Made by a program: the position numbers and the translations under genes. From the NCBI GenBank assembly GCA_947487165.1, contig CANKWX010000031.1:1-42886 (forward strand): a stretch of 42,886 nt of DNA. The letters are read 5' to 3'. Origin of the DNA: Burkholderiales bacterium (GTDB lineage Bacteria; Pseudomonadota; Gammaproteobacteria; Burkholderiales; Burkholderiaceae_E). Under the pieces are notes generated by a model. It had not been told where the DNA came from, did no database searches, and saw only the letters and a list, made by a program, of their open reading frames with translations. Position 1 is the stretch's first letter, and every line of letters starts with the position of its first letter. Below are positions 1 to 42,886 of the stretch, one piece after another.

Positions 1-1
1 C

Positions 2-1051
2 TTCGATGCCCGGCTGCCTTTGGGGCGGCTCACCGTGGTCACCGGCGTGTCCGGGTCGGGCAAGTCGAGCTTTGCGCGCGATGTGGTGCTGGCCAACCTT
101 TATGCGGTGGTCACCGCACGCAACAGCGGCCGCGCCGGTGCCGACAAGGCGCTGTCGCTGCTGGCCGCACCAATCGGCTGCGAGGCCATCGAGGGCACCG
201 AGCCGATCGGCCGGGTACTCGAGGTCGACCAGACCCCGATCGGCAAGACACCGCGCTCCTGTCCGGCCACCTATGTCGGTTTCTGGGATGCGATCCGCAA
301 GCTCTTTGCCGACACCACCGAGGCTCGCGTGCGCGGCTATGAGGCGGCGCGGTTTTCGTTCAATACCGGTGCCGGGCGCTGCCCGGCCTGCGAAGGCCAG
401 GGCGTCAAGACCATCGAGATGAGTTTCCTGCCCGATGTGAAAGTGGTTTGCGATGTCTGCGCCGGCCAGCGATTCAATCGCGAAACCCTGCAGGTCACGA
501 TGCGCGGCAAGAACGTCGGCGAGGTGCTGTCGATGAGCGTCGACGAGGCGGTGATCTACTTTGCCGCGCACCGCTCGATCGAGCATCCGCTCAAGCTGCT
601 GCAGGATGTCGGCCTGGGCTACCTCACCCTTGGCCAGCCGAGTCCGACGCTGTCGGGCGGAGAATCGCAGCGCATCAAGCTGGTCACCGAACTGGCCAAG
701 GTACGCGATCTGGGCGCGAGTGCCGCCTCACGATATAACCCGGTGCACACGCTTTATGTGCTCGATGAACCCACCGTCGGCCTGCACATGGCCGACGTCG
801 AAAAACTCATCCGCGTGCTGCACCGGCTGGTCGATGCCGGCAACACGCTGGTGGTGATCGAACACGACATCGACATCTGGGCAGAAGCCGACTGGATCAT
901 CGATCTCGGCCCCGAGGGCGGGGATGGCGGCGGGCGCATTGTCGAGGTCGGGCCACCGCTCGATCTGGCGGCGCGGGCCTCGAGCCACACCGGGCGGGTG
1001 CTCAGCGCGTTTCTAGCGTCGCGAGCGGCACTGGCATCCCGGGCAGCGTAA
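2..1051 (+). CDS. uvrA: UvrA-family excinuclease ATPase, C-terminal half (5' end outside window)
   Basis: This is the second ABC ATPase half of a UvrA-family protein, the damage-recognition subunit of nucleotide excision repair. Visible are a Walker A motif (GVSGSGKSS) near the start, a zinc-binding pair CPAC...CDVC, the ABC signature LSGGESQR, the Walker B segment LYVLDEPTVGLH and the switch histidine in VIEHD. The reading frame is open at the left edge, so only about 350 residues are seen. About 15 extra residues (RDLGASAASRYNPVHT region) lie between signature and Walker B, and the spacing differs from standard UvrA. This resembles the very long tandem UvrA paralogues of Burkholderiales. 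That is a family-level impression, and the missing N-terminus would settle it. The last 50 bases overlap the convergent ogt gene. Confidence 0.9.
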   Translation, partial: FDARLPLGRLTVVTGVSGSGKSSFARDVVLANLYAVVTARNSGRAGADKALSLLAAPIGCEAIEGTEPIGRVLEVDQTPIGKTPRSCPATYVGFWDAIRKLFADTTEARVRGYEAARFSFNTGAGRCPACEGQGVKTIEMSFLPDVKVVCDVCAGQRFNRETLQVTMRGKNVGEVLSMSVDEAVIYFAAHRSIEHPLKLLQDVGLGYLTLGQPSPTLSGGESQRIKLVTELAKVRDLGASAASRYNPVHTLYVLDEPTVGLHMADVEKLIRVLHRLVDAGNTLVVIEHDIDIWAEADWIIDLGPEGGDGGGRIVEVGPPLDLAARASSHTGRVLSAFLASRAALASRAA

Positions 1052-1538
1052 GCGACCCGGCGGACAGCGCACCTTCGAGCGCGAGCAGATGCTGCTTGCG
1101 CTCGAGTCCGCCGGCATACCCGGTGAGCGAGCCGTCGCGGCCGATCACCCGGTGACAGGGTACGAAGATCGATACCGGATTGCGGCCGACCGCCGCGCCC
1201 ACCGCCCGCATGGCCGCAGGCGAGCCGATCTGCCGGGCAAGCTCACCATAAGTGCTGGTGCGGCCGCGTCCGATGGTTTGCAGCGCAGCCCAGACTTTTT
1301 TCTGAAACGGCGTGCCGTGCATCGCAAGCGGCACTTCGAGCTCGACCGCCTCGCCTGTGAAATAGCGCTCGAGCAGCGCCGCCATCCGCTTTGCGAGCGG
1401 ATCGTCATCATGACGCGGCCCTAATGTCGCGAGCAGTGGCTGATGCTTCTGGCCATCGAAATACAGGCCGGTCAGCGCGCCGGCATCGAAGGCCAGCGCG
1501 ATCGGGCCGAGCGGGCTCGGCAGCAGGGCATGGTTCAT
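1002..1538 (-). CDS. ogt: Methylated-DNA--protein-cysteine methyltransferase
   Basis: A 178-residue suicide enzyme that takes the alkyl group from O6-alkylguanine (and O4-alkylthymine) onto its own cysteine. The active-site motif VPCHRVIG is present with Cys128, followed by the usual G-x-LTGYAGG segment. GTPFQKKVWAALQTI marks the start of the DNA-binding domain. The open frame runs upstream to 1691, but the ATG at 1538 gives the family's normal length. It also makes a four-base ATGA overlap with the stop of the Ada/AlkA gene, so the two are almost certainly translated together. The 3' end overlaps the opposing uvrA gene by 50 bases. Confidence 0.93.
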   Translation of the reverse strand: MNHALLPSPLGPIALAFDAGALTGLYFDGQKHQPLLATLGPRHDDDPLAKRMAALLERYFTGEAVELEVPLAMHGTPFQKKVWAALQTIGRGRTSTYGELARQIGSPAAMRAVGAAVGRNPVSIFVPCHRVIGRDGSLTGYAGGLERKQHLLALEGALSAGSLTLPGMPVPLATLETR

Positions 1539-3163
1539 GACGAGCGCTCCTGTGAGGCATTGAGGGTTGAGCCGATCGCCTGGCCAGAGGCGTTTATCGC
1601 AGTCAGCTTGGATGCGTCCGCCCTGAGCGCAGGCACCGCCGCCAGCGAGCGCCACAGATGCATCACCGCATAGCCGCGCCAGGGCCGCCACACCTCGGCC
1701 GCGGCAATCGCCGCACGCGGCGTGGTAACGCCCAGCGCCTTCATCACACCGACGTCGGCCGCCGGAAAAGCATCGGGCCAGCCAAGCGCGCGCATGGCGA
1801 TGTAGTGGGCGGTCCAGTCGCCGATGCCGGGCAGCGCTTTCAGTCGAGTGATGGTGGCATCGACCTCGCCCCCCGACTCGAGCATCAGTCCCTCGTCTGC
1901 CACCGCGCGGGCCAGTGCGATCAGGGTGCGGGAGCGCTGCCGGGTCACGCCCAGCACACCGATCGCCTCGGCCGGCAGTTCGGCCACCGCAGCGGCCGAC
2001 GGAAACGCTCGCGACAATTCGGGCCAGGGCGTCACAACCGGATCGCCGAAGGCGACCGCAAATCGGCCGGTCAGGACACTGGCCTGCTTCACCGTCACCT
2101 GCTGGCCGAGAATCGCCCGCACCGCAATCTCGAAGCCATCGAATGCCCCGGGCAATCGGACGCCCTCGAAGCCTGCCGCCAGATCCCCCAGGCCGTGGGC
2201 CACCTCGTCGGGCCGTGCGCCGAGGTCAAATGCGCGCCGCACCCGCCCGAGTGCCGCTGGAATCACCCCGACCAGCGCCGGATCGATCCGCACTTGCAGC
2301 ACATGCCGCGCCGCAGCCCGATCAGCAGGAGGCGCGACCTCGATCCAGCCAAGGCGTTGGCCGCCCCCTGGCGCGGGCAGCCTGACAATGCGCCGGTAGA
2401 CCGGCAAGCCAGGGTGCTCTCGGGACGGTCGACGAACACGCCCCTCGACAGGCGGTGGGACCCCGACTCGCTCAACACCATCGATTGCCCGGCGGCCCAG
2501 AAATTCGGTCAGCCACAACCAGTCGAGCGGCGGCCTGTACGCCAACCTGAACTGCAGGATGCCGTCATCGCCGGCGAGCGCCGGTCGGGCTGCACGACGC
2601 AGGTCGGTGGGCGCCAGCCGATAGCGCCGCACGAAGCAGTCGTTAAACCGGCGCAGGCTCGAAAAGCCGGCAGCAAGCGCCACGTCAGTCACCGGCAGGG
2701 CGGTGTCGGTCAGCAGTCGCTTGGCCAGCAGCAGCCGCTGGGTCTGGGCATAGTCGATCGGCGAGACACCGAACTGCGCATCAAAGACCCGCCGCAGATG
2801 CCGGTCGGTCACACCGAGTTGCCGCGCGATCTCGGGCAGACCACCCACCGTGAGTGCGCCGTCTTCGATCAGTGCCGCCGCCGACTGCGCGAGCCGGGCA
2901 CTGGCGTCGACGCTCGAATAGCCCGGCGCGAGCTCAGGCCGACAGCGCAGGCAGGGCCGAAAGCTGGCGTGCTCGGCCGCGGCGGCGCTCGAATAAAAGC
3001 GGCAATTCTCGCGACGCGGCGTGCGGGCGGTGCAGATCGGCCGGCAGTAGATGCCGGTGCTGGTCACGCCCACGAAGAAGCGCCCATCGAAACGGGCATC
3101 CCGCGCGCGAAGCATCTGCCAGCACAAGGCAGCGTCGGTAGTTTGTGGCAGCATCCCTGACAT
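1535..3163 (-). CDS. alkA: Ada-type regulator fused to AlkA 3-methyladenine DNA glycosylase II
   Basis: A 542-residue fusion. Residues about 10-80 form the Ada N-terminal methylphosphotriester domain with the four zinc cysteines C40, C44, C71 and C74 (spacing as in E. coli Ada; C40 would accept the methyl group). Residues about 85-190 are an AraC-type double helix-turn-helix. Residues about 205-330 match the AlkA N-terminal domain. Residues about 340-510 are the HhH-GPD glycosylase with the hairpin PGIGDWTA and the catalytic aspartate D470 in PAADVG. By family knowledge it senses methylation damage, activates repair genes and excises alkylated bases. The Ogt activity that E. coli Ada carries in the same chain is supplied here by the coupled downstream gene. 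Its start faces pgi; the two ATGs are 49 bases apart. Confidence 0.93.
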   Translation of the reverse strand: MSGMLPQTTDAALCWQMLRARDARFDGRFFVGVTSTGIYCRPICTARTPRRENCRFYSSAAAAEHASFRPCLRCRPELAPGYSSVDASARLAQSAAALIEDGALTVGGLPEIARQLGVTDRHLRRVFDAQFGVSPIDYAQTQRLLLAKRLLTDTALPVTDVALAAGFSSLRRFNDCFVRRYRLAPTDLRRAARPALAGDDGILQFRLAYRPPLDWLWLTEFLGRRAIDGVERVGVPPPVEGRVRRPSREHPGLPVYRRIVRLPAPGGGQRLGWIEVAPPADRAAARHVLQVRIDPALVGVIPAALGRVRRAFDLGARPDEVAHGLGDLAAGFEGVRLPGAFDGFEIAVRAILGQQVTVKQASVLTGRFAVAFGDPVVTPWPELSRAFPSAAAVAELPAEAIGVLGVTRQRSRTLIALARAVADEGLMLESGGEVDATITRLKALPGIGDWTAHYIAMRALGWPDAFPAADVGVMKALGVTTPRAAIAAAEVWRPWRGYAVMHLWRSLAAVPALRADASKLTAINASGQAIGSTLNASQERSS

Positions 3164-3212
3164 GAAGCGGATTATCCGCTCGCTCCAACCTCAGCGCTCG
3201 CCATATTCGGAC

Positions 3213-4790
3213 ATGACTGCCTCCTCCCACGACCCGGAGAAAACCGCCCTGCCTGAGATCGAGTCGCTACAGGCCCATGCCGCGCGACTTCAGACGCTGG
3301 CGCTGCGCGATCTGCTTCGCGACGACCCCACGCGATCGACGACCCTGTCGCTTGATGCCGGCCCGATTCACGCCGACTTCGCACGACAGTGCATCGACAC
3401 CGCCGTGCTGCATGATCTCGAGGCCTGGGCGCTGCGCTGCGGTTTTGAGACCTCGCGCAACGACCTCTTTGCAGGCCGCATCGTCAATCCAACCGAAAAA
3501 CGCCCCGCGCTGCACACCGCGCTGCGCGGCGTCGGCGGCGACACCCAGCTTGCGCAAGCGGTCGCGCTCGAACGCCGGCGCATGGCCGAACTTGCCGGTC
3601 GCATCCGCAGCGGCGCTTTACCGGGCTTTCGCGGCATGCCGATCACCACCCTTGTCTGCATCGGCATCGGCGGCTCCGACCTTGGGCCGCGCCTGGTCTG
3701 CGATGCGCTGACCAGCGAGGGCGATTTCGACGTGCGCTTCGTCGCCAATGTCGACCCGGACGACCTCGAGCGCGAACTGCGCGGACTCAATGCCGCCACG
3801 ACCGCCTTCGCAGTCATCTCCAAAACCTTCACGACCCGCGAGACACTCGCCAATGCAGCGGCAGCACGCGCCTGGCTGCTGGCTGGAGGATGTCCTGAGG
3901 CTGCGCTGGCCGGGCAGTTCATCGGCATCACCGCAGCACCCGAAGCCGCGCGGCGATGGGGCATCAGCGATTCGCTGATGCTCACTTTCTGGGAGGGGGT
4001 TGGCGGGCGATATTCGCTGTGGTCGAGCGTCGGTTTTGGTGTAGCGCTGGCCTGCGGTGTCGAAGCCTTCGACGCCCTGCTCGATGGTGCGGCGCTGATC
4101 GACCGGCATTTCCGTGATGCGCCGCTGTCAGACAACCTGCCGGCTCGCATTGGCCTGATCTCGGTCTGGAACCGGTCGTTTCTCGGCCTGCCCTCGCAGG
4201 CGGTGGTGCCTTATGCCGAGCGCCTGCGACTGTTGCCGGCCTGGCTGCAGCAGCTGGTCATGGAGAGCAACGGCAAGTCGGCTGCGCTTGCCGGCGGCAC
4301 GGTTGCACTCAAGACCTCGCCGGTGATCTGGGGCACCTCCGGCACGAATGCGCAGCATTCTTACTTTCAGCAGCTTCATCAGGGGCCCGACATCGTGCCG
4401 GTCGACTTCATCGTCGCGCGGGGCAGTCGCGCCGAGGCCCTGGGTGCCGATGACGATCGCCACCGAATCCTGGTGGCCAATTGCCTCGCGCAGTCGGCTG
4501 CTCTGGCCATCGGCAAGACCTCTGACGATCCGCACCGGCTCTTTCCGGGCAATCGGCCGAGTTCGATGCTTGTTATTGCGCAGCTCGATGCCCGGGCGCT
4601 CGGTGCGCTGCTGGCCTGCTACGAGCACGCCACCTTTACCGCGGCGGTGGTGCTTGGCATCAATCCCTTCGATCAGTTCGGCGTCGAGCTGGGCAAGGTC
4701 CTGGCGGGCGAAGTCGAAGCGCTGCTGGCAGGTGGCGCCGGTGAGGGGCTCGACGCCACGACCCACGCCCTGGCCAAGCGGCTGCGCTGA
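3213..4790 (+). CDS. pgi: Glucose-6-phosphate isomerase
   Basis: Interconverts glucose 6-phosphate and fructose 6-phosphate in the cytoplasm (glycolysis and gluconeogenesis). Family signatures are clear: SKTFTTRET for phosphate binding, VGGRYSLWSSVG (PGI signature 1), MESNGK, GTNAQHSYFQQLHQG with the ring-opening histidine, and GINPFDQFGVELGK (PGI signature 2). With the ATG at 3213 it is 525 residues, close to the usual 540-550. An in-frame ATG at 3162 is possible, but it would start inside the divergent alkA start codon and leave no room for a promoter. It is convergent with the molybdenum hydroxylase gene. Confidence 0.93.
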   Translation: MTASSHDPEKTALPEIESLQAHAARLQTLALRDLLRDDPTRSTTLSLDAGPIHADFARQCIDTAVLHDLEAWALRCGFETSRNDLFAGRIVNPTEKRPALHTALRGVGGDTQLAQAVALERRRMAELAGRIRSGALPGFRGMPITTLVCIGIGGSDLGPRLVCDALTSEGDFDVRFVANVDPDDLERELRGLNAATTAFAVISKTFTTRETLANAAAARAWLLAGGCPEAALAGQFIGITAAPEAARRWGISDSLMLTFWEGVGGRYSLWSSVGFGVALACGVEAFDALLDGAALIDRHFRDAPLSDNLPARIGLISVWNRSFLGLPSQAVVPYAERLRLLPAWLQQLVMESNGKSAALAGGTVALKTSPVIWGTSGTNAQHSYFQQLHQGPDIVPVDFIVARGSRAEALGADDDRHRILVANCLAQSAALAIGKTSDDPHRLFPGNRPSSMLVIAQLDARALGALLACYEHATFTAAVVLGINPFDQFGVELGKVLAGEVEALLAGGAGEGLDATTHALAKRLR

Positions 4791-4796
4791 TTTAAT

Positions 4797-4822
4797 CGGG
4801 GTCAGAAGACAATTTCTTGTCT
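4797..4822. repeat. Short GGGGTCAG-containing inverted repeat after pgi
   Basis: Just after the pgi stop the sequence reads GGGGTCAG and then AGACAA-tttc-TTGTCT (4807-4822), a perfect 6-bp stem. GGGGTCAG-plus-AATTT stretches recur in many proteobacterial genomes beside IS200-like/RAYT transposase genes, so this may be a dispersed element remnant. It might also act as a weak bidirectional terminator between the convergent genes. It lacks a T-tract and no second copy was found in the window. Confidence 0.35.
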
Positions 4823-4830
4823 GTGCGCCC

Positions 4831-7101
4831 TCAGGCGAGTTTCAGCGGCAACGACCGCAAGCGCTGCCCGGTCGCAAAAAACACCGCATTGGCAACCGCG
4901 GCAGCCACCGGCGGCACCATCGGCTCGCCCACGCCCTCAGGCCCCGCGGTCGAGGCAATGATCTCGGTCTCGACTACCGGCGCGTCACTCATGCGCAGCA
5001 CCGTGTAGTCGTGAAAATTGGACTGCTTGACCTGCCCCTTGTCGATCGTGATCTCGCCGTGCAGCGCCGCGCTCAAAGCAAACACCACACTGCTCTCGGC
5101 CTGCTGGCGGATGAGATTCGGATTCACCGGATAACCGCAGTCGATCACGCAGACCACCCGATCGACCCGGATCTGCTTGCCGCGGCTGACCGTGACTTCA
5201 GCCACTTGCGCGACGATCGAGCCGAAGGATTCATGCAGCGCAATGCCCCGACCGCGCTTGCCGCCCTCGCTGTCGATCGGCAGCGGCGAGCCCCAGCCAC
5301 CGAGTTCTGCCGCCCGCTGCAGCACCTTCAGATGACGGGGATGGCGTTGCAGGAGGTCGGCGCGAAACGCCATCGGATCCTTGCCTGCCGCACCGGCCAC
5401 TTCGTCCATGAAGCATTCCTTGAAGAAGGCCTGATGCGAATGGCCGACCGATCGCCAGAACCCGACCGGAACCGGCTCGACCGTCGCCACATGCGCGATC
5501 CGTGCCGCCGCAAACTCGTAGGGTTGGTCAAAGGCCCCTTCGCTCGTGGTCTTGTCCGGACCACCCGCCGGCAGGTCAAAGAGGCGGTCAAGCACAGCCG
5601 GCACGATCGCCTGACCCGCCGACAGGTTTCGCCAGGCCAGCAGACGGCCCTGCGCATCGAGTCCTGCTTCGAAGCGGGCCATTGTCGCCGGCCGATAAAA
5701 GTCATGCGTCATATCCTGCTCGCGCGACCAGAGGGTCTGCACCGGCGCACCGTCGGCGGCCATCGCAATCTGCGCAGCCTGGCCGATGCAGTCGACATCG
5801 AGCCGACGCCCGAAGCCGCCTCCGAGATACTGGACCTGGATGTCAACCTTGTCGGCCGTCAGACCGGTTGCTTTGGCCACGGCGCGCCGGGCCAGATCAG
5901 GTACCTGAGTCGAAACCCAGGCGGTCGCGCGACCATCGCTGACCTGCACCGTGCAATTCATCGGTTCAAGCGCTGCGTGAGCCAGATAGGGCGCCCGGTA
6001 TTCGGCAGACAGCTTTCTCACCGCGACCGCCATCGCGCCGTCGGCATCACCGACCGTCGTGAAGGCATGACCTTTGCCGCTGTCGAGCGCGACGGCAAGC
6101 CGGGCAAAGACATCGGCGCTCGAGACCCCGGCAGCAGCGCCGTGATCCCAGGTCACCTGCACCTGCTCGAGTGCCTTCATCGCCCTCCACGGATGATCGG
6201 CAATCACTGCCACGCCGCCGGTGCCGCCATGACGACCGGCCACTTCGAGCACCTTTTTCACGCCTTTCACTCCGGTCGCCTTGCCGGCATCAAAGGACTT
6301 CGCTTTGCCGCCGAGCGTCGGGCACATCAGCACGCTCGCGTAGAGCATGCCCGGGCGAACCACATCGATGCCGAAGCCGGCGCGACCGTCCGACTTGACC
6401 GGCCCATCGAGGCGGTGCAAGGGCTTGCCGATCAACGTGAAGGCAGAGGCGTCCTTCAACTTGACATCGGTCGGAATCGGCCGTTTCGCCGCAGCCTGCA
6501 CCAGTTCGCCGAAGCCCGCCTTGCGGCCCGATGCATGACTGAGCTGCCCGCTCGCCACGGTGATTTCGCCTGCCGGCACGCCCCACAGGTCGGCCGCGGC
6601 ACCCACCAGCATCGCCCGCGCGCTGGCACCCGCCTGACGCATCGGCATCCAGAGGTCTTTCATGCTCGATGAGCCGCCGGTCATCATCACGCCGAACTCG
6701 CGCATCGCCTTGGCAGTCATCCAGCCGGCAAAGCGCTTGACGCTGCCCTCATCGCCGGGATGAAAGGGCAGGCCATCGACCAGCGAGGCAAGGTTGTTGT
6801 AGATCGGGTCGATGCCGGTGTAGCCGGTGCGCACCTGTGACCAGTCGGCATCGAGCTCGTCGGCCAGCAGCATGGCCAGACCGGTATGGATACCCTGCCC
6901 CATCTCCGACTTCGACATCAGCACGGTGACCGTACCGTCGGTGCCCAGGCTGACCCAGCCGTTGAACGCCAACTGCCCCGGCGCCACTGTCGGCAAAGCC
7001 GACGGCATCAGACGCTGGCGTACCGGCATCAGGCCCCAGCCGATGGTCAGAGCGCCCACCGCCGCAATCGTTCCCAGGATGAAATTCCGGCGTGTCGACA
7101 T
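4831..7101 (-). CDS. Molybdopterin-binding aldehyde/isoquinoline oxidoreductase large subunit (IorB-like)
   Basis: A 756-residue xanthine dehydrogenase-family molybdenum-cytosine-dinucleotide subunit of the isoquinoline 1-oxidoreductase beta type, with the two tandem molybdenum-binding domains this group shows. The N-terminus STRRNFILGTIAAVGALTIGWG is a twin-arginine signal, placing it in the periplasm. GGGFGRR is the cofactor loop, and EGVGEPMVPPVAAAVANA near the C-terminus carries the catalytic glutamate. The ATG at 7101 has an AGAAGG ribosome site and puts the Tat motif at residue 4; a TTG at 7131 is less likely. The usual partner, a small 2Fe-2S subunit (IorA), and a c-type cytochrome are not adjacent: pgi lies downstream and the divergent copper ATPase upstream. 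The substrate is unknown. Confidence 0.88.
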   Translation of the reverse strand: MSTRRNFILGTIAAVGALTIGWGLMPVRQRLMPSALPTVAPGQLAFNGWVSLGTDGTVTVLMSKSEMGQGIHTGLAMLLADELDADWSQVRTGYTGIDPIYNNLASLVDGLPFHPGDEGSVKRFAGWMTAKAMREFGVMMTGGSSSMKDLWMPMRQAGASARAMLVGAAADLWGVPAGEITVASGQLSHASGRKAGFGELVQAAAKRPIPTDVKLKDASAFTLIGKPLHRLDGPVKSDGRAGFGIDVVRPGMLYASVLMCPTLGGKAKSFDAGKATGVKGVKKVLEVAGRHGGTGGVAVIADHPWRAMKALEQVQVTWDHGAAAGVSSADVFARLAVALDSGKGHAFTTVGDADGAMAVAVRKLSAEYRAPYLAHAALEPMNCTVQVSDGRATAWVSTQVPDLARRAVAKATGLTADKVDIQVQYLGGGFGRRLDVDCIGQAAQIAMAADGAPVQTLWSREQDMTHDFYRPATMARFEAGLDAQGRLLAWRNLSAGQAIVPAVLDRLFDLPAGGPDKTTSEGAFDQPYEFAAARIAHVATVEPVPVGFWRSVGHSHQAFFKECFMDEVAGAAGKDPMAFRADLLQRHPRHLKVLQRAAELGGWGSPLPIDSEGGKRGRGIALHESFGSIVAQVAEVTVSRGKQIRVDRVVCVIDCGYPVNPNLIRQQAESSVVFALSAALHGEITIDKGQVKQSNFHDYTVLRMSDAPVVETEIIASTAGPEGVGEPMVPPVAAAVANAVFFATGQRLRSLPLKLA

Positions 7102-7170
7102 GGCCTTCTGGCGCCTTTGGAGGTCGGTCAAGCCATCGATGGTGCCACAGCCGTCATGACCCGACCCTGA

Positions 7171-7196
7171 CTTGATTCCTGTGATTTCGGATCAAG
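7171..7196. promoter_or_regulatory. Imperfect inverted repeat in the iorB/copA divergent spacer
   Basis: CTTGAT (7171-7176) and ATCAAG (7191-7196) form an inverted repeat, and the arms extend to CTTGATtCC/GG-ATCAAG with one bulge. It sits in the 137-bp spacer between two divergent genes, 42 bases before the copA start. No clear CueR-type box was seen. It could be an operator or chance. Confidence 0.3.
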
Positions 7197-7238
7197 CTCA
7201 ATCAGGCGCATGCTGGCAACACCAGGGCCGACTCAGCC

Positions 7239-9671
7239 ATGAACGACATCAGCACCCACCTCAGGCTTCCGATTGAAGGGATGACCTGCGCCTCCTGCGC
7301 GGGTCGGGTCGAGCGCGCTCTGCGAAAGGTGCCCGGCGTGAGCGATGCCACCGTGAACCTCGCCACCGAGACCGCCAGCGTGAACGGCACCGCGCTGTCG
7401 CGACAGACGCTGATCGATGCGATCGTCAAGGCCGGCTATCAGAGCCCCGATGAGGCTGACGATCCTGCCACCCTCAGGGCTGGCAGCATCTCCCACGTTG
7501 CACCGGATGCCAGTGCTGTCGACACGGCATCTCGGCCGCAGGAAACCGACGCGGCCGCGAAACGGCTGCTGCACGAGCGCCGCCAGCTCGCCCTGGCCCT
7601 GCTGCTGACCGCCCCGCTGGTGCTGCCGATGCTGGCCTCGCCTTTCGGCTATTCGCTCATGCTGCCGGCCTGGCTGCAGTTCGCCTTGGCGACACCGGTG
7701 CAATTCCTGATCGGCGCACGCTTTTACATCGCCGGCTTCAAAGCGGTCAGAGCCGGATCGGCCAATATGGATGTGCTGGTCGCGCTGGGCACCTCGGCCG
7801 GTTGGGGGCTGTCGACCTGGCTGTGGCTCACCGCCCATCCCGGCCACACGCCGCATCTCTACTTCGAAGCCTCGGCAGTCGTGATCGCCCTGGTACTGCT
7901 GGGCAAATACCTCGAGTCGCGCGCCAAGCGCCAGACCACCGAGGCCATCCGTGCCCTGAATGCCCTGCGGCCCGACACCGTGCGCCGCCAACTCGGCACA
8001 CGCATCGAAACCGTGCCGATCGCGCGCATTCTGGTGGGCGATCGGGTGGTCGTGCTGCCGGGCGAGCGCCTGCCGGTCGATGGCCTGCTGCTCGAAGGCA
8101 ATACCCAGGTCGACGAGTCGATGCTGACCGGCGAGCCGCTGCCGATCGACAAGCAGCCTGGCGATCGCCTGACCGGCGGCTCGATCAACGGCGACGGTCA
8201 GATCCTGCTTCAGGTTGGTGCGGTCGGCACCGAGACAGTGCTGGCCAGCATCATCCGCATGGTTGAGGACGCTCAGGCTGCCAAGGCGCCGATCCAGCGC
8301 ATCGTCGATCGGGTCTCGTCGGTTTTCGTGCCGGCGGTGCTCGTGATTGCCGCCCTCACTTTCGCAGGCTGGCTCGCCACCGGCCACGGCATCGAGCCGG
8401 CCACGATCAGCGCAGTGGCAGTTCTGGTCATCGCCTGCCCCTGCGCGCTCGGTCTGGCCACGCCGGCCGCCATCATGGCCGGCACCGGTGTGGCCGCCAG
8501 CAAGGGCATCCTGATCCGCGACGCTCAGGCGCTCGAACTCGCGCAGCGCATCACGGTCGTGGCCTTCGACAAGACCGGCACGCTCACCGTCGGTCATCCG
8601 GTTCTCACCGACACGATTCCGACAGGCACGGCCGATGTGATGCGCCTGCTTGGCCTGACTGCGGCGCTGCAGTCGGGCAGCGAGCATCCGCTCGCCCGGG
8701 CGGTGTTGGCGGCAGCCGCTGCGGCCCAGGCACCTGCGCTGGTCGCCACCGATGTCCGTGCGCTGCCGGGGCGGGGCCTCGAAGGCCGTGTCGAAGGCCG
8801 GCCCCTGCGCATCGGCAGCGAGCGGCTGGCTCGCGAGCTTGGCGCGATCCATGAGATTGATGCGACCGCCCGCATTGAGTCGACAGTGTTATCGACCGAC
8901 TCGTCGACCGACGAATCAATCATCGAATCCGGCGCAACGCACAAGCACCAGACACTCATCAGCGAAGCGGCCCGCCTGCAGCGCGAGGGACGCACGGTAT
9001 CGTGGGTGATCGACGAAGACGACACCGGACAGGCCCGCGCCATCGGACTGCTCGCCTTCGGCGACACCGTCAAACCCGGTGCCCGCGAGGCGATTACGCA
9101 GCTTAGCGCGATGGGCATCCGCAGCGTCATGATCACCGGCGACAACCAGGGCGCCGCGCAGGCGATTGCAGGCCAACTGGGCATCACCGAGGTCATCGCC
9201 AACGTGTTGCCGATCGACAAGGCTCATGCGGTCAATCAGCTGCGAACGCGCGCCGACATCGTGGTCGCCATGGTCGGCGATGGCATCAACGACGCCCCCG
9301 CGCTTGCCGCCGCCGATGTCGGCATCGCCATGGCAACCGGCACCGATGTCGCCATGGCCACCGCTGGCATCACGCTGATGCGCGGCGATCCGGCGCTCGT
9401 GCCGATCGCCATCGACCTGTCGGCAAGAACCGTCGCCAAAATTCGCCAGAACCTCTTCTGGGCCCTCATCTACAACATCGTCGGTATTCCGCTTGCCGCC
9501 CTAGGCTGGCTGTCCCCGGTGATTGCAGGCGCGGCGATGGCAATGAGTTCGGTGAGCGTCGTCAGCAATGCCTTGTTGCTTCAATATCGACCCGATCGGG
9601 TACGGATCTTGCGACACGGCCACGGTGGGGGTTTCTTTAATCGGCTGACTGACCGCCCATCGGGACGATGA
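7239..9671 (+). CDS. copA: Copper-translocating P1B-type ATPase
   Basis: An 810-residue inner-membrane pump that exports Cu(I) using ATP. One N-terminal heavy-metal domain carries GMTCASC (residues 14-20). After it come eight predicted membrane segments with the transport motif CPC (in VIACPCALG, about residue 400), the phosphorylation site DKTGTLT (about 444), the actuator TGE, and the hinge [14 protein letters not shown]7 has the copper-site YN (LIYNIVG) and TM8 the MSS pattern ([14 protein letters not shown]). A serine/threonine-rich stretch near residues 550-570 enlarges the nucleotide domain. It stands alone; no cueR or chaperone gene is adjacent. Confidence 0.93.
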
Positions 9672-9762
9672 CCTCGTGTGTCTCATTTGTTGCAATTTGA
9701 CGGACAAACCGGATCAAACAGGTCCACCATCGATTCACTGCTGACGTGACAGGAGCTCGCAC

Positions 9763-11781
9763 ATGGAAGCCGGATTGAACAAGCTGATCTCTGGATTTGA
9801 CGAACCCAGCCGTACACCGGGTGCGCAAGGCGCAACGCACTCACCCGCTCCCGCATCAGGCGGCGTTCTCAGCCGCTACAAGATGCGCTTCGACTCACAC
9901 CTCAAAGAGGAATACTCGCTGCAGGAGTACCTCGAGCTGTGCAAGCGCGACCCAAGCGCTTATGCCTCGGCCGCCGAGCGCATGCTCACCGCAATCGGCG
10001 AGCCCGCGCTGCTCGACACCCGATCCGATCCGCGCCTGTCGCGCATCTTCTCCAACAAGGTGATGCGGGTCTACCCGGCGTTCAAAGACTTTTACGGCAT
10101 GGAAGAGACGATCGAACAGATCGTCTCCTTCTTCAAGCATTCGGCGCAGGCCCTCGAAGAGCGCAAGCAGATCCTCTACCTGCTTGGCCCGCCGGGCGGG
10201 GGCAAGTCATCACTCGCCGAAAAACTCAAGCACCTTATGGAGCAGATGCCCTTCTATGCCCTGAAGGATTCGCCGGTCAATGAATCGCCGCTGGGGCTTT
10301 TTTCGCCGACGGACGATGGCCCGAGCATCGAGGCCGAATACGGCATTCCCAGGCGTTACCTCGGCTCGATTATGTCGCCCTGGGCGGTCAAGCGCCTGAA
10401 CGAATTCGGTGGCGACATCAGCCGATTCAGAGTGGTGAAGCTGCGCCCATCAATCCTGCAGCAAGTCGCGATCGCCAAGACCGAGCCGGGCGACGAGAAC
10501 AACCAGGACATTTCTTCCCTGGTCGGAAAGCTCGACATCCGTCAGCTCGAACGCTTCTCCCAGGACGACCCCGACGCCTACAGTTACTCGGGCGGCCTGT
10601 GCCTGGCCAATCAGGGCCTGCTCGAATTCGTCGAGATGTTCAAAGCACCAATCAAGGTCCTGCATCCGCTACTGACTGCAACGCAGGAGGGCAATTACAA
10701 GGGCACCGAAGGCTTCGGCGCGATTCCTTTCGACGGCGTGATCCTCGCGCACTCCAACGAAAGCGAGTGGCAGGCCTTTCGCAACAACAAGAACAACGAG
10801 GCCTTCCTCGATCGCATCTACATCGTGAAGGTGCCCTATTGCCTGCGCGTCTCGGAAGAAGTCCGCATCTACGACAAGCTGCTCGAATCGAGCTCGCTCT
10901 CGAAGGCGCCCTGCGCACCCGGCACGCTGCGAATGATGGCGCAGTTCGCGGTTCTCACCCGTCTGAAAGAGCCCGAGAATTCGAGCCTCTTTTCGAAGAT
11001 GCGGATCTACGACGGCGAGAACCTCAAGGATGTCGATCCAAAAGCCAAGTCGCTGCAGGAGTATCGCGACTTCGCCGGTGTCGATGAAGGCATGAGTGGC
11101 CTGTCGACCCGTTTCGCCTACAAGGTGCTCTCGAAGGTCTTCAACTTCGACCACGGCGAAGTGGCCGCCAATCCGGTCCATCTGCTGTACATGCTCGAGC
11201 AGCAGATCGAGCGCGAGCAGTTCGCCCCCGAGACCGAAAAGAAATACCTCGCCTTCATCAAGGAGCATCTGTCGCGCCCCTATGCCGAGTTCATCGGCAA
11301 GGAAATCCAGACCGCCTACCTCGAGTCGTATTCAGAATACGGTCAGAACGTCTTTGATCGCTATGTGAGCTTTGCCGACTTCTGGATCCAGGATCAGGAG
11401 TTCCGCGACCCGAACACCGGCGAGATCCTCGATCGCAACCACCTTAACGACGAACTCGAGAAGATCGAAAAACCCGCCGGGATTGCCAATCCCAAGGACT
11501 TCCGCCACGAGATCGTCAACTTCGTGCTGCGAGCCCGGGCCAACAACAACGGCAACAATCCGTCCTGGACTAGCTACGAGAAGCTTCGTGGCGTGATCGA
11601 GAAAAAAATGTTTTCGACGACCGAAGATCTTTTGCCGGTGATCTCGTTCAACGCCAAGGCCTCGATTGACGAGCAACGCAAGCATCAGAACTTCATCGAT
11701 CGCATGGTCGAAAAGGGCTATACCTCCAAGCAGGTTCGACTGCTGGTCGAGTGGTACCTGCGCGTTCGCAAGTCCTCCTGA
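9763..11781 (+). CDS. prkA: PrkA-family serine protein kinase / AAA ATPase
   Basis: A 672-residue PrkA (YeaG) homologue. The first half is an AAA-like ATPase with Walker A GPPGGGKSS near residue 145; the second half is the PrkA kinase-like C-terminal domain. In enterobacteria YeaG acts with YeaH in responses to starvation and stationary phase; the direct substrates are poorly known. The ATG has an AGGAG site ten bases upstream. It heads a three-gene operon: 28 bases separate it from yeaH, which overlaps spoVR. A 20-residue low-complexity N-terminal extension (STPG/APAS-rich) precedes the conserved part. Confidence 0.93.
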   Translation: MEAGLNKLISGFDEPSRTPGAQGATHSPAPASGGVLSRYKMRFDSHLKEEYSLQEYLELCKRDPSAYASAAERMLTAIGEPALLDTRSDPRLSRIFSNKVMRVYPAFKDFYGMEETIEQIVSFFKHSAQALEERKQILYLLGPPGGGKSSLAEKLKHLMEQMPFYALKDSPVNESPLGLFSPTDDGPSIEAEYGIPRRYLGSIMSPWAVKRLNEFGGDISRFRVVKLRPSILQQVAIAKTEPGDENNQDISSLVGKLDIRQLERFSQDDPDAYSYSGGLCLANQGLLEFVEMFKAPIKVLHPLLTATQEGNYKGTEGFGAIPFDGVILAHSNESEWQAFRNNKNNEAFLDRIYIVKVPYCLRVSEEVRIYDKLLESSSLSKAPCAPGTLRMMAQFAVLTRLKEPENSSLFSKMRIYDGENLKDVDPKAKSLQEYRDFAGVDEGMSGLSTRFAYKVLSKVFNFDHGEVAANPVHLLYMLEQQIEREQFAPETEKKYLAFIKEHLSRPYAEFIGKEIQTAYLESYSEYGQNVFDRYVSFADFWIQDQEFRDPNTGEILDRNHLNDELEKIEKPAGIANPKDFRHEIVNFVLRARANNNGNNPSWTSYEKLRGVIEKKMFSTTEDLLPVISFNAKASIDEQRKHQNFIDRMVEKGYTSKQVRLLVEWYLRVRKSS

Positions 11782-11809
11782 TCCTGCAACGACTGCCGTC
11801 GGAGACACC

Positions 11810-13123
11810 ATGTCCGAGATCATCGATCGCCGTGTCAATGGACGACGAAAGAGCGCTGCCAATCAGCAGCGCTTCCTCAAACGCTACAAGGCGCAGGTGC
11901 GCGAGGCGGTTGCGCGCGCCGTCTCGCAGCGCAAGATCGCCGACACCGCTCAGGGCGGCAATGTCACGATTCCCTCGCGCGACCTGAACGAGCCGACTTT
12001 CGCAGTGGGCCAGGGCGGCATGCGCGAGCGGGTGCTGCCGGGCAACGATTCCTTCAACACCGGCGATCGCATCCCCAGACCTCAGGGCGGCGGCGGTGGC
12101 CAGGGCAGCGGGCAGGCGAGCGACTCGGGCGAAGGCGAAGACGCCTTCACTTTCGCCTTGAGCCGCGAGGAGTTTCTCGAGTTCTTCTTCGAGGACATGG
12201 AGCTGCCCGACCTGGTCAAGACCCAGCTTGCCCAGATCACGCAGTCAAAACTCAAGCGCGGCGGCTACCGAAACGACGGCACGCCTTCCAACCTCGCCAT
12301 CGTACGAACCATGCGCGAATCGCTCGGGCGGCGCATCGCGCTGGCGGCACCCTATCGCCATCAGCTGACGAAAATCGACGAGGCGATCGCCGCCGAAATC
12401 GAGCAGCGTGTTGATGCAGCAGGCGAGCCCCTGGACCACGCAGCAGGCACACAGTCCGATGCCAGGCTCGCGCACTTGCGGGCCGAGCATGAACGCCTGA
12501 CCGGGCGTATTGCACGCGTCCCCTTCATCGACGAGTTCGATCTGCGCTACAACAACCGGATCCCTCAGCCGCGCCCGATCGCACAGGCGGTGATGCTGTG
12601 CATCATGGATGTCTCCGGTTCGATGGATGAGAACCGCAAGGAACTCGCCAAGCGCTTTTTCATCCTGCTGCACCTGTTTCTCACGCGCCACTACGAGCGC
12701 ATCGAGATCGTCTTCATTCGTCATCACACCACCGCGGCGGTGGTCGACGAAGAGGGTTTTTTTCATTCGCGCGAATCGGGTGGCACCCTGGTGTCGAGTG
12801 CGCTCGAGCTCGCGCTCGAGACCATCAAGGAGCGCTTCCCGGCCGACCTCTGGAATGTCTATGTGGCGCAGGCGTCGGACGGCGACAACTGGGAAAGCGA
12901 CTGCCCGAAATGCCACGAACTGCTGGTGAACGAGCTGCTGCCTCGTGTGCAGTACTTCAGCTATGTCGAGATCGATTCGGCGCAACCGCAATCGCTCTGG
13001 GAGCAATACGAACTGGCCCGTGGCGCCTCGCGCAACATGGCGCTGGGTCGCATCCTCGGCCGCGCCGATGTCTATCCGGTGCTGCGTGAACTCTTTGCCC
13101 GCAAGGAAAGGATGGCTGCCTGA
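11810..13123 (+). CDS. yeaH: YeaH/YhbH family protein (DUF444)
   Basis: A 437-residue YeaH/YhbH protein, the regular partner of PrkA. The N-terminus IIDRRVNGRRKSAANQQRFLKRYK is basic. A glycine/glutamine-rich linker (about residues 85-105) follows. The second half reads as a von Willebrand A-like fold with a MIDAS-type DxSGSM (MDVSGSMDENRKELAKRFF). The ATG at 11810 follows GGAG by a few bases; the frame is open further upstream but overlaps prkA. Its TGA overlaps the spoVR ATG (TGATG at 13121-13125), so the two are translationally coupled. Confidence 0.92.
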   Translation: MSEIIDRRVNGRRKSAANQQRFLKRYKAQVREAVARAVSQRKIADTAQGGNVTIPSRDLNEPTFAVGQGGMRERVLPGNDSFNTGDRIPRPQGGGGGQGSGQASDSGEGEDAFTFALSREEFLEFFFEDMELPDLVKTQLAQITQSKLKRGGYRNDGTPSNLAIVRTMRESLGRRIALAAPYRHQLTKIDEAIAAEIEQRVDAAGEPLDHAAGTQSDARLAHLRAEHERLTGRIARVPFIDEFDLRYNNRIPQPRPIAQAVMLCIMDVSGSMDENRKELAKRFFILLHLFLTRHYERIEIVFIRHHTTAAVVDEEGFFHSRESGGTLVSSALELALETIKERFPADLWNVYVAQASDGDNWESDCPKCHELLVNELLPRVQYFSYVEIDSAQPQSLWEQYELARGASRNMALGRILGRADVYPVLRELFARKERMAA

Positions 13124-14733
13124 TGACCGACTTTGCCTCCTCCCAATCCAGAAGCAACCCGTCCGTCCCGCGTCGCAGCGGGCCGATGCTGCCGGGCGGC
13201 TCCGAATGGACCTTCGAGTCGATTGCGCAATACGACCGTGAAATTGCCCGTGTTGCGCAGGCCTATGGCCTGGACACCTATGCCAATCAGATCGAGGTGA
13301 TCAGCGCCGAGCAGATGATGGATGCCTATTCATCGCACGGCATGCCGGTCGGCTATACCCACTGGTCCTACGGCAAGCACTATCTTTCAACCGAGCAGAC
13401 CTATCGTCGGGGGCACATGGGGCTGGCCTACGAGATCGTGATCAATTCCGATCCGTGCATCGCCTACCTCATGGAAGAAAACACCCTGCCAATGCAGGCG
13501 CTGGTGATTGCGCATGCCTGCTACGGGCACAACTCCTTTTTCAAGGGAAATTATCTTTTTCGAACCTGGACGCATGCCGACTCGATCATCGACTATCTGG
13601 TCTTTGCCAAGCGCTTTGTCGCGGATTGCGAGCAGCGCTATGGCGAAGTCGAAGTCGAACGGGTGCTCGATGCCTGCCATGCGCTCTCGAGCCATGGCGT
13701 CGACCGCTACAAGCGCCCCAACAAGCGATCGCTCGCCCAGGAGCAGGCGCGCCTGAAAGATCGCGAAATCCATCTGCAGCAGCAGGTCAACGACCTGTGG
13801 CGCACCCTGCCGCGCGGCCTGCGCGACGATGCCGCCGAGGCACCCCGAGCCTTTCCGGCAGAACCGCAGGAAAACCTGCTCTATTTCGTCGAGAAGCACG
13901 CCCCGCTGCTTGAGCCCTGGCAGCGCGAGCTGGCCCGCATCGTGCGCAAGATCTCGCAATACTTCTATCCGCAGCGCCAGACCCAGGTCATGAACGAAGG
14001 CTGGGCGACCTTCTGGCACTACACCATCCTGCAGACGCTCTACGATGAAGGCCGGGTGAGCGACGCCTTCATGTTCGAAGTGCTGGGATCACACACCAAT
14101 GTGCTGACCCAACCCAACTTCGACAGCCCGCGCTACAACGGCATCAATCCTTATGCGCTGGGCTTTGCAATGTTTCGCGATATCCGGCGTATCTGCGAAT
14201 CGCCGACCGAGGAAGACCGCCGTTGGTTCCCCGACATCGCGGGCAGCGACTGGCACAAGACCCTCGACTTTGCGATGCGCAACTTCAAGGATGAAAGCTT
14301 CATCGCGCAGTTCCTGTCGCCCAAGCTGATTCGCGATTTCCGGATGTTCTGTCTGGTTGACGACGACGCCGAATCGACGCGGCGTATCGGCGCGATTCAC
14401 AACGACGAAGGCTACAAGCTGGTTCGCGAGTCGCTCGCACGGCAGTATTCGCTGGCCGAGCGCGACCCCGATATTCAGGTAGTGTCGGTCGACCTCGAAG
14501 GCGACCGATCGCTCACGCTGCACCATTTCCAGCATGCGCGGCGCCCGCTTGCGCCCGAATGCGAACGTGTGGTCAGGCACCTTGCCGAACTGTGGGGCTT
14601 TACCGTCAAACTCGAGACCCGTACCGAGGATGGGCGCATCCTGCCGCTGCATGAATGCCGCATGGAGCCGCGACAGCGGCGGCTCAGTGGCAGCGCCGCC
14701 ACCACCGCACTGCGACGGATGGGGGCACGCTGA
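13123..14733 (+). CDS. spoVR: SpoVR family protein
   Basis: A 536-residue SpoVR/YcgB-type protein. The conserved core is clear: SYGKHYLSTEQTYRRGHMGLAYE followed by NTLPMQALVIAHACYGHNSFFKGNYLF, with metal-ligand-like histidines, and later NEGWATFWHYTI (an E-G-W-A-x-F-x-H motif). The family was named for Bacillus spore cortex formation but is widespread in non-sporulating proteobacteria, where it travels with prkA and yeaH; the biochemical role is unknown. It is the last gene of the operon, and a 243-bp intergenic stretch without an obvious terminator follows. Confidence 0.93.
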   Translation: MTDFASSQSRSNPSVPRRSGPMLPGGSEWTFESIAQYDREIARVAQAYGLDTYANQIEVISAEQMMDAYSSHGMPVGYTHWSYGKHYLSTEQTYRRGHMGLAYEIVINSDPCIAYLMEENTLPMQALVIAHACYGHNSFFKGNYLFRTWTHADSIIDYLVFAKRFVADCEQRYGEVEVERVLDACHALSSHGVDRYKRPNKRSLAQEQARLKDREIHLQQQVNDLWRTLPRGLRDDAAEAPRAFPAEPQENLLYFVEKHAPLLEPWQRELARIVRKISQYFYPQRQTQVMNEGWATFWHYTILQTLYDEGRVSDAFMFEVLGSHTNVLTQPNFDSPRYNGINPYALGFAMFRDIRRICESPTEEDRRWFPDIAGSDWHKTLDFAMRNFKDESFIAQFLSPKLIRDFRMFCLVDDDAESTRRIGAIHNDEGYKLVRESLARQYSLAERDPDIQVVSVDLEGDRSLTLHHFQHARRPLAPECERVVRHLAELWGFTVKLETRTEDGRILPLHECRMEPRQRRLSGSAATTALRRMGAR

Positions 14734-14976
14734 GGCGTCTGACTGGCGTCCCGGATTGGCCACCGAGATGGCCCGTTGAGGGGCTGTGAAGGAAATCGGC
14801 TGCTGCTGCCCCAAAGACCCCTGCCGGGTAAATGTCAGCTTGATGTGGGAAAGCGGTCGATTAAGCGCGCGGCTCGAAGACCCGGATCCGACCCTTAGCT
14901 GACGCTGGCTCGTTTCAAGTCGAGTGGCTGGTCCACTCAGTAAACGGCGATTCGCAGATCGCTTCGAGCCCCTTGC

Positions 14977-15333
14977 TCAGGCAACGGCGCGGGCCAGAGG
15001 AACGACAATTTCAACTGACTCGAACGGGACCAGAATGTCGCCCTCGTCGGTGCGTTCGACCAGCCCCAACTCCTCCATGCGCGCCACATCTGTGTGCACG
15101 TTGGAGTAGTTGCGCTCAGCAGCCTTCGCCAAGGCATATACGCTGCACGGGCCAACGCGGCGAAGTGTGTCGAGCAGGTCGAGCCGTGCGGGCGTGAGTT
15201 CTGCAAACAGCGAACGCGCAGACTGAAAACTTAGATGGAAGTCGGGCACATGCCCCTTTCGGGCGGCCTTGACCTGGGCGGCTGCCGTCTGGAAAACCGA
15301 GCCTTTGCTAGACACTTCGATGATGGCCTTCAT
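14977..15333 (-). CDS. TumA/HVO_A0114-type winged-helix antitoxin
   Basis: A 118-residue protein with a winged helix-turn-helix in its second half (LTPARLDLLDTLRRVGPCSVYALAKAAERNYSNVHTDVARMEELGLVER). This matches the predicted DNA-binding antitoxins of the HVO_A0114/COG4190 type. It follows the toxin-like gene with an ATGA overlap (15330-15333), so the order is toxin first, antitoxin second. Family knowledge suggests it neutralises the toxin and represses the operon. The 243 bp downstream to spoVR show nothing recognisable. Confidence 0.8.
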   Translation of the reverse strand: MKAIIEVSSKGSVFQTAAAQVKAARKGHVPDFHLSFQSARSLFAELTPARLDLLDTLRRVGPCSVYALAKAAERNYSNVHTDVARMEELGLVERTDEGDILVPFESVEIVVPLARAVA

Positions 15334-15623
15334 GACGACTCCCAGCGCTCGACGTCGAACTGAAAGTCCGCGAGCAGTTGTTCCACAGAGTTGAATTTGT
15401 ACTGGTACTCGCGATCACCTACGTGACGATGATCGCCCTTGCCTCGCTCGTTGTCGTAGCGCACACGGGTAATGCCGGACTCGCCGAAGAACAGCCGGTA
15501 CTTGTATCGATGCGTGCTGGGCGGCAGCGGCTCCGGAAGCTCCCAGATGATGATTTCGACGATCGAGCCATCATCGCGGACTTCCTTAGCGCGGGCGACC
15601 TGGACAGCATTCATGTATTGCAT
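15330..15623 (-). CDS. TumE-family (DUF6516-like) toxin
   Basis: A 97-residue protein. The pattern VRDDGSIVEIIIWELPEPLPPSTHRYKYRLFF, then RYDNERGKGDHRH and a C-terminal EQLLADFQFDV, is typical of the DUF6516/TumE toxins paired with HVO_A0114-like regulators. The basic DNERGKGDHRH stretch is the most conserved element and probably part of the active site. A second ATG at 15614 (MNAVQVAR) is the better start if the -10-like TACAAT at 15622-15627 is real, because it would be the first base or so of the transcript. The toxin activity is inferred. Confidence 0.78.
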   Translation of the reverse strand: MQYMNAVQVARAKEVRDDGSIVEIIIWELPEPLPPSTHRYKYRLFFGESGITRVRYDNERGKGDHRHVGDREYQYKFNSVEQLLADFQFDVERWESS

Positions 15624-15633
15624 TGTAGCAATA
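15616..15633 (-). promoter_or_regulatory. Inverted repeat and -10-like box at the start of the tumE-like gene
   Basis: TATTGC (15616-15621) and GCAATA (15628-15633) form a 6-bp inverted repeat around ATTGTA, which on the minus strand reads TACAAT, a good -10 hexamer. The repeat spans the first possible start codon. This is where an autoregulating antitoxin would bind. No convincing -35 was seen. The remaining 250 bp to higA contain nothing recognised. Confidence 0.45.
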
Positions 15634-15886
15634 TATAGATGCTTTGTGTTTTGCTGCCGAACTAGTGACTACCAAGCATCCGGCATGCCAGTTAACAAGA
15701 CCGTGCGCATCTAGCTCGGCCTTCAGGGACTCAGCCCGGTTGCGTACAGGCCGAAAAACATCGCCCGATCGGCGAACCGATGGCGGCTGCACTTTGAAAC
15801 CGGTCATCCGCACGTCGAATTTCCAACCGATCGTATGACCGCTCCTGGCCGGCTGCAGTCGATCGAGGTGACCCTGCTGGAGTGGA

Positions 15887-16192
15887 TCAAGCAACCAGCG
15901 CAAGCGGCTTGATCTCTTTAGCGATGGTTTTGCCGCTCTCGATCTCGGCCACTCGCAACTCGTAAGCTGCCTGAAGGTTCAGCCAGCCCTTGGCCTCACT
16001 GCCGAAGTAGCGCTCCAGGCGCAGGGCCGTATCAGCCGACACACCGCGCTCGCCCTTGGTGATCTCACTGAGGCGCGAGTAAGGCACGTGCAGGGCGATG
16101 GCCACGGCGCGCACGCTGACGCCCATAGGCTTGATGTAGTCCTCCAGCAAGATTTCGCCAGGGTGGACAGGACGCATACCGTTCTTGAACAT
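15887..16192 (-). CDS. higA: HigA-family antitoxin (XRE helix-turn-helix)
   Basis: A 101-residue HigA/VapI-type antitoxin. RPVHPGEILLEDYIKPMGVSVRAVAIALHVPYSRLSEITKGERGVSADTALRLERYFG is the textbook HigA core with its helix-turn-helix, and YELRVAE follows. It would bind the HigB toxin and repress the shared promoter. The ATG at 16192 gives the usual MFKNGMRPVHPGEIL start; a TTG at 16204 is unlikely. It lies 46 bases after higB, in the toxin-first order typical of higBA. Confidence 0.93.
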   Translation of the reverse strand: MFKNGMRPVHPGEILLEDYIKPMGVSVRAVAIALHVPYSRLSEITKGERGVSADTALRLERYFGSEAKGWLNLQAAYELRVAEIESGKTIAKEIKPLALVA

Positions 16193-16238
16193 GATGCACT
16201 CCAATGCTGTTCAGGATTCGAAGCCAGTCGGGCTTGGG

Positions 16239-16508
16239 TCAGTGTGGATCTTCAATGAGCACGTCATAGGGACCGCTCTCACCCCACTTGAAGCTCAGCC
16301 GCCACTGGTCGTTGATTCGCACATGCCAGGCGCCGTCGTATTCCTTCAGGTCGTTCCCTGGTGGGGCCTTCATGAAACTCACGGAAGGTGCCGCGTCGAG
16401 TTGAGCCAATTTACGCTCGGCCACGCTCTTAATGTTGACGAACCGGCGACACTTGCCTGTCGTGAACAGGCTCTCTGTGTCGGAGCAGGCGAACGACTGA
16501 ATTGACAT
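16239..16508 (-). CDS. higB: HigB-family toxin (RelE/ParE fold)
   Basis: An 89-residue toxin of the HigB/plasmid-maintenance-killer type, a ribosome-dependent mRNA interferase in characterised members. The family pattern is complete: SIQSFACSDTESLFTTG, RRFVNI, AERKLAQLDAA, APPGNDLKEY and the C-terminal HVRINDQWRLSFKW...DVLIEDPH. The ATG at 16508 matches the family's start. No Shine-Dalgarno sequence precedes it (the upstream bases are pyrimidine-rich), and the predicted -10 ends only seven bases before the ATG. Translation may therefore be leaderless. Confidence 0.93.
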   Translation of the reverse strand: MSIQSFACSDTESLFTTGKCRRFVNIKSVAERKLAQLDAAPSVSFMKAPPGNDLKEYDGAWHVRINDQWRLSFKWGESGPYDVLIEDPH

Positions 16509-16515
16509 GAAGAAA

Positions 16516-16544
16516 TAATTACCTGTTATCCGGTTAACAGTCAA
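16516..16544 (-). promoter_or_regulatory. higBA promoter with embedded palindromic operator
   Basis: On the minus strand TTGACT (16539-16544) and TAATTA (16516-16521) are separated by 17 bases. The spacer is almost filled by the near-perfect 18-bp palindrome CTGTTA-aCCGGa-TAACAG (16523-16540). A repressor bound here would cover the polymerase site, as expected for HigA autoregulation. The AT-rich composition stands out from the GC-rich surroundings. Confidence 0.7.
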
Positions 16545-16871
16545 TACAGAATAGTCGGGCGAAGTGCAACGACGCAATACCGACGCACTAACGACGCGTC
16601 GTTGGTCATGCTGAGTGGACTACCCAGAACCTGTCGTTCGCGACCGCCCGCTTCTGGCCGGGACGAGCCATAGGTAACCACCACGCGACGGCGCGCTGCG
16701 CGGAACACGAACCGTCCAAGGCGCACGGTCCCATTCATGGAGGTGGGTGGCACAAGCCGATCGGCACCGGTGCCGGGTTTGAAGCGGAATCGGCGGCGGA
16801 ATTCATTGGACTGTGCACGACGGCGGCGTTCAGAGCGCAGACGTCGCGTTGACTCCGACAGTCACATCAAC
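16545..16871. other. Gene-free stretch upstream of higBA
   Basis: No convincing gene was found in these 327 bases. The only structure noticed is a perfect 14-bp palindrome, AACGACGCGTCGTT, at 16590-16603, with the related unit CGACGCA repeated just before it. An open frame on the minus strand (16541-16753) has no recognisable protein pattern. Confidence 0.5.
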
Positions 16872-17285
16872 TCAACGCGCGGTCAGCAGCGCCGTTGAGG
16901 TCGCGGTGGCGAGCAGCGCACCCGCGGTATCGAAAAGGCTCGCCTCCAGAAAGGCAACGCGTCGGCCCATGCGCAGGACTCGGCCCTCCGCAATCACCCG
17001 CCCTGGCGCGACACGCTGCAGGAAACTCACTTTCAGCTCCAGGCTGGCCACGCCGACCGGCTCAGCCGCTCGGACGATGACCGCCTGGGCCATGGTGAAG
17101 TCAAGCCAACCGCTGATGAAGCCGCCCTGCACGATCGTGCCATCGGTATGACAGAAGCGCTTCATCGCCTCGAACTCAGCGCGCACCACACCAAGCTTGC
17201 GGTCGGTCGACAGCACCTGCACGAAACCCATCGACTCAAGCAACCCATCCTCAGGCAAGGACAGGCCCATCTCGTCTTTTTCCAT
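16872..17285 (-). CDS. PaaI-family hotdog thioesterase
   Basis: A 137-residue single hotdog-fold protein. The motif HTDGTIVQGGFISGWLDFTMAQAV corresponds to the helix and loop that carry the catalytic residues in PaaI/YbgC-like acyl-CoA thioesterases, and SLELKVSFLQRVAPGRVIAEGRVLRMGRRVAFLEASL is the typical strand pattern. It probably hydrolyses an aryl- or acyl-CoA; the substrate cannot be read from the sequence. The ATG at 17285 is preferred to the adjacent GTG at 17288. It ends the minus-strand gene run that begins with rubrerythrin. Confidence 0.82.
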   Translation of the reverse strand: MEKDEMGLSLPEDGLLESMGFVQVLSTDRKLGVVRAEFEAMKRFCHTDGTIVQGGFISGWLDFTMAQAVIVRAAEPVGVASLELKVSFLQRVAPGRVIAEGRVLRMGRRVAFLEASLFDTAGALLATATSTALLTAR

Positions 17286-17295
17286 CACGGTCGAA

Positions 17296-17541
17296 TCAGC
17301 CGGCGACCGCGTCTTTCGTGCACTTCTTGACGAAGCTGTTTTTGGCAGCGCCGTAAATTTTCTTTTCGTCCGCCTGCATGGTGCAAGTCGACTTGGCGTC
17401 CTTTTCGCACTTCTTCATGAAGCTGTTCTTGGCAGCGCCGGCCAGCTTCTTTTCGGCAGAGGTCGTGGAGCAGCTGGCGCCCTGAGCCTGTGCGGCAGCA
17501 GCGAACGAGAACAAAGCAGCAATAAGGATCAGACGTTTCAT
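17296..17541 (-). CDS. PsiF-repeat periplasmic protein
   Basis: An 81-residue protein with a clear Sec signal (MKRLILIAALFSFAAAAQA, cleaved after AQA). It is followed by two copies of a PsiF-type repeat: C-x-(T/M)-x6-KKLAGAAKNSFMKKC and DEKKIYGAAKNSFVKKC. E. coli PsiF is induced by phosphate starvation; its function is unknown. The ATG at 17541 has a GAGGG ribosome site. It is rich in lysine and carries four cysteines, one pair per repeat. Confidence 0.85.
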   Translation of the reverse strand: MKRLILIAALFSFAAAAQAQGASCSTTSAEKKLAGAAKNSFMKKCEKDAKSTCTMQADEKKIYGAAKNSFVKKCTKDAVAG

Positions 17542-17617
17542 GAGGAACCCTCTCTGGTTGGATGATGGCAAACAGCCGGGAGGATGTTACGCGCTCGCTC
17601 GATTCAGCGCGACCGCC

Positions 17618-17782
17618 TCAGACCTCGACCATCTCGAAATCTGCCTTGCCGACGCCGCATTCTGGACAGGCCCAGCTGTCGGGCACATCGACCCACAGCG
17701 TTCCGGCGGCGATGCCTTCATCGGGAAGACCGGTGGTCTCGTCATAGACAAAACCGCACACCACGCAAAGATAGGTTTTCAT
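17618..17782 (-). CDS. Rubredoxin
   Basis: A 54-residue rubredoxin: MKTYLCVVCGFVYDETTG at the start and DSWACPECGVGKADFE near the end give the two C-x2-C-G iron ligands (C6, C9, C39, C42). It is a one-electron carrier of about 6 kDa. Its ATG overlaps the rubrerythrin stop (ATGA, 17779-17782), so the two are co-translated. Family knowledge makes it the electron donor for the rubrerythrin peroxidase reaction. Confidence 0.95.
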   Translation of the reverse strand: MKTYLCVVCGFVYDETTGLPDEGIAAGTLWVDVPDSWACPECGVGKADFEMVEV

Positions 17783-18279
17783 GCTGATTCCTTTTTTGAA
17801 TTGGCGGAAGCAAGGGCTTGCCGATAATGGTCGGCATGCCGTTCTTCGACTCGCGCGAGCGCCGCAAAGCGCTTGGCCGCAGTCTGCAGCACCGACCTGA
17901 ACGCCTGCGCATGCTCACGGCTTTCAGCGATCTGGTCGTCGAATTCTGCCACCGCCTGGTTGTTTCCCTCTTCGACCGCGAGATGCCGAAAGCTCGGATA
18001 CATCTCGGTGTATTCATGGGTCTCGCCTTCGATCGCGATCTCGAGGGCACGCGACGGCGTGAGTGACGCTGCCGGATAGAGCAGATCGAGATGCCCGAAT
18101 GCGTGTTGGACCTCCTGTTCGGCGGTGGCTTCAAAGATGGCTGCAGTCGCCTCATCTCCGGCCTTTCTGGCCAGTTTCGCAAAGTAACGGTACTTGATGT
18201 GGGCCATCGACTCGCCGGCGAAGGCCGACTCGAGGTTCCTGATCGTGATGCTGCCCGACGGGCTTGAAGTCTTGCTCAT
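17779..18279 (-). CDS. Rubrerythrin (diiron peroxidase, without C-terminal rubredoxin domain)
   Basis: A 166-residue ferritin-like diiron protein. The ligand motifs are visible: NLESAFAGESMAHIKYRYFA (E of ESMAH), ATAEQEVQHAFGH (E-x2-H), EGETHEYTEMYPSF, and EERHADHYRQAL (E-x2-H). Classical rubrerythrins carry a rubredoxin domain at the C-terminus; here that domain is a separate coupled gene. The pair would reduce hydrogen peroxide with electrons from NAD(P)H via rubredoxin. It is transcribed divergently from oxyR across 158 bp with palindromes, which suggests peroxide control. Confidence 0.92.
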   Translation of the reverse strand: MSKTSSPSGSITIRNLESAFAGESMAHIKYRYFAKLARKAGDEATAAIFEATAEQEVQHAFGHLDLLYPAASLTPSRALEIAIEGETHEYTEMYPSFRHLAVEEGNNQAVAEFDDQIAESREHAQAFRSVLQTAAKRFAALARVEERHADHYRQALASANSKKESA

Positions 18280-18362
18280 GGCTGATGCCTCTGCTGGGTT
18301 GAAGGAGGGTTCCCGGATGGGACAAGCCGATGCTGAGGCCTGCAGAAAAATCGATCCAACAG

Positions 18363-18394
18363 ATAATAACGATAGTTATAATCGGAAATTCCGA
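18363..18394. promoter_or_regulatory. Adjacent palindromes and -10 box between rubrerythrin and oxyR
   Basis: ATAATAAC-gata-GTTATAAT (18363-18382, 7 of 8 bases paired) is followed directly by TCGGAA-a-TTCCGA (18382-18394, perfect). The TATAAT at 18377-18382 is a consensus -10 pointing toward oxyR, with a poor -35, as expected for an activator-dependent or repressed promoter. The first palindrome is AT-rich and recalls OxyR or PerR sites. Just before the oxyR start the heptamer CCCATTA occurs twice in tandem. Confidence 0.5.
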
Positions 18395-18437
18395 TGGATG
18401 ACGATCACCCATTACCCATTACGCATCACCCGGCGCC

Positions 18438-19379
18438 ATGAGTCTTCTGCCTTCGCTTCGACAGCTCTCTTATCTGATCGCCGTCTCCGAGTCGCTCAAC
18501 TTCACGCAGGCGGCCGCGGCCTGCCATGTCACGCAGTCAACGCTCTCGGGTGGCATCCAGGAGCTCGAGCGACTGCTCGACGCAAGCCTTGTCGAGCGCG
18601 ACCGCCATACAGTGCGCATGACGCCGGTGGGCGAGGCGGTCGTCGATCGCGCGCGCAGTCTGATCTCGATGGCGAAGGATCTGGTCGAGCATGCAGCGCA
18701 AGCTGGCAGACCGATGACCGGGCTGCTTCGGCTGGGCGCAATCCCGACCATCGCCCCTTATCTGCTGCCGCCGCTGCTGCGCATCAGTCGCGAGCGACAT
18801 CCCTCTCTGCGGATCGCCTTGCGCGAAGACCAGACCAGCCGGCTGCTTGAGCAGGTGCGGGGCGGCGATCTCGATTTCGCGCTGATTGCCCTGCCCTACG
18901 ACACCGATGGCCTGAAGCTTGCCACCCTCTTCGACGAAGAACTCTGGCTGATCGCTCTCGCCGGCGATGCCGCAGCGCGCCTCGTTCGCCCGCGGGTCGA
19001 GCAGCTCGATCCGAAGCGCATGCTGCTGATGGAAGAGGGCCACTGTCTGCGCACCCATACCCTGACAGGCTGTGGTCTGGGCGAGCGGGCCAACCCGGGC
19101 GGGCTCGAGGCAAGCAGCGTCTCAACCCTGGTCCAGATGGTCGAAGAAGGCCTGGGCTTCGGCCTGCTGCCCGAGATGGCGATCCGATCGGGGGCACTGA
19201 ACCAGACCACTGTGATTGCGCGCCCGATTGCCGCGCCCGCACCCAGGCGAACGATAGCCATGGTGGCCAGACAGAGCACCGCTCGCGGAGTCGAATTCGA
19301 TGCGGTCGCCGCGATTGCGCGGTCGCTCGAACCGGTCGCAACCCCTGCGCGCAAGCGTCGTCTCAGACAGTCGGTCTGA
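18438..19379 (+). CDS. oxyR: LysR-type peroxide sensor OxyR
   Basis: A 313-residue LysR regulator. The N-terminal helix-turn-helix (FTQAAAACHVTQSTLSGGIQELE) is typical. In the sensor domain EEGHCLRTHTLTGC holds two cysteines, C203 and C212, with exactly the nine-residue spacing of E. coli C199/C208. The disulfide switch should therefore be functional. It would activate peroxide-defence genes, and the divergent rubrerythrin-rubredoxin operon is the obvious local target. It converges on ridA ten bases downstream. Confidence 0.93.
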   Translation: MSLLPSLRQLSYLIAVSESLNFTQAAAACHVTQSTLSGGIQELERLLDASLVERDRHTVRMTPVGEAVVDRARSLISMAKDLVEHAAQAGRPMTGLLRLGAIPTIAPYLLPPLLRISRERHPSLRIALREDQTSRLLEQVRGGDLDFALIALPYDTDGLKLATLFDEELWLIALAGDAAARLVRPRVEQLDPKRMLLMEEGHCLRTHTLTGCGLGERANPGGLEASSVSTLVQMVEEGLGFGLLPEMAIRSGALNQTTVIARPIAAPAPRRTIAMVARQSTARGVEFDAVAAIARSLEPVATPARKRRLRQSV

Positions 19380-19389
19380 GACGCAGGGC

Positions 19390-19854
19390 TCAGCCCCTGA
19401 CCTGCAGCACCATCTCGACCTCGACCGCAATCTGCGATGGCAGCGCCGGCATACCCACCGCCGAACGCGCGCCGCGCCCGCGCTCCTCGCCAAAGAGTTC
19501 GACGAACACGTTTGAGAAGCCGTCAATGACCTTGGGCTGCAGCCCGAAGTCGGGTGCGCAGTTGACCATGCCGAGCGTCTTGACCACCCGATCGACACGA
19601 TCGAGCGAGCCCAGCACAGCGCGGATGTTGGCGAGCATGTTGATTGCGACCAGGCGCGCAGCCGCCCGCCCCTGCTCGACATCGAGATCGACGCCGAGCT
19701 TGCCGGTAATCGAAGTGCCATCGGGATGGCGCGGGCCGACGCCCGACATGAAGAGCAGGCCGCCGGCGACAACGCCGGGCACATAGTTGCCAATCGGGCG
19801 CGGCGCGGGCGGCAGCACGATGCCGAGCGCTTCGAGTCGTTGATCCAGATTCAT
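19390..19854 (-). CDS. RidA/YjgF family enamine-imine deaminase-like protein
   Basis: A 154-residue member of the longer RidA subgroup. VAGGLLFMSGVGPRHPDGTSITGKLG, the central INMLANIRAVLGSLDRVDRVVKTLGMV and the C-terminal GARSAVGMPALPSQIAVEVE are conserved. The arginine in GARSAVG fits the catalytic arginine of deaminating RidA proteins. It may remove reactive enamine/imine intermediates, but subgroup functions differ. An excellent ribosome site (AAGGAGA) precedes the ATG. Confidence 0.88.
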   Translation of the reverse strand: MNLDQRLEALGIVLPPAPRPIGNYVPGVVAGGLLFMSGVGPRHPDGTSITGKLGVDLDVEQGRAAARLVAINMLANIRAVLGSLDRVDRVVKTLGMVNCAPDFGLQPKVIDGFSNVFVELFGEERGRGARSAVGMPALPSQIAVEVEMVLQVRG

Positions 19855-19869
19855 CGCAGGTCTCCTTCA

Positions 19870-19912
19870 GAAAAATATTTTTCGCAGCAACTCGCCTCAA
19901 CAACTCGCCTCA
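19870..19912. repeat. Perfect AT palindrome and 12-bp direct repeat before ridA
   Basis: GAAAAATATTTTTC (19870-19883) is a perfect 14-bp palindrome directly before the ridA ribosome site. Next to it CAACTCGCCTCA occurs twice (19888-19899 and 19901-19912). Both lie in the 59-bp gap between eamA and ridA. A regulator site is possible. Confidence 0.5.
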
Positions 19913-19913
19913 G

Positions 19914-20777
19914 TCAGGCCAGGCGCTTGCCAATAAACACCGTGGCCACCACCGCCAGCGCAAAGCCAACGGTCATCGCCTGCAGCGGTTCGCCCAGAAT
20001 CGGCACCGCCGCCAGGATGCTCAGGAAGGGCTGCAGCAACTGGGTCTGACTGACCTTGAGAGCGCCGCCGATCGCCAGCCCGCGATACCAGGCAAAAAAG
20101 CCGGCCCACATCGAGAAAATACCGACATAGAGCAGCCCCAGCCAGGCCTGCGGCGCAACGCTGTGCTCGGGCCAGGTGAGCAATGCGCCCGGCAGCGTGA
20201 TCGGCAAGGCCATCACGCAAATCCAGCAGATCACCCGTTCGGCACCCAGCGCCGGCGTGACCAGTGCGCCGAACACATAGCCGAGCGCTGCGGCCAACAC
20301 CGCGCCGATCAGCAGGAGATCCGCCCATTGCAAGGCAAAACCGCTGCCGTGCTGCTGCGCACGAACCAGCGAATAGACCATCACCAGCGCAGCGCCTGCG
20401 GCAGCACACAGCCAGAAACCCAGCCGGGCGCGCTGATGCATGACCCAGGCCGCCACCGCCGCAGTCACCAGTGGCAGCAGCGCGATCACCACGGCGGCAT
20501 GGCCGGAGCTGACATGGCGCAGCGCAAAGCCAAGCAGCAGCGGAAAACCCAGCGCATTGCCGAGCACCGCCAGCGCAAGCGAGCGGCGCTGAGTCGCGGT
20601 GGGCCAGGGCGAGCGGGTCACCAGCAAAAAAATGATCGACAGCGCACCGGCCAGTGTCGCGCGGCCAAAGGTGACAAACCAGGGCGAGAGCTGGGGGGCA
20701 TCAGCGGTGCCGGTGGCCAGCCGGGTCATGGGCAAGGTGACCGCAAACACCGCCACGCCGAGCAGACCCAACCACAT
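19914..20777 (-). CDS. EamA/DMT-superfamily transporter
   Basis: A 287-residue inner-membrane protein with about ten hydrophobic segments arranged as two EamA repeats. The first repeat opens WLGLLGVAVFAVTLPMTRLA and the second ADLLLIGAVLAAALGYVFGALV. The end, KVSQTQLLQPFLSILAAVPILGEPLQ, is the usual second-repeat signature. These carriers export metabolites such as amino acids; the substrate is not predictable. The open frame extends far upstream across dsbB, but the ATG at 20777 with AGGAAA before it gives a normal length. Confidence 0.88.
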   Translation of the reverse strand: MWLGLLGVAVFAVTLPMTRLATGTADAPQLSPWFVTFGRATLAGALSIIFLLVTRSPWPTATQRRSLALAVLGNALGFPLLLGFALRHVSSGHAAVVIALLPLVTAAVAAWVMHQRARLGFWLCAAAGAALVMVYSLVRAQQHGSGFALQWADLLLIGAVLAAALGYVFGALVTPALGAERVICWICVMALPITLPGALLTWPEHSVAPQAWLGLLYVGIFSMWAGFFAWYRGLAIGGALKVSQTQLLQPFLSILAAVPILGEPLQAMTVGFALAVVATVFIGKRLA

Positions 20778-20809
20778 CCCGCGGGTTTCCTGCGGTGTAT
20801 TGACCGACC

Positions 20810-21346
20810 TCAACGGCGAGCAGACCGCACGACCCTCACGATCACCGCAAGCGCTGCCACCGCCACGATCACGAAGAGCGCACCGCTCCAGACTTCGAAG
20901 GCCAGACCCGCCAGACGGGCTGACGCCGCATCGGCGCAAGTTGCCCCCACCCGGAACATCGCCGGCCAGATCGAATCGAGCTGCCATGCCATGAGGGTCC
21001 GGTCGGCCCAGGTAAAGGCGCACGACAGGGTCTTGGCCGCCACGGTGTGCTGATACCAGGCGGCGAGCACGCCGCCGGTCGAGAGGGCGAGCAACAGGAG
21101 CGCCGCGACGATGGGGCCAAGCCGCGGCAGGCCACGCGCAGTCAGCGCACCGACGAAAGCGACCACGATGATCGCGATGACCACCACCCGCTGCATCACA
21201 CACCAGGCGCAAGGCTCGATGCCGAAGCCATGCTGCGAGACCAGTGCAATCAGCAGCGCGATCAGGCAGACCACGCCGATCACGGCCAGCAGACTGGCGG
21301 ATCGGCTGTCGCGGCGATCGATAAAAAGAGAGCGGGAGCTTGGCAT
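20810..21346 (-). CDS. dsbB: Disulfide bond formation protein B
   Basis: A 178-residue membrane quinone reductase that reoxidises DsbA. There are four membrane segments. The first periplasmic loop holds PCAWCVMQR (C46, C49) and the second loop the other pair, C109 (TLSCAF) and C137 (GATCAD). The length fits the family. The start at 21346 was chosen because the upstream 44 residues of open frame are not membrane-like and run into the divergent peptidase promoter. It is followed after 32 bases by the EamA gene. Confidence 0.92.
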   Translation of the reverse strand: MPSSRSLFIDRRDSRSASLLAVIGVVCLIALLIALVSQHGFGIEPCAWCVMQRVVVIAIIVVAFVGALTARGLPRLGPIVAALLLLALSTGGVLAAWYQHTVAAKTLSCAFTWADRTLMAWQLDSIWPAMFRVGATCADAASARLAGLAFEVWSGALFVIVAVAALAVIVRVVRSARR

Positions 21347-21435
21347 CGTTGAATCATAGCCGCTCGGCGCTCGCCCGACACCGGTGACGGGGCGCAGGAC
21401 AACTCGGGCTGTGGCGGCGTGTAGACTCGCCGCCA

Positions 21436-22698
21436 ATGATGGATCTTCAAACCCGTGTCCTGCCCAATGGACTGACAATCGCCTCGGTGAGGCTGCCCGG
21501 GTTTCGCACCGCGGCGGTCGGCACCTTTGTCAGGGTCGGGTCGCGCGACGAGCCGGCCGAGCTCAACGGCATCTCGCACTTTCTCGAACACATGGCTTTC
21601 AAAGGCACTGCCACGCGCGATGCCAGGCGTATCTCGCTTGAAATCGAGCGGGTCGGCGCGATGATGAATGCCTACACCGCCAAGGACCACACCGCCTTTC
21701 ATACTGTGCTGCTCGCCGAGCATATGCCGGTGGCGCTCGATGTCCTGGCCGATGTGGTGCTGCGATCGACCTTCCCGCCCGACGAGATCGAGCGCGAGCG
21801 ACAGGTGATCCTGCAGGAAATCGGGGAAGCCAACGATGACCCCGAGTCGATCGCCCAGGATGAATTCGATCTGCGCGCCTATCCCAAACAGGCGTTCGGA
21901 CGGCCGATCCTGGGCAATGCCCGTTTCGTGAAACGCGTTGGACGCGACGATTTCCGCCAATACCTGGGCGCGCACTATTTCGCCAGCAACACCGTGATCT
22001 CGGCGGTCGGCGATATCGATCACAAGCGCTTCGCCGACGAGGTGGAAAAGCGCTTCGGCGAAATGCCGCAGGGCAAACGCGCGCAGCGCGAAGCGGTGCG
22101 CTATGTCGGCGGCTTCCGGCATGTCGACGACGACTATGAGCAGACCTCAGTGGCGCTCGGCTGGCCGGCGCCGGCGCGCAGCGATCCGAGCTTTCCGGTC
22201 TATGAACTGCTGGGCGAGTTGCTGGGCGGCGGCATGTCCTCGCCGCTCTTTCAGGCGGTCCGTGAACGTCATGGTCTGGCCTATCAGATCGACGCCTGGA
22301 CCGAAGGCCATGAGGACTGTGGCCTGCTGCAGGTGACCGCCGGTGTGGCGCCGCGCAATCTGCGGCTCTTTTTCGAGGTGGTCTGCAGCGAGATCAGCGA
22401 GCTGACCCGTCGTATCACGCCGGAAGATCTCGAGCGCACCCGCAATCAGCAGGCCACGCATCTGGCCCGCAGCCTCGAACGACCGATGGATTTGGCAGAA
22501 ACCGTGGCGCGTGACCTGCTGGTTCATGGCCGCGTGCTGTCGCCGCTTGAACGGGTTGCCACGACGATGGCGATCGGCGAGACCGAACTGCAGCACGCCG
22601 CACGCGAGCTGCTGTCGCAGCCGCCCACGCTGGTGCTGGTGGGTCGGGCCGGGCGTGGTGATCATCACCGGGCGGTCAGACGCAGCCTTGACCACTGA
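21436..22698 (+). CDS. M16 family (pitrilysin-like) zinc peptidase
   Basis: A 420-residue M16B peptidase similar to mitochondrial processing peptidase beta. It carries the inverted zinc motif HFLEH (H48, E51, H52) and the distal glutamate E128 in ERQVILQEIGEANDDPE, so all catalytic residues are present. A second ATG follows the first immediately. The function of the bacterial homologues is mostly protein or peptide turnover. No pyrroloquinoline or partner M16 gene is adjacent. Confidence 0.92.
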   Translation: MMDLQTRVLPNGLTIASVRLPGFRTAAVGTFVRVGSRDEPAELNGISHFLEHMAFKGTATRDARRISLEIERVGAMMNAYTAKDHTAFHTVLLAEHMPVALDVLADVVLRSTFPPDEIERERQVILQEIGEANDDPESIAQDEFDLRAYPKQAFGRPILGNARFVKRVGRDDFRQYLGAHYFASNTVISAVGDIDHKRFADEVEKRFGEMPQGKRAQREAVRYVGGFRHVDDDYEQTSVALGWPAPARSDPSFPVYELLGELLGGGMSSPLFQAVRERHGLAYQIDAWTEGHEDCGLLQVTAGVAPRNLRLFFEVVCSEISELTRRITPEDLERTRNQQATHLARSLERPMDLAETVARDLLVHGRVLSPLERVATTMAIGETELQHAARELLSQPPTLVLVGRAGRGDHHRAVRRSLDH

Positions 22699-22736
22699 GC
22701 AACCGGGATCGGCTCAGGTCGCCGTGGGTCAGCGGG

Positions 22737-23552
22737 TCAGGACGCTGTCAGCGGCGCGCCGGGGCGTGCCAGCGCAATACCGGCATCGCGGCAGGCTTGT
22801 GCAAACGCTGGCGACCCCAGCCAGTCAAACTCTGCCTGCCTGAAGGCGCCGATCGGATCACTCGGATCGAGGCCGTTGGCGGGATGACAGGCGATCAGTG
22901 CGCCATCGGGCAACACGCCGAGCATGGCCCGCCAATCCGCCGGGATGCCATCACCGTCAGTGAAGTCCTGCAGACCGCCAAACGCAGCATTGGCCGCAAG
23001 CCCTGCTGCGCCGAGTCGCCTGGCGAGTGCAGGCGCACCCAGCAGACGCAAGGCCAGTCGTTTGGCTGCCGAGTTGCGAGGACCGAAGGCCGGAAAAAGA
23101 TTTCGCACGACGATGCCGCCGCCGTGTCGCCCCACCGCATCGAGAACAAGTTCTCGCAAGGGCGGCAAGACATGGACATGCTGGTGGCTGTCGACGAAAT
23201 CCGGCGCACGTCCGGCCAGATCCTCGAAGGCCTGCCATTGGGCCGCGATTTCTCGGGCAAGCGCCTGTCGAGGCATCGAGAACGTGGCCGCACGCGCGGC
23301 AAGAAACGCCGCACCGGGCAAGGGCCTGCCATCGGCCAGACCGACGCCTTCAACGAAATTCAAATGCAAACCGAGAGCCACGCCCTCAGGAATATCGTGC
23401 AGGTGCTGCCAGGCTTGCGGCCAGCGTGCACCGGCGGTCATCGCCGCGATCGCGGTCAGTCGACCTTTGGCGGCCAGATCGAGGATGCCCCGGCTCACCG
23501 GCTCGGAGAGCGCGAAATCGTCTGCGCAGATCGCCAATCGCCGCACTCGCAT
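22737..23552 (-). CDS. YdjC/ChbG-family carbohydrate deacetylase
   Basis: A 271-residue YdjC-fold deacetylase. The metal and catalytic motifs are ADDFALS near residue 10, GLHLNFVEG and DSHQHVHVLPPLRELVLDA, with a later IACHPA. Members remove N-acetyl groups from chito-oligosaccharides (ChbG), polyprenyl-phosphate sugars (NaxD) or hopanoid intermediates (HpnK). Here it is the last gene of a run with a polyprenyl-phosphate glycosyltransferase and an ArnT-like transferase, 11 bases after the former. This favours a NaxD-like role on an undecaprenyl-phosphate-linked amino sugar. Confidence 0.88.
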   Translation of the reverse strand: MRVRRLAICADDFALSEPVSRGILDLAAKGRLTAIAAMTAGARWPQAWQHLHDIPEGVALGLHLNFVEGVGLADGRPLPGAAFLAARAATFSMPRQALAREIAAQWQAFEDLAGRAPDFVDSHQHVHVLPPLRELVLDAVGRHGGGIVVRNLFPAFGPRNSAAKRLALRLLGAPALARRLGAAGLAANAAFGGLQDFTDGDGIPADWRAMLGVLPDGALIACHPANGLDPSDPIGAFRQAEFDWLGSPAFAQACRDAGIALARPGAPLTAS

Positions 23553-23563
23553 GGCAGGCCCGA

Positions 23564-24625
23564 TCAGGCGTCGTCCCGGGTCGGCGGTGCGAGCCCTTCG
23601 TCAATGCGGTCGACGAGGTAGAGCGGACGCCCTTTGACCTCACGGTAGATGCGGCTGATGTAAGCGCCGAGCGCCGCCACCGACAGCATCTGCAGTCCGC
23701 CGAAAATCATGATGCCTGCCGCAAGCGTGGCAAAGCCGCCGATCGTCTGCCCGAGAAACAAAGCCTCGAAGATGATCCAGCCGGCATAGCCAAAGGCAAA
23801 GATCGACACGATGATGCCGGCCACCCCGAAGATCTGCAGCGGCAGCGCCGAAAACGAGGTCACGCCGGTGGCCGCGAGCTTGACCAGCTTGCGCGCCCCG
23901 AACTGCGAGGTGCCGGCGGCGCGCGGCGCCACTTCAAAAAACTCGCCGATCTGCCTGAATCCGAGCAGGGCAAACAGGCCCTTCATCATGCGTTCGCGTT
24001 CGGGAAAGCGATTGAGCGCATCGACCACCTTGCGATCAAGCAGGCGGAAGTCGCCGGCGCCACGCGGCAGGACAATCCGGTCCTCGCGCCCGACGAACTT
24101 GTGAAAGGCCCACCGAAGCAAGCGCTTGCCCAAGGTCTCGGGCTCGGGATCGTGCCGCACGCCATAGACCATGTCATAACCCTCGCGCCAGCGGGCAATG
24201 AAGACTGGCAGTGTTTCCAGAGGATGCTGGAAGTCGGCATCCATGATCACGACCGCATCACCCGAGGCGATCTGCAGGCCGGCAGTCATTGCGGCTTCCT
24301 TGCCGAAGTTGCGCGACAGACGAACCACCCTCACCGCCTGGCTGCGCGAAGCGGCCAGGGCCAGCGCCGGGCTGCCGTCGGTGCTGCCGTCATCGACCAC
24401 CACCACTTCCCAGCGCAGATCGAGGGCGCCGAGAAACTGCTGCAATGCGCCGAGAAAATCGCCGATGACCTGCGCCTCGTTATAAACCGGCACCACCACC
24501 GACAGCAGCGCATCCGGGCCGCGGGCAAGAATCGGCAGGCGCGGCGCATCCGACACGGTCAGGTCGCGCCCGGATGCGGCCAGCGGTTCGCCCGATGTCA
24601 TCGGATGGGTAATGCCCGGCTTCAA
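23564..24625 (-). CDS. Polyprenyl-phosphate glycosyltransferase (GT2, DPM1/ArnC type)
   Basis: A roughly 350-residue GT2 enzyme. The N-terminal GT-A domain has LLSVVVPVYNEAQVI, VVVDDGSTDGS and the metal-binding VIMDADFQHP. Two membrane segments lie at the C-terminus (FGVAGIIVSIFAFGYAGWIIF and GGFATLAAGIMIFGGLQMLSV). That architecture belongs to enzymes that move a sugar from a UDP- or GDP-donor to polyprenyl phosphate. A TTG at 24625 with AGGGGG before it overlaps the arnT-like stop; the next ATG is at 24601 with a weaker ribosome site. Both starts are possible. Confidence 0.9.
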   Translation of the reverse strand: MKPGITHPMTSGEPLAASGRDLTVSDAPRLPILARGPDALLSVVVPVYNEAQVIGDFLGALQQFLGALDLRWEVVVVDDGSTDGSPALALAASRSQAVRVVRLSRNFGKEAAMTAGLQIASGDAVVIMDADFQHPLETLPVFIARWREGYDMVYGVRHDPEPETLGKRLLRWAFHKFVGREDRIVLPRGAGDFRLLDRKVVDALNRFPERERMMKGLFALLGFRQIGEFFEVAPRAAGTSQFGARKLVKLAATGVTSFSALPLQIFGVAGIIVSIFAFGYAGWIIFEALFLGQTIGGFATLAAGIMIFGGLQMLSVAALGAYISRIYREVKGRPLYLVDRIDEGLAPPTRDDA

Positions 24626-26127
24626 CGCGCCCCCTGAGCCGACGCGACCGGGCGCACCAGCGTGTAGTTGTCATGAGCCATCAGGACCTCGATCAGACCG
24701 GCTGCAAGCTGCGGTCCGACCAGACTATTGGCAATGATCCGCAGCCCATCGCCGCGTGCATAGCAGGCAGCCTCGGACACCGGATCATTGCCGATACAGG
24801 CACGGCCGCGTGAATAGAACTTCCCCGAAAACCTCAGGCTGCCGGGCACGCTCAGTGGCAGTTTGCCGGCAGGATCGATTCGATCGACCTGCGCCATCAG
24901 ATAACGGGCTGAACCGGCATTCAGCCGGCTGAACATCACCGGAGCGATCGCCGCCAAAACTGCGACCCATATCAGCCCTCCGACGGCCGCGACCCGAAGG
25001 CGCGAGCCCGACAACGTCGCCAGGCGCGGCGCCAGCAGCAGGGCGAACGGCGCGATCGCGGTCAGGCAGTAGGTCCAGATGATGTTTCGGGCGAAGGTGA
25101 ACATGAGCAGCGGCGCGAGCGTCCAACACCACCACCATAACCGACCCGGCGGCGCAGGGGCAGCCAGGCCGGCATCGTCGGAAGCGCTTGCGCCACGAGG
25201 CATCAGCCAGGCCAGCAACCAGGGGCCGAGCGACATCACGGTAAAGGCCCAGATCATGCCGATCGGCTCGATATGTGCCGAGCCGTAGCGATCACCCTTC
25301 CAGCCCGGTTCGATGAAGCGCATGAAATGCTCACCGACGATGAAATAGCTCAGGAACCCCGGGTAATAGACCTCGGCGAGCAGATACCAGGGCAACGCGA
25401 GCAGCATCGCCAGCGCCAGTGCACGGATCGAGAAAAACAGCCGCCAGGTCTGCCAGGGTGCCCGCAGGGCCAGTCCGTAAAGAAAGATCGGAAACGCGAT
25501 CAGGGCCACGGTGGCCAGCCCCTTGGCGAGCGTGCCCAGGCCAACCGCCGCCCAGAAACTGTTGCGCCAATGGGCGCGGCGATCAGGTCTCGCCGTGATG
25601 AGCTTTGTTGCGCAAGCCATCGCCACCGTGACCGCCAGGCACTGCACTGCGTCGGTCATGACCGCACCAGCGGCAATGAAGCCCAATGGCGCACTCGCCA
25701 GGATCAGCGCGGCAAACAGCGGCTCAACCTGAGTGATCGATCCGCCGCGGGCGGCAAGCCACATGGTGATGACGATGACGATCACCATCGTCAGCAGCGA
25801 GGGCAGTCGCAGCGAAAATTCGCTCACGCCAAGCAGGCTTGCCGAGACCATCGCGAGCCAGGTCGATGCCGGCGGCTTGGCAAAAAAAGGCAACTCAGGC
25901 GATGAGTGAGGCATCAGCCAGTAGCCGTGGGCAACACCGACACGCGCGATCTCGCCATAGCGCGCCTCTGTCGTGTCGGCCAGCGGCAAAAGGGCGTTGA
26001 GCCCGAGGCGAATCAGCAGCACGCCGAAAAGCGCTACGACCAGCAGAAGGACGATGGTCCGATCAGGTGCTCGCGCGGATCCGGTCGCGGCACGAAGCAC
26101 AGGCTCGTCAGCGGGAGGAAGGGGCAT
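24622..26127 (-). CDS. ArnT-like GT83 lipid glycosyltransferase
   Basis: A 501-residue membrane protein with about twelve hydrophobic segments and the GT-C hallmark in the first periplasmic loop, LADTTEARYGEIARVG, which carries the acidic catalytic residues. Later pieces such as GEHFMRFIEPGWKG and a periplasmic C-terminal domain of about 120 residues fit ArnT. Members transfer an aminosugar from undecaprenyl phosphate to lipid A phosphates. The ATG at 26127 was chosen over an upstream TTG at 26202. It heads the operon with the GT2 and the deacetylase. Confidence 0.88.
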   Translation of the reverse strand: MPLPPADEPVLRAATGSARAPDRTIVLLLVVALFGVLLIRLGLNALLPLADTTEARYGEIARVGVAHGYWLMPHSSPELPFFAKPPASTWLAMVSASLLGVSEFSLRLPSLLTMVIVIVITMWLAARGGSITQVEPLFAALILASAPLGFIAAGAVMTDAVQCLAVTVAMACATKLITARPDRRAHWRNSFWAAVGLGTLAKGLATVALIAFPIFLYGLALRAPWQTWRLFFSIRALALAMLLALPWYLLAEVYYPGFLSYFIVGEHFMRFIEPGWKGDRYGSAHIEPIGMIWAFTVMSLGPWLLAWLMPRGASASDDAGLAAPAPPGRLWWWCWTLAPLLMFTFARNIIWTYCLTAIAPFALLLAPRLATLSGSRLRVAAVGGLIWVAVLAAIAPVMFSRLNAGSARYLMAQVDRIDPAGKLPLSVPGSLRFSGKFYSRGRACIGNDPVSEAACYARGDGLRIIANSLVGPQLAAGLIEVLMAHDNYTLVRPVASAQGAR

Positions 26128-26188
26128 CGAGGGTGCAGAGGGTGCCAGCAGCGAAGACCGGCGGGAGCATACCGTATCAACCCGCAGG

Positions 26189-26350
26189 CTAGCCTGCGTC
26201 AATCTCCTGCGCGCCCAGCTTGAGCCTGGGAATGAGTTCGCGCCCGTACTCGCTCACATCATTGACTGGATCGAAGCCGCGAATCAGAAACGAGTGGATG
26301 CCCATCCGGTCGTACTTCAGCATGGCATTCAAAGTACATGCAAAACTCGC
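26189..26350 (-). pseudogene. C-terminal remnant of an LLM flavin-dependent oxidoreductase
   Basis: The minus-strand frame encodes LKYDRMGIHSFLIRGFDPVND followed by VSEYGRELIPRLK. This is the usual C-terminal end of SsuD-like luciferase-family monooxygenases (L-x-Y-x-DLG-x2-FLIRG-DP...YGRELIP). The rest of the gene, about 300 residues, is missing: the upstream part of the frame does not resemble the family, and the acyl-CoA dehydrogenase starts 160 bases away. It is a deletion remnant, fused by chance to unrelated codons. Confidence 0.7.
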
Positions 26351-26508
26351 TGTACTGTCGATATCGACCTTGGGACGCTCACCCGGCGATTTCTCGACAC
26401 GCTGTTTGAGCGTCATCAACAAAGTGCGGCACGGCGGGTGCAGCCTGCGCAAATCGATCATAAGCTCAACCGCTGTGCTTGGCACCTCTCGTGCCGCAGG
26501 AGACTCTG

Positions 26509-27759
26509 ATGATCGACTTCTCGCCCAAGGTCCTCGAACTGCGCAGCCAGATCGAGGCCTTCATGGATGCGCATATCTATCCGAACGAACAGCGCTTCTA
26601 TCGCGAGGCCGAAGAGCTCGGCCCCTGGTCGGTCTATCCGGTGGTTGAGGCGCTCAAATCGCTGGCCCGCAAGGAAGGCCTGTGGAACCTCTTTTTGCCG
26701 GCCTCCGAACATGGCGCAGGGCTGAGTAACTGGGACTACGCACCACTGTGCGAAGTGATGGGCCGCTCGCACCTTGCACCCGAAGTCTTCAACTGCTCAG
26801 CACCCGACACCGGCAACATGGAAGTGCTCGCCCGTTATGGCACACCCGAGCAGCAGGAGCGCTGGCTCAGACCGCTTCTGGACGGCGAAATCCGCTCGTG
26901 CTTTGCGATGACCGAGCCTGCGGTGGCCTCGAGCGACGCCACCAACATCGAGTCATCGATCCGGCGCGACGGCGATGAGTACATCGTTAACGGTCACAAG
27001 TGGTACACCACCAATGCCACCGACCCGCGCTGCCGGATCGCGATCTTCATGGGCAAGTCCGACCCGAACCACCCTAACCGGCATCAGCAGCAATCGATGA
27101 TTCTGGTGCCGATGAACACCCCAGGCGTGAAGGTGATTCGCCCGATCGGCGTCTTCGGGTTTTACGGCGTGCCCGACCGCGCCTCAGAAGTTGTCTTCGA
27201 GAATGTGCGGGTGCCGGCCGCCAACATGCTGCTCGGCGAGGGTCGCGGCTTCGAGATTGCACAGGGGCGCCTGGGGCCGGGTCGCATTCATCACTGCATG
27301 CGGCTGATCGGTCTGGCCGAGCGGGCCTTGTCGATGATGATCGACCGGGGCTTGAAGCGCGTGGCCTTTGGCGGGCCGGTGATCAATAACAATGTCTGGT
27401 CGGAGCGAATCGCCGAGTCGCGCATCGCGATCGACCAGGCCCGGCTGCTCACGCTGCAGGCGGCTCACATGATGGACACCGTCGGCAACAAGGCCGCGCG
27501 TTCGCAGATCGCCATGATCAAGGTGGCCGGGCCTGCCATGGCCTGCAAGGTGATCGACTGGGCGATCCAGGCCCATGGTGGCGGGGGCACCAACAACGAC
27601 CTCGGGCTGGCCAGCGCCTACGCCACTGCGCGCCTGCTGCGCCTGGCCGATGGCCCGGATGAAGTGCATCGCAACCAGATCGCCCAGTTGGAAATTCGGC
27701 GGCACCAGAATCGGGCGACACCGCTGCCCGGCTCGTGGACCGAGGTGGCGAGGGACTGA
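26509..27759 (+). CDS. Acyl-CoA dehydrogenase
   Basis: A 416-residue flavoprotein of the ACAD family, oxidising an acyl-CoA to the trans-2-enoyl-CoA. The FAD/substrate signature [19 protein letters not shown] and the following [17 protein letters not shown] are clear. The C-terminal domain has [41 protein letters not shown], where the DGPDEVH segment supplies the flavin-contact and base region seen in the ACAD10/11-like branch. The ATG at 26509 has a GCAGGAG site. The last 213 bases plus the stop and a few bases beyond are repeated at 31267-31483. Confidence 0.92.
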
Positions 27760-27763
27760 GGGC
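27547..27763 (+). repeat. Long direct repeat, copy A (3' end of acyl-CoA dehydrogenase gene)
   Basis: These 217 bp match 31267-31483 with seven substitutions and no gaps (about 97% identity). Copy A is the functional 3' end of the dehydrogenase gene. Five of the seven differences are synonymous. The two copies bracket about 3.5 kb of accessory genes. Confidence 0.92.
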
Positions 27764-27805
27764 GAAGCAGATCGTGAGGAAACGCCGCGGACTCGCGGGT
27801 TTCCA

Positions 27806-28954
27806 TCAACCGGACAGCAGTTCAATGTAGGCTTGGTAGCTATAGCTCCGGTTCTTTTTCTGCCCGGTCATCTCCACCGCAATACCCAGGCCCTCCAGCA
27901 CCTTGACTGCCGCGGTCGCGGTGGGGAAGCTGGTGTCGAGTTGCTGGCGCACGCGTTCGATGGTGAAGCGCGGCATCATCGGCAGCATCTCGAACAGCCG
28001 GTAGCTTGCCGGGCCTGCCTTGGCGGATTGCAGCAAGCGCCTGCGGTCTGTCGCAACAAGGCTGGCGACGGCAATGATGTTTTTCTCCGCATCGACAGCC
28101 GCGGTCACGACACCTTCGAGAAAGAAGCTGACCCAAGACTCCCAATCACCCTCGGTACGGATGGCCGACAGGCGACGGTAATACTCAGATTGGTGTTGCT
28201 TCAAGTAGCCACTGAGATACATCAATGGCTCAGACAGCAATCCCCAATACTCGAACAGCGCAGCAATCAGCAGTCGACCAATGCGTCCGTTGCCGTCGAG
28301 AAAGGGGTGGATGGTTTCAAACTGCGCGTGGATGAGCGCTACCTTTACCATCGGGGGCAAGTCGGTCGACGCTTCATGAATGAAGCGTTCCAGATCTGCC
28401 AGCAGAGTAGAAACCTGCTCCGGAGGCGGTGGCACGAAGACCGCGTTGCCTGGCCGCGTGCCCCCCACCCAGTTCTGCGAGCGGCGCAACTCGCCCGGTT
28501 GCTTGCCTGCACCGCGCACCCCGTCAAGCAGGCGCCGGTGCGCCTCGCACAATAGTCGCACGCTGATGGGCAGCCCTTGGGGGTCGCGCAGTTGATCCTG
28601 CGTCCAGCGGAAAGCGCGGAGGTAGTTGGTGACCTCCTCCACATCATCGGTATTGCTGACTTTGAATCCTGCTTCCTCATCGAACAGGTCGGTCAGTGTG
28701 GCCTGCGTGCCCTCGATCTGGGACGTGAGCAGGGCTTCTTTGCGGATGGCGCTGTACAAGAGCCAATCCACCGATGGCACCAGCCCTGACACACCCGCCA
28801 AACGCGCAAGCGCCAGTTCGGCCTGCCGGTTGAGGTCGGTGAAATCCGCGGGGGACAGGTCCGGAGCAGACGGAGGCAAGGAATGAGGCAGGAATGCACG
28901 CACTGACTCACCCAAGGTCGTGGAAATCAAGTAAGTCCCAGTGGTGCGTGTCAT
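27806..28954 (-). CDS. Fic family protein (AMPylator, self-inhibited type)
   Basis: A 382-residue Fic protein. The catalytic motif HPFLDGNGRIGR (residues 216-227) is intact, and the N-terminal inhibitory helix motif T-S-Q-I-E-G (77-82, [ST]xxxE[GN]) is present, making it a class II, auto-inhibited Fic. GNAVFVPPPPEQV is the flap region. The C-terminal about 90 residues (PMMPRFTIERVRQQLDTSFPTATAAVKVLEGLGIAVEM) form a winged helix typical of this group and may bind DNA. It adds AMP to target proteins; the target is unknown. It lies within the accessory block and has an AT-rich promoter unlike its neighbours. Confidence 0.92.
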   Translation of the reverse strand: MTRTTGTYLISTTLGESVRAFLPHSLPPSAPDLSPADFTDLNRQAELALARLAGVSGLVPSVDWLLYSAIRKEALLTSQIEGTQATLTDLFDEEAGFKVSNTDDVEEVTNYLRAFRWTQDQLRDPQGLPISVRLLCEAHRRLLDGVRGAGKQPGELRRSQNWVGGTRPGNAVFVPPPPEQVSTLLADLERFIHEASTDLPPMVKVALIHAQFETIHPFLDGNGRIGRLLIAALFEYWGLLSEPLMYLSGYLKQHQSEYYRRLSAIRTEGDWESWVSFFLEGVVTAAVDAEKNIIAVASLVATDRRRLLQSAKAGPASYRLFEMLPMMPRFTIERVRQQLDTSFPTATAAVKVLEGLGIAVEMTGQKKNRSYSYQAYIELLSG

Positions 28955-28983
28955 TGAAAGCAGCCTTTAGTCGCCCGCCATCA

Positions 28984-29013
28984 AATTAAACTATTCTTTA
29001 ATTAGATTGGCAA
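28984..29013 (-). promoter_or_regulatory. fic promoter with embedded inverted repeat
   Basis: On the minus strand TTGCCA (29008-29013), a 17-base spacer and TTTAAT (28985-28990) make a strong sigma-70-type promoter; the fic ATG is 31 bases further on. The repeat AATTAAA-ctattc-TTTAATT (28984-29003, perfect 7-bp arms) covers the -10 and half the spacer, so a bound protein would block it. Fic's own winged-helix domain is a candidate. Confidence 0.6.
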
Positions 29014-29045
29014 CGATTAAAGACGGCTTTCCGACCTGCTCAACC

Positions 29046-29305
29046 TGAAACCGGAGAGTAAATTTCAACCGGGGTTCCGTCAGAACCGCGAACCTAGGGG
29101 ACCGTTTGTCCCCAAGGTTTTAACGACGGCTCCTTGATAGACATCGCGCCTGCGTCGATGGCCCCGGCATGCGCCTGAGCAACATTTTCGGTGAACAGCA
29201 CAATTTCCATCCTCAGCGGGGTTTCTGACTGATTCGCCCTGACATAACCGCCTGGCAAATTGGATGCACCAAGCTCATGGGTCGCAAAGGCCAGGGCTGG
29301 CGGCG
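29046..29305 (-). pseudogene. Decayed VOC-family (glyoxalase-like) gene
   Basis: The frame gives LAFATHELGASNLPGGYVRANQSETPLRMEIVL...PSLKPWGQTVP, then a TAG stop. It is clearly homologous to the intact VOC gene at 31547-31939 (about three quarters identical in DNA by eye). The stop replaces the serine of TVSYVRCPDGT, although homologous bases continue after it. The N-terminal 45 or so codons are gone. It is therefore broken at both ends. Confidence 0.82.
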
Positions 29306-29364
29306 CGCGAAGCTCGTTCAACCGCAAGAAGAAAAGGGCTCGACAATTTTCCGCCTCTTGTGAT

Positions 29365-29392
29365 TGGCGGAGGATTACGGAACCGAACCCGC
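29365..29392 (-). pseudogene. Possible tRNA 3'-end remnant
   Basis: On the minus strand TTCGGTT (29381-29387) is followed after exactly the right spacing by an acceptor-like ATCCTCC, a G and CCA (29365-29367), as in a tRNA T-loop to 3' end. The downstream flank ATCACAAG also occurs after the intact tRNA-Ala CCA at 32081. The T-stem does not pair well and nothing of the 5' half is seen. It could be an old attachment-site fragment. Confidence 0.4.
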
Positions 29393-29490
29393 GTCCCAAA
29401 TTTGAAGCGGTGCGTTCGCGCCGTCCTTGAGGACGCGGTTTGGCGCCAAGGAACTTACTTGAATGCCCACACGCAGCATTGATGGAAGCC

Positions 29491-29524
29491 AGAGAAATTT
29501 CTCTATTTTCTGTATTGACAGAAA
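29491..29524 (+). promoter_or_regulatory. Double palindrome and promoter of the GbsR/MarR-like regulator
   Basis: AGAGAAATTTCTCT (29491-29504) is a perfect 14-bp palindrome. TTTCTGT-attg-ACAGAAA (29507-29524) is a second with perfect 7-bp arms. A consensus -35 TTGACA (29515-29520) lies inside the second. A -10-like TATCTT (29537-29542) follows after 16 bases. A protein bound to the second palindrome would cover the -35, so autorepression is likely. Confidence 0.65.
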
Positions 29525-29548
29525 TTAATGAAAGTGTATCTTTCGATC

Positions 29549-30127
29549 ATGAACCCGCGCACCGCCGCCTCCCCAGACGAAGCATCCGCCACGCCCCGCC
29601 TCCCGGCCGTGACTGAACGCTTCGTGCTGCACTGGGGGGAGATGGGTTCTCGCTGGGGCGTGAACCGCACCATGTCGCAGATTCACGCGCTTCTGTTCAT
29701 CACCGGCCGGCCCATGAACGCCGACGAGTTGTGCGAGCAGTTGGGTGCGGCGCGGTCCAATGTCAGCACCTCGCTGCGCGAGTTGCAAGGCTGGGGCCTG
29801 GTCCGAATCGTCCACCTGCTGGGGGACCGACGCGACCATTTCGAGACGTCAGGCGATGTATGGGAATTGCTGCGCACGATCGTGAGGGAACGCAAGCAGC
29901 GAGAGTTCGACCCCACCATCCAGGCGCTGCGCGACTGCCTGGCTCACCCCGAGCTGTCCCGCGAGAGCGCGCTTGCCCGGCAGCGGATCAACGAGACGCT
30001 GGTGCTCATGGAGACCACCTCGGCCTGGACGGAGGAAATGCTGCGCCTGCCGCCCGAGACGCTGGTGAAGATCATGAAGCTGGGCGCGAAGGCCCAGGCC
30101 CTCCTGCGCGGCAAGGGCAAGCCATGA
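29549..30127 (+). CDS. GbsR/MarR-family winged-helix transcriptional regulator
   Basis: A 192-residue regulator of the GbsR type. The conserved opening RFVLHWGEMGSRWGVNRTMSQIHALLFITGRPMNADELCEQLGAARSNVSTSLRELQGWGLVR is a complete winged helix-turn-helix, followed by HLLGDRRDHFETSGDVWELLRTIVRERKQRE and a helical dimerisation tail. Most members repress a nearby membrane or osmoprotection gene. The ATG at 29549 has no ribosome site, and the predicted transcription start falls on or beside it; an ATG at 29528 would lie upstream of the -10. Its operator-like repeat recurs before the next gene. Confidence 0.88.
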   Translation: MNPRTAASPDEASATPRLPAVTERFVLHWGEMGSRWGVNRTMSQIHALLFITGRPMNADELCEQLGAARSNVSTSLRELQGWGLVRIVHLLGDRRDHFETSGDVWELLRTIVRERKQREFDPTIQALRDCLAHPELSRESALARQRINETLVLMETTSAWTEEMLRLPPETLVKIMKLGAKAQALLRGKGKP

Positions 30128-30160
30128 GCCTCAATTTATTTGGCCATATGTTTCGTTTTA

Positions 30161-30176
30161 TTCTGAAATTACAGAA
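30161..30176 (+). promoter_or_regulatory. Second TTCTG-N6-CAGAA palindrome, upstream of the DCC remnant
   Basis: TTCTG-aaatta-CAGAA matches the palindrome before the regulator gene at 11 of 16 identical bases in the arms plus two spacer positions (common pattern TTCTG-N6-CAGAA). It lies 14 bases before the next start codon, which has its own AAGGGAAG ribosome site. This suggests that the regulator also controls the downstream genes. Confidence 0.6.
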
Positions 30177-30189
30177 ATAAAGGGAAGTA

Positions 30190-30571
30190 ATGAATACTCG
30201 AAGCTCCCTGCTCCTGACGGCCTACTACGACGGCCAGTGCGGCCTGTGCAGCGCCGAGATGGGCGCCATGCATGCGCGCGACGCCCTCGGCGATTGGCAC
30301 GGGGGCGTGGATGCGATTGCGCTGCTCTACGCCGCCGTGGGTGCGCCCTGGTTGGCACGCGCATCCGCTCATGCGCCCTGTCACGCGGCGCCTGTACCCT
30401 CGGGTGGTGGCGCATCGCCACACCCTCAGCCGCCTGGGCCTCGATCTGGTGGCGCCACGGGTGCTTCGCCTTTTCGCCAGACGCCACCCGCAGCGACACG
30501 TTCCACATTGCACGCACGGCACTGCCGGCTGGACAGCCGCACGCCGCGGGCCTGCGGCCTGCCCCGCCTGA
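30190..30571 (+). pseudogene. Broken DCC1-like (DUF393) thiol-disulfide protein gene
   Basis: The start LLLTAYYDGQCGLCSAEM is the DCC-family thioredoxin-like motif (D-G-x-C-x2-C). About 45 residues that normally follow are missing, and the frame resumes at GVDAIALLYAAVGAPWLAR. Near 30360 the frame shifts: the family's ending HPLMRPVTRRLYPRVVAHRH...LRLFARRHP is read in the next frame (30362 onward). The gene has thus suffered an internal deletion and a frameshift and is unlikely to work. Confidence 0.78.
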
Positions 30572-30596
30572 AGTCACTCCCCGCCAGGAGAACCGT

Positions 30597-31175
30597 ATGA
30601 GCCAGAACCTCTTCGCCGCGGTGCGGGCTCGCAGACCGCGCCTGGACCGGCTGCTCGCCGTGCTGCGCCAACGCGCTACTTTGCGCACGGTGTGGCGCTT
30701 TGTCTGGCTCGGACCTTGGGTTGGGCTGATGGTAATAATGGTGCCCGCGTTCTTGACCGCGTTCTTGGCCGCGTTCTTGAGCAACTTGCGAGCAATGCCA
30801 CCGCGAGTGGCTGAGCCACTTGGGATTGGGGACCTTATTCGAAGTGCCGATCTCTTTATAACCGGCGCCTACTTTTTGGGCGGGCCGCCCGCCTTGGTGG
30901 CGGGGCTGTTGTTCGCCGCCTGGTATCACGGAGCCACCCGTCCACCCGCCTGGCCCAGACGGGCCGCTCTGGGCGCACTGGCCGGGCTGGGCGGCTGCTT
31001 TGCCGTCGGGGCGTTGGGCGGACTGATGGAGGCACTGGGGGTGCTGAACCGCCCCGGCTTCTTGGTCTGGTGGGAACATTCAGCCAGCCTCGCTCTCTCA
31101 GGCGTTCCGGCGGCAGTGGTGGTAGCGCTGCTGCAGAAGGCCTCAACACCGCCCGACGAGCCCGTGTCGCCATAG
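30597..31175 (+). CDS. Unknown four-helix membrane protein
   Basis: A 192-residue protein that I do not recognise. Four hydrophobic stretches are visible: [62 protein letters not shown] and [16 protein letters not shown]. The N-terminal 40 residues are strongly basic ([21 protein letters not shown]). The ATG at 30597 follows AGGAG. It comes after the DCC-family remnant and may share the regulated promoter at 30161-30176. DCC proteins are often encoded next to small membrane proteins. Three tandem 12-bp units lie in the first membrane segment. Confidence 0.7.
30747..30782 (+). repeat. Three tandem 12-bp units inside the membrane protein gene
   Basis: GCGTTCTTGRSC occurs three times in a row (30747-30758, 30759-30770, 30771-30782). 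It encodes [12 protein letters not shown] in the first membrane helix. The unit is a multiple of three, so gain or loss would change helix length by four residues without breaking the frame. Confidence 0.8.
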
Positions 31176-31266
31176 TCAGCAGGCTTGCACGCGGGTCTTT
31201 ATCAGCCTCGAGGCGGATAACACCAACGACGGCAAGTCGGTTTCAGCCAAGCGACGTTCACCAGGG

Positions 31267-31483
31267 AAGGTGATCGACTGGGCGATCCAGGCCCATGGGG
31301 GCGGCGGCACCAACAACGACCTCGGGCTTGTCAGCGCCTATGCCACTGCGCGCCTGCTGCGCCTGGCCGATGGCCCGGATGAAGTGCATCGCAACCAGAT
31401 CGCCCAGTTGGAAATTCGGCGGCATCAGAATCGGGCGACACCGCTGCCCGGCTCGTGGACCGAGGTGGCGAGGGGCTGAGGGC
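31267..31483 (+). pseudogene. Direct repeat copy B: orphan 3' end of acyl-CoA dehydrogenase gene
   Basis: A 217-bp copy of the 3' end of the acyl-CoA dehydrogenase gene at 27547-27763, reading [40 protein letters not shown] to the stop. It has no start or upstream part. Only two of seven differences change an amino acid (Ala to Val, Asp to Gly). The fragment therefore looks like the end of a homologous gene that was recently under selection, rather than a long-decaying duplicate. Confidence 0.9.
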
Positions 31484-31546
31484 CCGGCGTGCCGCTGGGA
31501 GCTCAGCAGGTCGTCAGTCAACCCGAGGCAGCCTGTCGGGTTTGAC

Positions 31547-31939
31547 TCAGCTCGAAACCGGGGAGCAAATTTCAATCAGGGTTCCATCAGGACACCGGAC
31601 ATAAGACACCGTTTGCCCCCACGGCTTCACCAACGGCGCTTTGATGGACACCGCGCCCGCCTCGATGGCCCTTGCATGCGCGTCGGCCACATTGTCGGTG
31701 ACCAGCGCAATTTCCATTCCAAGCGGTGTGTCCGACTGATTCGCCTTGACATAGCCCCCTGGCAAATTGGCAGCACCAAGCTCATGGGTCGCAAAAGCCA
31801 GCACTGTCGCACCGGTATCCAGCTCGCCATAGTCGCCCGACTCGTGAACGAATCGCCGCCTCAATCCAAAGGCCTTCTCAAAGAATTCGACCGATGCGAG
31901 CACGTCGGGCACATAGACAATGGTGTAGCCGAATTTCAT
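31547..31939 (-). CDS. VOC-family (glyoxalase/bleomycin resistance-like) protein
   Basis: A 130-residue single-chain VOC protein with two beta-alpha-beta-beta-beta modules: MKFGYTIVYVPDVLASVEFFEKAFGLRRRF and, in the second half, MEIALVTDNVADAHARAIEAGAVSIKAPLVKPWGQTVSYVRCPDGTLIEICSP. The final glutamate in IEICSP is at a usual metal-ligand position. The reaction is unknown: isomerase, lyase, dioxygenase or resistance roles all exist. A decayed paralogue lies at 29046-29305. Confidence 0.88.
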   Translation of the reverse strand: MKFGYTIVYVPDVLASVEFFEKAFGLRRRFVHESGDYGELDTGATVLAFATHELGAANLPGGYVKANQSDTPLGMEIALVTDNVADAHARAIEAGAVSIKAPLVKPWGQTVSYVRCPDGTLIEICSPVSS

Positions 31940-32080
31940 GGTTTGGTCCGTGGATGCGCAATCAGATCAGCGCTCAGGTGACATTGATGGGAGCGTGAAC
32001 ACGAGATCGACATTGAGCGCCAGCGGGGCCCTGAGCTTGTTCGACCGAGAAAGCCTGGAGAAGATCCGAGCGCTTGTGAT

Positions 32081-32156
<76 letters not shown>

Positions 32157-32169
32157 AATCAAGCGTTTG

Positions 32170-32198
32170 AATATAGCGGATCGACCAAGACAAAACAA
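32170..32198 (-). promoter_or_regulatory. Promoter of tRNA-Ala
   Basis: On the minus strand TTGTTT (32193-32198), a 17-base spacer and TATATT (32170-32175) lie 14 bases before the tRNA 5' end. The spacing and AT content fit a stable-RNA promoter. Confidence 0.6.
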
Positions 32199-32206
32199 AC
32201 ACGCAT

Positions 32207-32222
32207 CGGGCATTCACGCCCG
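32207..32222 (-). terminator. Candidate terminator after dctM
   Basis: CGGGC-loop-GCCCG (32207-32211 with 32218-32222) is a 5-bp GC stem, followed on the minus strand by a T-rich tail (GTTTGTTTTGTCTT). It lies 20 bases after the dctM stop and just before the tRNA promoter. Confidence 0.5.
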
Positions 32223-32241
32223 GCAATCGCTCAGCAAAAAA

Positions 32242-33537
32242 TCACATCAAACCAAGCGCTTTCGGCAGCCAAAGCGTGATCGCCGGAAACGCCACCAGCA
32301 CCGCCAGGCGCAGGATGTCGGCAAACAGAAAAGGCATAACGCCCTTCCAGATCTGGCCGGTCGGCACATCGGGCAGCACGCTTCGCAAAACAAACACATT
32401 CATCCCGACCGGCGGGCTGATCATGCCGATCTCGACCACACACACGATCAGAATGCCGAACCAGATCGGATCGAAGCCCAGATGGGTGACCAGCGGAAAG
32501 AAGATCGGCACAGTCAGCAGAATCATCGACAGCTCTTCCATCGCGGTGCCGAGAATCACATAGACCGCGCAGATCGCCACGATGACGAGAATCGGGTTGA
32601 TCTGGAACTGCTCGACGAAGTCCTTGAGGTCCTGGGGCATGGTCGTGAAATTCGCAAAACTGGCAAAGATCGACGCACCGATCAGGATGGTAAAGAGCAT
32701 CGCGCTGGTTCGCGCAGACTGCACCAGGATGTCGACCAGCACCGGCACGGTCAAGGTGCCACGCGCCAGCGCAAAGAGAAAGCCGCCCATCGCGCCGATA
32801 CCGGCTGCCTCGGTCGGGGTGAACCAGCCGCCATACATGCCGCCCATGACAATCGCAAAGAGCACCAGCACGCCCCAGATATTGCGCATCGCCTGCAGGC
32901 GCTGGGCCCAGCTCGAGCGCTCACCGGGCGGCCCGAGCGCAGGATTGCGGGCGGTGGCGATCGCGGCAGCGGCGATGTAAAACCCGGTGGCGAGCAGCCC
33001 AGGCAATACACCGGCGGCAAAGAGCGCACCGATGCTCTGCTCGGTCATGATCGCGTAGAGCACCATAATGACCGAGGGCGGAATCAGGATGCCGAGGGTC
33101 CCGCCGGCTGCAATCGAGCCTGCGGCAAAGGAGTCACGGTAGTTGAAGCGACGCATCTCGGGCATGGCCACGCGCGCCATGGTGGCGGTGGTGGCAATCG
33201 ACGAGCCGCAGATCGCACCAAAGCCTGCGCAAGCCGCAACGGTCGACATGGCAAGCCCGCCGCGACGATGCCCAATAAATGAGTAAGCAGCGGCATAAAG
33301 CTCACGCGACATGCCCGCGCGGGTCACGAAGTTGCCCATCAGCACGAATAGCGGCACGACCGACAGGGTGTACTTGGCCACATCGAGAATTTCGGTGGTG
33401 CTCGCGGCCAGAGCCGCTGGCCACGACCTCACCAGACCGATGCCGATCAGGCCGACCAGGCCCATGCTGAAAGCGATCGGCACGCGCAGGGTCATCAGCG
33501 CGAACATCCCCGCGAAACCAAGAAGCGTGGCGAGCAT
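32242..33537 (-). CDS. dctM: TRAP transporter large permease subunit
   Basis: A 431-residue inner-membrane protein with about twelve membrane segments, the ion-coupled translocation subunit of a TRAP transporter. Typical DctM elements are LRVPIAFSMGLVGLIGI near the start, SIATTATMARVAMPEM, GGTLGILIPPSVIMVLYAI and GFDPIWFGILIVCVVEIGMISPPVGMNVFVL near the end. It is the last gene of dctP-dctQ-dctM, 17 bases after dctQ. Its drive is normally a sodium gradient. Confidence 0.93.
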   Translation of the reverse strand: MLATLLGFAGMFALMTLRVPIAFSMGLVGLIGIGLVRSWPAALAASTTEILDVAKYTLSVVPLFVLMGNFVTRAGMSRELYAAAYSFIGHRRGGLAMSTVAACAGFGAICGSSIATTATMARVAMPEMRRFNYRDSFAAGSIAAGGTLGILIPPSVIMVLYAIMTEQSIGALFAAGVLPGLLATGFYIAAAAIATARNPALGPPGERSSWAQRLQAMRNIWGVLVLFAIVMGGMYGGWFTPTEAAGIGAMGGFLFALARGTLTVPVLVDILVQSARTSAMLFTILIGASIFASFANFTTMPQDLKDFVEQFQINPILVIVAICAVYVILGTAMEELSMILLTVPIFFPLVTHLGFDPIWFGILIVCVVEIGMISPPVGMNVFVLRSVLPDVPTGQIWKGVMPFLFADILRLAVLVAFPAITLWLPKALGLM

Positions 33538-33554
33538 TCAGTGCCCCATGACGA

Positions 33555-34043
33555 TCAGACCGCGCCTGCGGTCGGGTCGTCAGCCTGCGGTGGCGGCGGG
33601 CGAATCGCCAGAAACAGGTGCATGAGCGCAGTCAGCGCGAGCAGCGCACCGACCGCATACTGAAAGGGCGCCATCGGCCACAGAAACTGCGCGGTGGTGT
33701 CGCCGTCGACCCCGGTCCGAGCCGCCCTAACGAACACCAGCCAGGAGGCACCAGCCACAAGCGCTGTGCAGATGAGGTTCGAGAGGACTCCCTGCGCGGC
33801 TTGCAGTCCTTGCGGCAGGAAATGATCGAGCAGATCGAAAATCACATGCTCGCCCCGCAGAGATGTCAGTGGCAAGCCGGCGAAAATCAGCCCTAGCATC
33901 AGCAACTCGGTCACTTCAAGGCTGCCAGGCAGGGAGTGATCGAACAGCTTGCGCCCCATCACGTCAAGGAAAGTCAGCAGCATCATGCCGAACAGGCAGC
34001 CTGCGGCAAGCCATCCAAGCACTTTTTCAAGTGTGCGGATCAC
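33555..34043 (-). CDS. dctQ: TRAP transporter small permease subunit
   Basis: A 162-residue protein with four membrane segments, beginning LGWLAAGCLFGMMLLTFLDVMGRKLFDHSLPGSLEVTELLMLGLIFAGLP, which is the standard DctQ opening. The R-x4-D/H pattern after the first helix and the acidic E of LEVTELLM are family features. It pairs with DctM. It lies 58 bases after dctP. Confidence 0.92.
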   Translation of the reverse strand: MIRTLEKVLGWLAAGCLFGMMLLTFLDVMGRKLFDHSLPGSLEVTELLMLGLIFAGLPLTSLRGEHVIFDLLDHFLPQGLQAAQGVLSNLICTALVAGASWLVFVRAARTGVDGDTTAQFLWPMAPFQYAVGALLALTALMHLFLAIRPPPPQADDPTAGAV

Positions 34044-34101
34044 GGCAAGGCAGAACGCAGTCGAGAGAGTCGATCAGGCAGACGCAAGGCAGACAGCGCG
34101 A

Positions 34102-35115
34102 TTACTGTTTTGCGATTTCGGCGCGGTATTCCTTGATGATCTGCTCAGGATTGGCCAGCCCCTTGGCTTTGGCATCGGCAATCCACTTTGCTTCGAGGCT
34201 CGATGTCTTGCCCTTGATCTCATCAACAAAGGCCTTCGACGCAGATTGCGGCACGACACCGCTCGACTGCATGAACGCATTGCCTCGGCGATCGGCTGCA
34301 TCCCAGCCGCGCCCGAACTGACGCGCCGCCGTCTCACCCGACAGCTTCATGATTGCTTCCTGATCGGCTTTGGCAATCTTGTTCCAGGTACCCTCGTTCA
34401 TGACGAAGGCAAAGCTGGTGTTGTAGAGGCCACCGGGAAAAGTCGTCTTGTACCGCACCAGCTTTTCGAGCTTGAAGGACTCGATCGATTCAGCCGGAAA
34501 GAACACGCCATCCATCACGCCCGAGGACATCAGCTCGTAGGATTCGGGAGCCGGCTTGAGCGTGACATTGACACCCATCGCCTTGCCGACTTCATTGACC
34601 ATGCCACCGCCGACCCGAAACTTCAGGCCCTGCATGTCAGCCAGCGAATTGATCGGCCGCTTCGAGTTGTAGACGATGCCCGGGCCATGCGTGAAGACCG
34701 CCAGCACCTTCAGGCCTTTGTGCTCGCCGAGCTTGGCAAGCGACTTGTCGTAGATGCGCTGGTAGGCCACCGAGGTGGCTTCTGCAGAATCGCCCATGAA
34801 GGGCAGCTCGACCACCTGGGTGGAGACATAACGACCCGGAGTGTAGCCATGCACGCTGTACGACACATCGGCCAGTCCGTCGCGAACGGCATCGAAGGTG
34901 CCAGGCGGCGCCACCACCGGCTTGGGCAAAATATTGCACTTCACGCGGGAGGCGGTTGCGGCGGTCACGTCATCGCACCATTTCGACTGCGACTGCGACA
35001 GCGTGTGATTGGGACCAAGCCAGCTCGACACCGTAAGAACCACCTGCGCGCTGGCAGCGCCCTGCAAGGCCATCAGGCCGGCGCCGGCAAAGAAGGAAAA
35101 AAGCGTCTTTTTCAT
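34102..35115 (-). CDS. dctP: TRAP transporter periplasmic substrate-binding protein
   Basis: A 337-residue binding protein. The N-terminus is a Sec signal (MKKTLFSFFAGAGLMALQGAASAQ, cut after ASA). The mature part shows the DctP core: SWLGPNHTLSQSQSKWCDDV, LADVSYSVHGYTPGRY, and SLADMQGLKFRVGGGMVNEVGKAMG, which includes the conserved arginine that binds the ligand carboxylate. The substrate is probably an organic acid; its identity cannot be read. The first gene of the operon, with a GAAGG ribosome site. Confidence 0.92.
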   Translation of the reverse strand: MKKTLFSFFAGAGLMALQGAASAQVVLTVSSWLGPNHTLSQSQSKWCDDVTAATASRVKCNILPKPVVAPPGTFDAVRDGLADVSYSVHGYTPGRYVSTQVVELPFMGDSAEATSVAYQRIYDKSLAKLGEHKGLKVLAVFTHGPGIVYNSKRPINSLADMQGLKFRVGGGMVNEVGKAMGVNVTLKPAPESYELMSSGVMDGVFFPAESIESFKLEKLVRYKTTFPGGLYNTSFAFVMNEGTWNKIAKADQEAIMKLSGETAARQFGRGWDAADRRGNAFMQSSGVVPQSASKAFVDEIKGKTSSLEAKWIADAKAKGLANPEQIIKEYRAEIAKQ

Positions 35116-35123
35116 CGCGAGCC

Positions 35124-35149
35124 TTCAGGAAATTGGATTCAGGAAATTG
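35124..35149. repeat. 12-bp direct repeat before dctP
   Basis: TTCAGGAAATTG occurs at 35124-35135 and again at 35138-35149, a 14-bp period. It lies within the dctP leader, next to the ribosome site. A binding site for a one-sided regulator or a duplication is possible. Confidence 0.5.
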
Positions 35150-35207
35150 AATGATGATGAGGCGAAAATCTTACAGGCGGCCTGAAGCAGGAGGCCAGAA
35201 AGAAAAA

Positions 35208-35227
35208 GGCGCACGTCACCGTGCGCC
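35208..35227 (-). terminator. Rho-independent terminator after cbiX
   Basis: GGCGCACG-loop-CGTGCGCC (35208-35215 with 35220-35227) is a perfect 8-bp stem with a four-base loop. On the minus strand it is followed by TTTTTCTTTCT. It ends the lptF-lptG-cbiX transcript about 100 bases after the cbiX stop and separates it from dctPQM. Confidence 0.85.
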
Positions 35228-35274
35228 CTGAATTGGCAGCGTTGCTACCTCTCCTCCTCCTCAATATTTCTTTT

Positions 35275-35289
35275 CAGAATGACATTCTG
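35275..35289. promoter_or_regulatory. Perfect palindrome between cbiX and the terminator
   Basis: CAGAATG-a-CATTCTG is a 15-bp palindrome with perfect 7-bp arms, 160 bases before dctP. It may be the operator of the TRAP operon, but then the terminator hairpin lies between it and dctP. A run of CTCCTCCTCCTC follows at about 35250. Confidence 0.4.
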
Positions 35290-35324
35290 CATTCCGAACG
35301 TGAGCGATCCTAGCGAAACCGTCA

Positions 35325-35729
35325 TCATTCGTCCACCGGTTTTTTAGCGGCCTGCAACGCGCCGACGCAAATGCCGGCCATCGCGTCAATCACCGATAAA
35401 TGGCTGCCGAGCGCCGGCTCGACCGTCACCCGCAAACCCGGATGGCGCTCGGCGATTGCGGTGAGTCGATCGGGAAGATCGCGCAGCACGTGACCGCCGG
35501 CGGCCAGAAACACCGGCGCCACCACGATCGTGCGAACGCCCTGCGCCACCAGGACATCGACAGCCGCCGACAGATCGGGGCTCATGAACTCGAGAAAGGC
35601 CAACTGCAGCGGCAGTTGGGGGTTGATTGCACCGATACGATCGGCGAGGGCCTTCATCGTGTCAGCCCAGCGCGGATCTCGAGCGCCATGACCAAAAAGA
35701 ACCAGCCCCGTCAGATCGCCCGCGCTCAT
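35325..35729 (-). CDS. CbiX/SirB-type chelatase (short form)
   Basis: A 134-residue single-domain chelatase of the CbiX-S/SirB type, inserting cobalt or iron into sirohydrochlorin in cobalamin or siroheme synthesis. LVLFGHGARDPRWADTM carries the metal-binding histidine, and VVAPVFLAAGGHVLRDLPDRL the second (GGHVLRDLP). Its ATG overlaps the lptG stop (ATGA, 35726-35729). No other cobalamin or siroheme gene is nearby. Confidence 0.9.
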   Translation of the reverse strand: MSAGDLTGLVLFGHGARDPRWADTMKALADRIGAINPQLPLQLAFLEFMSPDLSAAVDVLVAQGVRTIVVAPVFLAAGGHVLRDLPDRLTAIAERHPGLRVTVEPALGSHLSVIDAMAGICVGALQAAKKPVDE

Positions 35730-36859
35730 CGCATGCGTCCAACCCAGCCGAGCATGGCCAGCGCAAGGGCAAATGCCACCAGGCTGGGAATGCTGACTGA
35801 TACCCAGGCAGGCCAGGTGTTCAGAAGACCAAGGTGAGAAAAAAGACCGTTCATGAAATGAAACACCACCCCCAGCATGATGCCGGAAAACACTTTGTAG
35901 CCGATGCTGCCTGCCCTGACCTGCAGATAACCAAAGGGCAGCGCGAGCATCATCATGACCAGCACTGCCATCGGATAAATGATCTTTTTCCAGAGTGCGA
36001 TTTCGTAGCGTTGCGCATTCTGGCGATTCTCATAGAGATGCTGGGTGTACTGAATCAGCCCGATCAGCGACATGCGCTCGGGCTCGACCATCGCAACGCG
36101 AACGATGTCGGGACCGATCTCGGAAGGCCACAGGCGCGATGATTCGCGGATCACCTTCGACTCGAGTGTCCGCAGCCCATCTGCGCTGCGCCCCTCGATG
36201 AATCGAGTCTCCTCGATGCCGGAAATCTGCCATCCCGACTTGCCGTCGTATACCGCGTGGCTTGCACGGATGACCGATCGAAGCGTGAAGAAGGCATCGA
36301 ACTCGAAGATCTGCAGGCGCTGGAGCGAGGCATCGGGCAGGATTTCCCCCACGTTCACGAAGCGCAAATACTCGGGTTCGCCGGCCGCATTGCGAACGGT
36401 GTCCTTGATCCACATGCCGGAGCGAAACTGGGTGCTGATCCGCCCGCCGGTGGCAGTCAGGCGAATGCTTTGTGCCAGCCGCTCGGCAGGCGGCGCAACC
36501 ACCTCGCCGAAAAACGCCGTTAGCAAAGCGAACATGATGCCCGCCACCAGCACACCGCGCAGGGCAATCTTGCGGCCCATGCCGGCGGCCCGCATCGCCG
36601 TAAACTCGGAATGCGAGGCAAATTGCGCCAGCGCATAGATCGCGCCGATCAGCGCGGCAATCGGCATGATTTCATAGACATGGCTGGGAAGAATCAGCAG
36701 AACATAAGCCAACGCATGCTGGATGCGATAGCCGCCACGACCGAGGTCATCGAGTTCGCCGACAAGATCGAAAAACGCGAACAATCCAAGAAAACCGAAG
36801 AGCACGAAGACCACGCCAAGGCTGATCTCGCGTGCCAGATAGCGGCCTACCAGCGTCAT
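35726..36859 (-). CDS. lptG: LPS export ABC transporter permease LptG
   Basis: A 377-residue inner-membrane subunit of the LptB2FG transporter that extracts lipopolysaccharide from the membrane. It has the YjgP/YjgQ layout: three membrane segments (VGRYLAREISLGVVFVLFGFLGLFAF at the start), a periplasmic beta-jellyroll domain of about 160 residues, then three more segments ending LVAFALALAMLGW. EFTAMRAAGMGRKI is the coupling helix with LptB. It overlaps lptF and cbiX by four bases each. Confidence 0.93.
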   Translation of the reverse strand: MTLVGRYLAREISLGVVFVLFGFLGLFAFFDLVGELDDLGRGGYRIQHALAYVLLILPSHVYEIMPIAALIGAIYALAQFASHSEFTAMRAAGMGRKIALRGVLVAGIMFALLTAFFGEVVAPPAERLAQSIRLTATGGRISTQFRSGMWIKDTVRNAAGEPEYLRFVNVGEILPDASLQRLQIFEFDAFFTLRSVIRASHAVYDGKSGWQISGIEETRFIEGRSADGLRTLESKVIRESSRLWPSEIGPDIVRVAMVEPERMSLIGLIQYTQHLYENRQNAQRYEIALWKKIIYPMAVLVMMMLALPFGYLQVRAGSIGYKVFSGIMLGVVFHFMNGLFSHLGLLNTWPAWVSVSIPSLVAFALALAMLGWVGRMR

Positions 36860-38010
36860 GGAGAGGACCCCGCAGCGGGCCCGGACGGCTCATCCGACGA
36901 CGCTCGCGCTGATCGCAACGAGGACAGACTCGGCAGCCAGGCAGGCATCAAACGGACAAGCGTCGTGCGACGCCAGAACAGAAAGCCCGCAATCGCCAGG
37001 ACCGCCGCGTGGGTGGCGATCAGCGCCAGCGCAAACGAGATGCGCCCCTGTGCCACCCAGACCTGCATCAGACCGGTCACGTTGCTGTAGATGACATAGA
37101 TCAGCACTGCCAGGATGATGTTCACCGACTGCCCGACCCGGGGATTGACGAAGGCCAGTGGAATCGCCAGCAGCGTGAGTGTGACCCCCGACAGCGGCAA
37201 GCCAACCCGCCAGATCAGTTCACCGAGATGCGAGGGCGTCGGATCGGCGATGAGCGCCATGGTCGACATCAATCGGTTGGAGGCATCCGCCTTGGCACTG
37301 GCACCACCATCGAGCCGCAGGCCATAGCGCTCGAACTCCATCAGTCGATATTCGTTGCCGCCCCACAAACCATCCCACCGATGACCATCCTCGAGAATCA
37401 GGAATCGCTGAGAATCAGATTGCACTTCCACCCGCCCGCCGGTTGAGGCGACCACGGTCAACCGACCGTCGATGAACTGGGTGACGAACACATTGCGCAC
37501 CTGCGTCTGGTCGGCACTGATCGACTCAACGAAGAACACCCGATTGCTGCCGCCCGATTCGCGAAACTGACCGGGCGCCACCCGCGAGACATCTTCGCGC
37601 TGCTCGAAGCGACGCTGATAGATGTCAGCCTGCTGGCTGGCCCAGGGCCCGACAAAAAGCCCCACCAGCGCGATCAGGCCAATAAACGGCGCGGCAAATC
37701 GAAACACAGGATTGATCCAGGCGGTCAGCGACTGGCCACTGGCGAACCAGATGACCATCTCGGAGTCGCGATAGGACCTCGACAGCGCAACCAGCACCGT
37801 CATGTAGACCGTGAGAATCAGCAAGACCGGAATGTAGTTGACCGCCGCGAACGCGATCAGGGGCAACACGTCGGCGGTTGCCACCAAATTGGAGGCCGCC
37901 CGCCCGAGCAGGCGGATCAGCGTGGTGGTCACCATGATCGTGAAGAGCGTTGCGAAGACAGCGCCCGCCAGGTTGATCAGGTCACGACGAAGTGCCTGTT
38001 TGAAGAGCAT
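36856..38010 (-). CDS. lptF: LPS export ABC transporter permease LptF
   Basis: A 384-residue partner of LptG with the same six-segment plus jellyroll design. LFKQALRRDLINLAGAVFATLFTIMVTTTLIRLLG is the typical LptF start, and DSEMVIWFASGQS the coupling helix. HLGELIWRVGLPLSGVTLTLLAIPLAFVNPRVG opens the second membrane half. The ATG at 38010 is preferred to 38058, which would add 16 non-family residues and overlap the promoter. It is divergent from pepA. Confidence 0.93.
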   Translation of the reverse strand: MLFKQALRRDLINLAGAVFATLFTIMVTTTLIRLLGRAASNLVATADVLPLIAFAAVNYIPVLLILTVYMTVLVALSRSYRDSEMVIWFASGQSLTAWINPVFRFAAPFIGLIALVGLFVGPWASQQADIYQRRFEQREDVSRVAPGQFRESGGSNRVFFVESISADQTQVRNVFVTQFIDGRLTVVASTGGRVEVQSDSQRFLILEDGHRWDGLWGGNEYRLMEFERYGLRLDGGASAKADASNRLMSTMALIADPTPSHLGELIWRVGLPLSGVTLTLLAIPLAFVNPRVGQSVNIILAVLIYVIYSNVTGLMQVWVAQGRISFALALIATHAAVLAIAGFLFWRRTTLVRLMPAWLPSLSSLRSARASSDEPSGPAAGSSP

Positions 38011-38031
38011 CGTCGGCTGGGAAGGCTCGCA

Positions 38032-38058
38032 TATAATCGACCGGTTCGGCCCCGACAA
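38032..38058. promoter_or_regulatory. Divergent promoter region of lptF and pepA
   Basis: On the plus strand TATAAT (38032-38037) is a consensus -10 for pepA; its -35 is weak. On the minus strand TTGTCG, 17 bases and TATATG, sharing the same AT island, can serve lptF. The two genes are separated by only 68 bp, so the promoters overlap. Confidence 0.5.
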
Positions 38059-38078
38059 ACCGCCCAGGAACCGCCTCG

Positions 38079-39557
38079 ATGCAATTTAGCACAAAGACCA
38101 CCGCGCCCGAGAAGACCCGCACCGGATGCGCCATCCTCCCGGTCCTCGGCGGCAAGCCGACCGCATCAGGAAAAGCCATCGATGCCGCAAGCGGCGGTGC
38201 CATCGCGGCAGCCATTGCCCGGGGCGACCTTGCGGCCAAAGCGGGCTCGACCCTGCTGGTCGGACTTTCGGGGGCCATCGAGCGGGTTTTGCTGGTTTGC
38301 CTCGGCGATGCCGGGCCGGTGTCTGAAAAAACCTTCACCGACGCGTTGCGTTCGGCGCTGCGAAGCTTGCAAAGTACCGGCGCGCGCGATGCTGTCTCGT
38401 GGCTCGGTGACGCAGAGGTCACCGGCCGCGGTGCAGGTTGGAAGGCACGCACCCAGGCAATGGTTGCCCGGGATCTGGCTTATCGCTTCGACACCATGAA
38501 GAGCAAACCCGACCCGGCGCCACGCGGTCCAGGCTCGCTCGCGATCGGCTGCGAACGCGCCGATGCCAGCGCCATCAATGCCGCACTAAAGCTTGCAACC
38601 GCCTTGTCCGATGGCAGCGACCTGGCTCGCGACCTGGGCAATCTTCCCGGCAATGTCTGCACACCGGCGTACCTTGCCAACACCGCCCGACAACTCGGCA
38701 AGCAGTTCGGCATGAAGGTCGAAGTGCTCGAGCGCAAGCAGATGGAAAGCCTCAAGATGGGTTCGCTGCTGGCAGTCGCTCAGGGCTCCGATCTGCCGCC
38801 TAAGTTCATCGTGATCCGCTATGAGGGCGCAGCCGCAAGGTCGGCCCCGATCGTGCTGGTCGGCAAGGGCATCACCTTCGACACTGGCGGCATCTCGCTC
38901 AAGCCGGCCCCCGAGATGGACGAAATGAAGTTCGACATGTGCGGCGCCGCCTCGGTGCTCGGCACGATGCGCGCCATTGCCGCGATCGGTCCGCGGGTCA
39001 ATCTGATCGGTGTGATCCCGGCCTGCGAAAACATGCCCTCGGGCCGAGCAACCCGCCCCGGCGACGTCGTGACCAGCATGTCCGGGCAGACCATCGAAGT
39101 GCTGAATACCGACGCCGAAGGCCGGCTGATCCTGTGCGATGCACTGACCTATGTCGAGCGTTTCAAACCGGCGGCGGTCATCGATATCGCCACCCTCACC
39201 GGCGCCTGCGTGATTGCCCTGGGCAACCATCACAGTGGTCTGTTCACCCGCAGCGACACGCTGGCCAGCGAGCTTGACGGATGCGGACGCGAGGCCGGCG
39301 ACACTTGCTGGCGCATGCCTCTCGATGACGAATATCAGGAAGGACTGAAGTCCAACTTCGCTGACATGGGCAACGTGGGGGGTCGCGCAGGCGGCGCCAT
39401 TACTGCGGCCTGCTTCCTGTCGCGATTTACCAAATCCTATGAATGGGCGCACCTCGACATCGCCGGAACGGCCTGGAAAAGCGGTGCGCAAAAGGGCGCC
39501 AGCGGCCGGCCGGTGGGTCTGCTGACGCAATTCGTGCTCGCGCGCGCTGCGTCCTGA
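38079..39557 (+). CDS. pepA: Leucyl aminopeptidase (cytosol aminopeptidase, M17)
   Basis: A 492-residue two-metal aminopeptidase. [31 protein letters not shown] gives the metal and catalytic lysine, [14 protein letters not shown] is the family signature, and [10 protein letters not shown] follows. PepA removes N-terminal amino acids; in E. coli it also binds DNA as a regulator and in plasmid resolution. A CAGGAA site precedes the ATG. The lptFG/pepA divergent pair is widely conserved. Confidence 0.95.
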
Positions 39558-39630
39558 GCAAGACACTGAGGCCATCACTGGGCTCGAAAGCGCGCACAGG
39601 CACCGGTCAGGGCATTTCAGGGCAGCGGCA

Positions 39631-40065
39631 TTGACCCGAGTCGATTTCCATTTCAACGCCTCAGACAAGCTGCTCTATGGCTGCCGGCTGGTGCGCAAGA
39701 TCTATCGAACCGGCCAGCGGGTATTGGTCTGCGCCGACGACGCGGCGATACTGAGCGCCTTCGATCAGGCCTTGTGGTCCTTCAGCACCACTGATTTCAT
39801 TCCGCACGTGATGACCGGTGACCCGCTGGAAGCCGAAACGCCAGTGCTGCTCGGCACCACCGCCGATCAGGTGTCGTGCCACGAAGTGCTGGTCAACCTG
39901 GGGCAGACCACTCCCACCGGATTTGCCCGCTTCGAGAGGCTGATCGAAGTCGTTAGCCTCGATCAGGCCGATCGTGAGCCCGGGCGCGAACGCTGGCGTT
40001 TTTACCGTGACCGGGGTTATCAGGTCACCACCCACGATATCGCCGCACTTGAGGCAAAACGCTGA
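39631..40065 (+). CDS. holC: DNA polymerase III chi subunit
   Basis: A 144-residue HolC. VDFHFNASDKLLYGCRLVRKIYRTGQRVLVCADD and the WSFSTTDFIPHV segment match chi, which links the clamp loader to single-strand-binding protein. NLGQTTPTGFARFERLIEVVS and the C-terminal RWRFYRDRGYQVTTHDI are typical. It starts with TTG at 39631 after CAGGG; no ATG lies near. It sits between pepA and valS, the usual order. Confidence 0.9.
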   Translation: MTRVDFHFNASDKLLYGCRLVRKIYRTGQRVLVCADDAAILSAFDQALWSFSTTDFIPHVMTGDPLEAETPVLLGTTADQVSCHEVLVNLGQTTPTGFARFERLIEVVSLDQADREPGRERWRFYRDRGYQVTTHDIAALEAKR

Positions 40066-40150
40066 TTGCACTCGCCCCTTTACTGTTGATTCAATTCGCT
40101 GTCGATTCAATTCTGTTTCCGACTCACCCCCTCCCCCAAAGACCGCCGTC

Positions 40151-40513
40151 ATGAGCAACCCAGGCAGTACCGCCCCGAAACCCGGCAGCGAAGCGATTCC
40201 GATGCTGACCGAGATCGTCGAGGTGCCGGCCTACTCTGCCGAGAATCTTCCCGCGACCTTGCGAGACATCAACTGGGACGAGGTCGCCGAACGGGTTCGC
40301 AAACAGGTCAGCGAACATCTGGCCGAGCGTATCGGCGCGATCCTGGACCTTGAATTGAACAAAGCCCTGCAGACAGCGCTCGAGCCTGCGGTCGAGACGA
40401 TCTCGCACAGGCTGCACGAGTCGCTGCGCGAACGCATGCAGGCCGCGATCGATGAGGCGGTATCGCTCGAGATCGCCAGGGTTCGCATGAAGAAACCGGA
40501 TGCTCGTTCCTGA
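40151..40513 (+). CDS. DUF2486-like conserved protein between holC and valS
   Basis: A 120-residue protein of unknown function. The start IPMLTEIVEVPAYS resembles the IPVLTEV opening of DUF2486 proteins found at the same position in Burkholderia. After it comes a long predicted amphipathic helix (DEVAERVRKQVSEHLAERIGAILDLELNKALQTALEPAVETISHRLHESLRERMQAAIDEAVSLEIARVR), probably a coiled coil. The ATG at 40151 was chosen because the upstream frame overlaps holC. Confidence 0.75.
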   Translation: MSNPGSTAPKPGSEAIPMLTEIVEVPAYSAENLPATLRDINWDEVAERVRKQVSEHLAERIGAILDLELNKALQTALEPAVETISHRLHESLRERMQAAIDEAVSLEIARVRMKKPDARS

Positions 40514-40561
40514 GCCCCCTCAGCAGCCCGCTCGCGGCGCGTCCCAAACTGTCGTGTCTCC

Positions 40562-40567
40562 TATAAT
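40562..40567 (+). promoter_or_regulatory. -10 box of valS
   Basis: A consensus TATAAT lies 39 bases before the valS start, in an otherwise GC-rich gap. No good -35 is visible at 16-18 bases. No T-box is expected in this group and none was seen. Confidence 0.5.
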
Positions 40568-40606
40568 GCCGCTCCTTTCGCCGCCTTCTTTGCAGGTTCC
40601 CATCCG

Positions 40607-42886
40607 ATGAACGCCCCGCCATCGCGCGACGCGGCAGACGCTGCGCTAGCCAAGAGTTTCGAGCCCGCCGCCATCGAAGCGAGGTGGTATCCGGTCTGGG
40701 ACGAACGAGGCCTGTTCCACAACCCGCCTGCAGCACAGATCCCGGGCAACACCAACGCGCCTGCTGACACCAGCGCCGGCTACTGCATTCAGCTGCCACC
40801 GCCGAATGTCACCGGCACGCTCCACATGGGGCATGCCTTCCAGCAGACCCTGATGGACACGCTGATCCGATGGCAGCGCATGAAGGGGGCCGACACCAAC
40901 TGGGTGGTCGGCACCGACCATGCCGGCATTGCCACGCAGGTAGTGGTCGAGCGTCAGTTGCAGGCCGAGGGCAAAACCCGCCACGACCTCGGCAGGGCGG
41001 CCTTCCTCGATCGCGTCTGGCAATGGAAGCAGCAATCGGGCGACACCATCATCGGCCAGATGCGTCGGCTTGGCACCTCCGCCAACTGGGACTATGCCGA
41101 TACCGCACAAACGCGCGGCGGCTACTTCACCATGGATGCAGCGATGAGCGCCTCGGTGCTCGAGGTCTTCGTGCAGTTGCACGAGCAGGGCCTGATCTAT
41201 CGCGGCAAGCGACTGGTGAACTGGGATCCGACGCTGCAGACCGCCGTCTCCGACCTGGAGGTCGACAGCGAAGAAGAAGACGGCCGCATTTGGGAGATTC
41301 GTTATCCGCTCGCCGGGGATGCGGTCACGATCAATCTGCCTGCCACCGCCGATGAACCGGCACGCTCGGTCGTGGTCGACTCGCTGATCGTGGCCACCAC
41401 CCGCCCCGAGACCATGCTGGGCGACACCGCAGTCGCGGTGCATCCCGATGACCCGCGTTACGCCCCTCTGGTCGGCAGGCGACTTCGCTTGCCGCTCTCA
41501 AACGGCTCGACCGATGCCACCGGCTGGCGCGAGATTCCGATCATTGCCGACGACTATGTCGATCCGGCCTTCGGTACCGGTTGCGTCAAGATCACGCCGG
41601 CTCACGACTTCAACGACTACAAGGTGGGGGAGCGTCATGGCCTGCAGGCCATCAGTGTGCTGACACTGACCGCCACGATCTCGGAGGCCGCCCCCTCGGC
41701 CTACCAGGGCCTCGACCGTTTCGATGCCCGCGCAAAAGTCCTCGAAGACCTTCGAAGCGCCGGGCTGCTGGTGAGTGAGAAGCCGCACAAGCTCACCGTG
41801 CCGCGCTCGGCGCGCACCGGGGTGATCGTCGAACCGATGCTGACCGATCAGTGGTTCGTGGCGATGAGCCGGCGCGATCACAGCAATACCTTCTTTCCGG
41901 GCCAGTCGATTGCCGACGTGTGCCTGAAAGTGGTTGCCGACGGCGAGGTCCGGTTTGTCCCCGATCACTGGCGCAGCACCTATGACCACTGGATGAACAA
42001 CATCCAGGACTGGTGCATCTCACGTCAGCTCTGGTGGGGCCATCAGATTCCGGCCTGGTACAAGGCCGATGACACCGGCGCCGCGATTCACGACGGCACG
42101 GTGTTCGTCGCCCGCGATGAAGACGGTGCCCGCCAGCAGGCCGAGCGCGCCGGCTGGCAGGGTGCGCTGGTGCGCGATGCCGATGTGCTCGACACCTGGT
42201 TCTCGTCGGCGCTGGTGCCGTTCTCGTCGCTCGGCTGGCCAAAACAGTCGACTGACCTCGCGAGGTACCTGCCTTCGTCGGTGCTGGTGACCGGCTTTGA
42301 CATCATCTTCTTCTGGGTCGCCCGGATGGTGATGATGACCACCTTCTTCACCGGCAAGGTGCCGTTCAGGGATGTCTACATCAATGCCATCGTGCGCGAC
42401 GCCGAAGGCCAGAAGATGTCGAAATCCAAGGGCAACACCATTGATCCGCTTGATCTTATCGACGGCATCACCCTTGAACGTCTGCTCGAGAAATCGACGG
42501 TCGGTCTGCTTCGCGAGGATCACAAAGCCCGCGTTGCCAAATCAATCCGCAAGAGCTACCCGTCGGGCATTCCGGCCTACGGTGCCGATGCGGTGCGCTT
42601 TACCTTCGCCTCGCTGGCCACCTTTGCGCGCACGCTCAACTTCGATCTCAACCGCTGCGAGGGCTACCGTAATTTCTGCAACAAGCTCTGGAACGCCACA
42701 CGATTCGTGCTGATGCAGACCGAAGGGCGCGACTGCGGTCATGCACCCCACACGGCCGATCAGTGCGTGCCCGGCGGCTATCTGTACTTCACACCGGTCG
42801 ACCGCTGGATCAGCTCGCAACTGCAGCGGGTCGAGGCCTCGGTTGACGCCGCACTCAGCGAATACCGCTTCGACAATGCCGCACGC
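40607..42886 (+). CDS. valS: Valine--tRNA ligase (3' end outside window)
   Basis: The first 760 residues of valyl-tRNA synthetase, a class I enzyme that charges tRNA-Val. The HIGH-type motif is [16 protein letters not shown], the KMSKS motif is [15 protein letters not shown], and [11 protein letters not shown] and [17 protein letters not shown] are strongly family-specific. The editing domain ([23 protein letters not shown]...[17 protein letters not shown]) removes mischarged threonine. The frame is open to the right edge, so the end of the anticodon-binding domain and the coiled-coil arm lie beyond. Confidence 0.96.

What the first reader, a model, noticed from the sequence alone, without database searches (positions are those of the whole stretch)
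27547..31483. 3.5-kb accessory block framed by a 217-bp duplicated gene end
The last 217 bp of the acyl-CoA dehydrogenase gene recur at 31267-31483 with seven substitutions and no gaps. Five of these are synonymous, so copy B looks like the end of a related allele that was under selection until recently. The simplest reading is that a segment carrying Fic, a GbsR-type regulator and other genes entered the original dehydrogenase-VOC-tRNA locus. It would have brought or restored a full dehydrogenase and left the old tail behind. Homologous allele exchange and an integrative element that restores its target gene are both possible. No integrase was found.
Basis: partly seen in the sequence, partly recalled or inferred. 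Interest (0 to 1): 0.75.

Follow-up and report, generated by a model that had tools for sequence, protein, structure and literature searches.

The report
Displaced gene end beside phage-defence gene
A bacterial metabolic gene's last 217 bases are repeated 3.7 kb downstream, apparently left behind when a block of foreign genes, including a likely anti-phage gene, was spliced into the chromosome and then swapped between sister species.

Summary
In detail: 27547-27763 recurs at 31267-31483 with seven substitutions and no gaps. So an ACAD-Fic-VOC remnant unit is followed by a GbsR-DCC1-membrane operon and then by a Fic-less ACAD tail-VOC-tRNA order. Among same-genus relatives, G003 has uninterrupted ACAD-VOC-tRNA, G002 has Fic but neither operon nor tail copy, and G005 has the whole block with the same breakpoint at 31266/31267, which excludes an assembly artefact. 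dS between the window and G005 is 0.25-0.37 in four flanking genes but 0.02-0.09 in Fic, GbsR and membrane genes: the block was exchanged after the species split. Fic is SoFic-like (PADLOC E 6.7e-111). Best reading: foreign DNA entered by homology on the ACAD side and a non-homologous join at 31267, displacing the old gene end, then spread by homologous recombination. No integrase or transposon ends were found. Side result: close Fic relatives carry AAAG-N4-CTTT sites about 31 bp apart, a candidate self-repression operator. Known kind of event, unusually well resolved.

The parts
26509..27759 (+). acyl-CoA dehydrogenase (ACAD), intact; its 3' end is copy A
   Evidence: Pfam Acyl-CoA_dh_N/M/1; full length also in G003
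27547..27763 (+). copy A of the 217-bp repeat
27806..28954 (-). Fic gene, SoFic-like, with HPFLDGNGRIGR in its translation
   Evidence: Pfam Fic_N and Fic; PADLOC SoFic E 6.7e-111; PDB SoFic chains E about 6e-31
28957..29030 (.). three AAAG-N4-CTTT sites (28957-28968, 28988-28999, 29019-29030), 31 bp apart, upstream of fic: candidate operator
29039..29302 (-). VOC remnant (3' part of a glyoxalase-family gene, broken)
   Evidence: 80% to 31546-31809; groups with the VOC gene of G001
29303..29506 (.). stretch of unknown origin between VOC remnant and GbsR operon; first junction
   Evidence: no second copy in the genome beyond 14-26 bp matches; present in G005; G330 match starts only at 29507
29528..30127 (+). 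GbsR/MarR-type regulator
   Evidence: MarR_2; 97% identical in G005; 83% DNA match in G330
30190..30600 (+). DCC1-like (DUF393) gene, damaged by deletions; damaged differently in G005
   Evidence: DCC1-like below cut-off; alignment with G005; longer relative in G330
30597..31175 (+). small membrane protein gene, same operon
   Evidence: 3 of 399 genomes of the order match (the window's own, G330, G233); G330 at 61-70%; no Pfam match; membrane nature judged by eye
31266..31267 (.). non-homologous junction between operon DNA and ACAD tail; same breakpoint in G005
31267..31483 (+). copy B: displaced ACAD 3' end
31547..31939 (-). intact VOC (glyoxalase-family) gene of the Fic-less order
   Evidence: Glyoxalase_2
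32081..32156 (-). tRNA-Ala(CGC), right-hand landmark of the locus

Best explanation
The locus is a mosaic of two alleles of one chromosomal region with a foreign operon between them. The likely original order was ACAD-VOC-tRNA-Ala (state seen in G003). A SoFic-type Fic gene with its own promoter array entered between ACAD and VOC (state seen in G002). A GbsR-DCC1-membrane operon became joined to the broken VOC of the Fic allele and to position 31267 in the tail of a Fic-less ACAD allele (seen in the window and G005). Inferred mechanism: homology-facilitated illegitimate recombination, in which incoming linear DNA paired with the ACAD side by homology and its far end was joined without homology inside the resident ACAD, pushing the resident gene end, VOC and tRNA downstream. 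The assembled block then passed between sister species by ordinary homologous recombination in the flanks (indicated by the divergence contrast; direction not shown). Copy B is most likely a non-coding relic.
For: States in relatives: G003 uninterrupted, G002 Fic only, G005 whole block with the same breakpoint. Copy B is followed by Fic-less-type intergenic sequence, copy A by the Fic-linked type. The VOC remnant groups with G001, the intact VOC does not (UFBoot 96), so the two VOC copies are different alleles. dS to G005: flanks 0.25-0.37, Fic 0.086, GbsR 0.055, membrane 0.020; pooled Fisher p 2e-23. Fic to G002: dS 0.084 against 0.27-0.38 in flanks. Copies A and B differ at 5 of about 54 synonymous sites, like the block (p 0.36) and less than the flanks (p 0.013). 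The operon has a relative with a longer DCC1 gene in G330, another family. No shared 7-mers at the ends compared; no phage record; 133 plasmid records match, none over 80% of the block, the 15 listed only at a Fic gene.
Against: No genome with only one of the two junctions was found, so the donor is unseen and the order of the joins is open. G002 may have lost the operon rather than never had it. Microhomology at the joints could not be tested. Grouping of copy A, copy B and G005B is weakly supported (UFBoot 43-46; G002 with G005A 86). ACAD itself has intermediate dS (0.214 to G005, 0.160 to G002), and some flank windows reach 95-96% identity to G005, so the contrast is not a clean step. Low dS could partly reflect different mutation or constraint. 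The window ACAD is intact while G005 and G001 share one identical 5' deletion and G002 shares a second deletion with G005 (resting on 22 bases at the G002 contig end), so at least one further exchange is needed that this account does not specify.
Confidence: 0.58

Rival explanations
1. The 217-bp direct repeats let RecA excise a 3,720-bp circle (Fic, VOC remnant, operon, one tail), and such circles integrate by a single crossover into any ACAD tail, rebuilding a full ACAD and leaving a second tail: exchange of a cassette by homology alone.
For: In the window, ACAD tail A is closer to tail B than to the Fic-linked tails of G002 and G005, and the switch to Fic-linked sequence comes only after the stop codon; ACAD is intact here but disrupted in G005 and G002; the A/B divergence matches the age of the block.
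Against: No circle or excised form was seen or searched for in reads; G003 could be a never-occupied site. Gene conversion between the copies explains the same tail similarity.
Confidence: 0.15
2. Local tandem duplication of ACAD-VOC, followed by insertion of Fic in one unit, of the operon between the units, and loss of most of the second ACAD.
For: The gene order ACAD-VOC occurs twice in the same direction.
Against: The VOC copies are 80% alike and the remnant groups with another species' allele, whereas the ACAD tails are 97% alike; none of the five genomes with this locus shows a plain tandem array.
Confidence: 0.15
3. An integrative element that targets the ACAD gene end and restores it.
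For: Gene-end duplication is the expected trace; a different stretch of DNA abuts the tRNA-Ala 3' end in G005.
Against: No integrase among the block proteins; the repeats are 217 bp and differ at seven sites where attachment cores are short and identical (recalled); part of the block occurs alone in G002.
Confidence: 0.03
4. Assembly chimera of two strains.
For: The assembly is in 140 contigs with 3.56% contamination.
Against: The same breakpoint at 31266/31267 is in another genome, at 94-95% identity around it.
Confidence: 0.01

Closest known systems
Homology-facilitated illegitimate recombination with displaced 3' gene ends, as proposed for Vibrio cholerae T6SS effector-immunity arrays (PMC5361080, passages read) and shown at low frequency in E. 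coli conjugation (PMC3240628, abstract read)
   Same: One end anchored by homology, other end joined without it; the resident 3' gene end is pushed downstream and survives as an orphan.
   Different: Here the anchor is a metabolic gene, the cargo is a Fic gene plus a small regulator-membrane operon, and the joined block later spread between species. The event itself was not observed.
SoFic anti-phage Fic proteins (PMC12249575: abstract, discussion and passages read)
   Same: Single Fic protein with Fic_N, Fic and a C-terminal domain; PADLOC SoFic model matched over 5-359 of 361.
   Different: NCBIfam SoFic equivalog cut-off not reached (146 against 550 bits); no search for an antitoxin partner like the one in that paper was made; defence activity untested.
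CccR, a Fic-HTH protein that represses its own promoter (PMC9755527, passages read)
   Same: Fic protein with C-terminal HTH; spaced inverted-repeat sites in its own promoter.
   Different: CccR uses two 10-bp inverted repeats 26 bp apart; here three 12-bp palindromes at 31-bp steps; binding here is a prediction.

Membership tests
Homology-facilitated illegitimate recombination product | homology between incoming and resident DNA on one side | tested here: met
   ACAD and its flanks are shared with G003, G002, G005
Homology-facilitated illegitimate recombination product | non-homologous joint on the other side | tested here: met
   31266/31267: upstream of this point G003 and G002 have ACAD, the window and G005 have operon DNA
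Homology-facilitated illegitimate recombination product | short microhomology at the joint between donor and recipient | not testable with these tools
   the donor sequence before the event is not known; only block ends were compared with each other
Integrative element restoring its target gene | integrase or recombinase gene in the block | tested here: not met
   Pfam, PADLOC, NCBIfam scans of block proteins
Integrative element restoring its target gene | short identical direct repeats as attachment core | tested here: not met
   217-bp repeats with seven differences; feature recalled
Transposon or IS-borne block | terminal inverted repeats or target duplications at the ends | tested here: not met
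   no shared 7-mers, direct or inverted, between the 70-base end stretches compared; shorter ones not searched
SoFic anti-phage system | match to the SoFic model with intact Fic motif | tested here: met
   PADLOC PDLC03963 E 6.7e-111; HPFLDGNGRIGR in the translation
SoFic anti-phage system | NCBIfam SoFic equivalog cut-off | tested here: not met
   146.4 bits against 550
SoFic anti-phage system | protection against phage | not testable with these tools
   needs an experiment
Autorepressing Fic-HTH protein | conserved palindromic sites in its own promoter | tested here: met
   17 of 18 relatives of at least 71% identity with a readable N-terminus have two or more sites 30-31 bp apart (8 of these were where the motif was first seen; among the other 10 it is 9); 1 of 36 below 50% do
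Autorepressing Fic-HTH protein | protein binds the sites | not testable with these tools
   needs EMSA or footprinting

The most novel reading that the evidence does not exclude
The block is a homology-flanked defence cassette: its 217-bp gene-end repeats allow RecA-driven excision and single-crossover integration into any related ACAD gene end, restoring the gene each time without an integrase, while the SoFic-like gene it carries keeps itself silent through a three-site operator array.
Probability: 0.13. Interest if true: 0.6.

Novelty: new member of a known kind. Interest (0 to 1): 0.36.

Why it matters
It gives a comparative example (uninterrupted, Fic only, whole block) of how a likely anti-phage gene can enter and spread between sister species without a mobile element's own machinery, leaving a recognisable gene-end scar. 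The conserved promoter array makes a concrete, cheap test of self-repression in SoFic-type proteins possible; a 2023 paper states that DNA binding by SoFic had not been shown (PMC10628234, passage read).

Tried and rejected
Integrative element: no integrase, no short core repeat. Transposon: no shared 7-mers at the ends compared. Assembly chimera: refuted by G005. A tRNA fragment at about 29362-29400, suspected by eye as an attachment trace: no Rfam match there at E up to 1 and no second copy in the genome beyond 14-26 bp matches; dropped. A 6-bp CCAGGG seen by eye near both junctions: too short to weigh; dropped. Import of the window's ACAD from a G003-like donor: ACAD dS to G003 is 0.294 against 0.42 in one flanking gene, not clearly lower; not claimed. 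Phage or plasmid vehicle: phage records gave no match; 133 plasmid records matched, none covering 80% of the block; 4 of the 133 matched at 80-90% identity but are not among the 15 listed, which match only at a Fic gene at about 64%. Viral contigs: 22 loci with Fic relatives, used only for the promoter test. The ACAD scan of genome contigs kept 80 of at least 595 loci (61-78% protein identity); not analysed further. A first upstream alignment was unreadable and was replaced; L170 (N-terminus not covered) was dropped before the counts. A DNA fold of the promoter array was more stable than all 200 shuffles (z -4.29), as expected from inverted repeats; not used further.
Full report
What is there. 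The 217-bp repeat is real: 27547-27763 and 31267-31483, 97% identical, ungapped, seven substitutions, five synonymous. This is the VOC (glyoxalase-family) gene: intact on the right, a broken remnant on the left. Left to right the locus is ACAD (intact), Fic (minus), VOC remnant (minus), GbsR-type regulator, damaged DCC1-like gene, small membrane protein gene, ACAD tail, VOC (minus), tRNA-Ala(CGC) (minus). So there are two versions of ACAD-VOC: a left one with Fic between the genes and a right one without Fic and without the front of ACAD, separated by a regulator operon.

Relatives. The genus search covered 12 genomes, the window's own included. In G003 the order is uninterrupted: intact ACAD directly followed by VOC and tRNA. 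In G002, ACAD (3' part at the contig start, with a frame break) is followed by Fic, VOC and tRNA, with neither the operon nor a second tail. In G005, a deleted ACAD is followed by Fic (64 bp missing), the VOC remnant, GbsR, DCC1, the membrane gene, the same breakpoint as at 31266/31267, and 142 bp of copy B, after which homology stops 140 bases from the contig end; the last letters look by eye like the start of an IS3-type orfA (not tested). In G001, ACAD is reduced to pieces and VOC and tRNA follow without Fic. In the other seven genomes no ACAD-VOC order was seen beside tRNA-Ala; I fetched the tRNA surroundings in six of these seven (not G008; in G004 the contig ends 0.6 kb beyond) and found only matches to the tRNA and to flanks of the window. 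At family level, 10 of 74 genomes gave any match to 29303-31266, and only the window's genome and G005 gave long ones at 90% or more.

Two cargoes. G002 shows Fic in this place without the operon. That is either an intermediate or a later loss of the operon by recombination between the two VOC copies; the data do not decide. Independent support for separate origins: (399 genomes of the order) the genomes with a listed match to both parts, G051, G413 and G337, have Fic and GbsR at different places (other contigs, or 16-172 kb apart), and G330 has the operon matches without a listed Fic match. In G330, GbsR, a longer DCC1 gene and membrane genes lie together beside a gene that reads as guaA (named by eye); DNA identity is 82-83% over GbsR and DCC1 parts. 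In the window and in G005 the DCC1 gene is damaged in different ways. The Fic unit has DNA relatives in other families: six of them (G039, G051, G297, G028, G100, G274; G028 is of the window's family) align up to 29030-29031, the outer end of the promoter array, and G413 to 29023; others stop earlier. In G039 Fic lies beside tRNA-Lys, in G051 and G297 beside tmRNA (3 of 7 loci scanned).

Timing. Synonymous divergence between the window species and G005 is 0.303, 0.251, 0.298 and 0.370 in four flanking genes but 0.086 in Fic, 0.055 in GbsR and 0.020 in the membrane gene. Pooled: 33 of 573 synonymous sites differ in the block against 282 of 1177 in the flanks, Fisher p 2e-23. Fic against G002 gives the same picture, 0.084 against 0.27-0.38 in the flanks. 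ACAD is intermediate (0.214 to G005, 0.160 to G002). In 250-base steps, identity to G005 is 92.5-98.7% from 27750 to 31250 and 78.8-96.4% outside, so single flank windows overlap the block's range. The block, or parts of it, most likely moved between these species after they had split. Copies A and B differ at 5 of about 54 synonymous sites, like the block (p 0.36) and less than the flanks (p 0.013). The flank trees disagree about the order of the three species (G002 with G005 on the left, UFBoot 100; G002 outside the window and G005 on the right, UFBoot 95), which fits frequent exchange.

Which part is foreign. The VOC remnant and its G005 counterpart group with the VOC of G001, apart from the intact window VOC, G002 and G003 (UFBoot 96); 226 of 261 positions match G001 but only 212 of 264 match the intact copy. 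The ACAD tails of G002 and G005 (copy A position) share marker letters that neither window copy has; the window's tail A is closer to tail B (5 of 142 different) than to G005's tail A (9 of 140). The tree support for this is weak (43-46). The Fic-linked sequence starts only after the window ACAD's stop codon. G001 and G005 share one identical 5' deletion in ACAD, and G002 and G005 share another. The intact ACAD of the window was thus kept or regained by a further exchange. Whether copy B arose in the window's lineage and passed to G005, or the other way, is open.

Mechanism. Shown: the uninterrupted, Fic-only and full states; the shared breakpoint; the lower divergence of the block. Inferred: that the operon came in with a homologous anchor on the ACAD side and a non-homologous join at 31267, displacing the old gene end. 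This is the reasoning published for displaced gene ends in T6SS clusters (PMC5361080, passages read); the process has been measured as rare in E. coli conjugation (PMC3240628, abstract read). A circle formed between the repeats is a live rival; RecA recombination between repeats that duplicates and resolves a chromosomal region is documented in Burkholderia thailandensis at 208.6 kb scale (PMC9946442, outline and abstract read).

The Fic gene. It matches the PADLOC SoFic model over nearly its full length (E 6.7e-111). In the PDB its best match is a Fic-domain protein (7cb8, E 1.8e-35), followed among others by SoFic chains (3eqx, 3zcn, E about 6e-31) over residues 45-374, C-terminal domain included. 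It does not reach the NCBIfam SoFic equivalog cut-off. I call it SoFic-like. SoFic is described as an anti-phage protein that acts by AMPylation (PMC12249575, abstract and discussion read). Upstream of it are three sites of the form AAAG-N4-CTTT at 28957, 28988 and 29019. The only two perfect matches in the 42,886-base window are the outer two; ten places reach at least 7 of 8 letters, these three included. Of Fic relatives with at least 71% protein identity and a readable N-terminus, 17 of 18 have two or more such sites 30-31 bp apart (13 of 14, 4 of 4). Eight of the 18 are the loci in which I first saw the motif, so the independent count is 9 of 10. The exception, L175, has only about 80 bp upstream. 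Of two relatives at 50-52%, one has the pair. Below 50%, 1 of 36 has the pair (1 of 23, 0 of 13, three of the latter probably near-identical); five further viral loci lacked the N-terminus and were not counted. Over all loci, 48 sites were found where shuffles gave 3.07 (39 loci) and 14 where shuffles gave 2.0 (17 loci). A Fic-HTH protein that represses its own promoter through two spaced inverted repeats is known (CccR, PMC9755527, passages read), and a 2023 paper says that DNA binding had not been demonstrated for SoFic (PMC10628234, passage read). My searches for a described operator of SoFic listed none; they cover only open-licence papers, and's 1,035 papers I saw 12.

Verdict. A genuine, well-resolved scar of gene exchange carrying a likely defence gene; the kind of event is known. 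Interest moderate.

Noticed in passing
window 28957-29030: Array of three AAAG-N4-CTTT palindromes at 31-bp steps upstream of fic, conserved in a subclade of SoFic-like genes across families and in viral contigs; candidate autorepression operator.
   Followed up: partly
window 26189-26403: C-terminal remnant of a flavin-dependent oxidoreductase-like gene lies close to the upstream region of ACAD; in G005 this gene and two others (about 3 kb) lie here, so the window probably lost them. Names are by eye from translations.
   Followed up: partly
L142 1-6840 (G005): Homology to the window stops at the tRNA-Ala(CGC) 3' end; at least 6.8 kb of DNA without a match to the window follows, including a gene with a HELGH motif (by eye). 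Looks like a separate island at this tRNA.
   Followed up: no
L009 (G039), L013 (G051), L164 (G297): Fic relatives of this window lie next to tRNA-Lys, tmRNA and tmRNA genes (3 of 7 loci scanned).
   Followed up: no
L115 1753-2292 (G002) and L116 5522-6062 (G003): VOC-to-tRNA stretch is 528 of 540 identical between G002 and G003 although their left flanks differ by about 14%: another sign of allele exchange here.
   Followed up: partly
L117 1-140 (G005): After 142 bp of copy B the contig runs into letters that resemble, by eye, an IS3-type orfA start, and ends.
   Followed up: no
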